The position numbers and the translations under genes are program-made. Of a stretch of 64,000 bases of DNA, positions 1 through 64,000 are shown in pieces. Location of the stretch: NCBI GenBank assembly GCA_944324305.1, contig CALUVV010000004.1, forward strand, positions 1-64,000, read 5' to 3'. A model generated the notes under the pieces. The model ran no database searches, had not been told where the DNA came from, and saw nothing but the letters and a program-made list of their open reading frames with translations. Each line of letters begins with the position of its first letter. Position 1 is the first letter of the stretch. Source of the DNA: Candidatus Gastranaerophilales bacterium (GTDB lineage: Bacteria; Cyanobacteriota; Vampirovibrionia; Gastranaerophilales; Gastranaerophilaceae).

Positions 1-1463
1 TTAGAAATATTTGCAGGCAGAGTTTTTATCCCGTTAATTAATCCGTTACGCAAATTTTTATCAAGCTGTGCAATATTCCCGATAAAACCACCGCTTGTTG
101 CAGAATTTAGTCCTAAAAATTGCATAAGTTTTTGAGAGTTTTGAACTAAAACAGGAGTTAAATCTCTGGCATACTTGAGGAATGTTCCATACATTCCGAC
201 AAACTTTCCAATGATGATTGTTGCAGTGCCAAGCGTTGTAAGCAAAATTCCTAAGCCGATTGTGCCTATAATTGCACCAAACAAGCCTTTTTGAAGTAAT
301 GGATTGTTGTTTATTTTAGTTAGTAATTCATTAATTTTTTGTATAGGTTCGTGCAGATGCGGAAATACAAGCTCTTTCATATTAATTTTTAAGAGTTTGA
401 ACTGCTCGTTTGTGGTTTCCATCATGTGTTCAAAATCGGAATCAACAACACCCTCGGCACTTAATGCAGAGGCTTTTATCCTTTTGTATTCATCAAGATT
501 CTGCATCATAGGTTTTATGAAATTCAAAACCTGTTTATCCTGAAAGACTTCGGATACTTTGAATATATCTCCTCCAGATAGTTGGCTCATAAGTTCTATG
601 ACTTCAAGAATCGGATCTCGTCCAGCTACTGCTGCATCCAACAAAACTCGCTTAAGGTCAACATTAAAGGTCTCTTTGAAATTTTTTACAGACAGTGGTG
701 CAGTAACTTTTTGAATAAAGTTTTCTAAGTTATTTGCTGCCTCAGATGCCTCGCCGGCACCTTTCATTGCAACCTGTAGAGCAGCACCTAAAGATGCAAC
801 GGCAGGGGTTCCCTTCATTCCAAGCATTGATGCACCTGCTGTTAATGATGGAAATGCGGATGCCATATCTTTTAATTCAAAACGTCCTTCTTTACCGGAC
901 ATTGCAAGAATATCCATTGCTTTGCCAAGTTCTGAAACAGGAACTTTTAAGTTATCTGTAACTGAAAATGCTGTTCGTGAAATATCTTCAATTACAGCTT
1001 GTTCACCGGTTGCAGTTCTGCCGATAACATTCATATAATCAAGTGCTTTTGTGGGATCAATACCTGATGCAACAAGTACATTCAAACCTTCTGCAATTTC
1101 AGGCCGCATTTGGTTTGTATAACGAGATATTGATGCAAGCCGTTTATCCATATCTTCTAATTGTTTTGCGGATAACTGTCCGACATTGCCGAGCTCTCTT
1201 AAACGGTGTTCCATCTGAAAAGCTTCAGGAATTGCCTCTGTAATTCCAAGTTTATATGCAAGTCCGCCCCCTGCAAGAGTCAATGCTCCCCCGACTTTTG
1301 TCATATTCTGCCCGAGTTTGTCTAACATATCTGAGGTGTTTTTGATTTCTCGCTGAAGTTTGTCAAACTCATCATTGGATTTGTTTACAGCATCACGAAT
1401 TACCCTCGACATTTTATCGAAAGCGACTAAAGTTAATGAAACTTTCATCATTGTATCGAGCAT
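1..1463 (-). CDS. Phage tail tape measure protein (partial, C-terminus off the left edge)
   Basis: Tape measure proteins set the length of a phage tail and thread through the tube during assembly. The reading frame starts at ATG 1463 and stays open to base 1, giving 487 codons. The N-terminal part is helical, followed by a glycine-rich segment and the TP901-type tape measure pattern (ELGNVG, LASISRYTNQM, LASGIDPTKALDYMN). A hydrophobic stretch rich in Gly, Ile and Leu lies near residues 400-430. Its start overlaps the end of the frame-shifted chaperone product (stop at 1448-1450), the usual chaperone-to-tape-measure order in long-tailed phages. The true total length cannot be seen. Confidence 0.85.
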   Translation of the reverse strand, partial: MLDTMMKVSLTLVAFDKMSRVIRDAVNKSNDEFDKLQREIKNTSDMLDKLGQNMTKVGGALTLAGGGLAYKLGITEAIPEAFQMEHRLRELGNVGQLSAKQLEDMDKRLASISRYTNQMRPEIAEGLNVLVASGIDPTKALDYMNVIGRTATGEQAVIEDISRTAFSVTDNLKVPVSELGKAMDILAMSGKEGRFELKDMASAFPSLTAGASMLGMKGTPAVASLGAALQVAMKGAGEASEAANNLENFIQKVTAPLSVKNFKETFNVDLKRVLLDAAVAGRDPILEVIELMSQLSGGDIFKVSEVFQDKQVLNFIKPMMQNLDEYKRIKASALSAEGVVDSDFEHMMETTNEQFKLLKINMKELVFPHLHEPIQKINELLTKINNNPLLQKGLFGAIIGTIGLGILLTTLGTATIIIGKFVGMYGTFLKYARDLTPVLVQNSQKLMQFLGLNSATSGGFIGNIAQLDKNLRNGLINGIKTLPANIS

Positions 1464-1652
1464 TGTTCCTCAAAGTCCTCGTTACGTTTATTCGTGTATT
1501 TTATTGACTGATTGCACCAGTAGGCTAAAGTCGGGATTGGCATTTCAGATATTTCCGAATACTGCCAGCCGGTGGTTTTGCATAAATGGATTATGCTTTG
1601 GCTGTCGGGGAGGTAAGAGCAGATGTCAGAGCGGTTACTATCTCCGTTTTTT
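1448..1652 (-). other. Probable -1 frameshift extension of the tail assembly chaperone
   Basis: The -1 frame relative to the chaperone gene stays open past the chaperone stop (1591-1593) and ends with TGA at 1448-1450, inside the start of the tape measure gene. It has no usable start codon before an internal ATG, but encodes a protein-like sequence including CKTTGWQYSEISEMPIP and LAYWCNQ. A run of six A residues on the coding strand (1647-1652, within GAA-GAA-AAA-ACG) could let a lysine tRNA slip back one base. Tail chaperone pairs of the lambda G/GT and Mu gp41 type commonly use such a shift. The slip site is inferred; the open, protein-like second frame is seen directly. Confidence 0.5.
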
Positions 1653-1920
1653 CTTCCGGTTTCTCCGGAATCTCTTTCGCCTTCCCCGCTGATAACTTCC
1701 CCGAAATTTCACCTTGAAGAGATAAAACGTCTTCTAAATCCATTTCAAGGATATCCTCATAGACAAGTTTTTGTCCGTCAATTTCAACAAGTTCGGCTAT
1801 AAGGGCGTAGGGAATTTCATCTGAAGTTTTTGCCTTGATTTGAGCCTGCAATAAATCTTTGCCTTTGCCCTTTTCAATGATTGCAATTTTTCCGGATGGT
1901 AATGTTAATTCTTTTGGCAT
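1591..1920 (-). CDS. Phage tail assembly chaperone (Mu gp41-like)
   Basis: A 109-residue acidic protein that probably coats the tape measure protein during tail assembly. It begins with a beta-rich segment (TLPSGKIAIIEKGKGKDLLQA) typical of the Mu-like phage tail assembly chaperone family, continues with a helical region (YEDILEMDLEDVLSLQGE), and ends in a Glu/Lys/Pro-rich, then Ala/Thr/Ser-rich tail. The tail region carries the possible slippage site. The gene lies directly upstream of the tape measure gene on the same strand. The family call rests on sequence feel and gene order. Confidence 0.7.
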   Translation of the reverse strand: MPKELTLPSGKIAIIEKGKGKDLLQAQIKAKTSDEIPYALIAELVEIDGQKLVYEDILEMDLEDVLSLQGEISGKLSAGKAKEIPEKPEEKTEIVTALTSALTSPTAKA

Positions 1921-1958
1921 AGTGTTTTCCTTTCTATAAAGTTGACAGAAAAAAGATT

Positions 1959-2180
1959 ATGTATAAAATGTTTAATATGAGTACAATTAAAAAATTGACA
2001 TTAAAAGAAATTATATGTGATGAGACTGGAATAAGTTTATTGCAGCACCCATTTTCAATTCATACAATTGCAAACTATGGTTCTAAAGAACATGGTTTAA
2101 ATGCAGTATGTTTGGTTGCCGAAGCATTATCTCAAACTACATATGCAAATCCACCTCGTAGAATGAGATTATTTGAGTAG
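1959..2180 (+). CDS. Small unknown ORF between chaperone and terminase
   Basis: A 73-codon open frame on the strand opposite to the surrounding phage genes, with a second possible start at ATG 1977. No clear ribosome binding site precedes it. A TTGACA at 1942-1947 and TATAAA at 1962-1967 are only 14 bases apart, a poor promoter spacing. The product has no motif I recognise. It fills the 390-base gap where Mu-type structural genes would be expected, so it may be a moron gene or a chance frame. The stretch 2181-2309 holds nothing I can name. Confidence 0.25.
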   Translation: MYKMFNMSTIKKLTLKEIICDETGISLLQHPFSIHTIANYGSKEHGLNAVCLVAEALSQTTYANPPRRMRLFE

Positions 2181-2309
2181 TAAAATTATTAAAGATTCAT
2201 TTATTCCTGACCCCGTTCAAAAAGTGTTCAAAAACGGCTGTATTAAATTTTTGGGTTCGGGGTGGTATAAATTATCGTCTGAGTAAATTTAAACGGCTTA
2301 AAATCGATT

Positions 2310-3662
2310 CTAAAAATTTTGAGTCATCTTTAATGTTTCATATCTTCTCCTTGTTTCGATTTCTACAGGTGAATACGGTACATAGCAGGCGATTAGAGCA
2401 AGTGCCAAAGCCCAGAACCTGTCAGCGTGTCCGTTGACTTCGGCGGTATCTGCATCAAAGCGGATATTTCCTGCTTTTGTTGCAACTCTTCTGATTGAGT
2501 GTAAATCCTCACGAATATCGTGGTCTGTGGGAATAAACACCGACTTATCTTCAAAATTGGTTCTTAAATTAAATGCCATCTCCTCTTTTGATTTATTCGT
2601 AAACATTACAGCCTCGACTCTGTATTTCCCGAAATCTCTCTGAGCCGTTTCTGCTAACTGCATTCCGATGCCGGTTGAGTCAATACAGCATCTGCGGAGT
2701 TTCGGGTGTCTCAGAATTTCTGAAATAATTTCGTACTGGATATGGAACGGTGTTTTTTCTAAGACTTTAACTTTTCTTGTGTATTTTGAATTTTCAAATC
2801 GTTCCAAGCACCAGATAACGGTTAAATCTTTTCTTCTGCCGATATCTATACCGACATACAAATCGCTTTTTATCTCATCAAGGGATTTTAAAACATCCGG
2901 CATCTCGCAAGTCGAAATCAAATCGTAAGGAAGAAACGCACACGCTTCGTCAATCGCAACACAGCAATATTCTTGTAACCACGTGTAATCGTCAAAGCAG
3001 TTTTTTCGTTCTTCATTAAGCCACTCCTCACGTTCCGCTTGTGTTGTCGGTCTGCCGTAGATTTTATCAATCAAGCCTTCATCTACTGCAAGCTGAATCG
3101 GGGTTTTGTGATGAGCCCAGTTTAATTTTCCTTTTTCAACTTGATCCAAAAATCTGTAATAAAGACAGCTTTGACCGTTATGAGTTGAAAGAATCCTTAG
3201 CGGATATCCCCAAGTAATACAAGGTCGTGCCGCTTTCCAAAGTTCAGCAGGATTGTTGTGAAATGCAAATTCATCAAGTACAACTTTTCCGCCTTTGGAA
3301 CGAAATCCTTTAGGGTTTGAAGATAAAGCGTGAATTTTTGTACCGTTTGAAAAAGCTATAACATAGGCTTTGACATCTTTTTCTTTATCCAAGACCTGTT
3401 CGCCCAAGTCTTTTGCAGCGACATTAAACAAATTCGCCCATATTTTGCAATAGTCAATGTACTCACGAGCGGCGGATTCATCGGCTGATGAAAACCATAC
3501 CGCAGGAACTGTGCGTTTGACACAATCTCTTACGTCCTCATAGCTTTGAACGTAGGTTGCACCAATTCTTCGGGATTTCTCCCATATTTTTACTTTTGAA
3601 TTATCGTTCAGCCATCTTAATTGATATGGCAGAAAAAACGGGGGTTTATTCTTGGTTGGCAT
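2310..3662 (-). CDS. Phage terminase large subunit (Mu gp28-like)
   Basis: The ATP-driven motor that packages phage DNA into proheads and cuts it. At 450 residues it has the normal length. Visible motifs are a Walker A-like KSRRIGAT at residues 29-36, Walker B VVLDE at 127-131, the coupling motif STHNG near 159-163, and the start of a nuclease domain at VGIDIGRRKD with Asp273 as a likely metal ligand. It overlaps the preceding small-subunit gene by a few bases. In Mu-like phages this gene is normally followed by the gp29 portal, but here the portal sits about 8 kb away on the other strand. Confidence 0.88.
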   Translation of the reverse strand: MPTKNKPPFFLPYQLRWLNDNSKVKIWEKSRRIGATYVQSYEDVRDCVKRTVPAVWFSSADESAAREYIDYCKIWANLFNVAAKDLGEQVLDKEKDVKAYVIAFSNGTKIHALSSNPKGFRSKGGKVVLDEFAFHNNPAELWKAARPCITWGYPLRILSTHNGQSCLYYRFLDQVEKGKLNWAHHKTPIQLAVDEGLIDKIYGRPTTQAEREEWLNEERKNCFDDYTWLQEYCCVAIDEACAFLPYDLISTCEMPDVLKSLDEIKSDLYVGIDIGRRKDLTVIWCLERFENSKYTRKVKVLEKTPFHIQYEIISEILRHPKLRRCCIDSTGIGMQLAETAQRDFGKYRVEAVMFTNKSKEEMAFNLRTNFEDKSVFIPTDHDIREDLHSIRRVATKAGNIRFDADTAEVNGHADRFWALALALIACYVPYSPVEIETRRRYETLKMTQNF

Positions 3663-4083
3663 CTGGTTGTTTTATTCCGAGAATTTCTTCTTCAATCTGA
3701 GAAATAAGTTCAGGGGTCAAACCTTTCGGCTTTGCAGGTTTATCTTTCTTAGAAATTATGTCCTCATAGTCTTTGACTTTAGTGAACATCGGGATAATTT
3801 TGTTAAAGGCATAAAGTCTGCCGGTATCAACTTTCTCACCGGATTCAAAATCTTCCTTGATACTTTTTAAAAGTTTTCGTGCAAATTCATACATTTCCTC
3901 ATGAAACGCCTGTTTGGATTTTAGATAATCTCTGCGTTTTTTGTCCCAATCTTCCTGTTCCTTCCAAGCAAGAACAGTTTTTCTGTTTATATGTAATTTC
4001 GTGGCGATTTCATTTACAGTACAATATTCGTACATAAAAAGACGTTCAGCTTCATTGGCTAGATATTGTTTTTTATTATTCAA
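3646..4083 (-). CDS. Phage terminase small subunit-like HTH protein (DUF1804/Mu gp27 type)
   Basis: Likely the DNA-recognition partner of the large terminase. An N-terminal helix-turn-helix is visible (TVNEIATKLHINRKTVLAWK), followed by a charged helical region and a C-terminal helix (TPELISQIEEEILG). I chose the TTG at 4083, preceded by GGAG at a normal distance and overlapping the stop of the upstream gene. An ATG at 4113 in the same frame would add ten residues but lies deep inside that gene. The 3' end overlaps the large subunit start, implying translational coupling. Confidence 0.7.
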   Translation of the reverse strand: MNNKKQYLANEAERLFMYEYCTVNEIATKLHINRKTVLAWKEQEDWDKKRRDYLKSKQAFHEEMYEFARKLLKSIKEDFESGEKVDTGRLYAFNKIIPMFTKVKDYEDIISKKDKPAKPKGLTPELISQIEEEILGIKQPDANQE

Positions 4084-4318
4084 GCTCAGACTCCAAATTT
4101 TTAATCTTCTCATTAAGAACCTGCATCTCTTTTGAAATATCTTTGAGTCTTTTTACAGAAACAAATACTTTATCCATATCAAGATTTTTAATATCTTCGT
4201 ATGGATTTAAAAGAGCACGAATTAATATAATAAGTCCTGAAGCTTCCGTATCTAAAGTGCGGAAGCTTTTTTTTGCCTCGGCAAGCATTCCTTTCATTTG
4301 TAGTCTTTCAGGATTCAT
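4076..4318 (-). CDS. Small helical phage protein
   Basis: An 80-residue, strongly helical, charged protein with a C-terminal coiled-coil-like segment (MQVLNEKIKNLESELE). The ATG at 4318 has an AAGGAG six bases upstream and overlaps the stop of the preceding gene (ATGA). An in-frame ATG 27 bases earlier lies inside that gene and is not needed. Position between the membrane protein and the terminase genes resembles the small gp25/gp26-type genes of Mu-like phages. Function unknown. Confidence 0.6.
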   Translation of the reverse strand: MNPERLQMKGMLAEAKKSFRTLDTEASGLIILIRALLNPYEDIKNLDMDKVFVSVKRLKDISKEMQVLNEKIKNLESELE

Positions 4319-4560
4319 GAAATCTCCTTTTTTAAAATCGGACACCAGAGATTGTTATCCATTTTACTTTCAATTCTTGAAAGAAGTGCTGCATGATACT
4401 GATTTGTTTCTAACAAATCTTTTAATATTTCAAAATTATCCTTAATGATAAGTTCAAATGCTTTTACTTGTGACTGATGGTATATATACCAAATTAAAAA
4501 AATTAGTGCAGGGAAACCGACACTTTCTAACATCGGGTAAATTTGAGTAATAAAATCCAT
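4315..4560 (-). CDS. Small phage membrane protein (possible holin or spanin-like)
   Basis: An 81-residue protein with one clear membrane segment near the N-terminus (PALIFLIWYIY) and a long charged helix behind it. The ATG at 4560 is preceded by AAGGAG with good spacing; the frame extends further upstream but without an equally good start. It is the first gene of the minus-strand packaging block. Mu-like phages often have a small membrane protein upstream of the terminase genes, but no endolysin is visible beside it, so a lysis role is only a guess. Confidence 0.55.
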   Translation of the reverse strand: MDFITQIYPMLESVGFPALIFLIWYIYHQSQVKAFELIIKDNFEILKDLLETNQYHAALLSRIESKMDNNLWCPILKKEIS

Positions 4561-4726
4561 AAGACTCCTTGCGGATTTTGGCAAGTGCGCCGTGTCACTT
4601 TGTGACCCAGCACGTCCTTGTGAACAATACGGTTTAAACGAAAGATTTTGTAAAAAATCTGTAGTGAAATTTAGTATTGTGAACAGCCAATAATCCAAGA
4701 TTAAATACTGTACGATAAAACGAAAG
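4561..4726. other. Start of the divergent prophage control region
   Basis: No gene is seen here. Bases 4570-4620 are more GC-rich than the surroundings and contain a GTCAC-TTT-GTGAC hairpin (4594-4606). The segment would form the leader of the minus-strand packaging operon. Confidence 0.4.
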
Positions 4727-4748
4727 AAAAGGACTGATGTCCTTTTTT
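4727..4748 (+). terminator. Rho-independent terminator-like hairpin
   Basis: AAAAGGAC (4727-4734), loop TGAT, GTCCTTTT with a run of six T on the plus strand. It sits between the divergent phage blocks and may stop read-through toward the capsid operon, since no plus-strand gene ends just before it. Confidence 0.55.
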
Positions 4749-4856
4749 AATTCATATATATTGCAGTCTAAACTCTTTCAATCTTAATTTTCAAAAGATT
4801 TATACAAATTTTTATTCATTGAACTGTGCAAAGTAAAAAATTCTGTACAATAGCCT

Positions 4857-4886
4857 TTGAAATCCACACTAGACAACGGTTATAGT
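4857..4886 (+). promoter_or_regulatory. Promoter of the capsid/tail operon
   Basis: TTGAAA (4857-4862), an 18-base spacer and TATAGT (4881-4886) form a reasonable sigma-70-type promoter. It lies about 65 bases upstream of the protease/scaffold start and is the only good candidate for the plus-strand phage block. Confidence 0.5.
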
Positions 4887-4951
4887 ATGAGTACACAAAT
4901 TAATTAAAGGACACTAAAGAAAGAAAGTATAATTATGGAGTTATTAATTTA

Positions 4952-5932
4952 ATGAAATTGTTTGAAGTTTTTAAAGCCGGAACTTACCCGCAGGGAAAGT
5001 TTACAAAAAAAGAAATCGCACAGATTGCAAAAAACTATGATCCGCAATTTTGTGAAGCCCCGATTACAATCGACCATCAGCAATCAGGACCCGCCTACGG
5101 CTGGGTTGATACCGTAAAAGCTGACGGAGATAAACTCAAAGTGAGTTTTAAAGAAGTGCCGGAAGAATTTGAAAAAGACGTCAATGACGGCAAATACAAA
5201 AAAGTTTCTGTTGAATTATACAGAAATCTTGAAGGCAAAGGTGCATACCTTAAAGCCGTTTCATTCCTTGGTGCTGCAATTCCTCAGGTTAAAGGTTTAG
5301 AACCTATCAAATTTATGGAATCAGAAGCTGATACTTTTGAATTCAATGCTGAAGATGAGCCGGAACAATTTTCACAACAAGAAATTGAAGATTTAAAAAA
5401 TCAGGTTGCAGACCTTGAAAATCAGCTTACAACATTCAAGGAATCAAACAAAAAACTTGAAACAATCAAATCCTTAAAAGAAAAAATTTCTGCCTTATCC
5501 GATGAAGTTGCAACTTTTAAAGAAAAAGCTCAGGGTAAGGAAGAAATCGAAAAAGAATTGAATGACATTAAAACTTCTTTGAAGAAAAAAGAATTTGAAG
5601 AGTTCATCGACAAACAAATTGAAAAGGGAACGTTAGTCCCTGCAAACAAAAATATTGTCTTATCTGTTCTTCAAGAGTTAGATAATGTCAAAAAATTCGG
5701 CGAGGATTCAACAGTCGTTCTCGACTTCAAATCTTTTATTGAGTCCCTGCCGAATCAAATAAAATACGGTGAGTTTGCTACTAAAGAAAAGCAAACAGAC
5801 CAAACAAATGAAGATGTGGAAAAATTTGCAAATGCAGATGAGGAAAGCCTTGAGGTATTCAAAGAGGCTAAGGCTCTTGCGGCAAAAGAAAACATCTCAT
5901 TTAAAGATGCACTGCTCAAATTAAATAAGTAA
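4952..5932 (+). CDS. Phage prohead protease/scaffold fusion (Mu gpI-like)
   Basis: A capsid maturation protease joined to a scaffolding domain, the arrangement of Mu gpI/gpZ. The first 130 residues match the protease: TIDHQQSGPAYGW carries the likely catalytic His42, and KKVSVELY carries the likely Ser86. Residues from about 145 to 215 form a long coiled coil rich in Glu, Lys and Leu, as expected for an internal scaffold. A GGAG about eleven bases upstream serves the ATG. It is the first gene of the operon and directly precedes the capsid gene, the usual order. Confidence 0.8.
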   Translation: MKLFEVFKAGTYPQGKFTKKEIAQIAKNYDPQFCEAPITIDHQQSGPAYGWVDTVKADGDKLKVSFKEVPEEFEKDVNDGKYKKVSVELYRNLEGKGAYLKAVSFLGAAIPQVKGLEPIKFMESEADTFEFNAEDEPEQFSQQEIEDLKNQVADLENQLTTFKESNKKLETIKSLKEKISALSDEVATFKEKAQGKEEIEKELNDIKTSLKKKEFEEFIDKQIEKGTLVPANKNIVLSVLQELDNVKKFGEDSTVVLDFKSFIESLPNQIKYGEFATKEKQTDQTNEDVEKFANADEESLEVFKEAKALAAKENISFKDALLKLNK

Positions 5933-5964
5933 TACCCCGAAACATTGATATAAAAGGAGTTTAA

Positions 5965-6945
5965 ATGGGAAGACTTGAAGAATTACGCATAAATGCGTAT
6001 CTCTCAGAGGTCGCTCGTGGTTACAGTAATAATGCCTTTGTGGCTCAGCATCTGTTCCCTGAAATTACTTCTGAGAAAGAAAAAATTGACATTTTTGAAT
6101 TCAACAAGGAAGCGTTCAATCTTTACGATACCGAACGTGCTATCAGGGCGAATTCAAATGTTATCTCGCCGCAAGGATTCAAAAAACATACAACTACCCT
6201 CGCTGAACACGATTTGTCATATCCGATTGATTATCGTGAAGAGCAAGAAGCAGAAAAAGTCAAATTACAACTTCACGCAACTAATGTTGTAACGGAAGGT
6301 TTGAAGCTGAAACTTGAAAAACAGTGTGCTGATTTGGCTCAAGATGCTAACAAATATCCTACCGGCAACAAAATTTTATTGTCCGGCACATCTTGTTTTA
6401 CCGATGAAAATTCTGATCCGCTGGGTGTAATCGATGATGCCAAAGATGCGGTTTCATCTAAAATTGCTCAAGACCCGAACACTATGATTATAGGGCAAGC
6501 AGCTTGGAAAACCCTCAAAAAACACCCTCAGCTTAAAGGTTTAATTTCCGACAATCTCAATAAATTAGTAACAATTAATTTATTAAAAGAAATTTTTGAG
6601 ATTGAAAACATTTTCATCGGAAAATCAATCTTTGCAGATAAAGACGGAAATTTTGTCAGAATTTGGCAGGACAACATTGTCCTTGCTTACGTCCCGAATC
6701 TTGGTAATTCAAGAACGGAATACGACCCCTCTTACGGATACACTGTCCGCAAAAAAGATGCCCTGCAAGTTGATGAATATCAAAAAGAGGGCAACAAAGT
6801 TAAGTATATCAGGGCTACCGATATTTATACACCGTTTTTAGTCGGTGCTGAAGCCGGATACTTAATTTCAGGGGTAAATGACCCGAATTACGACCCTAAA
6901 AAAGATAATGGAGGTACGAATGACACTACTGAAGTACAAAGTTAA
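5965..6945 (+). CDS. Phage major capsid protein
   Basis: A 326-residue protein directly after the protease/scaffold gene, with AAGGAG before its ATG. Its content fits an HK97-fold coat protein of the Mu-like group: an N-terminal helical arm (EELRINAYLSEVARGYSNNAF, split by LFPEI), a middle segment with NTMIIGQAAWKTLKKHPQLKG, and a C-terminal part ending in VKYIRATDIYTPFLVGAEAGYLI. The length is normal. The next gene starts inside its last 26 bases, indicating tight coupling. Confidence 0.8.
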   Translation: MGRLEELRINAYLSEVARGYSNNAFVAQHLFPEITSEKEKIDIFEFNKEAFNLYDTERAIRANSNVISPQGFKKHTTTLAEHDLSYPIDYREEQEAEKVKLQLHATNVVTEGLKLKLEKQCADLAQDANKYPTGNKILLSGTSCFTDENSDPLGVIDDAKDAVSSKIAQDPNTMIIGQAAWKTLKKHPQLKGLISDNLNKLVTINLLKEIFEIENIFIGKSIFADKDGNFVRIWQDNIVLAYVPNLGNSRTEYDPSYGYTVRKKDALQVDEYQKEGNKVKYIRATDIYTPFLVGAEAGYLISGVNDPNYDPKKDNGGTNDTTEVQS

Positions 6946-7252
6946 GCATACCTCAATTATGCACAACGGCACAGTGTATAAAGAAGGTTCAACCATTGAA
7001 CTTGATGACACTCAAGCAAAACGTCTTGAAGATTTTGTGGAACTTCTGCCGAATCAGTCAGCCCCTGCAAAATCTAAAGCACAAACTCAGACTTCTAAAA
7101 CTGCATCAACAGGGAACAAGAAGTCTGAAAATAAAACCTCTGCTAAAAATCATACAAAAGCAGAAACAAAAACCGAAACTGAGTCTGAAACCATAACTGT
7201 TGAAGAAGAATCAAAAGAAGATGAAAAAGGAGGTTCTGATGACAACAAATAA
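6920..7252 (+). CDS. Mu gp35-like small head protein
   Basis: A 110-residue protein. The N-terminal 45 residues form a compact domain (YKVKHTSIMHNGTVYKEGS, then LDDTQAKRLEDFVELL) resembling small phage proteins found after the capsid gene. The rest is a low-complexity Lys/Thr/Glu/Ser tail, probably disordered. I chose the ATG at 6920 because GGAGG lies six bases upstream; it overlaps the capsid gene end. Role unknown, possibly in the head. Confidence 0.6.
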   Translation: MTLLKYKVKHTSIMHNGTVYKEGSTIELDDTQAKRLEDFVELLPNQSAPAKSKAQTQTSKTASTGNKKSENKTSAKNHTKAETKTETESETITVEEESKEDEKGGSDDNK

Positions 7253-7580
7253 AACTTACAAACCTCTGTTAATTGATTCTGCACTTGCTGCTGCGGATTT
7301 GGAACAGCACAGATTTATCGGATTTGACGGCAATTATTGTGCCGCAGGTGCTAAAGCTCTTGGTGTTTCAGATGTTTCAACAGCTAAAGGTGAATATGCA
7401 CCTGTTTCGGTTTTAGGAATTCTGCTTGTTGAAGCAGCAGGCACAATCGCAGTTGGAGATGCCGTTGCATCTGATGCAGAAGGAAAAGCAGTTAAGGTTG
7501 CCGATTCAGCTATAGCAAACGGCTATGCTCTTGATGCCGGAACCGCAGGTCAGGAAATCAAAATTATACGAGGAGTATAG
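7239..7580 (+). CDS. Phage head decoration-like protein (DUF2190-like)
   Basis: A 113-residue protein of alternating short strands and Ala/Gly/Val-rich turns (EAAGTIAVGDAVASDAEGKAV, split at the second Ala; IANGYALDAGTAGQEIKI). This pattern is typical of small capsid-stabilising proteins that bind the outside of phage heads. The ATG at 7239 has AAAGGAGG upstream and lies inside the end of the previous gene. The family call is by pattern and position. Confidence 0.6.
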   Translation: MTTNKTYKPLLIDSALAAADLEQHRFIGFDGNYCAAGAKALGVSDVSTAKGEYAPVSVLGILLVEAAGTIAVGDAVASDAEGKAVKVADSAIANGYALDAGTAGQEIKIIRGV

Positions 7581-7581
7581 C

Positions 7582-7635
7582 GGAATCTCGGCAGAGTGCG
7601 AAGCGGAGCGGAGACACGTTTAACGCCGAGATTCC
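7582..7635. repeat. GC-rich inverted repeat between phage genes
   Basis: GGAATCTCGGC at 7582-7592 is perfectly mirrored by GCCGAGATTCC at 7625-7635, with a GC-rich purine loop containing GCGAAGCGGAGCGGAG. There is no T tail, so it is not a standard terminator. It may be a small palindromic element or an RNA structure lying between two head genes. Confidence 0.6.
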
Positions 7636-7664
7636 AAGACACAAAGATTTTGGAGAATTACTCA

Positions 7665-8111
7665 ATGACAGATTATTGCACGATCGAAGATATTGAAACA
7701 CATACCTCTACCCCTACTCTTATCCAGCTCACTTCTGATGATGGGCAAGAAGCTGTCGATCGTGTCGTTGCCCAAGAGGCTATCCTTTATTCTTCTACGC
7801 TCATCGATGGGTATCTTCGTGGCAGATACACTCTACCCTTAGATGCCCATTTCCCTTTACTCAGAATTCTTGCCATTGATTTAAGCATCCACCGTCTGTA
7901 TTCAAGACGCATGAGAGATGAAATGCCGGAAGTTATTGAAAACAATTACAAAAACGCAATCTCAACTCTCAAAGATATCCAAAAAGGTGTTATATCCCTG
8001 CAAAGCGAAAACGATTCCCTTGAAACAGCAGGATTTAATGTTGAAGAATACAAAACAAATAAGTCAATAATTGACAGGCTTTTTAGTAAGGATCGAATGC
8101 TTGAATATTAG
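7665..8111 (+). CDS. Phage head-tail protein gp36 (DUF1320)
   Basis: A 148-residue protein of the DUF1320 family, the Mu gp36 type, thought to act at the head-tail junction. Family features are the N-terminal YCTIEDIETHT, the central ALIxGYLRGRYTLPL-like segment (seen as SSTLIDGYLRGRYTLPLD), and LLRILAIDLSIHRLYSRR with the Arg-rich end. I use ATG 7665, nine bases after a GGAG; the frame continues upstream into the inverted repeat. It overlaps the next gene. Confidence 0.85.
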   Translation: MTDYCTIEDIETHTSTPTLIQLTSDDGQEAVDRVVAQEAILYSSTLIDGYLRGRYTLPLDAHFPLLRILAIDLSIHRLYSRRMRDEMPEVIENNYKNAISTLKDIQKGVISLQSENDSLETAGFNVEEYKTNKSIIDRLFSKDRMLEY

Positions 8112-8517
8112 AGAGATTGAAAATTCAATAATCGAAAAATTAAAAACAACGTTCCCTGAAGTTCTTGTTCAAGGTTTTCCCGATAAGCCTGCTGAATTCA
8201 TTTTATTGCACCCTGTTGGAGCTTTACTTGTACATTATCAAGGAAGTAATTATTCTTCAACAGATGCACTCGGATTTATCTCTCAGGAAAATAAAAAAGA
8301 ATTTTCAATTACTGTTGTAACACGAAACCTCAGAAAAAACGAGGGAGCGTACGAATATATTGACAAAATTAAAGCAGTTCTTACAGGGTTTGCACCTGAC
8401 GGCTGTTCAAAATTAAGTCCAACAAAAGATTTTTTCATCTCCGAAAAAGCCGGCATCTGGCAATACGGAGTTAATTTCACACTAACCACAACAAACATAC
8501 AAGATTTAGAAATTTAA
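8101..8517 (+). CDS. Phage tail terminator-like protein gp37 (DUF1834)
   Basis: A 138-residue protein resembling Mu gp37, a probable tail terminator or completion protein. It begins NIREIENSIIEKLKTTFPEV, then has KEFSITVVTRNLRKNEGAY and a C-terminal FISEKAGIWQYGVNFTL strand pair. The most likely start is TTG 8101, which has AAGGA upstream and overlaps the end of the gp36 gene; the frame continues 30 bases further upstream. Gene order gp36, gp37, sheath matches Mu. Confidence 0.75.
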   Translation: MNIREIENSIIEKLKTTFPEVLVQGFPDKPAEFILLHPVGALLVHYQGSNYSSTDALGFISQENKKEFSITVVTRNLRKNEGAYEYIDKIKAVLTGFAPDGCSKLSPTKDFFISEKAGIWQYGVNFTLTTTNIQDLEI

Positions 8518-8554
8518 TTTACCCCACTAATTTACCCCCAAGGAGTTTATATAT

Positions 8555-9787
8555 ATGCCTGCAAGTTTTCTTCATGGTGTTGAAACCATAGAAATTACTA
8601 AGGGTGCAAGAACAATTACGACCGTAAAAACTGCTATTGTCGGAATTGTCGGAACTGCACCGATTGAAGATGTTGAAGACGAGTACAAAACAATTAATAC
8701 CCCGACTTTGATTATGAATGAGCTCGAGGCAGTAAGGTATTTCGGCAATCATAAAGCCGGATTTACTATACCTCAAGCACTGCAAGCAATTTTCGATCAG
8801 GGTGCCGGTATTGCGATTGTTATTAACGTCTATGACCCTGAAAAGCACGAAGATGTTTCAGATGTTACTGTCGGCGAAATCAACGGAAGTGTTGATGCAC
8901 TTACCGGAAAACGCACCGGAATGAAAGCCTTTGAAGATTGTTATTCTTTATTCGGCTATTATCCTAAAACTATTATTGCACCTGTATTTTGTGAGGAAAC
9001 GGCTGTTGTAACCGAGATGAATACTATCTGCAATAAAATTCGTGCGATGGGTATAGTGGACGCTCCTGTTGGTGCTTCAGTTCAAGAAGTTATTTCAGGT
9101 CGTGGGCCTGAAGGTACAATCAATTTCAATACTTCATCCGAACGCATAATCCTTTGTTATCCGCATTTAAAGGTATATGATGCGACTTCTGATTCCATAA
9201 AATTACAGCCGTATTCACAAAGGTTAGCCGGTGTAATTGCGGCAAAAGATGTTGAGAAAGGTTATCACTGGTCGCCTTCAAATACTGAAATTCAAGGAAT
9301 TGTCGGAGTTGAACGGCAATTAACTTCAATGATTAATGACCCGACATCTGAAGTTAACGCTTTGAATGAATGCGGTGTTGTAACTGTTTTCAATTCTTAC
9401 GGCTCAGGTTTCAGAACGTGGGGCAACAGGTCTGCTGCTTATCCGAGTTCTACAAATCCGACCAACTTTATAAACGTCAGAAGAACCGCAGATATTATTC
9501 ACGAATCGGTTGAATATTCAATGCTCCAGTTTATGGACTACCCGATTGATAACGGCTTAATTGATTCAATCTGTGAAACTGTAAACCAGTTTATTAGAAC
9601 CTTAATCGGTCGTGGTGCATTGATTGACGGTAAATGTACATTCAATCAGGATAAAAACCCTGCAACGGAAATTGCAAACGGACATTTAACGTTTGACATC
9701 GAATTTATGCCTCCGACTCCGGCTGAAAGAATTACGTTTGAATCGTTCATCAATATTGAACTGTTGAAATCTCTGGGCGGTTCATAA
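8555..9787 (+). CDS. Contractile tail sheath protein
   Basis: A 410-residue sheath protein, the contractile outer tube of a myovirus tail. It starts with FLHGVETIEITKGARTITTV and TAIVGIVGTAP, the conserved N-terminal pattern of the P2 FI family. A C-terminal domain (INVRRTADIIHESVEYSMLQ, FMPPTPAERITFES) is also typical. The ATG has a strong AAGGAG. Length matches P2 FI more than Mu gpL. Its stop overlaps the start of a small Cys-rich gene. Confidence 0.88.
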   Translation: MPASFLHGVETIEITKGARTITTVKTAIVGIVGTAPIEDVEDEYKTINTPTLIMNELEAVRYFGNHKAGFTIPQALQAIFDQGAGIAIVINVYDPEKHEDVSDVTVGEINGSVDALTGKRTGMKAFEDCYSLFGYYPKTIIAPVFCEETAVVTEMNTICNKIRAMGIVDAPVGASVQEVISGRGPEGTINFNTSSERIILCYPHLKVYDATSDSIKLQPYSQRLAGVIAAKDVEKGYHWSPSNTEIQGIVGVERQLTSMINDPTSEVNALNECGVVTVFNSYGSGFRTWGNRSAAYPSSTNPTNFINVRRTADIIHESVEYSMLQFMDYPIDNGLIDSICETVNQFIRTLIGRGALIDGKCTFNQDKNPATEIANGHLTFDIEFMPPTPAERITFESFINIELLKSLGGS

Positions 9788-9966
9788 TGTACGCAATCGT
9801 TAATGACAGAGGAGTTTTAGAGGTTCACACCGATTGTGCGGACATTTGCTTTAACTGCAAAAATATCTACAAATGTCCCTTAATCCAAGCCATCAGCAAG
9901 GAGTATGTCATTATGCACTATTCGGACGTGGAGATTAGGGATTGCGGTCTTTTCAAAAAATCTTAG
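9787..9966 (+). CDS. Small cysteine-rich phage protein
   Basis: A 59-residue frame that begins with ATG sharing a base with the sheath stop codon (TAATG) and ends at TAG 9964-9966, ten bases before the tail tube gene. It contains a cluster of four cysteines (CADICFNCKNIYKC) plus one later, which looks like a small metal-binding knuckle. Position inside the sheath-tube pair and the coupled start argue that it is real. Function unknown. Confidence 0.6.
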   Translation: MYAIVNDRGVLEVHTDCADICFNCKNIYKCPLIQAISKEYVIMHYSDVEIRDCGLFKKS

Positions 9967-9975
9967 GGAGTTTAT

Positions 9976-10441
9976 ATGTCTAAAATCGAAATAAACAAAT
10001 TAACCAATGCCAATGTTTATATGAACGGCATCAACCTGCTCGGACGTGCTGAAGAAGTTCAGCTTCCGCAGATTAAACATAAAATGGCAGAGCATAAGGC
10101 TCTCGGTATGGTTGGTTCTGCTGAATTTTTTGCCGGGATCGACAAACTTGAATGCAAAATTAAGTGGAATGCACTTTATCCGAGTGTTATGGCTATATGT
10201 TCTAATCCGTTTTTAGCAACAATGATACAGGTTAGAGCAAACCTTGAAACCTACAACGGAACGGGAAGAATTAAGGAAGTTCCTGCTACTGCTTTTTTAA
10301 TCGGAACTTTTAAAGAATTTCCGCTCGGTAACATTAATCGTTGACGGAGTCGAGATTTTTGAAATAGATGTTCTTGAAAACATCTACAAGGTCGGAATGG
10401 TCGATATGCTCGCCACATTCAAAAAGAATACGGGGGCTTAG
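9976..10441 (+). pseudogene. Tail tube protein, disrupted by internal deletion and frameshift
   Basis: The tube lies inside the sheath in contractile tails. The first frame (9976-10344, 122 residues) starts with NANVYMNGINLLGRAEEVQLP, the P2 FII-type N-terminus, and reaches IGTFKEFPLGN before a TGA. The next frame (+1, 10340-10441) then encodes the family's C-terminus: VDGVEIFEIDVLENIYKVG and MVDMLATFKKNTG. Between these two parts the roughly 20-25 residues usual in the family are absent. The simplest reading is an out-of-frame deletion near 10330-10340, so the tail would not assemble. An assembly error is possible. Confidence 0.7.
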
Positions 10442-10452
10442 GGGTAAATATT

Positions 10453-11913
10453 ATGGAAGAAAGTATTCTGAAAAAATCAAGCTCCAAACATTCTTTGTCA
10501 GAAGAAATTGCGACCCGAAAAAGAGCATTAAATTTTTATTCTCTGGCAAACATTCTCCCCGACCCTGATATTGTTCTCAGAAAACAGGGCAAGGATATTA
10601 GGATTTATAAGGAATTGCTTTGTGATCCGCACGTTTTTGCCTGCACTCAATCAAGAAAAGCAGGTGTTTTATCTCTTGATTGGGAAATCAATCGAGGTTT
10701 GGATAAAGACAAAAACGCTGAGGCGATTGAAGAATTACTTAAAAAACTGGATATTCATAAATTAATAAATGATATTCTTGAAGCAACACAGTTTGGTTAT
10801 CAGCCTTTAGAGATTATCTGGAAGAGAACCAAATCAGGACACGTTCTGCCTGAAAAAATTATTGCAAAACCGCCGGAATGGTTTTGTTTTGATGATGATA
10901 ATAATTTAAAATTCAGAACTAAAGAAAATTACTACGGCGAAATTGTCCCTGATAAAAAGTTCCTGCTTGCTCAGAATAATCCATCTTATAACAATCCTTA
11001 CGGCGAGAGAACATTATCTCGTGTCTTTTGGTCTGTAACATTCAAAAAAGGCGGACTCAAGTTTTGGGTAGTATTTACTGAAAAATACGGAATGCCTCAT
11101 TTGATAGGCAAACACCCACGAGGGGCATCAAGAGAAGAAACCACGACTCTCGCCGATATGCTTGAGGATATGGTTCAAGATGCAATCGCTGTTATTCCTG
11201 ATGATTCGTCTGTTGAAATTCAAGAGGCAAATAAATCTTCATCTGCCGAAATTTATGAAAAACTCATCGACAAGATGAATTCTGAAATATCAAAAGCAAT
11301 CTTAGGACAAACTCTTACGACTGAAATCGGTTCAACAGGAAGTTATGCGGCTGCAAATACGCATATGGCTGTTCGTCAGGATATTATTGATTCTGATAAA
11401 AAACTCGTTGAAAGTGTTATAAACCAACTTATTCGTTGGATTTATGAAATTAATTTTTCTAATGAAGAAGTCCCGATATTTCAATTATATGCACCTGAAG
11501 ATGTAGATTTGACTCTTGCTCAAAGAGATAAAATTCTCTCCGATACCGGAGTTAAATTCACGAAAGAATATTTTATTAAAGCTTACGGTCTTGAAGATGA
11601 GGATTTTGATATCAGGGAAGATGTTATCCCTGCAACAAATTCTCAGTTTAAGGAATTCAAGGAAAGCGAGCCGTCCGTTCCCGGACAAGACCAGATAGAA
11701 AATCTGCTTGAGTTTATTTCAACAAAGAAATTAAATGAACAGGCTCGACAGATGATTTCGCCTTTAATTTCATTGCTTGAGGATTGTGATGACTTCGATG
11801 AGGCTTATGAACTTTTAACGGATAAAAACCTGCATTCAAAGAAGTTCGAGCAATCACTTCAAAAAGCACTGTTCCTGTGTGAACTGCAAGGGAGGTCAGA
11901 TGGACTTGAATAA
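10453..11913 (+). CDS. Phage portal protein (Mu gp29, DUF935)
   Basis: The portal forms the ring at the head vertex through which DNA passes. At 486 residues it matches the DUF935 family. Visible features are FYSLANILPDPDIVLRKQGK, KAGVLSLDWEI, the QFGYQPLEIIW segment and the ISKAILGQTLTTEIGSTGSY motif, strongly conserved in this family. The C-terminal part is helical and acidic. It follows the tail tube directly, whereas in Mu it follows the terminase, and overlaps the methyltransferase gene. Confidence 0.88.
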   Translation: MEESILKKSSSKHSLSEEIATRKRALNFYSLANILPDPDIVLRKQGKDIRIYKELLCDPHVFACTQSRKAGVLSLDWEINRGLDKDKNAEAIEELLKKLDIHKLINDILEATQFGYQPLEIIWKRTKSGHVLPEKIIAKPPEWFCFDDDNNLKFRTKENYYGEIVPDKKFLLAQNNPSYNNPYGERTLSRVFWSVTFKKGGLKFWVVFTEKYGMPHLIGKHPRGASREETTTLADMLEDMVQDAIAVIPDDSSVEIQEANKSSSAEIYEKLIDKMNSEISKAILGQTLTTEIGSTGSYAAANTHMAVRQDIIDSDKKLVESVINQLIRWIYEINFSNEEVPIFQLYAPEDVDLTLAQRDKILSDTGVKFTKEYFIKAYGLEDEDFDIREDVIPATNSQFKEFKESEPSVPGQDQIENLLEFISTKKLNEQARQMISPLISLLEDCDDFDEAYELLTDKNLHSKKFEQSLQKALFLCELQGRSDGLE

Positions 11914-12859
11914 AATCCATACAGGTCACGCACTGGAAATCTTAAAAACATTTCCTGACTCTTCCATAAATATGTGTATTACTTCTCCGCCTTACTGGGG
12001 ATTGCGTGATTACAAAACTGATTCTGTTAAATGGCAGGATGGTTGGCTTGGAGAACTCGGTACAGAACCTGATTTTGATGCCTACATTAATCATCTCTGT
12101 GACATTTTTGATGAAGTAAAACGTGTTTTAAAAGATGACGGCACCTGTTGGGTAAATATTGGTGATACTTATGGCGGCTGTTCTTTAAATTCCTCCTATG
12201 GTGTTAAAGCAAAAGGAGAGACATCTTTTTTAAAGAGTGTTGAACATTTGCAAAAAGTTGCCCATACTCGTGGGAAATATTCAAAAAGTTTACTTCTTAT
12301 CCCGTTCCGTTTTGCTATTGAAATGTCAAACAGAGGTTGGACTGTCCGCAATGTAATCATCTGGCAAAAGCCTAATGCAACTCCATCAAGTGCAAAGGAC
12401 AGATTTACAGTTGATTTTGAATACCTGTTTTTCTTTTCCAAAAATAAAAAATATTACTTTGAAAGACAATTAGAGCCTATCAAACAGTCAACTTATGACC
12501 GCTGCAAAAGCGGATGTGGAATTAATAAAGGTGCTAATTATCAGGGTTTAAATAAAACAAATTTTGAACGTCTGCAAAAACGAATGCTCAGTGGTGAAAT
12601 ATCAGGCAGAAATACACGAACAGTTTGGAGTATTGCCACTCACGCATATCATGGAGCACACTTTGCGGTTTTTCCTCCGGCACTTTTAGAAATACCAATC
12701 AAAGCCGGCTGCCCTGAAGATGGAATTGTATTAGATCCGTTTATAGGCAGCGGAACGACTGCTGTTGTTGCAAACAGATTAAACCGTAAATGGATTGGTA
12801 TTGAACTCAATCCGGAATATACAAAACTCGCCGAAACGAGAATTTTACAAAACAAATAG
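11900..12859 (+). CDS. Phage DNA methyltransferase (PF01555, beta class, SPPY type)
   Basis: A 319-residue S-adenosylmethionine-dependent DNA methylase. The catalytic motif TSPPYWG lies at residues 28-34 and the cofactor-binding motif DPFIGSGTTAV near 279-289, the order of the beta class. SPPY rather than DPPY often marks N4-cytosine methylation, so m4C is possible but not proven. The ATG at 11900 has GGGAGG upstream and lies inside the portal gene end. No partner restriction enzyme is visible, so it is probably phage self-protection or regulation. Confidence 0.85.
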   Translation: MDLNKIHTGHALEILKTFPDSSINMCITSPPYWGLRDYKTDSVKWQDGWLGELGTEPDFDAYINHLCDIFDEVKRVLKDDGTCWVNIGDTYGGCSLNSSYGVKAKGETSFLKSVEHLQKVAHTRGKYSKSLLLIPFRFAIEMSNRGWTVRNVIIWQKPNATPSSAKDRFTVDFEYLFFFSKNKKYYFERQLEPIKQSTYDRCKSGCGINKGANYQGLNKTNFERLQKRMLSGEISGRNTRTVWSIATHAYHGAHFAVFPPALLEIPIKAGCPEDGIVLDPFIGSGTTAVVANRLNRKWIGIELNPEYTKLAETRILQNK

Positions 12860-12866
12860 GAAGATT

Positions 12867-13817
12867 ATGTCTAAAATTACCCCCGAAGAAGCTGCTTTGA
12901 AAAGGAACTTCCTTAAACAGCGGCAGAGCTTACCCTTACATTTGAAAATTGAACTATCGAAGAATAGAATTAAACAATTCTACGAACACTTTGATGGTAA
13001 AGTATATGTCTCATTCTCCGGCGGAAAAGATTCTACCGTTCTTTTACATCTGGTTCGAAGTCTTTATCCTGATATCCCTGCTGTTTTTATAGACACAGGA
13101 TTGGAATATCCGGAAGTCCGTAATTTTGTAAAAACTCTTGATAACACAATAATCCTAAGACCTGATCTTCCATTCCACAAGGTCATTGAGGAATACGGAT
13201 ATCCTGTAATAAGTAAAGAAGTTGCGAAATTTATTGAAGATAACCGCAGGAATCCAAATGGTTATACCACTAAGAAATTTGATCCAAACAGTGATTATGT
13301 CAAAAAATATGGTTCTCGTTATTGTCTTGCAAAATGGAATTTTTTACGTGACAGTGACATTAAAATTTCTGCTCAGTGTTGCGATGTTATGAAAAAGAAA
13401 CCTGCAAAAAAGTTCGAGAAAGAAACTGGCTTGCATCCGATTATTGCAACAATGGCAGCAGAGAGTAATCTAAGAAAAAACGAATACCTTAGAAAAGGTT
13501 GTAATTCTTTTGATGTTAAACGTCCTGCATCTACTCCGCTCGGTTTCTGGACAGAACAGGATATTTTAAAATATTTGGTTGAATTTGATGTTCCATATTG
13601 TTCTGTGTACGGAGAAATTAAACAGGATAAATCCGGAAAATATTATACAACCAAAGCCAAACGCACAGGCTGTATGTTCTGTATGTTTGGAGTTCAAAGT
13701 GAAAAGTCTCCGAACCGCTTTGAATTAATGAAAGAATCTCATCCCAAACAATATGACTATTGCATCAATCAACTTGGATGCGGCAAAGTCCTTGATTTTA
13801 TAGGAGTGAAGTATTAA
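12867..13817 (+). CDS. PAPS reductase-family protein (phage-borne, DndC-like fold)
   Basis: A 316-residue member of the ATP-pyrophosphatase fold. The PP-loop SGGKDST is at residues 51-57, followed by AVFIDTGLEYPEVRNFV. Cysteines occur at RYCLAKWN, AQCCDVMKKK and a GCMFCMFG motif near residue 268, suggesting an iron-sulfur cluster or redox site. True PAPS reductases make sulfite; related DndC proteins take part in DNA phosphorothioation. In phages such genes are common and their role is unsettled. The ATG at 12867 has AGGA upstream. It lies between a DNA methylase and the gp30 gene. Confidence 0.8.
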   Translation: MSKITPEEAALKRNFLKQRQSLPLHLKIELSKNRIKQFYEHFDGKVYVSFSGGKDSTVLLHLVRSLYPDIPAVFIDTGLEYPEVRNFVKTLDNTIILRPDLPFHKVIEEYGYPVISKEVAKFIEDNRRNPNGYTTKKFDPNSDYVKKYGSRYCLAKWNFLRDSDIKISAQCCDVMKKKPAKKFEKETGLHPIIATMAAESNLRKNEYLRKGCNSFDVKRPASTPLGFWTEQDILKYLVEFDVPYCSVYGEIKQDKSGKYYTTKAKRTGCMFCMFGVQSEKSPNRFELMKESHPKQYDYCINQLGCGKVLDFIGVKY

Positions 13818-14578
13818 TGGCTGTCGAACTTAAAGGCTTATTTAAACTTGCTCCGGCTGCGGCAATAAAATATTTCAGGCGAAAAGGTCAAACTTTAACT
13901 TGGGATTGGTACGAACTCTGGCAAGATGCTCATAAAAAGACTTTCACAGTCGCTAAAGTTATGCGTGAGGATATTCTAAAAGATATTCGCTCTGCTTTGG
14001 ATAAAGCCCTGTCTGAGGGAAAAACATTCAAAGAGTTTCAAAAAGAACTTAAACCAACCCTGCAAAAGAAGGGTTGGTGGGGAGAACAGATTATTGTTGA
14101 TACTCAAGGCAACGCAGAAAAAGTTCAGCTTGGTTCAATGTACCGATTAAAAACCATCTATGCCGTTAATATGCAGACTTCATATATGACAGGACGGTAT
14201 AAAACTCAGATGGATAATGTGGACAATAGACCGTATTGGGAATACGTTGCTGTCCTTGATAACAGAACCAGACCCGAACACGCACAACTGCATGGATTAA
14301 TTTACAGATATGATGATCCGTTCTGGGCAAGTTTTTACCCACCGAACGGTTGGAGATGCCGTTGCAGAGTTAACGCTCTTTCAGGTTATAACCTCAAAAA
14401 GAAAGATGCAAAGCCGGGTAATTCCACAGGTACTTTGTCTCAAGAGATGAGATTGGTTTCTAAAAAATCGGGTGAGTATAAGCCCGTTACTGTTTATACA
14501 GACCCTCTTACAGGTAAAAAGATTGCACCTGATGTCGGGTGGAGTCATAACCCTGCAAGTGGTTTGAATGATATTTGA
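13817..14578 (+). CDS. Phage head morphogenesis protein gp30 (Mu gpF)
   Basis: A 253-residue minor head protein of the Mu F/SPP1 gp7 type. The C-terminal part shows the family pattern WEYVAVLDNRTRPEHAQLHG followed by PFWASFYPPNGWRCRCRVNA, with the conserved His and Cys residues that probably bind metal. The ATG shares a base with the stop of the PAPS-reductase-like gene (TAATG). In Mu this gene follows the portal directly; here two cargo genes separate them. Confidence 0.85.
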   Translation: MAVELKGLFKLAPAAAIKYFRRKGQTLTWDWYELWQDAHKKTFTVAKVMREDILKDIRSALDKALSEGKTFKEFQKELKPTLQKKGWWGEQIIVDTQGNAEKVQLGSMYRLKTIYAVNMQTSYMTGRYKTQMDNVDNRPYWEYVAVLDNRTRPEHAQLHGLIYRYDDPFWASFYPPNGWRCRCRVNALSGYNLKKKDAKPGNSTGTLSQEMRLVSKKSGEYKPVTVYTDPLTGKKIAPDVGWSHNPASGLNDI

Positions 14579-14611
14579 ACACCAATTAAACAATAATTAA
14601 AGGAGTTTTGA

Positions 14612-15406
14612 ATGACAGTTGATAAAAAAAGTTTATTAAACTGGGTTGGCGGAAAAAGATTGCTCCGCAAACGTATCGCCCCCTTAGTTCCTACAGATAT
14701 TCAATCATACATTGAACCATTCGGCGGTGCCGGCTGGGTTTTGTTTTATAAAGACCGTTGGGCTGATTTAGAGATATACAACGACCTTGACGGAAGATTG
14801 GTTAATCTTTTCAGGATTGTAAAATACCATCCGAATGCTTTAAAAGAAGAATTGCAGTATCTTTTAGGCTCTCGTGAGATGTTCTTCCAATTTTTGAACG
14901 GAACTTTTATTACCGATATCCAAAAAGCCGCACAATTTCTGTTTTTAATTACACGTTCATTCGGTGGTCGTGGAGATACCTTTGGAACAGTGAAAAAATC
15001 TTCAGGCGGTGCATCGAAATCCCAACGCAATGTTTTAGAAAAAATTGATGCAATCCACAAACGCCTTGATAAAGTTATGGTTGAGAATAGTGACTTTGAA
15101 AAATTAATTAAACAATATGATTTTGAAGGTGCATTTTTCTATTGCGATCCTCCGTACACTTCAGGCTGCGGTTATGAAGTAACATCTACCGCAGACTTTG
15201 ACCACGAACGTTTAAGAGATGTTTTAGGTAACATCAAAGGTCGTTTTCTGCTCTCATACGATGATTCTCCAAAAGTCAGAGAATTATACAAAGGCTTTGA
15301 GATGATTGAAGTTGAAAGGCAGAACGGAATTAACAATCGTGAGGGTACTAGCAGGGCGAACAAGGTATATAAAGAGCTCTTGATTTCAAATTATCACATA
15401 ATATAA
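14612..15406 (+). CDS. DNA adenine methylase (Dam family, D12 class)
   Basis: A 264-residue N6-adenine methyltransferase. The N-terminal LLNWVGGKRLL carries the cofactor-binding motif, YIEPFGGAGWV is motif I, and the catalytic FFYCDPPYTSGCGY lies near residue 179. A strong AAAGGAG precedes the ATG. It sits between gp30 and gpG, a cargo position, and is the second DNA methylase in this operon. Phage Dam proteins usually protect phage DNA from host restriction or tune gene expression; target site unknown. Confidence 0.88.
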   Translation: MTVDKKSLLNWVGGKRLLRKRIAPLVPTDIQSYIEPFGGAGWVLFYKDRWADLEIYNDLDGRLVNLFRIVKYHPNALKEELQYLLGSREMFFQFLNGTFITDIQKAAQFLFLITRSFGGRGDTFGTVKKSSGGASKSQRNVLEKIDAIHKRLDKVMVENSDFEKLIKQYDFEGAFFYCDPPYTSGCGYEVTSTADFDHERLRDVLGNIKGRFLLSYDDSPKVRELYKGFEMIEVERQNGINNREGTSRANKVYKELLISNYHII

Positions 15407-15452
15407 TATTAAGTGTACTTTATTTAATATACCGAATTTAGGAGTAAATAAA

Positions 15453-15824
15453 ATGGAAGAACTAGAAGATTTACAAACAAATATTAATTCGTATAAAAAC
15501 GGCAAATTATCATTTGACGAATTAGTAACGTTTATAAAAAACAATTTTAGACCTTATACTGTGTGGAAAGATCATCCAATCACTCAAGCGTACCATGATA
15601 ATAGTTTTAGAAATTTTATTTTAATTCTTCTTAGCAAGATGCAAGAGCCATTAGTAGAAGAAAATGAACAATTTTTATATGTACTTGTAAAAAAAGATGC
15701 TAAGACTGGGATACTAGTATCTTACAATATAGAAAGAATATATATAGTGGAAGCACACCTAATAGAAACATTCAATTTTACTGAAAAAATAAACGAGGAT
15801 AATGTCCAACCCGATAGAAATTAA
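15453..15824 (+). CDS. Hypothetical phage cargo protein
   Basis: A 123-residue protein that I do not recognise. It is mostly helical at the N-terminus (LEDLQTNINSYKNGKLSFDEL) with a beta-rich second half (QFLYVLVKKDAKTGILVSYN). The ATG has TAGGAG upstream. It is somewhat more AT-rich than the structural genes and lies between Dam and gpG, suggesting a later insertion. Its end overlaps the gpG start. Confidence 0.5.
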   Translation: MEELEDLQTNINSYKNGKLSFDELVTFIKNNFRPYTVWKDHPITQAYHDNSFRNFILILLSKMQEPLVEENEQFLYVLVKKDAKTGILVSYNIERIYIVEAHLIETFNFTEKINEDNVQPDRN

Positions 15825-16245
15825 AATCGACAATAAAGAAGTTAAATCAAGACTCCTTGATTTGGCTCAAAGAAGCGAAAACCTGCGACCTCTTATGAAA
15901 AACATCGCAGGGATTTTTGCATATTCAACAGAAGAAAATTTCAAAGAAGAAGGTCGTCCGAAGTGGGAAAACCTAAAAGATTCAACAATAAAACAGCGGA
16001 CAAAAAATAAACAGTGGCCGGGAATGATTTTGCAGGTCTCAGGTCAGTTGGCATCTTCTGTTAATACCTATTATGATGACAATTCGGCAGTTATAGGTTC
16101 AAACCTTGAATACGCTGCAATACACCAACTCGGCTGACAGGCAGGGCGGAATAAATCTGTTGAAATTCCTGCACGTCCTTATTTAAACCTTAATGATGAT
16201 GATTTTGAAGAAATTATGGATACTGTAAATGATTATTTAAAATAA
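15802..16245 (+). pseudogene. Phage virion morphogenesis protein gpG (Mu gp31) with in-frame TGA
   Basis: The frame runs for 147 residues if one TGA at 16135-16137 is ignored. Before it lie GRPKWENLKDSTIKQR, MILQVSGQLASSV and YAAIHQLG; after it come QAGRNKSVEIPARPYLNL and the final DFEEIMDTVNDYLK. In this family the position taken by TGA is usually glycine (HQxGG), so a single GGA to TGA change explains it. The C-terminal IPARPxL motif, essential to the family, is lost from the normal product. The last prophage gene on the right. Confidence 0.8.
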
Positions 16246-16285
16246 AAATACTTGCAAAAAAATTTTTCAATATTATCTTATTTAT

Positions 16286-17491
16286 ATGAAGATTTTGTTT
16301 TTGCACAGAAATTTTCCGGGACAATTTAAATTTTTGGCAATGGCTCTTGCAAAAGATCCTGCTAATGAAGTTTGCTTTGTAACTAATAACACTGCGACAA
16401 AAACTACGGCAAGAATAAACAAAATTATTTATAAATTAAAACGAGATGTTCCGAACGACTGCCATAAATATTTAAGGTTTTATGAAGATGCAATAATTCA
16501 CGGGCAGTCAGCGGCTGAAATTTTAATCCAAATGAAGAATCAGGGATATAAACCTGATATTATTTACGGACATACTTGGGGGACTACTTTGTTTGTTAAA
16601 GATATCTTTCCTGATATTCCGCTGATTTGTTATTTTGAATGGTTTTATAACGCGGAAGGGGCAGATGTCGGGTTTGACGGGAAACCTGTAGATATTGATA
16701 CGAGAGCAAAATTAAGGTGCAAAAATTCACATCTTTTATTGGATTTAGTAAACTGTGATTATGGAATATCTCCGACAGAATGGCAAAAATCTCAATTTCC
16801 GAAAGAATTTCAGCATAAAATTCGTGTAATACATGAAGGAATTGATACAGAAATATGTTCTCCTGATGAAAATGCCGAATTTAAATTTAAAGGAAAAGTA
16901 TTTACAAGAAAAGATGAAGTTTTAACCTATGCAACACGCGGTATGGAAGAATACAGAGGTTTTCCCGAATTTATGAAAGCTGTTGAAAAATTACAGAAAA
17001 CAAGGCCTGATTTGCAGGTAATAATTGGCGGAGAAGACAGAGTTTGTTACGGACGACGTTTAATAAATGATACTTTTAAACAAAAAATGTTGAGAGAACT
17101 GGATTTAGATTTATCTAGAATTCATTTTGTCGGGAATTTATCTTATCCTGAATATATAAAACTACTGCAGATTTCAAGGTGCCATGTTTATTTGACTTAT
17201 CCATTTGTTTTGTCGTGGTCGTTACTTGAAGCTATGTCTGTCGGCTGCTGTGTTGTTGCATCTGATACAGCACCGGTAAAAGAAGTGATACAAGATAGTT
17301 TCAACGGTATTTTAACAGATTTTTATAATATAGATTTACTTGCACAAAAAATAAATTCTGTTCTTGAAGAACCTGAAAAGTATTCAAATATACGGGTTTC
17401 AGCTAGAAAAACAATAAAAGAAAAATACGAATTACAAAAATTATTAAAAGAGCAGATTGATTTCTTAAATAGCTGTAAAATACGAGCTTGA
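16286..17491 (+). CDS. Glycosyltransferase family 4
   Basis: A 401-residue GT-B fold enzyme, probably adding a sugar to a surface polysaccharide or lipid carrier. The N-terminus is MKILFLHRNFPGQFKFLA. The donor-binding half contains IRVIHEGIDTE, IIGGEDRVCYGRR and a WSLLEAMSVGCCVVASDTAP segment with the usual acidic residue. No clear ribosome binding site precedes the ATG, so expression may use a short leader. It is the first host-type gene after the prophage. Substrate cannot be told. The region 17492-17708 behind it shows nothing I can name. Confidence 0.8.
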   Translation: MKILFLHRNFPGQFKFLAMALAKDPANEVCFVTNNTATKTTARINKIIYKLKRDVPNDCHKYLRFYEDAIIHGQSAAEILIQMKNQGYKPDIIYGHTWGTTLFVKDIFPDIPLICYFEWFYNAEGADVGFDGKPVDIDTRAKLRCKNSHLLLDLVNCDYGISPTEWQKSQFPKEFQHKIRVIHEGIDTEICSPDENAEFKFKGKVFTRKDEVLTYATRGMEEYRGFPEFMKAVEKLQKTRPDLQVIIGGEDRVCYGRRLINDTFKQKMLRELDLDLSRIHFVGNLSYPEYIKLLQISRCHVYLTYPFVLSWSLLEAMSVGCCVVASDTAPVKEVIQDSFNGILTDFYNIDLLAQKINSVLEEPEKYSNIRVSARKTIKEKYELQKLLKEQIDFLNSCKIRA

Positions 17492-17711
17492 CAAAGTTTT
17501 CGGTATATAGTATCGTGTACGAGAAAATATTTCAAAAAAAATATAGACCTTTGGCTAATAGACATATATTTTGTTTGAAGTATTTTTGAGTAATGGGTAA
17601 GAAGTAGAATGGAATGTTTATTGTTTTAGGTGCCAAAAAGTGAACTTATAGGTTCTAGTCATGAATAAAAAAATATTATATTCTACTTAAAATTGGGTTA
17701 ATGAATAAGTG

Positions 17712-18902
17712 ATGAAAATACATAATAAAAAATTTTATCTGCTATTAGGAATTATTTTATTTATAATACTTATTTTCTGTATTAATCAAATTTATAAATC
17801 TCGTTTTGGGTATTTTAAAACAGAGGGAAGTTTAAATTACCCACATCCTAATGCAGATGCTTTTTTAATACAAAATAATAAGATATTTATTCTTGGAGAT
17901 ACATTTAATAATATTCCAAATGAAATTTATAATATTAATAATAAGGCTTCAGAAATATATAAGTTTAAAAATAATTTACTTCATTCTTCTGAGGGAGTAT
18001 TAGTAGATGTTAATAGACTCTTTTTGTTAAGAACATGTATTAATTCAAAGTGTGGAATGTCAGTATTATATAATCTAAATAGTAATAAAATTGATTATAT
18101 ATATGATAATACATTTGATATCTTTAATGCAAATTTAAACAATCAATTGTTAAATTATTTATTGTTAAATAACAAAAATATTTTTTATATATCACATAAA
18201 TCAAATAATCAATATGAAATTGGTATTTTTAAACCCAAAAAACAAGATAAACAAATTTTGCTTACGGATGAAAATATAGAGTTTCCAAAGAGTATACAAT
18301 TAAACGATACGCAAATTTTAATTATGTCTATTCATAATGCATATATTTTTGATATAGAACATAATAAATTGACTAAATTAAATTTTCCATACGTGAACTA
18401 TCCTAATCCAATTGTTAATAACCAAAGAATTTCTCATCTGATAAAATTTAAAGATAAGATTTTAATCTTTATATATCTAGTTGATAATAGTTATAAAGGA
18501 TATAATTTAACACTTGTTTTTGATATAAAATCAAAGGAATTTTCTAAATTATCTTCGTCTTCAATTATTAGAGATGCTGGGTTTAGGGATGCAAGCTATG
18601 TTAGTTCTGTGATTAAATTGAATAATCGACATATTCTATTAACCGGAGGATTGGCCCCAACAACAACTTTGACGGGGCTTTTAGGCGGGCATAATTTAAA
18701 AAGAGATTCTGCCGAAATATATGATATAAAAAAAGATGAGTTTTACAGAATAGTTAATATGCCATCTGCTAAATTTGGTCATCGTTCTATTTTAATAAGC
18801 AATAATGAAATATATATTGTTGGAGGTCAAACAAATAAACTTTTCGGAACTTTTTATGGTGAAGAAAATAGAAAAATTATAAAGTTTAAAATATTAATAT
18901 AA
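17712..18902 (+). CDS. Membrane-anchored kelch-like protein upstream of the RTX gene
   Basis: A 396-residue protein with one N-terminal membrane segment (FYLLLGIILFIILIFCI) and an extracytoplasmic part rich in Asn, Ile and Lys. Repeats of the kelch type are visible toward the C-terminus: HILLTGGLAP, SAEIYDIKKDEFY, HRSILISNNEIYIVGGQT. This suggests a beta-propeller. A GTG three bases before the ATG is an alternative start. It ends 11 bases before the RTX gene, so the two are probably co-transcribed. AT content is higher than in neighbours, a sign of transfer. Role unknown, perhaps binding at the surface. Confidence 0.6.
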   Translation: MKIHNKKFYLLLGIILFIILIFCINQIYKSRFGYFKTEGSLNYPHPNADAFLIQNNKIFILGDTFNNIPNEIYNINNKASEIYKFKNNLLHSSEGVLVDVNRLFLLRTCINSKCGMSVLYNLNSNKIDYIYDNTFDIFNANLNNQLLNYLLLNNKNIFYISHKSNNQYEIGIFKPKKQDKQILLTDENIEFPKSIQLNDTQILIMSIHNAYIFDIEHNKLTKLNFPYVNYPNPIVNNQRISHLIKFKDKILIFIYLVDNSYKGYNLTLVFDIKSKEFSKLSSSSIIRDAGFRDASYVSSVIKLNNRHILLTGGLAPTTTLTGLLGGHNLKRDSAEIYDIKKDEFYRIVNMPSAKFGHRSILISNNEIYIVGGQTNKLFGTFYGEENRKIIKFKILI

Positions 18903-18913
18903 AGGAGTAAATT

Positions 18914-21900
18914 ATGAACACAGCTCAAAATTCTACATTAACTACAGAGCAATTGTATGCAAAATTAACAATTGCAAATGGAGAAACTATTGAAATTAAT
19001 GGAACAACTTATACTTGTATAAACTCTGTAAGTAATTCGAACAATGGCTACCAGGGGTTTGCTTATAAGAATAATTCTACAGGTAATATTATTGTTGTAC
19101 ATGCTGGGTCTAATGATCTTAGTAAATTTTCTAATTGGTTTACTAATGAAACATTTAATGATTGGATTAAAACAGACGGGCAGCTTGTTACTGATACTAT
19201 TCCAAGCCAATTTTATTCTGCTAAAAATTTTCTTGAAAGTGTAATATCAAATAACCAACAATCAAATATATCTCAAACAGGTCAATCTCTAGGAGGAACC
19301 CTCGCACAATTATGTGGGGTTCTTGATGAATTTAAAAATATTGACACAAAAACATTTAATCCTCTTGGAACTATAGATCTCTTTGATGATTTACAAAGCC
19401 AGGGATATAATATTTCAAATGATTTTTCCAATATAAACAATTATTGTTCTCAAAAAGAACCAATATCTTCAATAATGGGACATCCAGGTACTACATATAC
19501 AGCAACAAATGGACCTTCGTTTAATCATGATGTGAACGTCCATGTAAATAATAATTTGAATTATGATGTTACAACACAAAATTTATCTATACAAGGTATA
19601 GTTGGAACTACTGGAGAAGTTTGTATATACCCACAAAATAATAATATATTCAAGTTAACAATAAATTATAATGATACTAAAGATGTTAATGAACTGCTTA
19701 ACCTATTAAATAATTTAGAAGATACAGGTTTATTTTATGAGAATCCTAATTTAAAATTATCAGAAGTTAACAATAACGGACTATTATATAATGTTAAAAC
19801 CGGCGATACAATGTGGGATATTGCTAATCGTTTTGGAGTAACTCAAGAAGAATTAATAGAAGCAAATCCATGGTTATCTGATAGATATTCAGAAGATAAA
19901 TCATTTGCTTTAATTCGTCCTGATGAACGAATCATAATCCCTGAAGGTAGTATTAAAGGGACAGACAATAGTGGTATGGATAAATACTTAAATGATACTT
20001 TAAATGGGAATATTCATCCGGATACAATTGCTCCTGATGGAGTCACATTACCACAATCGGGTAAAACTGAAAACCCTGTAGTCGAACACTATACATCTAA
20101 ACCGCAAATGTTATCACCAGAAGAAATTCTTAGTAGAGCATTAAGTGAGGGAAATATAGATGCTTTAAAATCTGTAATACCTAATGCTGACAAAGATTTA
20201 TTCAATGCTCTTAGGGTATTAGCAACTCTTCCAGGAAATCCATTACAAAATGCGCATATTAATCAGGCTTTAAACAGTATGTTGTTCGCTCCTATTCTTA
20301 ATGCTTTCATTTCTGGAATTCACTTCAATCCCCCCATGGCAATAGATCTTGACGGCGAGGGTATTGAAACAATAGATATTAACAAAAGTCAAATCTATTT
20401 TGATGTAGATAATGACGGCTTCAGAGAACAAACAGGTTGGATTTCTAAAAATGAGGCAATACTTGCTATTGATAAAAACGGAAACGGAAAAATAGACAAT
20501 CAATCAGAAATGTTTGGCTCTACAGATTCTACAGGCTTTGAGGATTTAAGATCTATAGATTCAAACGGAGATGGTATTATAAATTCTCAAGATGCTGATT
20601 TTAATAAGATACGATTATGGCAGGATTTGAATGAAAATGGTGTTACTGAAGAAGGGGAATTGAAAACTCTTACAGAAGCAGGTATTCAATCTATTTACAC
20701 AAATGCTTATACTATAAATGCAACAGACAATAACAATATAATTACTGAAAAAGCAACCGTACAATACACTGACGGTACAACAAAAGATTTATATGATGTT
20801 GCTACGCAGTATAACGATATGTACACAGTTTATGGCGGAGATTATATTTTGGATGCGGATGTTATTGACCTGCCATGGCTTAGGGGATATGGCAATTCAA
20901 TGGATTTACAGCTTGCAGCTTCACAAAATGATAATTTAAAAGCTCTTGTCAAACAAATGGCTTCAATGACTAATGCTAATGATATATACAATCAGTTTGA
21001 TAACATGATGTCAATGTGGCTTGGAGAAAATAAAACCGGAGAAGAAATGCAAAAACTGGTTTTATCAAAGTTGATCAGACTTGATGTAGATAATATGAGT
21101 GAATTTCAGGCAAATAATATTGGTAATGCTTATAATTCTTTGAAAGATAAATTATATGTACAGTTTATAGCTCAAACAGCTTTGGCTGATAAATTTGATA
21201 TTGCTTATGATTATTCAACTGATTGCATAATTTATAGTGATAATACTTATGAAAATATCGTTGCAAACACCGCAGATGGCGATGCATTCACAGCTTCCTA
21301 TGTTATTGCAAAAATGCTTGCTGATGACGGTTCTTTGGATGTTACAAGACTTGCTAATACAATTAAAGAATTAGGATATGGTGCACAATTAATAAATTAT
21401 TTAAACAGCGGTTTAAAATTCCAAAATGGGGAATTTACATACGTTGCAGGTTCAAAACCGCTATATGTTATTGGTACTGACGGTAATGATACAATTACAG
21501 GCGGAGATACCGCAGACATAATTTATGGTATGGATGGTAATGACCTTATAAATGGCGGTGGGGGAGCTGATTTCCTTCATGGCGGCAGAGGTAACGATAC
21601 TTTATACGGCGGTGATGGAAATGATACTCTTATAGGCGGAGAAGGAGACGACACACTTGAAGGCGGTGGCGGAAACGACACATATATCTATGCAGGAGAT
21701 GGTAAAGATGCAGTTTTAGACGAAAAATGGGCAATTGTCAGAGAACAGCAATGGAGACAAAATAATTACTATACAGATTGGTATCCTGTTTGGGTTGAAG
21801 TTTCAAAAGAACTTGTAGATGCAGGTGATGATGTTATTTCTTTCGGGAAAAATGTTACTCCTGAAGATCTAACAATAACAAAAGACGGAAATAATCTTGT

Positions 21901-24900
21901 TTTCGGATTAAAAAATACAAATAATACATTAACTATCAAAAACTGGTATGCATCTGATAAGCAGAGAGTTGAAACTTTCCAATTTGCGGATGGATTAATT
22001 TTGAATGCCAACCAAATTTTAAGTATGATAACCGGTTCAACCGGAAATGATACAATAAACGGAACTGCTAATGCTGACTTTATATTTACAACAGGCGGAA
22101 ATGACACAATTACAATGGGTAAGGGCAACGATGTTGTTGTAAATCAAACAGGAAATACAATTTATAAATTCAATGAAGGTGATGGTCAGGACGTAATTTA
22201 TGATTACGCGGGTACTGATAAAATTGTATTAGGATACAGCAAAGATAGAACACTTTACAGAAGAGTCGGCGGGGATTTAATTCTGAAATTTAAAAATTCT
22301 ACTGATACTTTAACAATTAAAGATTGGTTTGCAGTAGAAGGGAACCGTACAGAAACAATTGAATTTTCAACAGGTGAAACCGCAACTATTCAAGATATTT
22401 TAACAAGAGCAACAAGTTCTCAAGTTACCAATAGTGCCGATAATATTTTTGGTACTGACGGTAATGATACTATTCACAGTTATGATGGCGATGACTTTGT
22501 TTCAACAGGTGCAGGAAACGATGTTATATATGGTGGTCTTGGAAATGATATCATGGTTGGCGGAGACGGTAATGATACATATTACGTAGAAACACCTGAT
22601 GATAGAGTAATAGAAAATGCAAATGAAGGTATTGATTCTATCTGGGCTAGTTATTCATACGAATTACCTGATAATGTTGAAAAGCTTTATTTACATCAAT
22701 TAGGTGGAGCAATTAATGGTCGCGGGAATGATATGGATAATAAAATCGTTGGAAACGACTATGACAACATCTTAGATGGTAAAGCCGGAACTAATGATTT
22801 ATGGGGCGGGAAAGGTGATGATACTTATATTATCAATGCCTCTAATGCCAATGACACTTGCCATGAAGGTGAAAATGAAGGTAATGACACTATAAAAGCA
22901 AGTATTACATATACTATTACACGTGCAAACATTGAAAATCTTATTTTGACCGGTACCGATGATATTGATGGTAGGGGAAATAAACTTGGTAATTATATAG
23001 AAGGTAACTCAGGCAGTAATGTTTTAAGAGGTGTTAATGGAAATGATACCCTCTATGGCGGAGGCGGTGTAGATTCGCTATACGGTGGAGTTGACGATGA
23101 TACATATATTCTTGATAACGATACAACATTAATTAAAGAAATGGCAAATGAGGGTAACGATACTGTTTTATCAAGCATTTCATATACATTGACAAATAAT
23201 GTTGAAAACTTAACTTTAACAGGAAATGAAAATCTCAATGCTACGGGAAATACTTTAGATAATGTCATCAATGGGAACTCCGCGGATAACATTCTTGAGG
23301 GTAAAAAAGGAAATGATACAATTTCCGGTGGTGAAGGTAATGATACCTATGTCTTTAATCGTGGAGACGGAGAAGATACAATTATTGAAACAGGTTCAAC
23401 ATACAGCTATATTGATAAATTAAGTTTCGGAACAGGTATTACTATAGATGATGTTCGTTTCAATAAGAGCGGAAATGATTTAATTGTATCTATTGCAGGC
23501 ACAAATGACAAGGTAATCATAAAAGATTCTAATATTAATCCTGATAACAGAATAGAACAATTTGTATTCCAAGATGGAACAGTTGTTGATGGTAGTAAAT
23601 TCTATGAATTGTCAGTAGATAACTCTCATAATGAGGCTTACGTTGACTTTTCATTTGCAAATACAAACTCTGTTTCTCCGTATATAGACAGAACTTATTA
23701 TGCTCATGGTTCATTGAGCAGTAATTTCTATTTTGATGCAAACAGAAATCTTGTAGAAGAAACTTATTATGAAGAAACTGGAGAAATAAGCAGTACACGT
23801 GTTTACACATATAATGAAGATGGAACTCTTAGTACAATGGATGATGGAGAAAATCTGCATTCTTATACATATTCTTCAGGTTTGCGAACAGATACAATAA
23901 CATCAAAATCGGATAATAGCTATGCAGGGAAAATTCTTACTTACTATAATTCTAATGATTTGATAACTAAAGAAGATACATACTCAGAAGATGATAAGCT
24001 GCTTTATACAAGCAGTTATACATATAACTCAGATAATAAATTGTTGAATATGCTTGAAAAAGAAGTTCTTTATAATTCAGATGGCACTTCAAGACAGCAG
24101 AATAAATTTATGAAAGAGTATACCTATAATGATGAGGGAAAAGTAGCATATTATTTTGAATATGGTTGGTTTAAGAAAGCAAATGGTTCTTACACTAAAT
24201 ATACAGCCGTACAGGATAATTATACTTATAATAATTACGGTCAGACAGAAAGTATAACCCACCATATTGGATATATGAATGAAAATGAAGAGTACGTAAA
24301 ATATAAAGATGAAATAACATTTACGTATGACGGATTAAATAAACTCTCTACTAAAGTCACAGAATCCGGGTATAGAGTTAATAATGTATGGCAAATGCAT
24401 GTATCCGAAAAAGTAACATACGAATATGATGAAGAAACAGGCTTATTGTCTAAAGAAACAGTAGATGTAGGTTATCAAAATAATGGTTCTTGGACTACCA
24501 AAACCTCTCAGGTATATACTTATGAATATAATCTGCAAGGAATGCTTACTGAAAAAATAAGAACAGATTATACTTTACAGTCTAACGGATCATATAGCAC
24601 TGTTGTTACTCAAAGAGTTGTTAATACATACGATGAAGAAACCGGAAGACTTATTTTGACAAATACTTATGAAGGTTCAAATCTTACAGAATCTCTTAAA
24701 TATGAATATGTTTATGATGATAATGGCAACCTTTTATCTCAAAAATTATACAATGGTATTATAAGCAACAATCAGGCTAACTCTTACGAATTTGTTAAAG
24801 AAGTTGCAATGAACTATAATAACAAATTATACGGAGATTATGATAATAATGCCCTTTACGGCGGTGATTTTGATGACTATCTGAAAGGTGAAGGCGGTTC

Positions 24901-25693
24901 TGACACTTTATATGGCGGATTAGGCAATGATACTTTGGATGGCGGAGCAAATCGCGATGTAATGATTGGCGGAAAGGGTAATGATACTTATTATGTAGGC
25001 AACGCAACCGACAAAATTATTGAATATGAAGATGAAGGAATTGATACAGTTCTTTCTGATATCACATATCAATTAAAAGATAATGTAGAAAATCTTACAC
25101 TTATCGGCGACAGAGCAGATACTAGAGCACTTGGAAATAATATTAGTAATATTATTATTGCAAATTCGGTAAATAACGAGCTAAAGGGCTTTGGTGGAAA
25201 CGATTATTTATACGGTGGTGCAGGTAATGATACTTTGTACGGCGGTGCAAATGATGACACGCTTGTTGGTGGAACAGGAGATGACTTCTTATCAGGTTCA
25301 ACAGGAAGTGACATATTTGTGTTTAACAAAGGTGATGGTATTGATACAGTTCAAGAGTATGCAGGTTCAGATGATACAATTCTGCTTGGAGATGATATTT
25401 CTAAGGATACCATCGCAATTTACAAGGATAATGAAGATTTGATTATTGATTATGGTGATAATCTCGGAACTGACAGAATTACTGTATTAAATCAGTGTGG
25501 AACGGATTCTAGCAAATATGTTGAACGAGTTCAATTAAATGACGGTTCTTACCTCTCAAATTCAGATATTAATGCTTTAATCCAAAACATGACAGCCTAT
25601 GCTGCAAATAATGATATTCAAATTAGTTCAATCAATGATGTTAAAAATAATGCAGATTTGATGAACTTAGTTGCCGCTGCTTGGCACAGTTAA
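18914..25693 (+). CDS. Giant RTX protein: lipase-like, LysM, RTX and YD-like repeat domains
   Basis: A 2259-residue protein exported by the type I system encoded next to it. Order of parts: a lipase-like N-terminal domain with GQSLGG at residues 123-128 (likely nucleophile Ser125); a LysM domain at about 290-345; a calcium-binding region with DLDGEG and DKNGNGKIDN (about 478-590); first RTX nonapeptide arrays from about 854 (GGxGNDTL); beta-rich linkers such as DLTITKDGNNLVFGL; a tandem YTYN-type repeat region resembling YD repeats (about 1600-1950); a second RTX block (about 1970-2140); and a C-terminus ISSINDVKNNADLMNLV that fits a type I secretion signal. AAAGGAG precedes the ATG. Likely a secreted, calcium-folded adhesin or enzyme. 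Confidence 0.85.
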   Translation: MNTAQNSTLTTEQLYAKLTIANGETIEINGTTYTCINSVSNSNNGYQGFAYKNNSTGNIIVVHAGSNDLSKFSNWFTNETFNDWIKTDGQLVTDTIPSQFYSAKNFLESVISNNQQSNISQTGQSLGGTLAQLCGVLDEFKNIDTKTFNPLGTIDLFDDLQSQGYNISNDFSNINNYCSQKEPISSIMGHPGTTYTATNGPSFNHDVNVHVNNNLNYDVTTQNLSIQGIVGTTGEVCIYPQNNNIFKLTINYNDTKDVNELLNLLNNLEDTGLFYENPNLKLSEVNNNGLLYNVKTGDTMWDIANRFGVTQEELIEANPWLSDRYSEDKSFALIRPDERIIIPEGSIKGTDNSGMDKYLNDTLNGNIHPDTIAPDGVTLPQSGKTENPVVEHYTSKPQMLSPEEILSRALSEGNIDALKSVIPNADKDLFNALRVLATLPGNPLQNAHINQALNSMLFAPILNAFISGIHFNPPMAIDLDGEGIETIDINKSQIYFDVDNDGFREQTGWISKNEAILAIDKNGNGKIDNQSEMFGSTDSTGFEDLRSIDSNGDGIINSQDADFNKIRLWQDLNENGVTEEGELKTLTEAGIQSIYTNAYTINATDNNNIITEKATVQYTDGTTKDLYDVATQYNDMYTVYGGDYILDADVIDLPWLRGYGNSMDLQLAASQNDNLKALVKQMASMTNANDIYNQFDNMMSMWLGENKTGEEMQKLVLSKLIRLDVDNMSEFQANNIGNAYNSLKDKLYVQFIAQTALADKFDIAYDYSTDCIIYSDNTYENIVANTADGDAFTASYVIAKMLADDGSLDVTRLANTIKELGYGAQLINYLNSGLKFQNGEFTYVAGSKPLYVIGTDGNDTITGGDTADIIYGMDGNDLINGGGGADFLHGGRGNDTLYGGDGNDTLIGGEGDDTLEGGGGNDTYIYAGDGKDAVLDEKWAIVREQQWRQNNYYTDWYPVWVEVSKELVDAGDDVISFGKNVTPEDLTITKDGNNLVFGLKNTNNTLTIKNWYASDKQRVETFQFADGLILNANQILSMITGSTGNDTINGTANADFIFTTGGNDTITMGKGNDVVVNQTGNTIYKFNEGDGQDVIYDYAGTDKIVLGYSKDRTLYRRVGGDLILKFKNSTDTLTIKDWFAVEGNRTETIEFSTGETATIQDILTRATSSQVTNSADNIFGTDGNDTIHSYDGDDFVSTGAGNDVIYGGLGNDIMVGGDGNDTYYVETPDDRVIENANEGIDSIWASYSYELPDNVEKLYLHQLGGAINGRGNDMDNKIVGNDYDNILDGKAGTNDLWGGKGDDTYIINASNANDTCHEGENEGNDTIKASITYTITRANIENLILTGTDDIDGRGNKLGNYIEGNSGSNVLRGVNGNDTLYGGGGVDSLYGGVDDDTYILDNDTTLIKEMANEGNDTVLSSISYTLTNNVENLTLTGNENLNATGNTLDNVINGNSADNILEGKKGNDTISGGEGNDTYVFNRGDGEDTIIETGSTYSYIDKLSFGTGITIDDVRFNKSGNDLIVSIAGTNDKVIIKDSNINPDNRIEQFVFQDGTVVDGSKFYELSVDNSHNEAYVDFSFANTNSVSPYIDRTYYAHGSLSSNFYFDANRNLVEETYYEETGEISSTRVYTYNEDGTLSTMDDGENLHSYTYSSGLRTDTITSKSDNSYAGKILTYYNSNDLITKEDTYSEDDKLLYTSSYTYNSDNKLLNMLEKEVLYNSDGTSRQQNKFMKEYTYNDEGKVAYYFEYGWFKKANGSYTKYTAVQDNYTYNNYGQTESITHHIGYMNENEEYVKYKDEITFTYDGLNKLSTKVTESGYRVNNVWQMHVSEKVTYEYDEETGLLSKETVDVGYQNNGSWTTKTSQVYTYEYNLQGMLTEKIRTDYTLQSNGSYSTVVTQRVVNTYDEETGRLILTNTYEGSNLTESLKYEYVYDDNGNLLSQKLYNGIISNNQANSYEFVKEVAMNYNNKLYGDYDNNALYGGDFDDYLKGEGGSDTLYGGLGNDTLDGGANRDVMIGGKGNDTYYVGNATDKIIEYEDEGIDTVLSDITYQLKDNVENLTLIGDRADTRALGNNISNIIIANSVNNELKGFGGNDYLYGGAGNDTLYGGANDDTLVGGTGDDFLSGSTGSDIFVFNKGDGIDTVQEYAGSDDTILLGDDISKDTIAIYKDNEDLIIDYGDNLGTDRITVLNQCGTDSSKYVERVQLNDGSYLSNSDINALIQNMTAYAANNDIQISSINDVKNNADLMNLVAAAWHS

Positions 25694-25707
25694 TAGTCAG
25701 ACATTAC

Positions 25708-25740
25708 AAACAGGTTGGTTTAAACGCCAACCTGTTTTTT
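25708..25740 (+). terminator. Terminator after the RTX gene
   Basis: AAACAGGTTGG (25708-25718) pairs perfectly with CCAACCTGTTT (25727-25737), followed by T residues. It separates the abundant RTX transcript from the secretion genes, and may allow partial read-through. Confidence 0.85.
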
Positions 25741-25753
25741 CACATACGGATAA

Positions 25754-27142
25754 ATGAAAAAGATATACAAATTTTACTTAGCTCTCATATTTACTATCAC
25801 CCTGCAAATAAGCACTTATGCGGCAGAAATATCTTATCAGGATACATTAAAAGCCGCTATAGATAATTCGTTTGATTTAAAGATGTCAGCTGTAGATATA
25901 GGTATCAGTAAAGCACAACTAAAAGCAGTACGTGCTGATTGGTATCCTACTTTAAGTATGCAGTTTAACACAGAATATAACAGAGACCTGACAGGTGGAC
26001 GCGGGACTTATGCTTATGCCGGAAACACTATGATTACTCCATTCACCCAATTCAGAGATATGCTTTACCTGACACTTTCTTATAACCTGCTTGATTTTGG
26101 TGTTCAGGGTAAAAAAGTACATATTGCAAAACAGGAATTAGCACAAAAGGAAATTAATTATAATTTACAATTAAAAGATTTAAAACTTAAAATTCTAGAT
26201 TTATACAGTAAAGCCCAACAATATAATAATACAATTAACACTAAATCAGAAATATTAAGTCTTTATCAAAATATGTTCATCAATAAAGAGCGTATGTTTA
26301 AAGCCGGTATAGACAACAAACTTTCAGTTATGGATGAAGCTGTTAAAATAGCAAAAACACAAAATGAAATTGAAAATTCAAAGCGGGAATTAAAAAATAC
26401 TCTTCAGGATTTGTCATATTATACAAAAAACGAATATGATATTACCGGACTTCGCGTAAAAGGTATAGAACAACAGGATGAAGCAGATGAGTATATAGAA
26501 GACGATAACATTATAGAAATCAGTGATACTAATCTTATAGAATCAGAAATTAACAAGACGGAATATAATTTTGCATTTAATCCTGCATTTACAGATGAAG
26601 CGAAATATTATGATTTAGAAATTGATAAAAAGAAATCGGAACTAAGTATTTTAAAACGGCAACTTTTACCTTCTTTCAGATTATATGCAGGATATGCATT
26701 ATACGGACAAAATCCCAATAATTACTGGCATTCTGTTCAGGATGTCGGACAGAGAAGTTTTGTTGTCGGAATTTCATCACAATATGTGTTTTTTGACGGG
26801 TTTAAAAATCGTGCTAACAGAGAAAAAACAAAGTTAGAAATTGAGAAACTGCAAATAGAAAAAGAAAAGAAACTAAGTGAACTTGAAAATAAATATACAA
26901 AAAGTTTTAAAGCCTACGAATCATATAATGAAGAATTAAGTACAAATAAAGAACTTCTCGCAACTGTAAAAGAAAAATTATACGATGTCGGCAGATTAAA
27001 AGCAAATAAACTTACGGATGAAAATGAACTTCTTTCAGCAAAAGCGGAACTTTTAAATCAGGAATTTGAATTAGAACAGAACATAATAAATATAACTTCT
27101 AAACTGGAAGAAATGAAAATAATGGCAGGAGCAGACTTATGA
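25754..27142 (+). CDS. TolC-family outer membrane efflux protein of the type I secretion system
   Basis: A 462-residue outer membrane channel protein. A signal peptide is visible (YKFYLALIFTITLQISTYA then AE). The rest has the two-fold TolC pattern: long amphipathic helices with heptads (for example the INTKSEILSLYQNMFINKE region and the final INITSKLEEMKIM) and short strands with aromatic ends (SFRLYAGYALYG, FVVGISSQYVFFDG). Its stop overlaps the start of the ABC transporter gene (ATGA). It should form the outer duct for export of the RTX protein. Confidence 0.85.
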   Translation: MKKIYKFYLALIFTITLQISTYAAEISYQDTLKAAIDNSFDLKMSAVDIGISKAQLKAVRADWYPTLSMQFNTEYNRDLTGGRGTYAYAGNTMITPFTQFRDMLYLTLSYNLLDFGVQGKKVHIAKQELAQKEINYNLQLKDLKLKILDLYSKAQQYNNTINTKSEILSLYQNMFINKERMFKAGIDNKLSVMDEAVKIAKTQNEIENSKRELKNTLQDLSYYTKNEYDITGLRVKGIEQQDEADEYIEDDNIIEISDTNLIESEINKTEYNFAFNPAFTDEAKYYDLEIDKKKSELSILKRQLLPSFRLYAGYALYGQNPNNYWHSVQDVGQRSFVVGISSQYVFFDGFKNRANREKTKLEIEKLQIEKEKKLSELENKYTKSFKAYESYNEELSTNKELLATVKEKLYDVGRLKANKLTDENELLSAKAELLNQEFELEQNIINITSKLEEMKIMAGADL

Positions 27143-29247
27143 TACAAAGCGGACTTATAGCCTTTGATGTTATATGCAAAATAAATAATATTCCGGTTGA
27201 TTTACGTGCAATTGTTCGTGAAAATGGAATTACTAATGAAGAAATAAGCATTGAAGAGTTGCTTTTGATTGCAAAACATGCGAAATTTAAAGCAAAAACA
27301 AAGAATATTGATTTATCTGATGCTAAAAAATATCCGTTTCCTGCAATATTTATCTTAAAAAATAAAACTTACGGAGTTATATTAAAACCTGATTTTGAAA
27401 ATGAAAAAACTCTGATTTTTATACCTAAAGAGCAAAAAGCAAGAGAGGTAACTTTTGAAGAATTAAGCGAAATTGGCTCAGGTGAATATATTTTTCTTTC
27501 ACACAAGCTTATAAATGAACAAATAAAATTTGGGTTTAAATGGTTCTTTATTGAAATTATGAAGTACAAGCGAATAATTGCGGAGGTAATGCTCGGGTCA
27601 TTCGTTGTGCAGTTATTCGGTCTGGTAACTCCTTTATTTACTCAGGTTATACTGGATAAAGTTATTGTTCACAGAAGTATGTCAACTCTTGATGTACTCG
27701 GAATTGCTTTTGTTGCGGTTTCAATTTTTGAATTTCTTTTAAACCTTACAAGAAATTATATTTTTATTCATACTGCAAATAAAATTGATGCAAAACTAGG
27801 AGCAAAACTTTTTCATCATCTTTTTGCTTTGCCGTTTGTATATTTTGAGTCGAGAAAAGTCGGGAATATTATTTCAAGAATAAGAGAGCTAGATCAGATA
27901 AGAGAATTTATTACCAATAAATCAGTGTCTGTAATAATTGATTTATTCTTTTCAACGGTGTTTCTTGTAGTTATGTTTGTTTACAGCAGAATTTTAACAT
28001 TTGTTGTACTTTTTATTGTTGCTTTAATCGCGATATTATATGTAACAATGACACCTGAACTCCGTGCAAGGTTAGAAAACAAATTTCAGATGTCAGCACA
28101 ATCAAACTCATATCTTGTAGAAGCCGTTACAGGTGTCCAGACTGTTAAATCTCTTTCAATAGAAGGGATCATGCAGAAAAAATGGAATGATTATCTGGGA
28201 CGTTACGTAAAATCAGGTTTTAATCTTTCTGTTATGAGTAATTTTGCAGGCAACTTATCCAATCTGTTTCAAAAGATGATGACAATTGCTATTTTGTGGA
28301 TTGGTGTAACATTAGTTATAAAAAATCAATTAACCATAGGTCAGCTTATTGCTTTTCAGATGTTTGCAAACCAGTTTACAGCGCCAGTTATGAGACTTGT
28401 AAATTTATGGAACGAATTTCAGCAGGTATTGTTAGGTGTTGACAGGCTCGGCGATATTTTAAACAATCCCGTTGAAATAACTTCAAGCAAGGCTATTACC
28501 TTACCGAAAATCAACGGCTCTGTCAGAGTTGAAAATTTATCGTTCAAATATACTCCAAACGGGCCAATGGTTTTAAATAAAATTAATTTAAATATTAAAG
28601 CCGGGCAGAGTATAGGACTTGTCGGCCGCAGCGGCTCCGGTAAAAGTACAATAACAAAACTTATTCAAAAACTTTATTTACCGTTTGAAGGAACTATTTA
28701 CATTGATGAAGTTGATATAAGGCAAATGAACCCGATTTGGCTTAGAAATAACATAGGTGTTGTTTTGCAGGAGAATTATTTATTCTCCGGAACTATAAGA
28801 GACAACATCTCAATGCCTAAACCTGATGCTCCGATAGAAATGATTATTCAGGCTGCACAAATCTCCGGGGCACACTCATTTATCTCGGAAATGCCTGAAG
28901 GTTATGACACAATAGTCGGAGAACGTGGCTCGACGTTATCCGGCGGACAAAGACAGAGAATTGCAATTGCACGTGCATTAATTACTAATCCTAAAATTAT
29001 AATATTTGATGAAGCAACCTCAGCTCTTGATTATGAATCAGAGCGAGTAATTATGGAAAATCTCGATAAAATAAAACGAGGCAGGACAATGTTTATTATT
29101 GCACACAGACTTTCAACCGTAAAAAACTGCGACTTAATCGTTGCACTGGATAAAGGCAACATAATTGAAGCAGGAACGCATGAAGAACTTATATCTAAAA
29201 AAGGTTATTATTATAATCTTTACACTCAGCAGGGAGCATTAAAATGA
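27139..29247 (+). CDS. Type I secretion ABC transporter with C39-like domain (HlyB type)
   Basis: A 702-residue inner membrane transporter. The N-terminal ~130 residues resemble a C39 peptidase fold, but the catalytic Cys is not seen (AFDVICKINNIPVDL), so it is probably the inactive C39-like substrate-binding domain of HlyB. A membrane domain follows (about 155-430). The nucleotide-binding domain has Walker A GLVGRSGSGKST near 493, signature LSGGQRQRIAIARAL near 600 and Walker B IIIFDEATSALD. It overlaps the genes on both sides by four bases, so all three secretion genes are coupled. Confidence 0.9.
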   Translation: MIQSGLIAFDVICKINNIPVDLRAIVRENGITNEEISIEELLLIAKHAKFKAKTKNIDLSDAKKYPFPAIFILKNKTYGVILKPDFENEKTLIFIPKEQKAREVTFEELSEIGSGEYIFLSHKLINEQIKFGFKWFFIEIMKYKRIIAEVMLGSFVVQLFGLVTPLFTQVILDKVIVHRSMSTLDVLGIAFVAVSIFEFLLNLTRNYIFIHTANKIDAKLGAKLFHHLFALPFVYFESRKVGNIISRIRELDQIREFITNKSVSVIIDLFFSTVFLVVMFVYSRILTFVVLFIVALIAILYVTMTPELRARLENKFQMSAQSNSYLVEAVTGVQTVKSLSIEGIMQKKWNDYLGRYVKSGFNLSVMSNFAGNLSNLFQKMMTIAILWIGVTLVIKNQLTIGQLIAFQMFANQFTAPVMRLVNLWNEFQQVLLGVDRLGDILNNPVEITSSKAITLPKINGSVRVENLSFKYTPNGPMVLNKINLNIKAGQSIGLVGRSGSGKSTITKLIQKLYLPFEGTIYIDEVDIRQMNPIWLRNNIGVVLQENYLFSGTIRDNISMPKPDAPIEMIIQAAQISGAHSFISEMPEGYDTIVGERGSTLSGGQRQRIAIARALITNPKIIIFDEATSALDYESERVIMENLDKIKRGRTMFIIAHRLSTVKNCDLIVALDKGNIIEAGTHEELISKKGYYYNLYTQQGALK

Positions 29248-30506
29248 TTAAATTTTTAGATAGATTTTTGAAAAATGAAAAAGATGACAGCCACGAATTT
29301 CTTCCTATAATTTCAGAAATTGAAGAAGAACCGATAAATCCTCTTGGCAGGACAACATTTTGGATAATAATAACTCTTATATTTTTTACTGCACTCTGGT
29401 TATTTTTCGGCAAAGTAGATATAGTTGTAACTGCAAGAGGAAAAGTTATTCCTGACGGGGAAATAAAAATTATACAGCCGCTTGAAACAGGTGTTGTAAA
29501 AGATATTCATGTCAAAGAAGGCCAATTTGTAAGAAAAGGTCAGACATTAATAGAAATTGATACTTCCACAACACAGCCTCAGCTTCAATCTTTGCAGGCA
29601 AATCTTGATTATATAAATACGGAACGAAAAAGATTAAACGGAGAAATAGTCGAAAATGCCGAAAATTCATATACACAAAATGAACTTTCAAAATCTGCTT
29701 ATGCTGATTTGAATAACCAGTTAGCTGCAAAAAATTATGAAATAAAAAGACTTCGTGAAGAAATTAGCAATTACCAAAAACAGCTTACTCTTAATCTTGA
29801 CAAAGAAAAAAGAATGCAGGAAGTTTCAGATATCATTGCAAGAAATGAGTTAGATAAAGTCCATTCGGAAAATATGGATTACAGAAGCAGAATTGCAAGT
29901 CTTAATGAGCAAATCAGAGGTGTTCAAAAAGAAATGGCATATATAAGGTCAAATTTTAGAACACAAAATTTAACAGAACTTGCAGACAGGGATAAAAAAG
30001 CAAATGAACTGGAAGCAAATATAAAAGAAATTGAATTTAAAAAACAACAGCAAAACATAATCTCACCTGTTGACGGTTATGTAAATACAATGCTTGTCCA
30101 CACAATAGGCGGTATTGTTACACCTGCAGAAAAGGTAATCTCAATTGTTCCTGCGGATTCCCCTCTCATAATTAAGGCTTCTGTTTTAGACAAGGACATA
30201 GGTTTTGTAAAAGAAGGAATGTCTGTGCAGGTAAAAATTGATACGTTTGATTTTCAAAAGTATGGTATGATTGAAGGAAAAGTCAAGAAAGTTTCAAAAG
30301 ACAGTGTTGAAGATGAAAAACAAGGGCTTGTATATGATGTATTCATAACTCCCGTAACAAAATCTTTAATGGTTGACGGAAAAGAACAGCAGATTTCTAC
30401 AGGTATGGGACTATCTGCAGAAATCAAAACAGGTAAAAGAAGAATTATTGAATTCTTTATTTATCCGATAATTAAATACTGGTCTGAAGCTGTGTCGATT
30501 AAGTAG
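29244..30506 (+). CDS. Type I secretion membrane fusion protein (HlyD family)
   Basis: A 420-residue periplasmic adaptor linking the ABC transporter to TolC. One membrane segment lies near residues 35-55 (FWIIITLIFFTALWLFFG). Next comes a biotinyl-lipoyl half-motif (VVKDIHVKEGQFVRKGQTLIEI, split around Glu), a long coiled coil, the returning half (IISPVDGYVNTMLVHTIGG) and the HlyD signature region FDFQKYGMIEGKVKKVS. Last gene of the secretion operon; the next gene starts 11 bases later with its own AAAGGA. Confidence 0.9.
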   Translation: MIKFLDRFLKNEKDDSHEFLPIISEIEEEPINPLGRTTFWIIITLIFFTALWLFFGKVDIVVTARGKVIPDGEIKIIQPLETGVVKDIHVKEGQFVRKGQTLIEIDTSTTQPQLQSLQANLDYINTERKRLNGEIVENAENSYTQNELSKSAYADLNNQLAAKNYEIKRLREEISNYQKQLTLNLDKEKRMQEVSDIIARNELDKVHSENMDYRSRIASLNEQIRGVQKEMAYIRSNFRTQNLTELADRDKKANELEANIKEIEFKKQQQNIISPVDGYVNTMLVHTIGGIVTPAEKVISIVPADSPLIIKASVLDKDIGFVKEGMSVQVKIDTFDFQKYGMIEGKVKKVSKDSVEDEKQGLVYDVFITPVTKSLMVDGKEQQISTGMGLSAEIKTGKRRIIEFFIYPIIKYWSEAVSIK

Positions 30507-30517
30507 AAAGGAAAAAT

Positions 30518-31711
30518 ATGGGCTATTGGAAAGAATATGCACTCAAAATTGATGAACGAGGTTTTGACGACATTGATAAACACATTTGTTCAGAGTGTGT
30601 TGAAGATGAATTTTTGAAGAATTGGATTGAAGAAAATTCAATTGAAACAGGAGAATGTGATTACTGCCATCGTATTCATAATATAGTTCCGATGGAAGAT
30701 ATTATGGACGAAGTTATAATGAAAACAATCAGAAAATATTATGAAAATGCAGAAGGAAACATGCATTGGGATAATGAAGATTATGAATATTGGGGAAGTA
30801 CATATGACACAGAAGATGTCGTAGGTGATTTTGCAGAACAAATTAGTTCAGATCAACAAGTTATAGATGATATAATTAATGCTATTCATGATATCACTTG
30901 GTGCAAATATGATCCTTATGGCATGACAGAAAGAGAAGTTTGTGAGTATTCATGGAAATCTTTTTCAGATACAGTAAAGTATAAAAACAGATATTTCTTT
31001 TTACAGCAGTATGATGATGAAGATTACGAAAGGTATTCACCTTTAAGCATTTTAAGCATAATTGCAGAAAATGCCAAAACACTTGGTATAATTAAAACAT
31101 TACCTGCAAATTTTGATTTTTATAGAGTTAGAACCTTTAACAGTAAAAATGAGGTATTACTGGATGATGCTAATCTCGGAGCTCCGCCAAAAGAATTGGC
31201 AAGTACAGATAGGATGAGTGCTCGCGGAATATCTGCGTTTTATGCTTCTGATAAATTAGAAACATCCTTAAAAGAAGTAAAAAATAAAAAGCCTAATCAT
31301 AATATAATCGCATTTGGAAAATTTAACAATGTAAGAGATTTGAAATATTTGGATTTAACTGACATAAAATCAAGGTCTCTGCCTAGTGTATTTGATCTTA
31401 ATCAATATACTCTTCGAGAGGCAATACTTTTTCTAAAAGATTTGAATGATGATTTAACACGTCCAATTGAGGAATTGCTTGAAATAGAATATGTGCCTAC
31501 TCAAATATTTGCGGAATATTTTAAATTTGTTGAACATCTTGATGGTATAAAGTATAGCAGTTCAAAAGATCATAATGAAAGCTGTTATGTATTGTTTTTT
31601 GATAATGAGCAATGTATTTATGACAGTAAAAAAGAAAGTTGGCGACAAAATTGCGAATTAAAACTAGTTGATGCTAAAATTATTAATGAGGCTTCAACTA
31701 AAAATGTATGA
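30518..31711 (+). CDS. HEPN/RES-type protein with C-terminal RES domain (toxin/effector-like)
   Basis: A 397-residue protein. The N-terminus has two cysteine pairs (Cys24, Cys27, Cys47, Cys50) that look zinc-binding, followed by an acidic helical region, matching the domain found in front of RES domains in conflict systems. The RES part begins about residue 195: FYRVR at 201-205, RMSARGISAFY at 232-242, Glu253, and SSSKDHNESCYVLFF near 350. RES toxins such as ParT and MbcT attack NAD or ADP-ribosylate targets, so an NAD-linked toxic activity is inferred. No classic Xre antitoxin is beside it. AAAGGAA precedes the ATG. Confidence 0.75.
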   Translation: MGYWKEYALKIDERGFDDIDKHICSECVEDEFLKNWIEENSIETGECDYCHRIHNIVPMEDIMDEVIMKTIRKYYENAEGNMHWDNEDYEYWGSTYDTEDVVGDFAEQISSDQQVIDDIINAIHDITWCKYDPYGMTEREVCEYSWKSFSDTVKYKNRYFFLQQYDDEDYERYSPLSILSIIAENAKTLGIIKTLPANFDFYRVRTFNSKNEVLLDDANLGAPPKELASTDRMSARGISAFYASDKLETSLKEVKNKKPNHNIIAFGKFNNVRDLKYLDLTDIKSRSLPSVFDLNQYTLREAILFLKDLNDDLTRPIEELLEIEYVPTQIFAEYFKFVEHLDGIKYSSSKDHNESCYVLFFDNEQCIYDSKKESWRQNCELKLVDAKIINEASTKNV

Positions 31712-31720
31712 TGTTATATT

Positions 31721-32287
31721 ATGAAGAGAAATGAAATTACAGCTTTAAATATAATTAATAAATTGCAAATTGTTGATATTTCACATTTTCAAAAAGGTGA
31801 ATGCCCCGATTGGCAAAATAATGAAGATGATATTGGCTTAGAAATAACAGATTCAAGAACTCCAGAGCAGGGGGAAATAGATAGTATTATGCAATATAAT
31901 TTTAAAAATAATATTCCATTAGATGAAGTTATTGCCAATGATAAAAAAGGAAAATTAAAAGATGAGTTAATTACTGTCGATAATAGCTATGCTAAATTTA
32001 GAATGTTAACTAATCCATCATTAGAATCTTGTATTGATACGAAATTAAAAAAACTAAACAAACATTTTAATAAATTTTCTCAAAATTGGCTCTTTATATT
32101 TGTTGATTTTATATTTGATTTTAACTATATTAAATTAAATCAGGGCTCAATCATATCCAAACTACATGATAAATATAAAATTGGATTTAACAAATATATA
32201 TTGTTTAATTTAAACGAAATTATAGTTTTAGATTTTGAAAAAAACAATCTTATTAATGCAGGAATTTATAAATATATAAATAATTAA
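31721..32287 (+). CDS. Unknown partner of the RES gene, possibly nuclease-like
   Basis: A 188-residue, AT-rich gene starting ten bases after the RES gene. The N-terminal part contains CPDW (Asp30) and GLEITDS (Glu41), a spacing reminiscent of PD-(D/E)xK nuclease-like proteins, though the usual lysine is not evident. The middle is charged and helical and the C-terminus is beta-rich (KYILFNLNEIIVLDF). It could be an immunity/antitoxin partner or a second effector. I do not recognise a family with certainty. Confidence 0.5.
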   Translation: MKRNEITALNIINKLQIVDISHFQKGECPDWQNNEDDIGLEITDSRTPEQGEIDSIMQYNFKNNIPLDEVIANDKKGKLKDELITVDNSYAKFRMLTNPSLESCIDTKLKKLNKHFNKFSQNWLFIFVDFIFDFNYIKLNQGSIISKLHDKYKIGFNKYILFNLNEIIVLDFEKNNLINAGIYKYINN

Positions 32288-32648
32288 TTTGCCTAAAAAA
32301 ATCAAACTGTCTGTTAAAAGAAATCAAACTAACTGTTCATTTACAGCTAAATAATGCCGGTTGGGTACACTTGCCTAACAATACTGAATTTAAAGGGTTG
32401 GATGAAGTTAAAATGCAATTTTTGAAAACGGTCAAATTGGTCTTTTGTTGAACAAGTCACATCGAAAAAGGTGCAAAAATTTGAGGTACAATATTTTGTC
32501 CAATTTTATATAAAGTGTTTTTTACAAAAAATTGTCTAATTATTACAAATTATTATATTTGTTAATTTTTTATACTACTTTCATCGCATAAAACTTACGC
32601 AGTTATCGTAAATAATTATTTTGGTAACACTAAAGAAAGGAATTTGTT
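32288..32648. other. Intergenic region with a possible gene remnant
   Basis: About 360 AT-rich bases without a gene. On the plus strand 32344-32451 is a short open stretch without a start (NNAGWVHLPNNTEFKGLDEV) that looks protein-like and ends at TGA; it may be the tail of a deleted gene. The last 25 bases hold the ribosome binding site of the next gene. Confidence 0.35.
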
Positions 32649-32882
32649 ATGACGCACGAAAAAGATAAAGAAACAATGAAAGAAAAAATGCATAATGCAG
32701 GAGAAAAAGCAAAGGAAAAAGCTCATGAGATGAAAGAAGGCATTAAAGAAGGGGCAGAAAAAGCCAAAGAAAAAGCTCATGAAATGAAAGAAGACATTAA
32801 AGAAAAAGCACATAACGTTAAAGAAAAAGTTGCTGAAAAAGTTGACGAAATGAAAGACAAAGATAAAAAGCATAAAGCATAA
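32649..32882 (+). CDS. Small LEA-like/apolipoprotein-like repeat protein
   Basis: A 77-residue, highly charged protein made of roughly 11-residue amphipathic repeats (EKAKEKAHEMKEGIKEGAE, then EKAKEKAHEMKED again). Such group 3 LEA-like repeats are usually disordered in solution and become helical on drying or membrane contact, and often protect proteins under stress. No signal peptide. AAAGGAA lies seven bases before the ATG, and a strong terminator follows at once. Likely single-gene transcript. Confidence 0.7.
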   Translation: MTHEKDKETMKEKMHNAGEKAKEKAHEMKEGIKEGAEKAKEKAHEMKEDIKEKAHNVKEKVAEKVDEMKDKDKKHKA

Positions 32883-32913
32883 AAAAAAGAGGCTTATTAA
32901 GCCTCTTTTTTTA
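32883..32913. terminator. Bidirectional terminator
   Basis: A-rich arm AAAAAAGAGGCTTA paired with TAAGCCTCTTTTTT. It ends both the LEA-like gene and the convergent ankyrin gene. Confidence 0.85.
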
Positions 32914-33489
32914 ATCCATTGTTTTATAACGCTTTAATACGGCATCTTTAATATAATTGTCATCGGATTTTAAAGCTTTAATTAATACTTCGTTATCCGG
33001 TCTTGCACCTGCATTAATAAGTAATTCCACAATTTTAGGCTGTTTTTTCTTTATTGCATATGCAAGCGGTTTTGTATATCCGACTTCTTTGTTAACATCT
33101 GCTCCGTAAGCAATAAGTGTTTCAACGATTTGAGTATCCTTTTCTCTTATAGCCATAATCAACGGTGTTAAGCCTGCTAATTCTTTATTAGGGTCAACTT
33201 TATTATCAAGAAGCAATTTTACAACTTCATTTTGATTGCTTGCAATGGCCATATATATTGCAGGAGTTTTCATAAATGTTGAATCGGGGCTCATTCCTGC
33301 CTTAAGGAATAAATCAACAAGCTGAACATTACCGTTGCTTATTGCACTGAAAAAATTATAGGTATTATATTTAATATCCTGAGCCTGAATTTTTGCAATA
33401 TAAACCTGATGCATGTCCGTTTCCGCATCTGCGTAAACGACAGTCTGAACTGCAATCAACATAAATAAAACAGTTAAAATCTTTTTCAT
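32911..33489 (-). CDS. Secreted ankyrin-repeat protein
   Basis: A 192-residue exported protein. A signal peptide is visible (MKKILTVLFMLIAVQTVVYA then DA). The mature part is four to five ankyrin repeats, with lines such as NGNVQLVDLFLKAGMSPDS, NEVVKLLLDNKVDPNKE and DTQIVETLIAYGADVNKE. Such periplasmic ankyrin proteins usually bind another protein. The ATG at 33489 is chosen because AAGGAGG lies just upstream and a signal peptide follows; the frame extends 27 bases further. Partner unknown. Confidence 0.8.
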   Translation of the reverse strand: MKKILTVLFMLIAVQTVVYADAETDMHQVYIAKIQAQDIKYNTYNFFSAISNGNVQLVDLFLKAGMSPDSTFMKTPAIYMAIASNQNEVVKLLLDNKVDPNKELAGLTPLIMAIREKDTQIVETLIAYGADVNKEVGYTKPLAYAIKKKQPKIVELLINAGARPDNEVLIKALKSDDNYIKDAVLKRYKTMD

Positions 33490-33530
33490 AAGTCCCTCCT
33501 TAACGGCTATTAACATAATAACATTTTTTA

Positions 33531-35111
33531 TTAATTTTGTATACTGTTAATTGCTTCTTCCGTTGAAAATGCTATATCATTATGAGTTATAAGTTTTCTG
33601 AGCCCGAGTTTTAAGGTCGATGCCGCAACATCTCTGTTATTGAAAATGATTATAACTCTTACATTTTTTCCTTTTAGTGTTAAAACCAGATCTTCAAGAG
33701 CAAAAACAGCAGATATATCCATACTTTTAATGTTTGAACAGTCTACTATTACTGTTCTGTTATCTATAACAGCGTCAATTCTAGAGGCAATTTGTGAAGC
33801 GGAACCGAAAAACAAAGTTCCGTCAATGTGCATTATCATGGTTTTGTTTTTCAAATCTTCATCAATATAATTTTCGTCTGCCAGATCGGAAAGTCCAACA
33901 AGCTTGATATCTGTCTGTTTAGCTACATTTGCGGCAAAAAGGATTGAAGATAAAACAACCCCCACTCCGACCGCAAGAATTAAATCATCAAATACGGTTA
34001 TTAAAAATACCAGAAGCATAACTATTAAATCATTTCTCGGAGCTGCTTTTATAAGTTTAATAAATTTGTAGTCAATAATGCTTACACCGACTTTAATAAG
34101 AATTCCCGCAAGTACTGCCAGCGGAATTTCAGCGGCAGCAGGTGCAAAGAATATAATTACGAAAATCAGGAATATGGAATGAATAACTCCTGAAAGTCTT
34201 GTTCTTCCGCCGCTTCTAATGTTAATTGCCGTTCTCATTGTAGCTCCGCACGAAACAACACCGCCGAAAAGTGCCGCAGCAATATTTCCGATACCCTGTC
34301 CGATTAATTCTTTATTTGACCTGTGTTTTGTTTTAGTAAGAGAATCCGCAACAAGTGATGTCAGAAGAGAGTCAATTGAACCCAGAACAGCCAGAGTTAA
34401 AGCAATAGGAATAATCGTTTCAATTTCGGAAAGCTTAAAGGCCGGAAAAGTTAAGGTCGGAAAACTTCTCGGGATTTCTCCGATAGTTTTTACATCTAAA
34501 TTAAAAATTACTGCAGCTAAAGTTCCGATTATAAGTGCCGTTAAAGGCGGCGGAATTATGTTTGCAAGTTTTTTGGGAGTAAAAAACACAATTATTAAAG
34601 TCAGTACTCCCAGAATTACACTGTGTAAGTCTGTATTTCCTATGTGTTTTACAACATTTATAACCCCGTCAATCGGAGTTCCCGTAAAATCTATTCCCAA
34701 AAAAGAATTTACCTGCAAAAGAATTATTATTGCGCCGATACCGCTCATAAACCCTGATATAACGGGATACGGTATAAAATTTACCAGTTTGCCGACTTTT
34801 AAAAGCCCCAGTATAATTTGAAACAGCCCTGAAAGAAGGATTGCTGCAAATATTAAATTTGGATTATCTGAATGAACAGCTGCAACAGATGCCACAACAA
34901 CCGTCAAAGGTCCTGTAGGCCCTGAAATTTGTGTAGGTGTTCCGCCGAATATTGCGGCTAACATCCCGACAATTATTGAGCCGTAAATCCCTGCAGCAGC
35001 TCCAAGCCCGCTTGATACTCCGAGTGCTATTGCAAGCGGTAAAGCTATTACTCCCGCAGTAATTCCGCCCAGTAAATCTCCTTTAAAATTCGATAAAATC
35101 CCTGTTTTCAT
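33531..35111 (-). CDS. SulP-family anion transporter with STAS domain
   Basis: A 526-residue inner membrane carrier with about 12 to 14 membrane segments. The N-terminus GDLLGGITAGVIALPLAIAL is the SulP pattern, with GPTGPLTVVVAS as part of the substrate path. The cytoplasmic STAS domain occupies the last ~110 residues (MIMHIDGTLFFGSASQI, VIVDCSNIKSMDISAVFAL). Family members move sulfate or bicarbonate, including cyanobacterial BicA; the substrate cannot be decided here. It stands alone between the ankyrin gene and a response regulator. Confidence 0.88.
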   Translation of the reverse strand: MKTGILSNFKGDLLGGITAGVIALPLAIALGVSSGLGAAAGIYGSIIVGMLAAIFGGTPTQISGPTGPLTVVVASVAAVHSDNPNLIFAAILLSGLFQIILGLLKVGKLVNFIPYPVISGFMSGIGAIIILLQVNSFLGIDFTGTPIDGVINVVKHIGNTDLHSVILGVLTLIIVFFTPKKLANIIPPPLTALIIGTLAAVIFNLDVKTIGEIPRSFPTLTFPAFKLSEIETIIPIALTLAVLGSIDSLLTSLVADSLTKTKHRSNKELIGQGIGNIAAALFGGVVSCGATMRTAINIRSGGRTRLSGVIHSIFLIFVIIFFAPAAAEIPLAVLAGILIKVGVSIIDYKFIKLIKAAPRNDLIVMLLVFLITVFDDLILAVGVGVVLSSILFAANVAKQTDIKLVGLSDLADENYIDEDLKNKTMIMHIDGTLFFGSASQIASRIDAVIDNRTVIVDCSNIKSMDISAVFALEDLVLTLKGKNVRVIIIFNNRDVAASTLKLGLRKLITHNDIAFSTEEAINSIQN

Positions 35112-35190
35112 AATGTAAGTCCCCGTATAATGTCTAAAATATTATATAACAGAATATTTTTGATTTTACAAGGGGACTTAATTTATTTTG

Positions 35191-35850
35191 TTACACAAGA
35201 CCTTCTTTTAATGCTTTAACTGCAGCCTGCGTTCTGTCATCAACTACAAGCTTTTGAATTATATTACATACATGTGCTTTTGCGGTGTGTTCGGAAATAG
35301 TAAGCTCTTGTGCTATTTCGTTATTTGAAAGTCCGTCTACAACGAGTTTGAGAACTTCATATTCTCTTTGAGTAAGGTTTGCATGCTGTTCTTTAAACAT
35401 AGCTCTTGACATTTGCCGCGGCGGGATTACACCGCAGTTTTTTTCTCTTAATATCGGAACAACCTGCGGGTCAAGCCACATTGCACCTTCTTCGACAGTT
35501 TTAATAATCATTTTTAAAGCGTCCGTGCTTATGTCTTTCATAACATAAGCGCAGGCTCCGGCATGAAGTGCATCTATAATTTCCTGCTCGCTTAAATGAG
35601 AAGTAAGGATTACAACTTTTGCTCTGCTGTCGAGTTCAAGAATTCTTTTTGTGGCTTCAATCCCTGAAATATCAGGAAGGCCTATGTCCATAACAACTAC
35701 ATTCGGGCGGGTTGTTCGAAATTTTTCAACGGCTTCTTTTCCGCTTTGGGCTTCCGATGCCACAACAATTTCGTCCTGCCCTTCAAAAAGGGATTTTAAC
35801 CCTACACGTATAAGCTTTTGATCTTCTACAAGTAATATGTTTATTGTCAT
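35191..35850 (-). CDS. NarL/FixJ-type response regulator (orphan)
   Basis: A 219-residue transcription regulator. The receiver domain has the acidic pocket LLVEDQK, phospho-acceptor Asp55 in VVMDIGLPD, and the conserved Thr/Lys ends (VILTSH, YVMKDIS). The C-terminal LuxR-type helix-turn-helix is clear (LTQREYEVLKLVVDGLSNNE, AHVCNIIQKL). No sensor kinase is next to it. It is transcribed away from nadB, and inverted repeats in the shared intergenic region could be its sites, but this is not shown. Confidence 0.88.
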   Translation of the reverse strand: MTINILLVEDQKLIRVGLKSLFEGQDEIVVASEAQSGKEAVEKFRTTRPNVVVMDIGLPDISGIEATKRILELDSRAKVVILTSHLSEQEIIDALHAGACAYVMKDISTDALKMIIKTVEEGAMWLDPQVVPILREKNCGVIPPRQMSRAMFKEQHANLTQREYEVLKLVVDGLSNNEIAQELTISEHTAKAHVCNIIQKLVVDDRTQAAVKALKEGLV

Positions 35851-35915
35851 AATAATTTCTCCCTATATTACTTATAAGTTTTTTGTGAAAGTAATTAATC
35901 CCTTTTATATGAAGA

Positions 35916-36027
35916 AACAGCGGCAATATTATCGGCTGTTAATTCAGAAATAAAATTTGTATTATTAATGTAAGCTTTAATGCAATCTTAATATTTTTTT
36001 AAGATTATTAATGCCAAAATTATGGCA
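35916..36027. promoter_or_regulatory. Cluster of inverted repeats between the response regulator and nadB
   Basis: Three dyads lie in the divergent region: AACAGC at 35916-35921 mirrored by GCTGTT at 35935-35940; AATCTTAA at 35984-35991 mirrored by TTAAGATT at 35999-36006; TGCCA at 36012-36016 mirrored by TGGCA at 36023-36027, flanked by TTAA on both sides. They are plausible operator sites for one or both genes. None matches a known NAD regulator with certainty. Confidence 0.45.
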
Positions 36028-36083
36028 AATTAATTTATTTTAGGTTATTATGTAAATGGTAAATATACATAAGGTGTATCATT

Positions 36084-37700
36084 ATGAAATATTCAAATTA
36101 TTCAACGGTAATTATCGGGAGCGGCATCGCCGGATTATATGCGGCATTAAAGATAGAACAGCAGGTTAATCTTCCTGACGGGCTTCTTTTGATTACCAAA
36201 TCAAAATTGGGAGAAAGCAACTCAAGATACGCTCAAGGCGGTATGGTCGGAGTTATGAAAGAAAATAAATCAGATTCCACTGCTTCGCATATCTCCGATA
36301 CGATTAAAGCAGGCGCAGGGCTCAGTGAGTTTAATACGGTAAAATATATTTCAGAGCATTCCGACGCCGTTATAAAAGATTTATTGAAATTCGGGGTTGA
36401 ATTTGACCGCGATGAAAATAACAACTTATGCTTTACAAAAGAAGCAGCACACAGTGTAAGAAGAATTTTGCACTCGGGCGGAGATGCTACGGGCAAAATG
36501 ATTGAACAGGCTTTGTGCAAAAAAGTCAGAGAAAATGAAAATATAGAAGTATATGAAGAAACCGATGCGGTAGAACTTCTCGTAAGTTCTGACCGTTGTA
36601 AAGGTGTTTTGATATTCAATGATGAAACACAGGAATACGAAACGATTTACTCGCCAGCAATAATTCTTGCAACAGGCGGTATCGGTCAATTATATAAATA
36701 TACTACAAATCCTGCCGGAGCAACAGGCGACGGGCTTGCTCTCGCTTATAATGCGGGTGCCGTTATGCAGGACTTGGAATTTGTTCAGTTCCACCCGACT
36801 GCTCTTGCTATTGACTGCGGAGAAAACAGGTTCCTGATTTCAGAGGCCGTAAGAGGTGAGGGTGCAAAACTATGCGACGGTGACGGAGTTGAATTTATGT
36901 CAAAATATGATGAACGCAAAGAACTTGCACCTCGCGATATTGTAACGCGTGCTATTTTCAGTGAAATGAAAAAAAATAATGTTGATAATGTTTATTTAAA
37001 TGCAACGTGTATTGATGCTAAAAAACTTGCGAAACGTTTTCCGAATATTTCCCAAAAATGCATGGAAAACGGTATTGATATTGCACATGATTTTATACCT
37101 GTTGCGCCTGCTGCGCATTACTATATGGGCGGTATAAAAACAAATCTTAAAGGCGAAACTTCCATAGAAGGTCTGTATGCAATAGGAGAAGCTGCATCAA
37201 CGGGACTTCACGGCGGTAACAGGCTTGCAAGCAATTCTCTGCTGGAATGTGTTGTATGCGCTTATTCCGCTGCAGAATATCTGAAATCAATCGAGTTGAA
37301 AACTCCTAAACAAATTGATGAAAGTATTAAGTCGCTTCTCGATAAATATACGGATGAAGACGTTATCCTTGAAGAACTTGACATCCCGTCGTTGAAAAAA
37401 GAACTGCAGGAAATTATGTGGAGTTATGCGGGTATTTTCAGAGATGAAAAATCACTGCTTACGGCTCTGAATAAAATTAATAAATTAAAATCCGAATTCC
37501 CGCGTAATTACAAATGCCTTAGCAGAGAAGAATATGAATTTAAAAATATGCTTCTGGCTTCATTGTTAATCGTAAATTCCGCATTAATGAGAAAAGAATC
37601 GCGCGGAGCACATTGCAGAACAGATTATCCGGATACAAAAGAAGAATGTATTCACAGCTGTATTACTAAAAAAGAAGGAGTGCCCGATTTTGTTAAGTAA
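36084..37700 (+). CDS. nadB: L-aspartate oxidase
   Basis: First step of de novo NAD synthesis: FAD-dependent oxidation of L-aspartate to iminoaspartate, which NadA then joins to dihydroxyacetone phosphate. The 538 residues have the FAD-binding VIIGSGIAGLYAAL at the N-terminus, the SRYAQGG motif, PTALAI, the active-site region around AHYYMGGI and the GLHGGNRLASNSLLE segment. Its 3' end overlaps nadC by 11 bases. No nadA lies in the window, so quinolinate synthase must be elsewhere. Confidence 0.92.
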   Translation: MKYSNYSTVIIGSGIAGLYAALKIEQQVNLPDGLLLITKSKLGESNSRYAQGGMVGVMKENKSDSTASHISDTIKAGAGLSEFNTVKYISEHSDAVIKDLLKFGVEFDRDENNNLCFTKEAAHSVRRILHSGGDATGKMIEQALCKKVRENENIEVYEETDAVELLVSSDRCKGVLIFNDETQEYETIYSPAIILATGGIGQLYKYTTNPAGATGDGLALAYNAGAVMQDLEFVQFHPTALAIDCGENRFLISEAVRGEGAKLCDGDGVEFMSKYDERKELAPRDIVTRAIFSEMKKNNVDNVYLNATCIDAKKLAKRFPNISQKCMENGIDIAHDFIPVAPAAHYYMGGIKTNLKGETSIEGLYAIGEAASTGLHGGNRLASNSLLECVVCAYSAAEYLKSIELKTPKQIDESIKSLLDKYTDEDVILEELDIPSLKKELQEIMWSYAGIFRDEKSLLTALNKINKLKSEFPRNYKCLSREEYEFKNMLLASLLIVNSALMRKESRGAHCRTDYPDTKEECIHSCITKKEGVPDFVK

Positions 37701-38520
37701 ATTTTATGTTCAAGACCATGTAAAAATGGCATTAACGGAAGATATCGGCTATGGAGATATCACAACCGAAAATCTTGCAGATGAAAATGATTTTCTTAAA
37801 GGTGAGTTAAACACCAGAAGTGAAGGTATTCTTTGCGGCTGCGATGTATTTAAGACAGTTTATGAAACTTTATCGGATAAAGTTGAAATAAAATTTTATT
37901 TTAAAGACGGCGATAAAATAAAAAAAGGCGATAAGATTGCGGATATTTCAGGGCCCGCTAAAGACCTGCTTATGGGCGAAAGGGTTGCTTTGAATTATAT
38001 CCAGAGAATGTCGGGTATTGCAACAGAAACCCGTAAATATCAGAATGCAATCGAGCCTTATTCCGCTAAAATCGTTGATACAAGAAAAACAACGCCGAAT
38101 TTCAGAGCGTTTGAAAAATATTCGGTAAAAGTCGGCGGCGGTGCGCTTCACAGATTTAATCTTTCTGACTGCGCAATGATTAAGGATAATCATATCAGGC
38201 TTGCAGGCTCAATCACAGATGCCGTTAATAAACTGCGTGAAAATATTTCTCATGCTCATAAAATTGAAGTTGAATGCGATACGCTTGAACAGGTTAAAGA
38301 AGCAGTTTCGGTCAAAGCTGATATAATAATGCTTGATAACATGTCCGTTGATACCATGAAACAGGCGGTTGAAATAATAAACCGTCAGGCAGTTGTTGAA
38401 GCCAGCGGTAATGTTAAACTCGATACGGTAAACGCAATTGCATCAACAGGAGTTGATATAATATCATCAAGCGCAATTGTGGCCAAGGCTCCTACTTTAG
38501 ACCTTGCACTTGATATGTAA
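37690..38520 (+). CDS. nadC: Nicotinate-nucleotide pyrophosphorylase (quinolinate phosphoribosyltransferase)
   Basis: Converts quinolinate and phosphoribosyl pyrophosphate to nicotinate mononucleotide. The 276 residues show the family signature DTRKTTPNFRAFEKYSVKVG, then GGGALHRFNLSD, IEVECDTLEQ, and VVEASGNV near the C-terminus. It starts with TTG at 37690, with GGAG about nine bases upstream, inside the end of nadB. Together the two genes form a compact NAD synthesis operon ending in a terminator. Confidence 0.92.
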   Translation: MLSKFYVQDHVKMALTEDIGYGDITTENLADENDFLKGELNTRSEGILCGCDVFKTVYETLSDKVEIKFYFKDGDKIKKGDKIADISGPAKDLLMGERVALNYIQRMSGIATETRKYQNAIEPYSAKIVDTRKTTPNFRAFEKYSVKVGGGALHRFNLSDCAMIKDNHIRLAGSITDAVNKLRENISHAHKIEVECDTLEQVKEAVSVKADIIMLDNMSVDTMKQAVEIINRQAVVEASGNVKLDTVNAIASTGVDIISSSAIVAKAPTLDLALDM

Positions 38521-38543
38521 AGTGTATATAAAACACTAATTGT

Positions 38544-38578
38544 AAAGAGGTTGAAATTAAGAATTCTCAACCTCTTTT
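38544..38578 (+). terminator. Terminator after nadBC
   Basis: AAAGAGGTTGA pairs with TCAACCTCTTT across a short loop and is followed by T residues. Confidence 0.8.
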
Positions 38579-38679
38579 GGCGTATTTATAAAATAATTGT
38601 AAACTTTCTTAAAAACCATGGCAAAAAATTTTTTTCTTTGTTTTAAAATGAATGTAGATACATTTAGTTTGGTGAAAAA

Positions 38680-39543
38680 ATGAAGGTAAACTCAATACAA
38701 CGTGATATGACCCTTAAGCAGGGTAATTTAAGGCTCCGTTCGGAATCTCAGAACTTTAGAGAGAAGAATAGCGCGGGCGTGTATGAAAACAGAGGATATA
38801 ATGCAGATTATTGCGGCAGTTTTACGGGAAAGAGTGAAGCTGCCGCAACTGCTTTAAAAAAAGGATTTACTGATAAGATACTTTCCAGTAAATGGTTCGG
38901 TTCATTTGCAAAATATTCTCATGAACATAATATTTCAACCAGTGCTTTAATTGCTCTGGTTCTTGCAGGTGTTATGAGACCTGCAACGATTATGGCACTT
39001 CCCGGAAAGGACGACAAAGAAGATAAAATTTATGCCTCAGGACACGCAATGGCGTCAGGTATTATAGGATTTCTTGTTTCAACCGCTATTACAAGTCCTT
39101 TTGATGAATCTATTAAAAAATTCTTTGAGGATCCTGACAAATATATTATAGCCAAGAAATCCGCAAAAGCAGGCAGAAAAGGTTCAAAACCTACTCTGGA
39201 AAGAATGAAAAATGCTATGAAATATTTAGAGGGAAAAATCGAAAAAGCAACAACCGCAAAATATTATGAACCTATGCTTGAAAAATTGACAAAGCAAACT
39301 TCTGCAATGGAAACACTTGCGAAAAATATACCTGACTGGGTAATCGGTGTTCCGCGAGCAATTTTAACAATTGCCCTGATACCGCCGATTTTAAAATATG
39401 TTTTCGGAGTGGAGAAGAAAAAGAAAGCAGAACCTCAGAAAGATGCAACAGTAAATAATAACAATAATATGGAACCCCCTAAAATGGACTTTATAGAAAA
39501 ACCTGCTTTTCAGCAGTTACAGTTAAAAGGAGGTGTTAAATAA
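38680..39543 (+). CDS. Lineage-type membrane protein A with FTG motif
   Basis: A 287-residue protein I cannot assign to a named family. It has a polar N-terminal region with NADYCGSFTGKSEAA, then likely membrane segments around STSALIALVLAGVMRPATIM, GHAMASGIIGFLVSTAIT and PRAILTIALIPPILKYVFG, and a basic, Asn-rich C-terminus. The FTG motif and general layout are shared with the next gene, so the two look like distant paralogues. They touch (TAATG), so co-translation is likely. AAGGAGG sits before the next gene. Confidence 0.6.
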   Translation: MKVNSIQRDMTLKQGNLRLRSESQNFREKNSAGVYENRGYNADYCGSFTGKSEAAATALKKGFTDKILSSKWFGSFAKYSHEHNISTSALIALVLAGVMRPATIMALPGKDDKEDKIYASGHAMASGIIGFLVSTAITSPFDESIKKFFEDPDKYIIAKKSAKAGRKGSKPTLERMKNAMKYLEGKIEKATTAKYYEPMLEKLTKQTSAMETLAKNIPDWVIGVPRAILTIALIPPILKYVFGVEKKKKAEPQKDATVNNNNNMEPPKMDFIEKPAFQQLQLKGGVK

Positions 39544-40379
39544 TGATCGTAACATTTAACACTAACTCTTTTGCAAAAAATACTCAAAATTATAATCAGA
39601 ATAAATTAAAACAGCAAACTTTTACGGGTAATCCGCTTCAAAACGGGGCTGATGTTGCTAATGAAATGATGAAAGATTCAAATTTATTCGCTCCGTTTTT
39701 AAAGATGTATGATAAATTCACAGACGGCATTGCTAAGCATTTTACTTCGAAAATTGTTAACAGCAAACCGATTATGGGGCTTGCATCAAAATTTAAAAAC
39801 AGCGATAATTTGTTCCAGCACTGTCTTACAATAGGTTCTGTTATTACAAGCGGTCTTTATATGCAAAAAACGCTTACAAATGACAAACTTGACAAGGACA
39901 GAAAGAAAACTTTAGCTGTAAACCAGGGACTTACATTTGCTGTTTCAACTTTCGGTGCTTACGGTTTAGATAAATACGTTAAAGGATGGTGGAGTAAATT
40001 AACCGAAAGATTTGCAGGTCATCTTTTGAATGATAATAAATTCGTAGAAAATTTCCACAAACATAATGATGAGATTAAAGAAGCAAATAAAAAGCTGCTG
40101 GATGCGGCAAAAGGTTCATCAGAAAAACCTTTGCTGAAAAAGACAGCAAAACTGGAAGATTTTGTAAAAACTCATCCTGCTTATAAAGCACTCGGAGAAG
40201 GCGAAGCAAAAGCCTTAATCAATAAGATTAAAGGTATGGGTGTTCTCAGAACAATGATAGTATTCGGTTTTGTATACCGTTACTTTGTTCCCGTTGTTGT
40301 AACTAAACCTGCTAACTGGCTTTGCGAAAAATACCTTGCTAATAAAAAAGCTAAGGTTGAAAATACTCCGAAAGCTTAA
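39543..40379 (+). CDS. Lineage-type membrane protein B with FTG motif
   Basis: A 278-residue protein of unknown function. The N-terminus has QQTFTGNPLQNGADVA, followed by an amphipathic region, membrane-like segments (FQHCLTIGSVITSGLYM, GLTFAVSTFGAYGLDKYV, LRTMIVFGFVYRYFVPVVV) and a basic C-terminus. It resembles the preceding gene in layout. AAGGAGGTG lies before the ATG. A strong terminator ends the pair. The link to gut Melainabacteria is from memory of similar proteins and is an inference. Confidence 0.6.
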   Translation: MIVTFNTNSFAKNTQNYNQNKLKQQTFTGNPLQNGADVANEMMKDSNLFAPFLKMYDKFTDGIAKHFTSKIVNSKPIMGLASKFKNSDNLFQHCLTIGSVITSGLYMQKTLTNDKLDKDRKKTLAVNQGLTFAVSTFGAYGLDKYVKGWWSKLTERFAGHLLNDNKFVENFHKHNDEIKEANKKLLDAAKGSSEKPLLKKTAKLEDFVKTHPAYKALGEGEAKALINKIKGMGVLRTMIVFGFVYRYFVPVVVTKPANWLCEKYLANKKAKVENTPKA

Positions 40380-40395
40380 TTGTAAAAACATATTA

Positions 40396-40438
40396 AAAAC
40401 GAGTTGTTACTAAATGTGTAGTAATAACTCGTTTTTTA
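40396..40438 (+). terminator. Strong terminator
   Basis: AAAAACGAGTTGTTACTA is mirrored by TAGTAATAACTCGTTTTTT around a short loop. A TTG that would extend the next gene lies at its very end, which argues against that start. Confidence 0.9.
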
Positions 40439-40489
40439 TTGAAAAAAAAAGCGGTTTATGCTATATTTTCCAATGTAGATGGGGTAAGA

Positions 40490-41449
40490 ATGACAGAAAA
40501 AGATTACTTGGATTTAGATTTAATAGCTAAAGATTGTAACCTGTTTGATGCGTCTGACGTTAATTGTGTCATTCAAAAAATTCAAGCACTCGATGAGATT
40601 TATGAACACGAAAATCTCGTTAAAATCTATAATTATTTTTTGAGCGTTTCCAAAAATCCGGAAATTTTAATGAATGTTATTCAGTGTGCTGACAGAATTA
40701 GAGATAAAGATACTCTCAGTGCTCTTTTGGATTTGCTTTTAATGAAAAATATTGATGATGAAAAGGATTTGTTTATCAACGTAAGAGCAATGTGTGCCAA
40801 GGCAATTGCAAATTTGAAAGATACCTCTGCAGTTACGCCGCTTTTATACTGTCTTAATAACAAGGATGAAAATTATAAGGTAAGGCTGGCATGTGCTGAT
40901 GCCCTGGGCAGAATCGGCGACAGATATGCCGTAGCCCCTTTGATTGAAGTCGTAAAAGACGAGGAAGAAAAATCGGTTTATTTGAGAGAAACTGCCGCAT
41001 CTGCTCTAGGAATGCTGGGTGATTTGCGGGCTGTTGACCCTCTGGTAAGTATTCTGGAAACTCAAAAAGGAATTTGGAATAAATTCACTTTCCTTAAAGA
41101 ACGTGTAATAGAAGCGTTAGGCAAGCTCAGACTTGACGATAACGAAAGAGTTTTTAATGCTTTAAAAAATTCTCTTATGGATGAATCCCCGCAGATAAGG
41201 ATTAATGCTATAGAAGCTATTATGGACAGTGAAAATCCGCAGGCGGTTGATACTATTAAAACCTGCCTAATTGAAGATGAGGATGAAGAAGTTAAAAAAA
41301 ATGCACTTATAGCTTTATATAATCTTGTAGGCAGAGAAATTCTCGACGAAGTTGCCAACGGCTCAAGCTATCCTGATGCATTGAAATTAGAAGCTGTTTC
41401 AATGATTTCAGAGTATGAAGATGATGAGGATGAAAATAACGATGAGTAA
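40490..41449 (+). CDS. HEAT-repeat protein
   Basis: A 319-residue all-helical repeat protein. At least four HEAT repeats are clear: SAVTPLLYCLNNKDENYKVR, LACADALGRIGDRYAVAPL, TAASALGMLGDLRAVDPLV and INAIEAIMDSENPQAVDTI. These resemble phycobilisome lyase-type and general scaffold HEAT proteins. The ATG at 40490 follows GGGGT and comes after the terminator, so I prefer it to the upstream TTG. The end overlaps queC by eight bases. Binding partner unknown. Confidence 0.75.
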   Translation: MTEKDYLDLDLIAKDCNLFDASDVNCVIQKIQALDEIYEHENLVKIYNYFLSVSKNPEILMNVIQCADRIRDKDTLSALLDLLLMKNIDDEKDLFINVRAMCAKAIANLKDTSAVTPLLYCLNNKDENYKVRLACADALGRIGDRYAVAPLIEVVKDEEEKSVYLRETAASALGMLGDLRAVDPLVSILETQKGIWNKFTFLKERVIEALGKLRLDDNERVFNALKNSLMDESPQIRINAIEAIMDSENPQAVDTIKTCLIEDEDEEVKKNALIALYNLVGREILDEVANGSSYPDALKLEAVSMISEYEDDEDENNDE

Positions 41450-42107
41450 AGGGATTGTTCTTCTTTCCGGCGGTCTGGATTCTCTGGTTAGCTTAGGTTT
41501 GGGAATAAATGAGTATAATGTTACTCTTGCTTTAACTTTTGATTACGGACAAAAATCCGCCGAATATGAGATTAACGCATCTAAAGCAATTTGCGAATAC
41601 TATAAAATCGAACACAGGGTAATAAAATTGGATTGGCTGAAAAGTATAACTCATACAGCTCTTGTCAGCGGCGCAGAAATTCCTGAAGGCAATGAACTCG
41701 ATAACCCCGAACAGTCTGCAAAAAGTGTATGGGTGCCGAACCGTAACGGTTTATTTTTGAATATCGCAGGATGTTTTGCAGACGGTGAAGACTATGATTA
41801 TATCCTGATAGGTGCCAATAAAGAGGAAGGGCAGACTTTCCCCGATAATTCCAAAAGTTTTATAGATAGGATTAATGCTGAATTTGACTTCTCAACACAA
41901 AAACATCCCAAAGTTGTTGCACCCTTGCTAAATTCCGATAAAAATGATATAGTAAAACTGGCATTACAGTATAAAATTCCGCTCGAATACGTCAGGAGCT
42001 GTTATGCGGGAGGCGAAAAGCACTGCGGAAAATGCGAATCTTGTACAAGATTGAAAAATGCTTTAATGTTTAACCATGACACACATTATATAAGGGAACT
42101 TTTTTGA
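41442..42107 (+). CDS. queC: 7-cyano-7-deazaguanine synthase
   Basis: Makes preQ0, the precursor of queuosine in tRNA, from carboxydeazaguanine, ammonia and ATP. The 221 residues have the PP-loop VLLSGGLDS, TFDYGQKS, VPNRNGLFLNIA and the zinc site at the C-terminus (SCYAGGEKHCGKCESCTRL). The ATG at 41442 lies inside the HEAT gene end. It is followed at once by a DUF366 gene. Other queuosine genes are not in the window. Confidence 0.92.
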   Translation: MSKGIVLLSGGLDSLVSLGLGINEYNVTLALTFDYGQKSAEYEINASKAICEYYKIEHRVIKLDWLKSITHTALVSGAEIPEGNELDNPEQSAKSVWVPNRNGLFLNIAGCFADGEDYDYILIGANKEEGQTFPDNSKSFIDRINAEFDFSTQKHPKVVAPLLNSDKNDIVKLALQYKIPLEYVRSCYAGGEKHCGKCESCTRLKNALMFNHDTHYIRELF

Positions 42108-42658
42108 AAACACAACTTTTAGAACAGGAAATTAAATATGAAGGGTGGCAGCTTTCACCTCACTGGATTTATAAAAACTTTAAAATTCAAGGCGATGCGG
42201 CTGTTGCATTCATCGGAGAATGCGAAGTTAAGCTTACCGAAATGGTTGATATAGAAGATGTGATTAATAATGAACCTATTTACAGCAAATCCATGCTCAG
42301 TTTTATTTCTGAACAATTTAATGTCGGACTTGTCGAAGGTGTTTTCAGACAAAGGCTTTTAATCTGTATAATAAAAGAAGCTCTTGAAAAACGCGGTTTT
42401 GTAATTACCAGAAACGGTGATGATTTGTTTTATGAAGGAAAAAAATTAACAGTTTCGATAGCGACAAAGTCAATTAATTCAATATTAATTCATACAGGTA
42501 TAAATATTGATTCTGAAGGTGCTCCTGTTAAAGCAAGCGGTTTGACAAGCGAACTTGGTATTACGGATATTAAAGAATTGGCAAATGAAATTCTTGAAAA
42601 ATACTCACAAGAAATTAGTGATATAATAATGGCATCAACAAAAGTCAGAGGTGTATAA
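42104..42658 (+). CDS. DUF366 family protein
   Basis: A 184-residue protein of the DUF366 family, recognisable by SPHWIYKNF, DAAVAFIGECEVKLTEMVD and the RQRLLICIIKEAL stretch. Its biochemical role is unknown to me. It starts with TTG at 42104, sharing bases with the queC stop (TTGA), with AAGGGA upstream. Adjacency to queC suggests a role near deazaguanine or tRNA metabolism, but that is inference. Confidence 0.75.
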   Translation: MKTQLLEQEIKYEGWQLSPHWIYKNFKIQGDAAVAFIGECEVKLTEMVDIEDVINNEPIYSKSMLSFISEQFNVGLVEGVFRQRLLICIIKEALEKRGFVITRNGDDLFYEGKKLTVSIATKSINSILIHTGINIDSEGAPVKASGLTSELGITDIKELANEILEKYSQEISDIIMASTKVRGV

Positions 42659-43338
42659 TGGAAGAAGATTCAAAAAGACCTTCACATATAAGCTATAAGG
42701 AATATCAGAAAAAAGTTACCAAAAATCCTAATGAAGGGATTATAATATTTGTTTCGGCATTTTTTATTTTACTTTTGCTGTTTTTGGGAATTGCTAAACA
42801 AATATCACCGGAAGTTGATGTTTCTATCGGTGACGATGCCGCGGTTACAAGCGATGAAATTCAAAAAACTCCGGTTGACGAAAGATTAAAATTATTGCAA
42901 ATGGAAGATGAAGGGCAGAATGCTGAATCCGATAATACGTTCGCAACAGAGCTTGATGAAAAAGTAGTTATCCCAGAGCAAAAGAAAGATGAAAAACAAA
43001 CTGCAGAAGTGCCTAAAGAGGATGAACCGATTACACTTCCCGATAAAGAAGCAAACCCTAAACCTTCCGAAACCGCATCTCCGGCTCCTAAACCTGTTCC
43101 GTTACAGCAGCAGACAGCTTCCGCAAAAGTAGTTGTTGGTTACTATGCTACAAAAGAGCAGGCAGAAGTCGCAAAGGGTATAATTGCGGAATCAGGCATG
43201 AATATATCTCCTTTTGTCCGTAATATAGGTGGTGCTTATACAATTCAGGTCGGTTCATATTCTACACGCGAAAAAGCCCAAAGTGTTGCAAATGATTTGT
43301 TAAGAAATAATTATCCGGCAAGAATTATTATGGAATAA
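42658..43338 (+). CDS. SPOR-domain membrane protein
   Basis: A 226-residue bitopic protein. A short cytoplasmic part is followed by one membrane helix (GIIIFVSAFFILLLLFLGI), a long Pro/Glu/Lys-rich linker and a C-terminal SPOR domain (KVVVGYYATKEQAEVAK, YTIQVGSYSTREKAQSVA). SPOR domains bind denuded glycan strands at the septum, so a cell division or envelope role is likely. It shares a base with the DUF366 stop (TAATG) and closes the four-gene operon. Confidence 0.85.
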   Translation: MEEDSKRPSHISYKEYQKKVTKNPNEGIIIFVSAFFILLLLFLGIAKQISPEVDVSIGDDAAVTSDEIQKTPVDERLKLLQMEDEGQNAESDNTFATELDEKVVIPEQKKDEKQTAEVPKEDEPITLPDKEANPKPSETASPAPKPVPLQQQTASAKVVVGYYATKEQAEVAKGIIAESGMNISPFVRNIGGAYTIQVGSYSTREKAQSVANDLLRNNYPARIIME

Positions 43339-43347
43339 AACATTTTA

Positions 43348-43674
43348 TTATAATGACTCTTTGTATATGCTTATCATACGATAGTAATACTCAATCTCTT
43401 TTGTATCGGACTCATTTAAGATTTTGTTAATAGAATTTATTAAATCGTCCTTACTTTTAATATGGTCAAAATCAAATAAGTCTTTTTCTTTTACATTTAA
43501 TGATTTAATAATCTTCTCTAAAGTATCAGAAGAAACAAATCTTTTACCTCGTTCTATATTACTCAGATTCGGGGTATCAATCCCAATCATTTCTGCTAAC
43601 TTTTCCTGAGTAAGATTTTTGCTTTTTCTGATTTCTTGTATTCGTTTCCCGAGTTTTTCTTTTAATGTGGGCAT
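43348..43674 (-). CDS. XRE-family transcriptional regulator
   Basis: A 108-residue regulator. The N-terminal helix-turn-helix is clear: LGKRIQEIRKSKNLTQEKLA, EMIGIDTPNLSNIERG and SSDTLEKIIKSLNVKEKDLF. The C-terminal 40 residues form a helical dimerisation tail (YYYRMISIYKESL). It faces away from the gene at 43847, and four ATGCTAT-type repeats lie between them, so it probably controls that promoter and perhaps its own. Confidence 0.85.
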   Translation of the reverse strand: MPTLKEKLGKRIQEIRKSKNLTQEKLAEMIGIDTPNLSNIERGKRFVSSDTLEKIIKSLNVKEKDLFDFDHIKSKDDLINSINKILNESDTKEIEYYYRMISIYKESL

Positions 43675-43730
43675 GATTTACCTCTTTAAATCATATTAAA
43701 TCTTATAATTGTTAATTTTAATTATCTAAA

Positions 43731-43812
43731 ATGCTATTTTATATTGAATTAATTAGTAATATATGCTATAATTATTATGTAAAATGCTATTAAAAATTGA
43801 AAAATATAGCAT
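43731..43812 (+). promoter_or_regulatory. Promoter with four ATGCTAT repeats (probable XRE operator)
   Basis: A sound promoter, TTGAAT (43744-43749), 17 bases, TATAAT (43767-43772), is covered by a repeated heptamer: ATGCTAT at 43731-43737, 43763-43769 (over the -10) and 43784-43790, and its inverse ATAGCAT at 43806-43812. The last two form a dyad across the transcription start. This arrangement fits repression by the divergent XRE protein. One copy overlapping an extended -10 could be chance; four are unlikely to be. Confidence 0.65.
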
Positions 43813-43846
43813 TATAGGAGATTATAAATATGAAAGGCGGTTTAAT

Positions 43847-44392
43847 ATGTCAATGAACGAAGTTAATGGAGTTTCAAATTTACAGAATTTCAATAGTGTA
43901 GATAATAATATAATTAGAAAGAAAACAGATATAGACAATGTTCCGGTTGCCAAAGCAGGAGCTTCTTCAAAAAAGGTTACCGATGCAATTATAGAACAGG
44001 CTCTGGAACAATCATCAGGACATAAAGCTGTTAATTTGCTGCTCAGTAATAGTCCCATTGGCTTAGGTGATCAACTGAACAAAGAAGATATTCAAAATGC
44101 AGGTTATACTATGCTAACTACAGCCTTCCATCCTGGAGCACCTGTAATATATAAGTCAGGTGATGGCAGTACCATTACTGTTTACAATGGAAAAGGTACT
44201 CCCGAGATGGGTGAGGATAAAAGAAAAATTGTCTATCAGACAGAAAGATTTACACAGGAAATGTTCTATGATGAAAACGGAAGATTAACTAACGGTAAAA
44301 TGATAATTAAAGATAAAATTGCCGGTTTCACAGAACAGCAATATGATTTTATTATGGGTGCGGATAATCATATTGAAAGCGTAATACGTTAA
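43847..44392 (+). CDS. Unknown cytoplasmic protein under the ATGCTAT promoter
   Basis: A 181-residue protein without signal peptide or membrane segment. The N-terminus is polar and Asn-rich; the second half has a beta-rich domain (GAPVIYKSGDGSTITVYNG, QEMFYDENGRLTNGKMII). I do not recognise a family. The ATG at 43847 follows AAAGGCGG. A tiny overlapping frame (43830-43856, product MKGGLICQ) with its own TAGGAG sits just upstream and could couple translation. It is followed by a terminator and seems to be a single-gene regulon target of the XRE protein. Confidence 0.6.
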   Translation: MSMNEVNGVSNLQNFNSVDNNIIRKKTDIDNVPVAKAGASSKKVTDAIIEQALEQSSGHKAVNLLLSNSPIGLGDQLNKEDIQNAGYTMLTTAFHPGAPVIYKSGDGSTITVYNGKGTPEMGEDKRKIVYQTERFTQEMFYDENGRLTNGKMIIKDKIAGFTEQQYDFIMGADNHIESVIR

Positions 44393-44412
44393 TCCAAAAT
44401 AAAAATAAAATT

Positions 44413-44446
44413 AGAGCCCGTCTTATATATATTGGCGGGCTCTTTG
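44413..44446 (+). terminator. Terminator
   Basis: AGAGCCCG pairs with CGGGCTCT around an AT-rich loop, followed by TTTG. It separates the gene at 43847 from the convergent surE. Confidence 0.75.
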
Positions 44447-44454
44447 ATTTACTT

Positions 44455-45249
44455 TTATACAAACCAGTTGCAGGCATCACCTTTGCACAAAATGTTATCC
44501 AAACTCGACATTACATCTTCTTTAGTCATTTCATACGTAACAGGTGTTATTGAAATTTTATTATTTTTTACAGCGGCAATATCAGTATTCGAATCTTCCG
44601 CTTCTGTAATAAGCTCTCCTGCCATCCAGTAATAAACTTTACCTCTCGGGTCAACTCTTTTTTCGTAGTTATCGGTAAACATTTTTCTTCCGAGTTCTGT
44701 AATCGCAACGCCTGCGATATCTTCTTCATCAAGCGCTGGAACATTAATATTTAAAATACTTTTTTTAGGGAAATTAAATTCTTTCAGTTTTGGAAGCAGC
44801 AAATTAACGAATTTTGCCGCATATTGAAAATGTTCATATTCGTAATTCATACTGGCAAGAGACATTGCAATACTCGGAACACCAAGCATTGCCCCTTCCA
44901 TAGCACAGCTTACGGTTCCTGAATAGAGAATATCTGCCCCGAGGTTCGGACCGTGATTAATCCCTGAAATTACTATGTCAGGCTGTTCATTCGGAGATAA
45001 AATTGCATTAATCCCAATTTTTACACAATCACCCGGCGTGCCTGTCGTAACCCATGCTCTTTTTACTCCATGATAAGCTTCAACTTCTTCAACACGCAAA
45101 GGCGTATGCAGAGTTAAAGAATGTCCTGCCGCGCTTCTTTCTCTGTCAGGTGCAATAACATAAACATCATGCTGTTGTGCAAGAGTTTCTGTAAGGCATC
45201 TGATACCGTTAGCCGCAATGCCGTCATCATTTGATACTAATATTTTCAT
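44455..45249 (-). CDS. surE: 5'/3'-nucleotidase SurE
   Basis: A metal-dependent phosphatase of nucleoside monophosphates, linked to stationary-phase survival. The 264 residues begin MKILVSNDDGIAANGIRCL, the metal-binding motif, followed by APDRERSAAGHSLTL, VKIGIN and DIVISGINHGPNLGADILYS. Length is normal. GGAGA precedes the start. It stands alone, with a convergent gene on one side and the pilin region on the other. Confidence 0.92.
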   Translation of the reverse strand: MKILVSNDDGIAANGIRCLTETLAQQHDVYVIAPDRERSAAGHSLTLHTPLRVEEVEAYHGVKRAWVTTGTPGDCVKIGINAILSPNEQPDIVISGINHGPNLGADILYSGTVSCAMEGAMLGVPSIAMSLASMNYEYEHFQYAAKFVNLLLPKLKEFNFPKKSILNINVPALDEEDIAGVAITELGRKMFTDNYEKRVDPRGKVYYWMAGELITEAEDSNTDIAAVKNNKISITPVTYEMTKEDVMSSLDNILCKGDACNWFV

Positions 45250-45389
45250 ATCTCTCCTTTAAATCCTTTATAAAACTTATATTAATATAATACAATAACC
45301 ATTTTTAAACGGGAATATTAATTTTTGTAACAAAATATACTAACGATATTAAAAATATAGCAATTATATATACAAAAATTTTTTTATAT

Positions 45390-45519
45390 ACATGACACGA
45401 GGAAAAGCATAAAACGAGGAATCAAAAAACGTTTTATTGCACACTACACTTCACACTATTACGAGGAATTATTCAAAGAATTCCAACGTCGTTTTCGAAA
45501 GAGAACGGCGTTTTTTTTA
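45390..45519 (+). ncRNA. Possible small RNA ending in a strong terminator
   Basis: The 240 bases between surE and the pilin promoter hold no gene, yet end in a strong plus-strand terminator, implying a short transcript. ACGAGGA occurs three times (45397, 45414 and 45461), always followed by A or AA, which could be exposed Shine-Dalgarno-like loops. The 5' end is a guess; the upstream 45300-45390 is very AT-rich and could hold the promoter. Confidence 0.3.
45486..45519 (+). terminator. Terminator with GAAA loop
   Basis: ACGTCGTTTTC (45486-45496), loop GAAA, GAGAACGGCGT (45501-45511) form an 11-pair stem, followed by eight T residues. No known plus-strand gene ends here. The pilin promoter begins five bases later. 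Confidence 0.85.
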
Positions 45520-45523
45520 TAAC

Positions 45524-45552
45524 TTGAAAATTTATATAAAATATTTTATAAT
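45524..45552 (+). promoter_or_regulatory. Promoter of pseudopilin gene 1
   Basis: TTGAAA (45524-45529), exactly 17 bases, TATAAT (45547-45552). This near-consensus promoter drives the frame beginning at ATG 45585, which has AAGGAG seven bases upstream. It supports that start even though the frame is broken after the poly-G run. Confidence 0.8.
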
Positions 45553-45584
45553 ATAATTATAAATATTTAAAGAAGGAGCTGTTT

Positions 45585-46348
45585 ATGAATATTTTATTAA
45601 AATTTAGAATTCGGGGGGGGGGCAGCTAGAAGCTCCTACTGACAAGTCTAATGGTAAGTACAAGACTTTTTTCATTACCCGTCAAAAAAACTTTGCTTTC
45701 ACACTGGCTGAAGTTTTAATTACTTTAGGGATTATAGGAATTGCTGCTGCACTTACAATGCCGTCAATGATTAGTAATTACAAAGAAAAAGAGACGATTG
45801 TTAAGTTAAAAAAGACTTATTCTGTATTATCACAAGCATATATTACTGCTTTTAACAAATACGGTTCACCTGACGAATGGACATGGAGCCCGCAGGAGTA
45901 TCCTGTCCCGCAAACTCTGGCCGGATATTTGAGAGAAAATTTAAAAGTTATTAAAGTGTGTGATGATGGCTCCTGTTTTCCTGATGTAATGTACAAACGG
46001 TTAAATGGTACAAATCATGCAAATTACAGTAAAGAAGGTTCAAATTTTGCTTCATTTGTTTTGAATGACGGAACTTTATTTTTGTTTTGGAGCAATGGCA
46101 GTTGTCTGGCATCACATAAAACTTGCGGCTTTATATATACGGATATAAACGGTAAATATCCTCCAAATCAATGGGGCAGGGATATGTTCGGTTTTATACT
46201 TACACCATCTAACATTATTCCGTTTGGCATTGAAGGTTATGAATATCCCTTTTCAACGTCATGCAACAAAAACCGTGATTCTTATTTAAACGGTATTGGC
46301 TGTACGGCTTGGGTTATACAGAATGAAAATATGGATTATCTGCACTGA
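45585..46348 (+). CDS. Pseudopilin 1, out of frame through a 10-G tract (phase-variable?)
   Basis: With 10 G (45613-45622) translation from ATG 45585 stops at TAG after 14 residues. With 11 or 8 G the same start continues in frame through LEAPTDKSNGKYK to the prepilin motif KNFAFTLAEVLITLGIIG and onward, giving 254 residues with 11 G. The mature part starts at Phe after an Ala-Phe cleavage site (Gly is more usual) and has a hydrophobic helix, then a globular domain ending GIGCTAWVIQNENMDYLH, the pattern of type II secretion or pilus-like proteins in Gastranaerophilales. Coordinates span the start codon to the pilin stop; an internal start at 45758 would lack the export signal. Confidence 0.7.
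45613..45622 (+). repeat. Poly-G tract in the pilin 1 leader
   Basis: Ten consecutive G in a strongly AT-rich region, ten codons after the start. Slipped-strand changes here would switch the pilin in or out of frame. Confidence 0.9.
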
Positions 46349-46389
46349 GATAATTTAACTTGGAACGGTAAAACTAAATGCAAATAAGC

Positions 46390-46530
46390 TTATTTTGTAA
46401 CTACTGCAAATACTTCAGCCAGTTTGCCTGATTTATTGTTCTTAAATTTGATTTCCTTTTTTGTTTCTTCAGGGGTAAACTCGGATTTCTGATAATTAAT
46501 TAAATATTTCATGAATTCAGGACTAAACAT
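46390..46530 (-). CDS. Small protein of 46 residues
   Basis: A short gene with ATG at 46530 preceded by AAGGAGTAAG, an excellent ribosome binding site, and ending in TAA at 46390. The product is charged and helical (FSPEFMKYLINYQKSEF, TPEETKKEIKFKNNKSG). No signal peptide or membrane helix is seen. It lies between pilin 1 and sdaAB, on the opposite strand. Function unknown; the strong translation signal is the main support. Confidence 0.55.
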   Translation of the reverse strand: MFSPEFMKYLINYQKSEFTPEETKKEIKFKNNKSGKLAEVFAVVTK

Positions 46531-46622
46531 CTTACTCCTTTGCTACACTAAAAATTTCCCTACACACTTGTATATATATAAAACCACAAAATTATTTTTT
46601 ATTGTCATAAATTTACAAATTA

Positions 46623-46650
46623 TTTACAATAGTTAATGAGATGCTATAAT
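46623..46650 (+). promoter_or_regulatory. Promoter of the serine dehydratase operon
   Basis: TTTACA (46623-46628), 16 bases, TATAAT (46645-46650) with the extended -10 bases TG-C directly before it. The start codon of sdaAB follows after a short leader containing AAGGA. Confidence 0.65.
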
Positions 46651-46673
46651 TCGTATATATAAGGATTTTAAAT

Positions 46674-47342
46674 ATGCGTCAATCATCAATTATAGACATA
46701 ATTTCCCCGATAATGGCAGGCCCCTCAAGCTCACATACGGCAGGTGCCGTAAGATTAGGACTGCTTGCACGCAATGTATATAATGCTAAACCTGATAAAA
46801 TTACTTTTAAATTGTATAATTCTTATGCCCTGACAGGTAAAGGCCATGGGACGGATAAAGGGCTTCTTGCAGGTATTTTGGGCTTTTCAGTCGATGATGT
46901 AAGAATTAAACATGTTTTTGAAACTGAAAAAGCAAAGAACCTTAATTATGAATTTGAATTTTTAGAGGATTTTAACAGACATCCGAATGCTGTGGATTTT
47001 ATATTTGAAGGCGGATTAAATATGACGGTTTCGGGGGATTCTATCGGCGCGGGTGAAATTGTTCTGACAAAAATCAATAATTTTTCGGTTAATCTAGACG
47101 GGAAATATAATACTTTACTTGTTGTTTACGAAGATGTTCCGGGCGTAATTTCAGCGGTTACCCGTATTATTCAGGAAGATAGCGTAAATATTGCATCTCT
47201 GCATTGTGACAGAAGCGGGAAAGGCAAAGATGCATCAATGTGTATTTGTCTTGACGGTGAACTTTCGCAGCACTGCCTGAATGCCGTAAGTGAACTTAAA
47301 AATATGTACATTGTCAGATATATAAAAAAGTTAGAAAGTTAA
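46674..47342 (+). CDS. sdaAB: L-serine dehydratase, beta subunit
   Basis: Small subunit of the iron-sulfur L-serine dehydratase that deaminates serine to pyruvate and ammonia. The 222 residues begin with the substrate-loop motif SIIDIISPIMAGPSSSHTAG and end in an ACT-like domain (YNTLLVVYEDVPGVISAVTR, SVNIASLHCDRS). The alpha subunit gene starts three bases after its stop. The split two-gene form is typical of Firmicutes and some other anaerobes. Confidence 0.93.
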   Translation: MRQSSIIDIISPIMAGPSSSHTAGAVRLGLLARNVYNAKPDKITFKLYNSYALTGKGHGTDKGLLAGILGFSVDDVRIKHVFETEKAKNLNYEFEFLEDFNRHPNAVDFIFEGGLNMTVSGDSIGAGEIVLTKINNFSVNLDGKYNTLLVVYEDVPGVISAVTRIIQEDSVNIASLHCDRSGKGKDASMCICLDGELSQHCLNAVSELKNMYIVRYIKKLES

Positions 47343-47345
47343 AAT

Positions 47346-48224
47346 ATGGAAAATGCAATAACTACGTTCAGACAATTATATTTCGCTTGTAAAGCTTCGA
47401 ATAAAAAAATTTATGAAGCAGCTCTTGATTACGAGGTTTCGAAAGGGGAATATTCGGAAGATGATGTAAGAGTTCAGGCTAAAAAAAGTTTGGATACGAT
47501 GAAAGAAGCCATAAAAATTGGGCTTCAATCCTCGGAGCCTTCTCCCAGCGGAATGAGCGGTGATGACTGTAACAAGCTTCAGCTAAGATTTAAAAATTCT
47601 CCTTCAGTTCTCGGATCCACTGCAGAGAAAATTATGACTTATGCGCTTGCAACCAGTGAACAAAATTTAAGAATGGGAACTATTGCTGCCTGTCCCACTG
47701 CAGGTTCGTGCGGAATTGTTCCCGCGGTTCTTATTGCTTATGCAGAGGATAATAATATCGAAGAATGCGGGCAGATAAATGCTTTAATAACAGCAGGTGA
47801 AGTCGGCAGACTTGTTTCAAATAAAATGGCTCTGGCAGGAGCAGTAGGCGGCTGTCAGGCGGAATGCGGCGTTGCTGCGGCAATGGCATCGGCGGCGTTA
47901 ACCCAGATGCGCGGCGGCAGCGTTAAGCAAATAATAAATGCGGTAGCACTTGCTTTGAAAAATATTCTCGGGCTGACCTGTGATCCCGTATGCGGTCTGG
48001 TGGAAATTCCATGCGTAAAACGTAACCCGTTTCTTGCAATTCATGCTGTAACAGCATCTGAACTTGCTATGGCTGATATAATTTCAAAAATTCCTATTGA
48101 CGAAGTCATTGATGCAATGGAACAGACTGGAAAACTTATGTCCCCGCTTTTAAAAGAAAGTTCTCAGGGCGGTTTGGCTAAAACTAAAACAGCAATAGCC
48201 TTAGAAAAGAATATTTTGAAGTAA
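47346..48224 (+). CDS. sdaAA: L-serine dehydratase, alpha subunit
   Basis: Catalytic subunit carrying the [4Fe-4S] cluster. The 292 residues include AACPTAGSCGIVPAVLIAYA, GGCQAECGVAAAMASAAL and LGLTCDPVCGLVEIPCVKRN, which hold the conserved cluster-binding cysteines and substrate loops. It follows sdaAB with a three-base gap. Like other oxygen-sensitive cluster enzymes it fits an anaerobic, amino-acid-fermenting lifestyle. Confidence 0.93.
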   Translation: MENAITTFRQLYFACKASNKKIYEAALDYEVSKGEYSEDDVRVQAKKSLDTMKEAIKIGLQSSEPSPSGMSGDDCNKLQLRFKNSPSVLGSTAEKIMTYALATSEQNLRMGTIAACPTAGSCGIVPAVLIAYAEDNNIEECGQINALITAGEVGRLVSNKMALAGAVGGCQAECGVAAAMASAALTQMRGGSVKQIINAVALALKNILGLTCDPVCGLVEIPCVKRNPFLAIHAVTASELAMADIISKIPIDEVIDAMEQTGKLMSPLLKESSQGGLAKTKTAIALEKNILK

Positions 48225-48330
48225 ATATTAACTTATGTAACAAATTTGTTTTATAAAAGCAATTTTGTGGAAATTATATCCTTAGTATATATATAAGAGA
48301 TATGAGTATAATTACTAAGGAGATATAATT

Positions 48331-48540
48331 ATGACAATCGGACGTGTTGACGCAATCGGAGCAGATGATAAAGCAAGTAAACCTACATTTGCAACTCAGG
48401 TAAAAAAACGTAACCCCTGGGAACAAATCGGTTCATTTATGACAGGTATAGGCTCTTTAAATTTACCTGATAATTTTAACAGTGCGTTTACCGTGGGCAA
48501 ACAGGGCGGTATTCAGGAAGCAGGTGCTTTTAAAGCCTGA
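48331..48540 (+). CDS. Small conserved-looking protein of 69 residues
   Basis: A 69-residue protein without membrane segments, Gly/Phe/Asn-rich (NPWEQIGSFMTGIGSLNLPD). The ATG has AAGGAG with good spacing, and the upstream stretch is AT-rich with likely promoter elements around 48275-48300. I do not recognise it. A hairpin follows immediately and directly precedes coaX. Confidence 0.6.
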   Translation: MTIGRVDAIGADDKASKPTFATQVKKRNPWEQIGSFMTGIGSLNLPDNFNSAFTVGKQGGIQEAGAFKA

Positions 48541-48564
48541 GTTTTGCAAAAAGTTTTTCTTTGT

Positions 48565-48599
48565 AATAAACTAATCTTCGAAAGAGGATTAGTTTATTT
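48565..48599 (+). promoter_or_regulatory. Hairpin holding the coaX ribosome binding site
   Basis: AATAAACTAATCTTC, loop GAAA, GAGGATTAGTTTATT: a 15-pair stem ending one base before the coaX ATG at 48600. The only SD-like sequence (AGAGG) lies in the 3' arm. There is little T tail, so it may be both a weak terminator of the small upstream gene and a translational switch for coaX. Confidence 0.6.
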
Positions 48600-49388
48600 A
48601 TGTTATTAACAGCCGATATAGGAAATACAAGTATTACATTAGGGCTTTTTGAAGAAGATGCCCTTGTCGAAGAATACAGATTAGCTTCGGATAAAGATTT
48701 GTCTCTCGAAGAATATGAAGTTCTTATAAAGACCTTATTTAAAGATTATAAAGTAGACGGCTGTATTATTTCTTCCGTTGTCGAAGAACTTACAAACAAG
48801 TTTAAAACGGCCGCTGATAATGTGTTTAAAATTAATTCCGTTGTTCTGTCAACAAAGATAAACACCGGTGTGAAAATTTGTCTTGATAACCCTGAAGAAG
48901 CGGGAGCTGACAGAATTGCCAATGCTGCGGGAGCTTATGTTTTGTACAGCCATCCCGTGATTGTAGTTGATTTCGGAACGGCAACAACTTTTGATATTGT
49001 TAACGGAAACGGTGAATTTATCGGCGGAATTATCGCACCGGGATTGAATTTACAGCTTAAAGCTCTGAATAAATTTACATCAAAATTACCCAGAATAGAA
49101 GTTGCGCTTTCTAATTCCGCAATTGGCCATAATACAGCAGATGCAATCCTTTCAGGTGTTTTAAGAGGTTCAGCTTCAATGATAGACGGCCTTATTGAAC
49201 AGTGTGAAAAGGAATTGGGAGAAAAAGCGATTGTAGTTGCGACAGGCGGATATTCGGGACTTATCGCAAACTATTTGAAACGTCCGTTTGACTTTATAAA
49301 TCCGACTTTAACTCTTGAAGGTTTAAGGCATTTGTATCAAATAAACAGGTTAGATGTCGTAAGTGAATTGGAGAAAGTTTCCCATTAA
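48600..49388 (+). CDS. coaX: Type III pantothenate kinase
   Basis: First step of coenzyme A synthesis: ATP-dependent phosphorylation of pantothenate. The 262 residues have the type III phosphate-binding start LLTADIGNTSITLGLF, then EEAGADRIANAAGAYVLY, VVDFGTATTFDIVNG and GGIIAPGLNLQ, and ATGGYSG near the C-terminus. The last 39 bases overlap, on opposite strands, the end of the rex gene. Its ribosome binding site seems to lie in a hairpin. Confidence 0.92.
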   Translation: MLLTADIGNTSITLGLFEEDALVEEYRLASDKDLSLEEYEVLIKTLFKDYKVDGCIISSVVEELTNKFKTAADNVFKINSVVLSTKINTGVKICLDNPEEAGADRIANAAGAYVLYSHPVIVVDFGTATTFDIVNGNGEFIGGIIAPGLNLQLKALNKFTSKLPRIEVALSNSAIGHNTADAILSGVLRGSASMIDGLIEQCEKELGEKAIVVATGGYSGLIANYLKRPFDFINPTLTLEGLRHLYQINRLDVVSELEKVSH

Positions 49389-49964
49389 ATTTTCATTCCA
49401 TACCTGAACGTCATCAGGAACTGAAAGAACTACGGGAGTAAAATTCCAAATATATTTTATATTGGCTTTTACCAGAAAATCTGCTGTTGTCTGAGCAAAC
49501 TGTCTTGGCACAGTTAAAATTGCAATATCAGCTTCTTCTTTTTTGGCAATTTCCGATAATTGGGCAATATTTTGTATTTTCATTCCGTTAACAATTTTAC
49601 CGATTTTTTGCGGATCATTGTCAAACAAAGAAAGAATTGTCAATCCGTAATCCGTAAAATTTCCGTAATTTGCAATCGCAGAACCTAAATTTCCCGCTCC
49701 TATTATAAAAGCTTTTTTTGTCTTTTTAAACCCGAGAGTTTTTTCAATTGAAATTTTTAATTCTTTTACGATATAACCAACTCTGCTTTTTCCGGAATTT
49801 TTAAGCAGATTAATATCTTTCCTAACCTGAGAATCGTCAATATGCAGCAGTTGTGCTATCTGCTTACTGGATATAAATTCAATATCATTGTTAATATAAT
49901 CGGATAAAATACAATGATAGAGGGTAAGTCTGTTTATAACTTTATCGGATATTTTGTTATTCAT
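49350..49964 (-). CDS. rex: Redox-sensing transcriptional repressor Rex
   Basis: Senses the NADH/NAD ratio and represses fermentation genes when NADH is low. The 204 residues have an N-terminal winged helix (ISSKQIAQLLHIDDSQVRKD), GYIVKEL, the NAD-binding FIIGAGNLGSAIANYG motif, SLFDNDPQKIG and the C-terminal domain-swapped helix (NENLMGNFLQFTYDI). I start at ATG 49964; the frame continues 36 bases upstream. A TATAAT lies close before the start, so the leader may be very short. It is convergent with coaX and overlaps its end. Confidence 0.92.
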   Translation of the reverse strand: MNNKISDKVINRLTLYHCILSDYINNDIEFISSKQIAQLLHIDDSQVRKDINLLKNSGKSRVGYIVKELKISIEKTLGFKKTKKAFIIGAGNLGSAIANYGNFTDYGLTILSLFDNDPQKIGKIVNGMKIQNIAQLSEIAKKEEADIAILTVPRQFAQTTADFLVKANIKYIWNFTPVVLSVPDDVQVWNENLMGNFLQFTYDI

Positions 49965-50147
49965 AATAAAATTATAACACGATAAAAGTGCGTAGCACAA
50001 AAAAAATGACGGGGTTGTGATTTTTCTCCGTCAAGCTTATGAATTATATATGTATTGTTAGTTCCAGCTGCTCTCAACGTGATTTTTTCTCTATATTATA
50101 TATATGCCCTCGAACTAATTCTTTTTAACTATATGTAAAGAATTATT

Positions 50148-50172
50148 ACTAATTCTTTAGAATTAGTTTTTA
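50148..50172 (+). terminator. Terminator-like hairpin
   Basis: ACTAATTC, loop TTTA, GAATTAGT, then T residues. The stretch 49965-50191 around it has no gene I can support; the ACTAATTC arm also occurs once at 50115. Confidence 0.5.
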
Positions 50173-50191
50173 AAAATCGCATTCAAAAGAA

Positions 50192-50506
50192 TTAATTATT
50201 TGTGCGTTTTTCTTCTTCCTGCACGAACTTTGCAAGCTGCTCCAGATGCTTATCTTCTATTGCGTCAATTAACTCTTGTACTGATTTGATTTTGCCAAGA
50301 GCAAAACTTGTTTCGGCAATAAGTACACAGTCGTTGCAAAGTCTGTAACCTTCATACTCAATAGAGCCTGCAAGGCATTTATTTTCACCGCAGCAGTCGC
50401 AGTCAAAATATTCATCTGCAATATCAGGATTATCCTCAATATCATCCAGTCTCATTTGCTCAACGACCTGTGACATTTCTTCTATAATTTCTTTTTCGGT
50501 TTTCAT
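50192..50506 (-). CDS. Small zinc-ribbon protein next to pdxJ
   Basis: A 104-residue, acidic protein with a likely zinc knuckle: CDCCGENKC in the middle and LCNDC 26 residues later. Helices flank it on both sides. No DNA-binding motif is clear. It overlaps the pdxJ stop by four bases, so the two are translated together. Function unknown. Confidence 0.6.
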   Translation of the reverse strand: MKTEKEIIEEMSQVVEQMRLDDIEDNPDIADEYFDCDCCGENKCLAGSIEYEGYRLCNDCVLIAETSFALGKIKSVQELIDAIEDKHLEQLAKFVQEEEKRTNN

Positions 50507-51213
50507 TTTATTAAATCCCTCATCTTACTTACTGCTTCCGGCAAACCTGTAAATACGGCGCGTGAGATAATACTGTGGCCTATGTTAAGCTCATGCAGCC
50601 CTTCTATTTCATGCATCCTGTGTACGTTTTCATAATTAAGCCCGTGGCCTGCATTAACTTTTAATCCTAAACTTTGTGCAAGTTCTGCTGCTTTTTTAAG
50701 TTTTTGGAATTCCTGTTCTTCTTCCTCATATCCGAAGCATTCAGAGTAAGTTCCGGTATGCATTTCAATAAACTGTGCCCCTGTTTTTGCGGATGCTTTT
50801 ACCTGTTCTTCATCAGGATCAATAAATAAACTTACAATAATTCCCGCATCAAGAAGCGGTTTTATAAATTCGGTTACTTTATCAAGCTGTCCTGCAACAT
50901 CAAGACCGCCTTCCGTTGTTACTTCCTGTCTTTTCTCGGGGACAAGGCAGATTGAATAAGGCTTAATATCAATAGCAATCTGCTGAATATCTTCAGCCAT
51001 TGCCATTTCAAGATTAAGTCTTGTTTTAAGAGTATTTATAAGCGCATAAACATCTTCGTCTTTTATATGCCTTCTGTCCTCTCTCAAGTGTGTCGTAATT
51101 GATGATGCACCGTTTTCTTCAGCAATTTCTGCGGCCTTTTCAACACCTGGTTCAACTCCGCCTCTTGCATTTCTTAATGTTGCTACGTGGTCTATATTTA
51201 CGCCTAATAACAT
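50503..51213 (-). CDS. pdxJ: Pyridoxine 5'-phosphate synthase
   Basis: Last ring-forming step of the DXP-dependent vitamin B6 route: joins 3-amino-2-oxopropyl phosphate and deoxyxylulose phosphate. The 236 residues begin LLGVNIDHVATLRNARGG, then THLREDRRHI, NLEMAMAEDI, CLVPEKRQEVTTEGGLDV and HAGHGLNY near the C-terminus, all typical. It starts four bases after the murT-like gene stop. Complete and normal in length. Confidence 0.93.
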   Translation of the reverse strand: MLLGVNIDHVATLRNARGGVEPGVEKAAEIAEENGASSITTHLREDRRHIKDEDVYALINTLKTRLNLEMAMAEDIQQIAIDIKPYSICLVPEKRQEVTTEGGLDVAGQLDKVTEFIKPLLDAGIIVSLFIDPDEEQVKASAKTGAQFIEMHTGTYSECFGYEEEEQEFQKLKKAAELAQSLGLKVNAGHGLNYENVHRMHEIEGLHELNIGHSIISRAVFTGLPEAVSKMRDLIK

Positions 51214-51217
51214 GTTT

Positions 51218-52537
51218 TTACCCCTTTTCTATTTTTAATAAAGCCGTATATGAAGGTAAAATCGTTGTTTTACCTGCCATTGTCGCTTTATCGATTGCTT
51301 TTTTCAAATTTGGTTCTACTATAATTTTTTCTTGCGGTATTCCGGCGTATTTAAGCCTTGTTGCCATATCATTTGCGCGTGTGCCGGAAGTTATCACAAG
51401 TTTTTCCGCATTTTTCAGCTGCTCGAAATCACTGTCCCAGAGCCAGGAAATGTCACGGCCGTCAGCATAGTTATCGTTAATTGCAATTACAATATTTGAA
51501 TTTAAATCGACTGTTTTTAAAACTTCGCTTGCTCCTGTAGGATTTTTAATAAGCTGGATTATTGCGGGATTACCGTTTATAATCCTTTTTTCCGTGCGCC
51601 CGAAAATTGCGTGGTATGTATCAAGAGCTTTTTGAATTTCTTCCTGATTTAATCCAGTTTCAAATCCGAATGCGATTGCGGCAAGAGCATTATAAGCATT
51701 ATAAAGTCCTGCAAGATTAACTTTAAATTCAAAAGAAAGTTCCCTGCTTTGTACGGTAATTACTGAATAATCATTATAAACTTTTACATCCGCCGGATAA
51801 TCGCATTTATGCCGTTTATAGCCGCACTTCGGGCAGTAATAGTGCCCCTGCTGTGCAAAAAACTGCTTTGAATATTTAAGTTCCTGACCGCAAATGCAGT
51901 TAAAGACTTCCGAGGGAGCATTTGATTTATGCTCGTAGCTGCAATCGTATTCAACATTTTCAAATCCGTAGTAAACCGCATATTTTGTTCTGTCAAATGT
52001 CGCAACAATCGGGTCATCCGCATTTAAAATAAGTTTTAAATCAGGATTTTTATCAATTGCATTTTTTATAAAACCCGCGGTAGTATTTAATTCTCCGTAT
52101 CTGTCCAGCTGGTCGCGGAAAAGGTTTGTAACAACAAGATAATCCGATTTCATGTAATCATAAAGTTTGGTCAAATAAGCTTCATCAGATTCGATTACGG
52201 CATAATCAAAACGCTTAAAAGGCTCTACGGATAACGCAAAAACATTTGCAACACCTGTAAGCATATTTGCCCCTTTCAGGTTATGTACGACATTCTGGTT
52301 TGCTGTTTCCAGAATATGTGCAATAAGCCCTGACGTTGTAGATTTTCCGTTTGTACCGGTAATTGTTACCATACGTTTTCTGATATATTTAGAACAGTGT
52401 TTAAGAAAATCAGGACAGATTTTCAAAACAACCATTCCGACAAATGACGTGCCTGAGGACCTGTTCAAAAGCTTAATCCCCAGATAAGCGCATCTTGCAA
52501 TTATTAAAGACAGGTAAAATTTTAATTTCCTAATCAT
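51218..52537 (-). CDS. murT: MurT-type Mur ligase (DUF1727)
   Basis: In Gram-positive bacteria MurT with the amidotransferase GatD amidates the D-Glu of lipid II to isoglutamine. The 439 residues have the ATP-binding TITGTNGKSTTSGLIAHIL at 58-76, FDYAVIESDEAYL, a zinc site (CICGQ, then YCPKCGY) and the C-terminal DUF1727 part (DNYADGRDISWLWD). GatD normally lies beside murT, but here the neighbour is pdxJ, so the amidotransferase must be elsewhere or missing. The start has a weak ribosome binding site. Confidence 0.85.
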   Translation of the reverse strand: MIRKLKFYLSLIIARCAYLGIKLLNRSSGTSFVGMVVLKICPDFLKHCSKYIRKRMVTITGTNGKSTTSGLIAHILETANQNVVHNLKGANMLTGVANVFALSVEPFKRFDYAVIESDEAYLTKLYDYMKSDYLVVTNLFRDQLDRYGELNTTAGFIKNAIDKNPDLKLILNADDPIVATFDRTKYAVYYGFENVEYDCSYEHKSNAPSEVFNCICGQELKYSKQFFAQQGHYYCPKCGYKRHKCDYPADVKVYNDYSVITVQSRELSFEFKVNLAGLYNAYNALAAIAFGFETGLNQEEIQKALDTYHAIFGRTEKRIINGNPAIIQLIKNPTGASEVLKTVDLNSNIVIAINDNYADGRDISWLWDSDFEQLKNAEKLVITSGTRANDMATRLKYAGIPQEKIIVEPNLKKAIDKATMAGKTTILPSYTALLKIEKG

Positions 52538-52619
52538 AAATAGTCCTTTAGACGTATTCTCTTTCCCTCGATATTATCTTATACTTCTTTAATATAATAC
52601 AAAAGTAAGAATAATAAAA

Positions 52620-52979
52620 ATGTATTTATTTATTGCAATAATTTTTATAGCAGAGTTGATAATAGCTTGCACAATAATAAATTTAATAGTGAAAGCAGAC
52701 AGAAAGGTGCGCAGTTATAATGCCTGTGTAGAAGCATTTAATCCTCTTGCTCAAACCTGTTTACAATATGCAAGGTGCTTAGTTTCAACATTTAATCAGT
52801 CTTTTGAAACCTTTTTTGTGTTTATAAAGAAAAAACAGGAACAAATTATATTTAAGACTATAGTAATAATTGCTATTTATTCTTTATTATTTTTATTTAA
52901 AATAAAAGCCGATAAAGCATCGAAAGTTTACAGACTTGTCGGTGTAATTCGTGATATAGTCAGCGAATTCGCCGTTTAG
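52620..52979 (+). CDS. Small membrane protein
   Basis: A 119-residue protein with two membrane helices, one at the N-terminus (YLFIAIIFIAELIIACTII) and one near residue 90 (TIVIIAIYSLLFLFKI). The loop between is helical and mildly basic. No family recognised. It opens a run of small envelope-type proteins with the YtxH and DUF948-like genes. Confidence 0.5.
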   Translation: MYLFIAIIFIAELIIACTIINLIVKADRKVRSYNACVEAFNPLAQTCLQYARCLVSTFNQSFETFFVFIKKKQEQIIFKTIVIIAIYSLLFLFKIKADKASKVYRLVGVIRDIVSEFAV

Positions 52980-53034
52980 CTTGTAATCTTTAAAAAAATA
53001 TGCTAAAATAAATAACGAAAGATGAGGTTATGTT

Positions 53035-53352
53035 ATGAGTAAAAACAAATCATTTATGTTTGGTATGGGGTTGCTGGCAGGCGTTGTCGGCGGGCTTATA
53101 GCCGGTGTTCTTTATGCACCGAAACCGGGAGAGGAATCAAGACGCGAGCTTAAAGAAGCAGCTTGTGAACTATATGAAAAAAATTCTCCCGCTATTAAAG
53201 AAGCAAAAAAACAGGCTCTTGAAAATATTGACTTGATGAAATATAAGCTTGAAAGACAATTGAGAAAATTTAATAATATGATAAAATCAAAGAAACTTCT
53301 TAAAGCTAAAGAGCTTGAAGAAATGGATGATGAATACAATTATGATAACTAA
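53035..53352 (+). CDS. YtxH-domain protein 1
   Basis: A 105-residue general stress-type protein. A glycine-rich N-terminal helix (FGMGLLAGVVGGLIAGVLYA) is followed by the family motif PKPGEESRRELK and a charged coiled coil. YtxH proteins are small membrane-associated proteins induced by stress in Bacillus; their function is unclear. It groups with a DUF948-like gene and a second YtxH gene. Confidence 0.8.
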   Translation: MSKNKSFMFGMGLLAGVVGGLIAGVLYAPKPGEESRRELKEAACELYEKNSPAIKEAKKQALENIDLMKYKLERQLRKFNNMIKSKKLLKAKELEEMDDEYNYDN

Positions 53353-53370
53353 TAAGTAAAGGTAAAATAA

Positions 53371-53727
53371 ATGGAGATGTCACAAATTGCGTTAAATCAA
53401 GGGTTAACCTTTCTGGCCTGGGCAACAGGTTTTGTAGTAATTATTGTTGCCGGCTTTCTGGTTAAGCTTTTGATTGACCTTTCGGTTCTCGCAAAGAACC
53501 TGAACCAAACTTCAATCATTGTTAACACGGAATTAAAACCGACACTTAAAGAATTAAATGAAACATTGAGCTCGATAAACGAGATTGTTAAAAATACGGA
53601 TAAGGGCGTCGGTGATTTTAAATCCGCTGTAGGCAAACTGGTTGATAAAACCAAACTGGTATCAGGCACTTTATTTGGCGGGTTGATTAAAGGTTTTACA
53701 ACGGCGTACAATCTTTTTAAAAAATAG
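53371..53727 (+). CDS. DUF948-like membrane protein
   Basis: A 118-residue protein with one N-terminal membrane helix (FVVIIVAGFLVKLLIDL) and a following helical stretch with heptads (TLKELNETLSSINEIVKNTD), the DUF948 layout. Such proteins are often found beside YtxH genes, as here on both sides. The C-terminal end is mildly hydrophobic (GGLIKGFTTAYNLF). Function unknown. Confidence 0.7.
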   Translation: MEMSQIALNQGLTFLAWATGFVVIIVAGFLVKLLIDLSVLAKNLNQTSIIVNTELKPTLKELNETLSSINEIVKNTDKGVGDFKSAVGKLVDKTKLVSGTLFGGLIKGFTTAYNLFKK

Positions 53728-53798
53728 TAGTTTCCGGTGATTAATTATCAAGCGGGAATTGTTAGAATATAGACGAAACAGTAAAGGAGTAATAAATT

Positions 53799-54071
53799 AT
53801 GTCAGCAACTAAATTTTTAGCAGGTTTCATTGTAGGCGGTGCAATAGGTGCTATCGCAGGTGTTCTTCTTGCTCCGAAATCAGGCGAAGAAACACGCGCA
53901 ATGATTGCAGACGGTGCAAAAGACGTTATGAGACGAGCTGATGAAACCGTTAAAGAAATTCAATCAAAAGCAGATGATGTTGTTTCTGATATGCAGAAAA
54001 AAGGCGATGAAATTAAGGAAAAACTTCAAAACCTTATTAATCAGCAGAAAGAAGCAAAACAGGAAGCTTAA
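53799..54071 (+). CDS. YtxH-domain protein 2
   Basis: A 90-residue paralogue of the gene at 53035. The N-terminal glycine-rich helix (FLAGFIVGGAIGAIAGVLLA) is followed by PKSGEETRAMI and an amphipathic coiled coil (VKEIQSKADDVVSDMQKKG). AAAGGAG precedes the ATG and a bidirectional terminator follows. It probably has its own transcript as well. Confidence 0.82.
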   Translation: MSATKFLAGFIVGGAIGAIAGVLLAPKSGEETRAMIADGAKDVMRRADETVKEIQSKADDVVSDMQKKGDEIKEKLQNLINQQKEAKQEA

Positions 54072-54077
54072 AAGAAC

Positions 54078-54111
54078 AAAAAAAGACCCGATTTAATATC
54101 GGGTCTTTTTT
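54078..54111. terminator. Bidirectional terminator
   Basis: AAAAAAGACCCGAT, loop TTAA, ATCGGGTCTTTTTT. It ends YtxH gene 2 and the convergent LapA-like gene. Confidence 0.9.
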
Positions 54112-54475
54112 ACTTGTTATTATTAAGTGCGTCATCCAGAGCTTTTTCAAGGACTGTAATTTTGTTTTCTAAAACCTGAATTTTTGCTTCCGCGGATGTG
54201 TTTGATATAGACCCCTTTTCAAGTTCGCGTTTATATGCGTTAAATTTTTCTTTTAAAGAAGTATAAAGCGGTCCGAAAAAGAATATTGCAGATAGCTCTC
54301 CAAGAACAAATATCAGCAATGTATAGATTGCCATATTCATGTTTATTGAGTATGGAGGTATATTGATTATTTGTGCTATCTTACTGCTTAAAAGTGTTAT
54401 TCCCGCAGTGTCCTGATAATTCATAAGAATTAAAAAACATAAAATCAGTATGGTAATTATTGATAAAATTTGCAT
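54110..54475 (-). CDS. LapA-like membrane protein
   Basis: A 121-residue protein with two N-terminal membrane helices (ILSIITILILCFLILMNY and MAIYTLLIFVLGELSAIFFF) and a C-terminal coiled coil (IQVLENKITVLEKALDDAL). This is the layout of the LapA/DUF1049 family, which in E. coli helps control lipopolysaccharide levels. It lies four bases downstream of rluD on the same strand. The family call is by topology and feel. Confidence 0.6.
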   Translation of the reverse strand: MQILSIITILILCFLILMNYQDTAGITLLSSKIAQIINIPPYSINMNMAIYTLLIFVLGELSAIFFFGPLYTSLKEKFNAYKRELEKGSISNTSAEAKIQVLENKITVLEKALDDALNNNK

Positions 54476-54479
54476 AAAT

Positions 54480-55385
54480 CTAGCTCCTTAGATATTTTAA
54501 TACTTTCTGTATTTTTTCATCAGGTTCAATTTCAAGTTTTATTATTTCATTTCCAAACGGTTTTGTAAAGCTCAATGAGAATGATTGTAAAACCTGTTCT
54601 TCCGTTTTTACTTTTCCCTGCCCGGCACCGTAAAGAGTATCGTTATATACAGGGTGGTTAATGCTTTTCATATGAACTCTTATTTGATGAGTTCTTCCCG
54701 TAATCAATGTCAATTCTATGTAAGTATGTTCCTTAAACCTTTCAAGCACTTTGACAACGGTTTTGCTTGGTTTTCCGTCATCTCTGACCGTCATTTTATG
54801 CGGCTGATTAGGATTTCTGCCGATTGCACCGTTTATTTCAAACTCATCTTCTTTTATTATTCCTTTTACAATTGCACGATATTTTTTTGTAACAACATGA
54901 TTTTTTATTTGTTCGGCAAGAAATTCATGTGCTTTATTGTTTTTTGCAATCATCAGTAATCCTGATGTGTTTCTGTCAAGCCTGTGTAAAATTCCCCGCC
55001 TGAATTCGCCGTTTATATCTGAAAGATTATTACCGTATTTATATAAAAGAGCATTGACAAGAGTATTTTCCCGTTCTAAAACTGTAGGGTGCGTGAGCAT
55101 TCCGGATGGCTTGTTAACAACAAGCATATTTTCATCCTCATACACAATATCAAGCGGAATATTTTGCGGCTTAATGTCTAACTCTTTTTGACTGTCAGGA
55201 ATTTCAAAATCAATTTTGTCGTTCTCTTTCAACATATATGAAGGCTTTTTTAAAGTGTCATTAATTTTAATACACCCTGCCTTAATGAAGTTTTGAATTT
55301 TGGAACGTGACAAATCAGGAGAAATTTCCGATAAGAAACTATCTAATCTTTTATTTTCATCATTTTCATCAATATATATAATCAT
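54480..55385 (-). CDS. rluD: RluD-family 23S rRNA pseudouridine synthase
   Basis: Makes pseudouridine in large-subunit rRNA. The 301 residues have an N-terminal S4 RNA-binding domain (KRLDSFLSE to LKENDKIDFEIP), then the catalytic motif HRLDRNTSGLL with Asp137, VVNKPSGMLTHP, and TGRTHQIRVHMKSINHPV in the second half. These fit the RluA/RluD group; the exact target site is assumed from the S4 domain. Its start touches the lspA stop, so the two are coupled. Confidence 0.85.
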   Translation of the reverse strand: MIIYIDENDENKRLDSFLSEISPDLSRSKIQNFIKAGCIKINDTLKKPSYMLKENDKIDFEIPDSQKELDIKPQNIPLDIVYEDENMLVVNKPSGMLTHPTVLERENTLVNALLYKYGNNLSDINGEFRRGILHRLDRNTSGLLMIAKNNKAHEFLAEQIKNHVVTKKYRAIVKGIIKEDEFEINGAIGRNPNQPHKMTVRDDGKPSKTVVKVLERFKEHTYIELTLITGRTHQIRVHMKSINHPVYNDTLYGAGQGKVKTEEQVLQSFSLSFTKPFGNEIIKLEIEPDEKIQKVLKYLRS

Positions 55386-55844
55386 TTATTTTTTCTTTAT
55401 AAGTATTAGAATTATTAAAGCGATTACACCGATATTAATGAATATATCAGAAATATTAAAAACAGGGAAGTTGACAAAATTCAGCTGAAAATAATCTCTT
55501 ACAAATCCGTATGCAATTCTTTCATGTAGATTTCCGGCAATTCCTGCAGATAAAATTGCAATAAAAAAACATGTCTTTAGAGATATTGATTTTAAATGTT
55601 TAATAACATATAAAGCGAGAAGAACGAGAGCAACGACTGAAAGTATAATAAGCAGTTCTCTGGAATCCTGCAAAATACTGAATGCCGCTCCTGTATTTTT
55701 AATATAATTCAGTGAAAAGACGGGATTTGACAGCTTATATCCTTCAGTAAGTTTTTCAACCATAATGTTTGAGAGATATAAATCCGTAAATATAAAAAAT
55801 ACATAACAGATTACGAAATATATAAACTTACTTGTTTTTTCCAT
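55386..55844 (-). CDS. lspA: Lipoprotein signal peptidase
   Basis: Type II signal peptidase that removes signal peptides from lipoproteins in the inner membrane. The 152 residues have four membrane segments; YIKNTGAAFSIL and the two catalytic aspartates, Asp117 (YGFVRDY) and Asp133 (VFNISDIF), are present. The common NLIDR motif reads NLHER here. I use ATG 55844; the longer frame adds 18 residues without a clear signal. It overlaps the preceding gene by 17 bases. Confidence 0.88.
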   Translation of the reverse strand: MEKTSKFIYFVICYVFFIFTDLYLSNIMVEKLTEGYKLSNPVFSLNYIKNTGAAFSILQDSRELLIILSVVALVLLALYVIKHLKSISLKTCFFIAILSAGIAGNLHERIAYGFVRDYFQLNFVNFPVFNISDIFINIGVIALIILILIKKK

Positions 55845-56754
55845 TTTTGTTATCACCCGTTTTTTTGTCAGCTTTGATATACTTGTTTTCAGGAACAACG
55901 TTTATTCTGGTCATAATAAATGCAAGACCGCCCATATAAACTCTGATTTGATTATCTGAGTAATTTTCTGCTCTTGTTATTCCGACGGAAGCTACAGCAT
56001 ATTCATTTACGTTATTTTTATTTGAAAGAAAAACTCTTTCCAGAATATTATCATCCGGCATTTTTCTGAATGCATCATCAGATTTTGTTTGCGGATAAAC
56101 AATATTTTCTTTATTGATGGAAGCTATAACCACACTGTCTTTGGGCGCATCAACTTTTAATGTTACCGTGTAATATTTATTTGCACCTATTTGCTTTGGA
56201 GCATTCAGTTCAATATTTGTATACCTTGCATCTCCGTATTTTAAAGTTGATGTTTCTTCAATAATTTTTTCGGAATTTATCAGCCACTTAGCCCCCTGTT
56301 TTTCGAGGTGATATACACATTGCGAAGTTGAATAAAGTTCTCCAATCGCTGTAAAATCGCCAATTTCTTCTTTAGAGGTGGCAACAGCTGTTTCGTTAAC
56401 AAAAACTGTTGCATAATTGTCGCTGAATTCTATATTTTTAATATCAGTTTTATAAACTATATCGGGATAAATATCCCAGGTTTCTTCAATAAGTTTGAAA
56501 TAAACGTCTTTATTAAAACCGTCCGAATTAACGAAATCATCGGCATAAAGTGTAGCTAGACCTTTTAAATCATATTTATTTGTATAAGCGGATTGCTGGT
56601 CAATAACATTTTTTATATCATTGTAAGTAGCCTTATTAATTCTGTTTTGTTCTATTCTTGCTTTTTGCACGGCAAATATATTTGCCTGTGACGGCAAAGA
56701 AAACGCAGAACAAAACAATAAAGCTGTCATAATTAAAACGGATAACTTTTTCAT
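55828..56754 (-). CDS. Exported protein with NTF2/SnoaL-like domain
   Basis: A 308-residue periplasmic protein. A signal peptide is clear (LSVLIMTALLFCSAFSLPSQA). Residues 40-170 resemble an NTF2-like fold (YTNKYDLKGLATLYADDFV, YHLEKQGAKWLINSEKI). The second half is beta-rich with VTLKVDAPKDSVVIASI and ends in a Lys/Asn/Asp-rich tail. I do not recognise a named family. It is followed in the same direction by lspA and rluD, forming a small envelope operon. Confidence 0.6.
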   Translation of the reverse strand: MKKLSVLIMTALLFCSAFSLPSQANIFAVQKARIEQNRINKATYNDIKNVIDQQSAYTNKYDLKGLATLYADDFVNSDGFNKDVYFKLIEETWDIYPDIVYKTDIKNIEFSDNYATVFVNETAVATSKEEIGDFTAIGELYSTSQCVYHLEKQGAKWLINSEKIIEETSTLKYGDARYTNIELNAPKQIGANKYYTVTLKVDAPKDSVVIASINKENIVYPQTKSDDAFRKMPDDNILERVFLSNKNNVNEYAVASVGITRAENYSDNQIRVYMGGLAFIMTRINVVPENKYIKADKKTGDNKNGKNK

Positions 56755-56793
56755 ATTTTTAATTATACTGTAAAAACCGAATAATGTAAAATA

Positions 56794-57557
56794 TTAATTT
56801 TCAAGCATAATTTGTCCCCATGGATAATCGTCTTTAATTTCCCAGCCGTCCATTTGAATAAGTCTTGCGCAATAATGCCGTCTCCCTTTTGAACTTATAT
56901 TAGGGTCATCGGTATTACCGTATTTACATGCCTTCAAAACCTCTTCTCTGTCGTTATTTCCCATGCCGTACGGACCGAATTCTCCGTTCGTTAACTGAAA
57001 TACAAAAGTTCGTTTCCCGTCAAATGATTCCGGAGCACAATATTTATATTCTGTGCAGTAGAAAAAGTAAATGGTGTTTGACGATGCAATGTAAGCATTA
57101 AATCCTGACCCGTCGTTAAAAGCAACATCCAGGTAACTGCCGTCCTGTTCTTTTTTTACGGCTTGAATATATTTTCCTATTGAAGTATTATACCAGTTTG
57201 TCAGAGCGGCTCCGCTTTTATCACTGAATTTATAGTCGCCTGCTATCAACCCTTCATCTTCCTGCCATCTCATAACTGCCTGATTCATAACGGAATAAAA
57301 TTTTGATAACTTTACTCCGACTTGTTTTTTCTGATGGTTTGCAACCAATGCAGGCATTGTCATAGACGCAACCACGCCTATAATACCTAAAGTTACCAAA
57401 ACCTCAGCTAGTGTAAAAGCCTTTAAACAGCGCTTAAAATAAAACCGGTTAAAATTTTTAGAAAAATTGTAAAAGCGCCCCTTAAACAGTCTATCCGGTG
57501 TATCTACGCACGTAGTGTAGGGGGGGGGGCAATTCTAAGATCTTTAATATCAACCAT
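56794..57557 (-). CDS. Pseudopilin 2, out of frame through a 10-C tract (phase-variable?)
   Basis: Translation from ATG 57557, preceded by AGGAGGTAAGA, reads 17 residues and stops at TAG because the tract has 10 C (coding strand). With 11 or 8 C it continues through DTPDRLFKGRFYNFSKNF to the prepilin motif KAFTLAEVLVTLGIIGVVA, giving 254 residues with 11 C. The mature part begins after an Ala-Phe cleavage site, has one hydrophobic helix and a globular domain with YFFYCTEYKYC, and ends near YCARLIQMDGWEIKDDYPW. Same design and offset as pilin 1. An internal ATG at 57399 would lack the prepilin motif. Confidence 0.7.
57520..57529 (-). repeat. Poly-C tract (coding strand) in the pilin 2 leader
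   Basis: Ten G on the plus strand, ten C on the coding strand, ten codons after the start, in an AT-rich area. Change by one base would switch the pilin frame. Confidence 0.9.
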
Positions 57558-57578
57558 TCTTACCTCCTGTTTTTTTAT

Positions 57579-57607
57579 ATTATTCAGCATGAGTTCTATT
57601 TTGTCAA
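57579..57607 (-). promoter_or_regulatory. Promoter of pseudopilin gene 2
   Basis: TTGACA (57607 to 57602), exactly 17 bases, AATAAT (57584 to 57579) on the minus strand. The perfect -35 box and the strong ribosome binding site mark ATG 57557 as the true start. Confidence 0.75.
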
Positions 57608-57776
57608 GCTGTATATTTGCCATTAAATTTTATTCGTGCTAAACTTTTTTGTAGCGGGAGTGAGCGCTTAATGAAATTTCATTTAATTTTAAATTTGAGT
57701 GAAAAGCGAAACGACTGACATTACATTAAATATTCTGTGAAAATAGACAGAGATGGCGTAAAAAGGAGAGAAAAAG

Positions 57777-60260
57777 ATGAAAGACGCATATTTTCCGCAG
57801 GAAATAGAGAAAAAATGGCAGAAAATCTGGGAAGAAAAAGGTACGTTTAAAACCCCCGACACAAGCGATAAACCTAAATATTACGCTTTATCAATGTTCC
57901 CGTATCCATCAGGTAAACTTCATATGGGACATGTCAGAAATTATACGATTACCGATGTAATTGCACGCTTTAAAAAGATGAACGGCTTTAATGTTCTTCA
58001 CCCTATGGGCTGGGACAGCTTCGGGCTTCCTGCCGAAAATGCTGCAATGAAACACGGTGCAAACCCTGAAAACTGGACTGATGAAAATATTGCATATATG
58101 ACTAAACAGCTAAAAATGCTGGGGCTTTCTTACGACTGGGACAGAGAAGTTACAACCTGCAAACCCGATTATTATAAATGGACGCAGTGGCTTTTTCTTC
58201 AGCTTTATAAAAAAGGTCTTGCATATAAAAAAGAAGCAGCGGTTAACTGGTGTGAAGAATGCGGAACCGTTCTTGCAAATGAACAGGTTATCGACGGCAA
58301 ATGCTGGAGATGCGACCATGTTGTAGAGAAAAAATATTTATCTCAATGGTTTTTAAAAATTACTGATTATGCGGAAGTTCTCCTTGAGGATTTGGATAAA
58401 TTACCGGGCTGGGGAGATAACGTTAAAACAATGCAGGCTAACTGGATCGGAAAATCTCAAGGTGCAATTTTAAAATTCAAAGTTGTTGAAAAAGATATGG
58501 AAGTTCCTGTTTATACAACACGTCCCGATACGGTGCACGGTATAACATACCTTGTAGTAGCTCCGGAATACAAAGATATTGAAGAATTAACAACTCCCGA
58601 AAATAAAGAAGCCGTTGAAGCATACAGAGCAAATGCGCGTAAAATGACGGAAATTGAAAGATTATCGACAGACAGGGTTAAAACAGGCGTTCCGCTCGGT
58701 ACTCATTGTATTAATCCGTTTACGGGCGAAAAATTCCCGCTCTGGACCGCAGATTATGCCCTTGTAGAATACGGAACGGGTGCTGTCATGGCTGTTCCCG
58801 CTCATGATACACGCGACTTTGATTTTGCTAAGAAATACAATCTTCCGATGAAAGTAGTAATTCAAAATCCTGAAAATCCTTCGGATTGCAAAGATGAAGC
58901 CTACACCGAACCGGGTGTTCTGGTAAATTCAAACGAATTTGACGGGATGGGCAATGAAGAAGCCAAAAAAGCAATTACACAAAAAGCGGTTGACGGCGGC
59001 TTCGGCGAATTTAAAACTCAATACAGGCTTCGTGACTGGCTTGTGTCAAGACAGAGATACTGGGGTGCTCCAATCCCTGTTGTTTATTGTGAAAAATGCG
59101 GTATTCAGCCCGTTCCTGAAGATCAGCTTCCGGTATTGCTTCCGAAAGATGTTGATTTCAGTGTTGTCGGCAAATCTCCGATTACAACGTCAAAAACGTT
59201 TGTTAATACAACCTGTCCTTGCTGCGGCGGCCCTGCTAAACGCGAAACCGATACGATGGACACATTTGTTTGCTCAAGCTGGTATTACCTGCGTTATTCA
59301 GACGCAAAAAATGATAAAATGCCGTTTGCAAAAGACAAAGTTAATAAATGGCTGCCCGTTGACCAGTATGTAGGCGGTATTGAGCACGCTATTTTACACC
59401 TGTTATATTCAAGATTTTTCACAAAAGCCTTAAGAGATATGGGGCTTCTTGATTTTGATGAACCGTTTAAAAACCTGTTAACTCAAGGTATGGTCTTGAA
59501 AGACGGCTCCAAGATGTCAAAATCCAAAGGAAACACCGTAGACCCTGACGAAATATTTGAAAATTACGGGGCAGATACCGCAAGATTATTTATTTTATCA
59601 GATTCACCGCCGGCTCGTGATTTTGACTGGTCAGACGCAGGTGTGGAAGGATGCTATAAATTCCTTAACAGAGTATGGAGATTAATTTCTTCCAACGCTG
59701 ATAATATCTCGTTGAATTATCCCGAACTTAAAGCAGGCGCTTTAAAGAAAAAAGAAAATGATGACCTGCTTCGTGTAATTCATATGGCAATTAAAGGAAT
59801 AACGAATGACATATCCAATGACTTCCAGTTCAACACCGTAATTTCAAAATACAGAGAACTTGTTAATGCAATTTATGATTGGAGAGGCAAGAAATCTGAA
59901 CTTGATGAGGAAGATAAAAACGTTTTAAGTTTTGCAATTGTTTCATTAATAAAATTAATGTCACCGGTTGCTGTTCACCTGACGGAAGAAGCCTGGAATG
60001 ATTTAGGTGCGGAAGGTTCCGTTCACGATGTTGAATGGCCGAAGTGGGACGAAAATCTTGCAAAAGCAAGTTCAATTACGCTTGTTGTTCAGATTAACGG
60101 TAAAGTTAAAGATAAAATCGAGGCTGATGAAGCATTGTCAGAAGACGAACTTAAAGCGTTGGCTTTGAACAGCGAAAAAGTAAAAGAACTTACCGAAGGC
60201 AAGACAATTGTAAAAACTATTGTTGTTCCGAAAAAACTTGTAAATATAGTTGTTAAATAA
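57777..60260 (+). CDS. leuS: Leucyl-tRNA synthetase
   Basis: Charges tRNA-Leu with leucine. The 827 residues have the HIGH-type motif PYPSGKLHMGHVRNYTI, an editing domain with TTRPDT, a zinc-type Cys cluster (CEECG and CWRCD), and the catalytic KMSKS near residue 578 (DGSKMSKSKGNTVDP). Normal length for the bacterial form. GGAGAG precedes the start. No T-box leader is evident. The 219 bases upstream, shared with pilin 2, hold its promoter. Confidence 0.95.
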   Translation: MKDAYFPQEIEKKWQKIWEEKGTFKTPDTSDKPKYYALSMFPYPSGKLHMGHVRNYTITDVIARFKKMNGFNVLHPMGWDSFGLPAENAAMKHGANPENWTDENIAYMTKQLKMLGLSYDWDREVTTCKPDYYKWTQWLFLQLYKKGLAYKKEAAVNWCEECGTVLANEQVIDGKCWRCDHVVEKKYLSQWFLKITDYAEVLLEDLDKLPGWGDNVKTMQANWIGKSQGAILKFKVVEKDMEVPVYTTRPDTVHGITYLVVAPEYKDIEELTTPENKEAVEAYRANARKMTEIERLSTDRVKTGVPLGTHCINPFTGEKFPLWTADYALVEYGTGAVMAVPAHDTRDFDFAKKYNLPMKVVIQNPENPSDCKDEAYTEPGVLVNSNEFDGMGNEEAKKAITQKAVDGGFGEFKTQYRLRDWLVSRQRYWGAPIPVVYCEKCGIQPVPEDQLPVLLPKDVDFSVVGKSPITTSKTFVNTTCPCCGGPAKRETDTMDTFVCSSWYYLRYSDAKNDKMPFAKDKVNKWLPVDQYVGGIEHAILHLLYSRFFTKALRDMGLLDFDEPFKNLLTQGMVLKDGSKMSKSKGNTVDPDEIFENYGADTARLFILSDSPPARDFDWSDAGVEGCYKFLNRVWRLISSNADNISLNYPELKAGALKKKENDDLLRVIHMAIKGITNDISNDFQFNTVISKYRELVNAIYDWRGKKSELDEEDKNVLSFAIVSLIKLMSPVAVHLTEEAWNDLGAEGSVHDVEWPKWDENLAKASSITLVVQINGKVKDKIEADEALSEDELKALALNSEKVKELTEGKTIVKTIVVPKKLVNIVVK

Positions 60261-60263
60261 CAA

Positions 60264-60860
60264 TTATTTAAATAATTTTATAAATCTTTTGATTAATGAC
60301 AGTCCGCTTTTAGAAGCGGGCTGTTTATTAATTTTTTTCGGGATGTAATACATCGGAATATCTTCAAGCTCAAGTTCAAGTTTTGAGACGGGGATTTCCC
60401 CTTTTATACATCGGTCAATATTTTTTATTGTTAAATCATACAGTGAATCCATACCGTATTTTCTGTAAAAGATGTGAGCAGGTTTTTGGGGATTAAAATC
60501 AGACGTGGCAATTAAATGAAATCTTCCTCCGCCTCCGTTTTCCCTGCTTACATTTTGAACAAAGTCAAGAAGTTTACTCCCGAAATTGTGCTGATGAGAT
60601 TCCAAATAATAGACATAAAAAGATTTAAAACTTTTAAGTCCCGGAAAGAATGGACTGCCGACAGAAGGATGTATTGTATGCATTTCTCCATCAATTGTTC
60701 CTATTATTTTCCCGTTTTTATTAAAAGCTGTATAGTGTCTGTATGGTTGGTTTTCATCATCTAATCTGATCGATTTGTATATAAATGTATCAGGTATATT
60801 TTTATTTCTGTTTTTTAATGGTCCGTTGAAATTTGTATTAATCATACCGGTATAAAACAT
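60264..60860 (-). CDS. GNAT-like acetyltransferase-fold protein
   Basis: A 198-residue protein. The middle has a GNAT-like pattern: FGSKLLDFVQNVSRENGGGG as the likely acetyl-CoA-binding part, RFHLIATSDFN, and PAHIFYRKYGMDSL as the typical C-terminal strand-helix. The N-terminus carries a short NFNGPLK segment. The last 40 residues are basic. It is convergent with leuS, with only three bases between stops. Substrate unknown. Confidence 0.6.
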   Translation of the reverse strand: MFYTGMINTNFNGPLKNRNKNIPDTFIYKSIRLDDENQPYRHYTAFNKNGKIIGTIDGEMHTIHPSVGSPFFPGLKSFKSFYVYYLESHQHNFGSKLLDFVQNVSRENGGGGRFHLIATSDFNPQKPAHIFYRKYGMDSLYDLTIKNIDRCIKGEIPVSKLELELEDIPMYYIPKKINKQPASKSGLSLIKRFIKLFK

Positions 60861-60972
60861 GTAAATAATTAAATTTGCTAAAATTTGTATAATTATTTTT
60901 TTTTGCTTAATATTTAAACTTTTTTTGTATTATAATTAGGTAGTGATATAAGATTAATTTAGGGATAGAACT

Positions 60973-62352
60973 TTGGAAAAACATAAATATTATTTTATCG
61001 CCATAGGCGGTGTGGGAATGAGCGGGCTTGCAAAGTATTTGTTGGAAAACGGATATGAAGTTTCCGGCTCCGATATAGCTGACAGTAAATATATTGATAA
61101 ATTAAGAGCTTTGGGTGCAAAAGTGTTTATCGGGCAGAAAGCTGAAAATGTGCCTTCTGATGCTATAGTTGTAGCCAGTACAGCAATCCGTGAGGATAAC
61201 CCTGAAATGGTAAGAGCCCGTGAATTAGGTCTGAAAGTTTATCATCGTTCGGATATTCTGGCGGAAATTTCAAAATGGGGAAAGTTTTTTCTCGGCTATT
61301 CCGGCACTCACGGCAAAACTACAACAAGCGGGCTTTGTTCTTATGTTCTGGAAAAAGCGGGATTAAATCCTTCTTATGTTGTCGGCGGCATAATTCCTGA
61401 AATCGGCTGTAATGCGCATTCGCAAGACGGAAAGTTTTTTGCTGCTGAACTCGATGAAAGCGATGGAACTATTGTTAAATATTGCCCTAATATTTGTGTT
61501 ATTAATAATCTTGAAGCTGATCACCTTGATTTTTATAAAGACGGTTTAAAATCTATTTTGGAAACTTTTGAAAAATTTATATCAAATATTCCCGAAAATT
61601 CGATAGTGCTTGTAAATAAAGATTGCAATGCGACAATGAGCCTTCACAGTCATAAAACATTGACTTTCGGTTTGGAAAATGCCGATTATACCGCCAAAAA
61701 TATCGAATTTAAACCTGATTGTACTACTTTTGATATCTGGTACAAAGATGAATTTTTAACAGATTTAAAAATTATTCTCCGCGGAAAACATAATGTTTAT
61801 AATGCTTTGTCAGTGCTCGCAAGCCTGCATCAGGCAGGTGTTGATATTGATGCGGTTAAACCTCATTTTGCGACTTTTTCGGGAATGGGAAGAAGATTTC
61901 AAAAAGCTGCCGAGTTTGGCGGGGTAACTGTTTATGATGACTATGCACACCATCCTACGGAAATTAAAGCAACTCTTTCGTCTGCGGAAGGTATGGAAGG
62001 GAAAAATATTATAGCGGTTTTCCAGCCGCACAGGTTTACCAGATTGAAAAATCTCTGGAATGAATTTCTTGACGCCTTTTCAGGTGTTGATAAAGTTGTC
62101 GTAACCGATGTTTATGCGGCTTCCGAGGACGAAATTCAAGGGATTAATTCTGAAAATTTTGTCAAAGAATTGTCAGCCCATATTGATATTCCTTGTGAAT
62201 ATATTAAAGGGTCTATTGCTGACGTTGCGGCAAAACTTTATCCTGAATTGAAAAAGGATGACGTTGTAATAGGTTTGGGAGCAGGTTCAATTACTAATTT
62301 AAGCAAAGAACTTTTAAATCTTAATAAAGAGGTGGCAGGAATTGGACATTAA
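60973..62352 (+). CDS. murC: UDP-N-acetylmuramate-L-alanine ligase
   Basis: Adds L-alanine to UDP-MurNAc in peptidoglycan synthesis. The 459 residues show the N-terminal YFIAIGGVGMSGLAKYLLE, the ATP loop GYSGTHGKTTTSGL, NLEADHLDFYKD, RGKHNVYNALSVLAS, and YDDYAHHPTEIKATL in the C-terminal domain. It starts with TTG at 60973 after AGGGATAG; no better start is in frame. It overlaps murB by 11 bases. Confidence 0.93.
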   Translation: MEKHKYYFIAIGGVGMSGLAKYLLENGYEVSGSDIADSKYIDKLRALGAKVFIGQKAENVPSDAIVVASTAIREDNPEMVRARELGLKVYHRSDILAEISKWGKFFLGYSGTHGKTTTSGLCSYVLEKAGLNPSYVVGGIIPEIGCNAHSQDGKFFAAELDESDGTIVKYCPNICVINNLEADHLDFYKDGLKSILETFEKFISNIPENSIVLVNKDCNATMSLHSHKTLTFGLENADYTAKNIEFKPDCTTFDIWYKDEFLTDLKIILRGKHNVYNALSVLASLHQAGVDIDAVKPHFATFSGMGRRFQKAAEFGGVTVYDDYAHHPTEIKATLSSAEGMEGKNIIAVFQPHRFTRLKNLWNEFLDAFSGVDKVVVTDVYAASEDEIQGINSENFVKELSAHIDIPCEYIKGSIADVAAKLYPELKKDDVVIGLGAGSITNLSKELLNLNKEVAGIGH

Positions 62353-63232
62353 TTTTGATATAAAAAAATCAACATCTTTCAAGATAGGCGGAAAAATTGC
62401 AAGAATGTACTTTCCGACGTCTGTTGAGGAATTTGTTGAAATAAAGACTAAAGAACCTGATGCATTTGTTGCGGGAAATTTGTCTAATATTCTTGTTTCA
62501 TCAGACGGTTACGACGGTGCTGTCATTTGTACAAAGAAAATGGACAGTATAAAATTTGACGGAAATACTGTTTTTGCAGGCGCGGGGGTTAGGGGGACAA
62601 AACTTGCCAAACTTGCTCTGGAAAACGGTTTAAGCGGATTAGAATTTATGGTTGCTTTCCCGGGTTCTGTCGGCGGAGAAGTTTTTATGAACGCAGGTGC
62701 GCACGGGCAGATGATTGCTGATGTTCTTAAATCGGCAAAAGTATTTTGTCCCGAAAAAGGAGTTATAACTTTAGCGGGTGAAGATATGGAATTCAGTTAC
62801 AGAACCTCTGTTTGCCAGAGAAAACCTTATTCTGTTCTTGAAGCGGAATTCCTTCTGACCCCCGCATCTTCAGAAGCAATACAGGAAAAAATGAATGAAA
62901 ACTTGTCTTTCAGACAAAATAAACAGCCGTCTTTGACTTTGCCGAACTGCGGAAGTACTTTCCGAAATCCCGAGGGAGATTCGGCGGGACGGCTTCTTGA
63001 TGCCGCAGGTGTTAAGGGGCTTGTATCAGGCGGGGTGCATGTTTGGGAAAATCATGCAAACTTTATTATAAATGACGGTGACGGAACTTCTTTAGATGTT
63101 TTGAGACTTATGGACGAAATGTATTCACGCGTTAAAGAAAAATTTGATATAGAATTAAAACCCGAAGTCAGATATCTCGGGGGAAATAATGAAGAAGAGG
63201 TTGAAATATGCAGGAAATTAAAAATGTTATAG
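62342..63232 (+). CDS. murB: UDP-N-acetylenolpyruvoylglucosamine reductase
   Basis: FAD enzyme that reduces UDP-enolpyruvyl-GlcNAc to UDP-MurNAc. The 296 residues contain the FAD loop NLSNILVSSDGYDGAV, GLSGLEFMVAFPGSVGG, MNAGAHGQMI, FSYRTSVCQ, and PNCGSTFRNPEG with the catalytic Ser. This is the short, type II-like form. It starts with TTG at 62342 after AGAGG, inside the murC end, and ddl starts inside its own end. Confidence 0.93.
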   Translation: MDINFDIKKSTSFKIGGKIARMYFPTSVEEFVEIKTKEPDAFVAGNLSNILVSSDGYDGAVICTKKMDSIKFDGNTVFAGAGVRGTKLAKLALENGLSGLEFMVAFPGSVGGEVFMNAGAHGQMIADVLKSAKVFCPEKGVITLAGEDMEFSYRTSVCQRKPYSVLEAEFLLTPASSEAIQEKMNENLSFRQNKQPSLTLPNCGSTFRNPEGDSAGRLLDAAGVKGLVSGGVHVWENHANFIINDGDGTSLDVLRLMDEMYSRVKEKFDIELKPEVRYLGGNNEEEVEICRKLKML

Positions 63233-64000
63233 ATAAAAATGCTAAAATTGCTGTTTTATGCGGCGGCTTGTCCACAGAAGCAGAAATTTCGATGCGTTCG
63301 GGCAAAGGCTGTTATGAAGCTTTAAAAAGACTTGGTTTTAATAATGCCGAAATGGTTATTGTTGATAAAGACATTGCCTTAAAACTTAAAGAAGGAAATT
63401 ATGACTGTGCTTTTAATGCCCTGCATGGAAAATACGGAGAGGACGGATGTATTCAGGGGATTTTGGAAATCCTTGGTATTCCTTATACCGGCTGCGGTGT
63501 TATGGCAAGCTCTCTGTGTATGAATAAAGAGTTTACAAAGAGAATTCTATCAACAAATCCTGATATTATTATGGCAAAATCTGCGTTTGTAAGAAAAGGA
63601 GATAATCTTTTTGAAAAAACAAAAGATTTAACCTATCCGTTGTTTGTAAAACCTGTATGTGAAGGTTCAAGCTTCGGGATGACAAAAGTTGAGAGAAAAG
63701 AAGATTTACAGGCTGCATACGATACTGCCGTAAAATATAATGATGATGTTTTGATTGAAGAGTTCATTGACGGATTTTTCGTCACGGTCGGGGTGTTGGA
63801 ATGCAGTAACGGGAGCGCAGCGACTGAAGATAAACCGCAAGGTAATACGTTTGCCGGCACAGGTGATGTAAAGCCTTTTGCTACTGAGATATTAGAAATA
63901 AGACCGAAAACCGAATGGTATGATTTTGAGGCAAAATATACTGACGGAATGTCTGAATTTATTTGTCCCGCAAGGTTATCGGAAGAAGTTACAAAACGTG
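63208..64000 (+). CDS. ddl: D-alanine-D-alanine ligase (partial, runs off the right edge)
   Basis: Joins two D-alanines for peptidoglycan. The first 264 codons are visible. Motifs are IAVLCGGLSTEAEISMRSG, FNALHGKYGEDGCIQGILE, GIPYTGCGVMASSLCMNK, FVKPVCEGSSFGMTKV and RPKTEWYDFEAKYT. Between TVGVL and EILEI lies an extra stretch of about 20 residues (ECSNGSAATEDKPQG onward) not usual in the family. The start ATG at 63208 follows AGAGG and lies within the murB end. The C-terminal metal-binding part is outside the window. Confidence 0.9.
   Translation, partial: MQEIKNVIDKNAKIAVLCGGLSTEAEISMRSGKGCYEALKRLGFNNAEMVIVDKDIALKLKEGNYDCAFNALHGKYGEDGCIQGILEILGIPYTGCGVMASSLCMNKEFTKRILSTNPDIIMAKSAFVRKGDNLFEKTKDLTYPLFVKPVCEGSSFGMTKVERKEDLQAAYDTAVKYNDDVLIEEFIDGFFVTVGVLECSNGSAATEDKPQGNTFAGTGDVKPFATEILEIRPKTEWYDFEAKYTDGMSEFICPARLSEEVTKR

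Follow-up and report, generated by a model that had tools for sequence, protein, structure and literature searches.

Ten-base C/G tracts in prepilin gene leaders as a probable phase variation element in Candidatus Gastranaerophilales

In a Candidatus Gastranaerophilales genome, most of the sampled genes for type IV prepilins carry a run of ten C or G (C10) between the start codon and the signal motif, which leaves the reading frame one base short. Our comparisons of sequence suggest that C10 is probably a genus-wide element of phase variation at the DNA level, OFF by default, dependent on orientation and homeostatic in length. A DNA-level switch is favored because the tracts have a polarity that follows the replication strand, because their flanks are fixed to the DNA strand, and because in-frame C11 and C8 alleles exist. 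The DNA analyzed was a stretch of 64 kb (the window) from a genome of 2.2 Mb (G000), of which 815 kb, or 37%, were sampled base by base, and 33 genomes of the same genus were compared.

Results

The pilin locus in the window lies on the minus strand beside leuS (57777 to 60260, plus strand), a divergent neighbor that served as the anchor in the search for the locus in other species. Direct reading confirmed the promoter proposed in the first-pass annotation, a consensus match consisting of a -35 box TTGACA (57602 to 57607) and a -10 box AATAAT (57579 to 57584) with a spacer of 17 bp, as well as the ATG at 57557, which is preceded by a Shine-Dalgarno sequence AGGAGG (57563 to 57568). From the ATG, a start-side leader of 28 nt (57530 to 57557) that ends in the shared flank CTTAGAATTG runs up to the ten C (57529 to 57520), and 4 nt past the tract is the palindrome CTACGTGCGTAG (57504 to 57515). 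Comparison with other pilin loci and with a congener, G004, delimits a signal-side leader cassette beginning YTTCVDTPDRLFKGRFYN (57419 to 57519), and the prepilin body extends from around KAFTLAEVLVTLGIIG as far as the stop at 56794 (56794 to 57418). Translation bore out the earlier claims of a TAG after 17 codons at ten C and of a continuous frame at 11 or 8 C, which yield 254 and 253 aa, respectively, and the earlier count of about 35 residues from the tract to KAFTLAEVLVTLGIIG was correct; at C9 or C12, a stop is reached after about 21 to 22 aa. The locus thus has a G/C run of at least nine inside a reading frame, as contingency loci do, and one-unit changes toggle between the full-length and the truncated reading on translation.

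In profile searches, the product scored above the cut-off for PF07963 (22.4 bits against 21.2) and for TIGR02532, and a low-confidence structure prediction (pLDDT of 54) placed a long helix at residues 37 to 88, starting from the signal motif. By these sequence features, the gene is a type IV prepilin or pseudopilin; one prepilin peptidase is encoded in the genome. A sister prepilin gene in the window (45585 to 46348, plus strand, with the end coordinate derived from its 254-aa reading) has G10 in the sense strand at 45613 to 45622 and is closed at ten and open for 254 aa at eleven. This second tract of the window, with the same one-base offset as that at 57529 to 57520, is probably the one that the first-pass annotation had assigned to pilin 1.

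The offset recurs throughout the 815 kb. A tract separates the start from the signal motif in 81 of 109 prepilin genes, and exactly one base is lacking for an open frame in 75 of the 76 C10 leaders, while four of five C11 leaders and the single C8 leader are in frame. The frame downstream spans at least 150 aa in 79 of the 81 tract-bearing pilins. Another 27 of the 109 genes have plain, open, short leaders (e.g., MKKA-FTLAEVL), and in one (L180:10465) the G-run, TCGTGGGAGGGGC, has decayed and is interrupted but in frame, so that, judging by its sequence, this gene is apparently locked ON. Insertion of a mobile element in random frame was ruled out for the pilins by the single phase seen in 75 of 76.

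The length distribution is equally sharp. The whole genome holds 169 C/G runs of ten, 6 of eleven and none of nine, i.e., 169 of the 175 tracts of 9 to 11 are of length ten. Within the 815 kb, C/G runs fall off normally up to six and are absent at seven and nine, after which there are 91 C10, 6 C11 and 1 C8; a third-order Markov model predicts 0.18 runs of ten where 91 were observed. Runs of A/T decay smoothly through ten, which, together with the occurrence of C8, C11 and C13, rules out a homopolymer cap as an artifactual cause. Sixteen tracts in the 815 kb lie outside the pilins, in genes for a family 2 glycosyltransferase, a GlgA-like glycosyltransferase, an AAA ATPase, a matrixin-like peptidase and others, and a coding feature specific to pilins was thereby ruled out. 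These non-pilin C10 tracts are mostly in frame at ten (about ten genes). Since C10 is kept both in out-of-frame pilins and in in-frame non-pilins, the length of the tract is determined by a factor outside the frame of the individual gene. In the family 2 glycosyltransferase gene (L041:6066-6075, SRYMPGGGQ), the GGG codons form a pure G10 that is in frame and kept in G004, and going by this reading, the gene is possibly phase-variable with ON as the default. The tract motif matched nothing in viral contigs, and a housekeeping role of the KOPS or Chi kind is unlikely given copy numbers of 0 to 169 within one genus.

The strand that carries the tract is uniform within each contig, with one change on contig C3 in the sampled sequence of G000 (98 tracts). 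In G036 (43 tracts), the sign changes a single time on each of two contigs, and tract polarity behaves alike in G007 and G037. Regardless of gene direction, it is in every case the strand with positive GC skew that bears the G-run, and in the pilin genes of the 815 kb the sense strand has G in 63 and C in 19. From the GC skew, we infer that this is the leading strand and the template for lagging-strand synthesis. A G-rich repeat in Escherichia coli mutated at a 5- to 174-fold higher rate with the G on the lagging-strand template (PMC10530614). The flanks have a direction too: an asymmetric YG-C10-GA, with a weaker GGAGCTTARA upstream, is fixed by the DNA strand, both in unrelated genes and in pilins of either orientation. 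The palindrome family of CTACGTGCGTAG occurs in the 815 kb almost only 4 to 6 nt downstream of C10, again in both gene orientations. In programmed recoding, the slippery sequence keeps a fixed orientation to the coding strand, whereas the flank here tracks the DNA strand.

C10 dominates in most of the 33 congeners, with few C9 and C11, and tracts are nearly absent from the other families of the order. The named matches had C10 in nine of nine cases, with C8 to C13 permitted. In most genomes looked at, the number of tracts tracks that of pilins, with at least 146 pilins and 169 tracts in G000, 144 and 126 in G004, 44 and 42 in G010, and 16 and 0 in G013. The exception is G002, which has 103 prepilins and only 12 C10 and 15 C11 tracts and may rely on a different switch or keep many of its genes in a locked state. 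G013, with its 16 prepilins and no C10 tract, is a natural contrast to the tract-rich genomes where a dedicated enzyme is concerned. G004 is deposited as "Fusobacterium sp. CAG:439" (FR900419 to FR900479; L185, L187, L189, L190 and L192), a misnomer, as it belongs to the same genus as G000; other relatives are Candidatus Gastranaerophilales MAGs. Many draft contigs of the relatives terminate in or next to a C tract (e.g., G010:C1:6-18, G002:C50:6-18 and G004:C51:8-19), as if the tract, by being a repeat or a mixture of lengths, had broken the assembly.

At the leuS-anchored locus, exactly C10 is present in G000, G004, G039, G003 and G001, and in G007 the tract is absent and the leader is open. 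The five C10 versions give 15 to 18 aa at ten and 231 to 420 aa at eleven and are open at eight. Orthologous loci of G000 and G004 mostly have C10 in both genomes despite flank divergence of 10 to 15%; where the lengths differ (G000/G004), they do so as C8/C10 in a pair that is 99% identical, as C11/C10 in two pairs, and as C10/C9 and C10/C11, and the C8 and the C11 of the two C11/C10 pairs are the in-frame alleles. The first-pass annotation had taken the tract for a designed switch and had proposed comparison with related genomes as a test, in which uniform lengths would speak against a switch. That comparison came close to uniformity, with C10 in five of five tract-bearing species at the window locus, although lengths differ between relatives at some other loci. 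The notion of a switch is partly supported: it gains from the one-base rule in 75 of 76 leaders and from the in-frame C8 and C11 orthologues, but the nearly uniform lengths count against it, and the tracts also occur in non-pilin genes.

Leader sequences are exchanged around the tract. The signal-side cassette of the window locus is 93 to 94% identical to those of three other pilin loci and 87% identical to that of one more, and between G000 and G004 this locus has its start-side leader in common while the sequence past the tract is unrelated. Flank types are reassorted across C10, the right type R1 occurring with the left types L0, L1, L3, L6 and L8 and the left type L0 with the right types R0, R1, R3 and R4. 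In many orthologous pairs, the 25 to 75 bp beside the tract have been replaced and the tract is intact. A separate observation concerns L045:13187 and its counterpart in G004 (L199), where G004 has a tandem duplication of the tract together with about 35 bp, the second copy being C8. No Y1 transposase was found in G000, and a link to REP sequences and their Y1 transposases was thereby ruled out.

Between G000 and G004, dN/dS was 0.125 for the 20 pilin pairs with C10 and out of frame in both genomes, 0.130 for tract-free pairs (n = 5) and 0.14 for the window pilin. As the value of 0.125 is like that of the tract-free pairs, the C10 pilins are not decaying. Such a value fits frequent switching or an RNA-level decoding of C10 DNA, and it is surprising if the genes are silent most of the time.

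Discussion

Under DNA-level phase variation, a C10 placed between the start codon and the prepilin signal would keep the frame OFF at ten and turn it ON at eleven or eight. The G-run would lie on the template of the lagging strand, the place where misalignment of G-rich repeats is most frequent, and slippage by a single base during replication would generate C11 (ON) cells out of a C10 (OFF) majority. Ten would be a steady-state length, set by the G flanks together with the replication machinery and not by the frame of the gene concerned. There are well over a hundred pilins of this kind, of which few would be displayed per cell at once, and the tract with its flanks could also act as a junction for leader exchange between pilin loci, which would spread the tract. 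Passive slippage, however, would be expected to leave C9 and C10 in about equal numbers among OFF alleles, and 0 C9 against 169 C10 were found. Because this near-absence of C9 and the equal dN/dS are unlike passive slippage with mostly silent genes, either a length-keeping mechanism or recoding at the RNA level is needed, and to the slippage reading a putative length-keeping mechanism must be added. MutS1 is present in the genome, which counts against the preferred reading; loss of mismatch repair through an absent MutS was ruled out for the same reason. We tentatively suggest, as a conceivable though doubtful elaboration based on sequence comparison, that a dedicated replication-coupled mechanism might hold about 170 C10 tracts at ten and toggle them singly to eleven, a genome-wide two-state digital switch, in place of random slippage, that would leave each cell with few displayed pilins of its own and double as a point of leader exchange.

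With a near-invariant length and an equal dN/dS, RNA-level recoding stays a serious rival, although we regard it as unlikely. The C10 or G10 would then be a programmed slippery site at which, in a fraction of events, RNA polymerase inserts an extra nucleotide or the ribosome shifts by -1, every cell would make some full-length pilin, and the C11 and C8 alleles would be constitutive. Such recoding would account for the near-constant length, for the need for +1 in 75 of 76 leaders and, at the leuS-anchored locus, in five species, and for purifying selection that is as strong on the C10 pilins as on those with no tract. Bacteria are known to show transcriptional slippage, chiefly at A/T runs (PMC1088944 and PMC5009743). 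Replichore polarity and flanks bound to the DNA strand in both gene orientations nevertheless do not fit a mechanism that acts on RNA, runs of C and runs of G in sense would need an identical direction of slip, and in the approximately ten non-pilin genes that are in frame at C10, slippage would merely cost product. If true, this rival would mean recoding at an unprecedented scale within one genome.

It is quite improbable that the tract serves chiefly for recombination, as a short polar junction in the DNA at which leader and start cassettes are swapped and which affects the frame only secondarily. The reassortment of left and right cassettes around C10, the orthologues that keep the tract with 25 to 75 bp beside it swapped, and the different leaders of G000 and G004 at the window locus all speak for it, and the polarity could reflect fork-coupled exchange. 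But a junction leaves the one-base offset in 75 of 76 leaders and the in-frame frames at other lengths unexplained, the leaders are little constrained and may simply evolve fast, and Y1 transposase, to which the search for recombinases was confined, is absent from G000. That a small selfish insertion inactivated many pilins, which are now decaying, was already disfavored and is very hard to credit, since the majority of copies are indeed out of frame but 79 of 81 downstream frames reach at least 150 aa, dN/dS is 0.125, the offset is uniform and in-frame C11 and C8 alleles exist. An assembly or sequencing artifact by which a true 11 is misread as 10 is just as implausible, because the lengths are uniform but the same assemblies also contain C8, C9, C11 and C13, A/T runs are smooth through ten, independent assemblies agree (C10 in nine of nine with C8 to C13 allowed) and C10 tracts outside the pilins have an open frame at ten.

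If phase variation at the DNA level is true, the phase-variable repertoire of an uncultured and common gut lineage would be among the largest known and would consist almost entirely of pilins, and the lineage would lend itself naturally to testing how the direction of replication governs homopolymer mutation. Annotation pipelines will call the C10 genes broken or misplace their start codons, and hence the family is now invisible; searches of open papers gave no earlier description of C10 pilin tracts in this lineage.

Among known strand-polar motifs of the chromosome, KOPS and Chi are G-rich and lie on the leading strand. The C10 tracts are likewise G-rich and strand polar but vary from 0 to 169 copies among congeners and are concentrated in pilin leaders. 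In the antigenic variation of gonococcal pilE, a G-run that forms a G-quadruplex lies beside the pilin gene, its orientation matters and pilin segments recombine. In contrast to pilE, each tract here is inside the leader of a separate prepilin gene, and an arrangement of silent copies and an expression site was not found. Shufflon-type systems reassort cassettes at a repeated site with a dedicated recombinase linked to it, and the reassorted flanks around C10 may or may not come from a mechanism of this kind. Programmed transcriptional slippage, as in IS elements and Citrobacter tssM, likewise uses a fixed homopolymer between two frames (PMC1088944 and PMC4256274), but its known sites are mostly A/T and gene oriented, whereas the sense C or G is here set by the replication strand.

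In the poly-G/C tracts of Neisseria pilC1 and pilC2, as here, a G/C run lies in the frame of a type IV pilus gene and one-base changes do the switching. The pilC tracts range from G9 to G20 (PMC5953494). There, two genes are concerned and lengths vary widely, whereas here there are about 80 genes in the sampled third of the genome and almost all lengths are ten; neither replichore polarity nor a shared asymmetric flank was found reported for pilC in the literature searched. The contingency loci of Campylobacter and Helicobacter, which with those of Neisseria make up phasomes, similarly comprise many G/C tracts of at least nine in surface genes, glycosyltransferases included, that switch by frame. 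Ordinary contingency tracts come in many lengths and those described here in nearly one, so that the broad spread across loci that is usual for such systems, without strictly defining them, is lacking (0 C9, 169 C10 and 6 C11). Compared with the phasomes, the tracts of this lineage are further set apart by strict strand polarity, by the approximately 80% that belong to one protein family and by the presence of MutS1.
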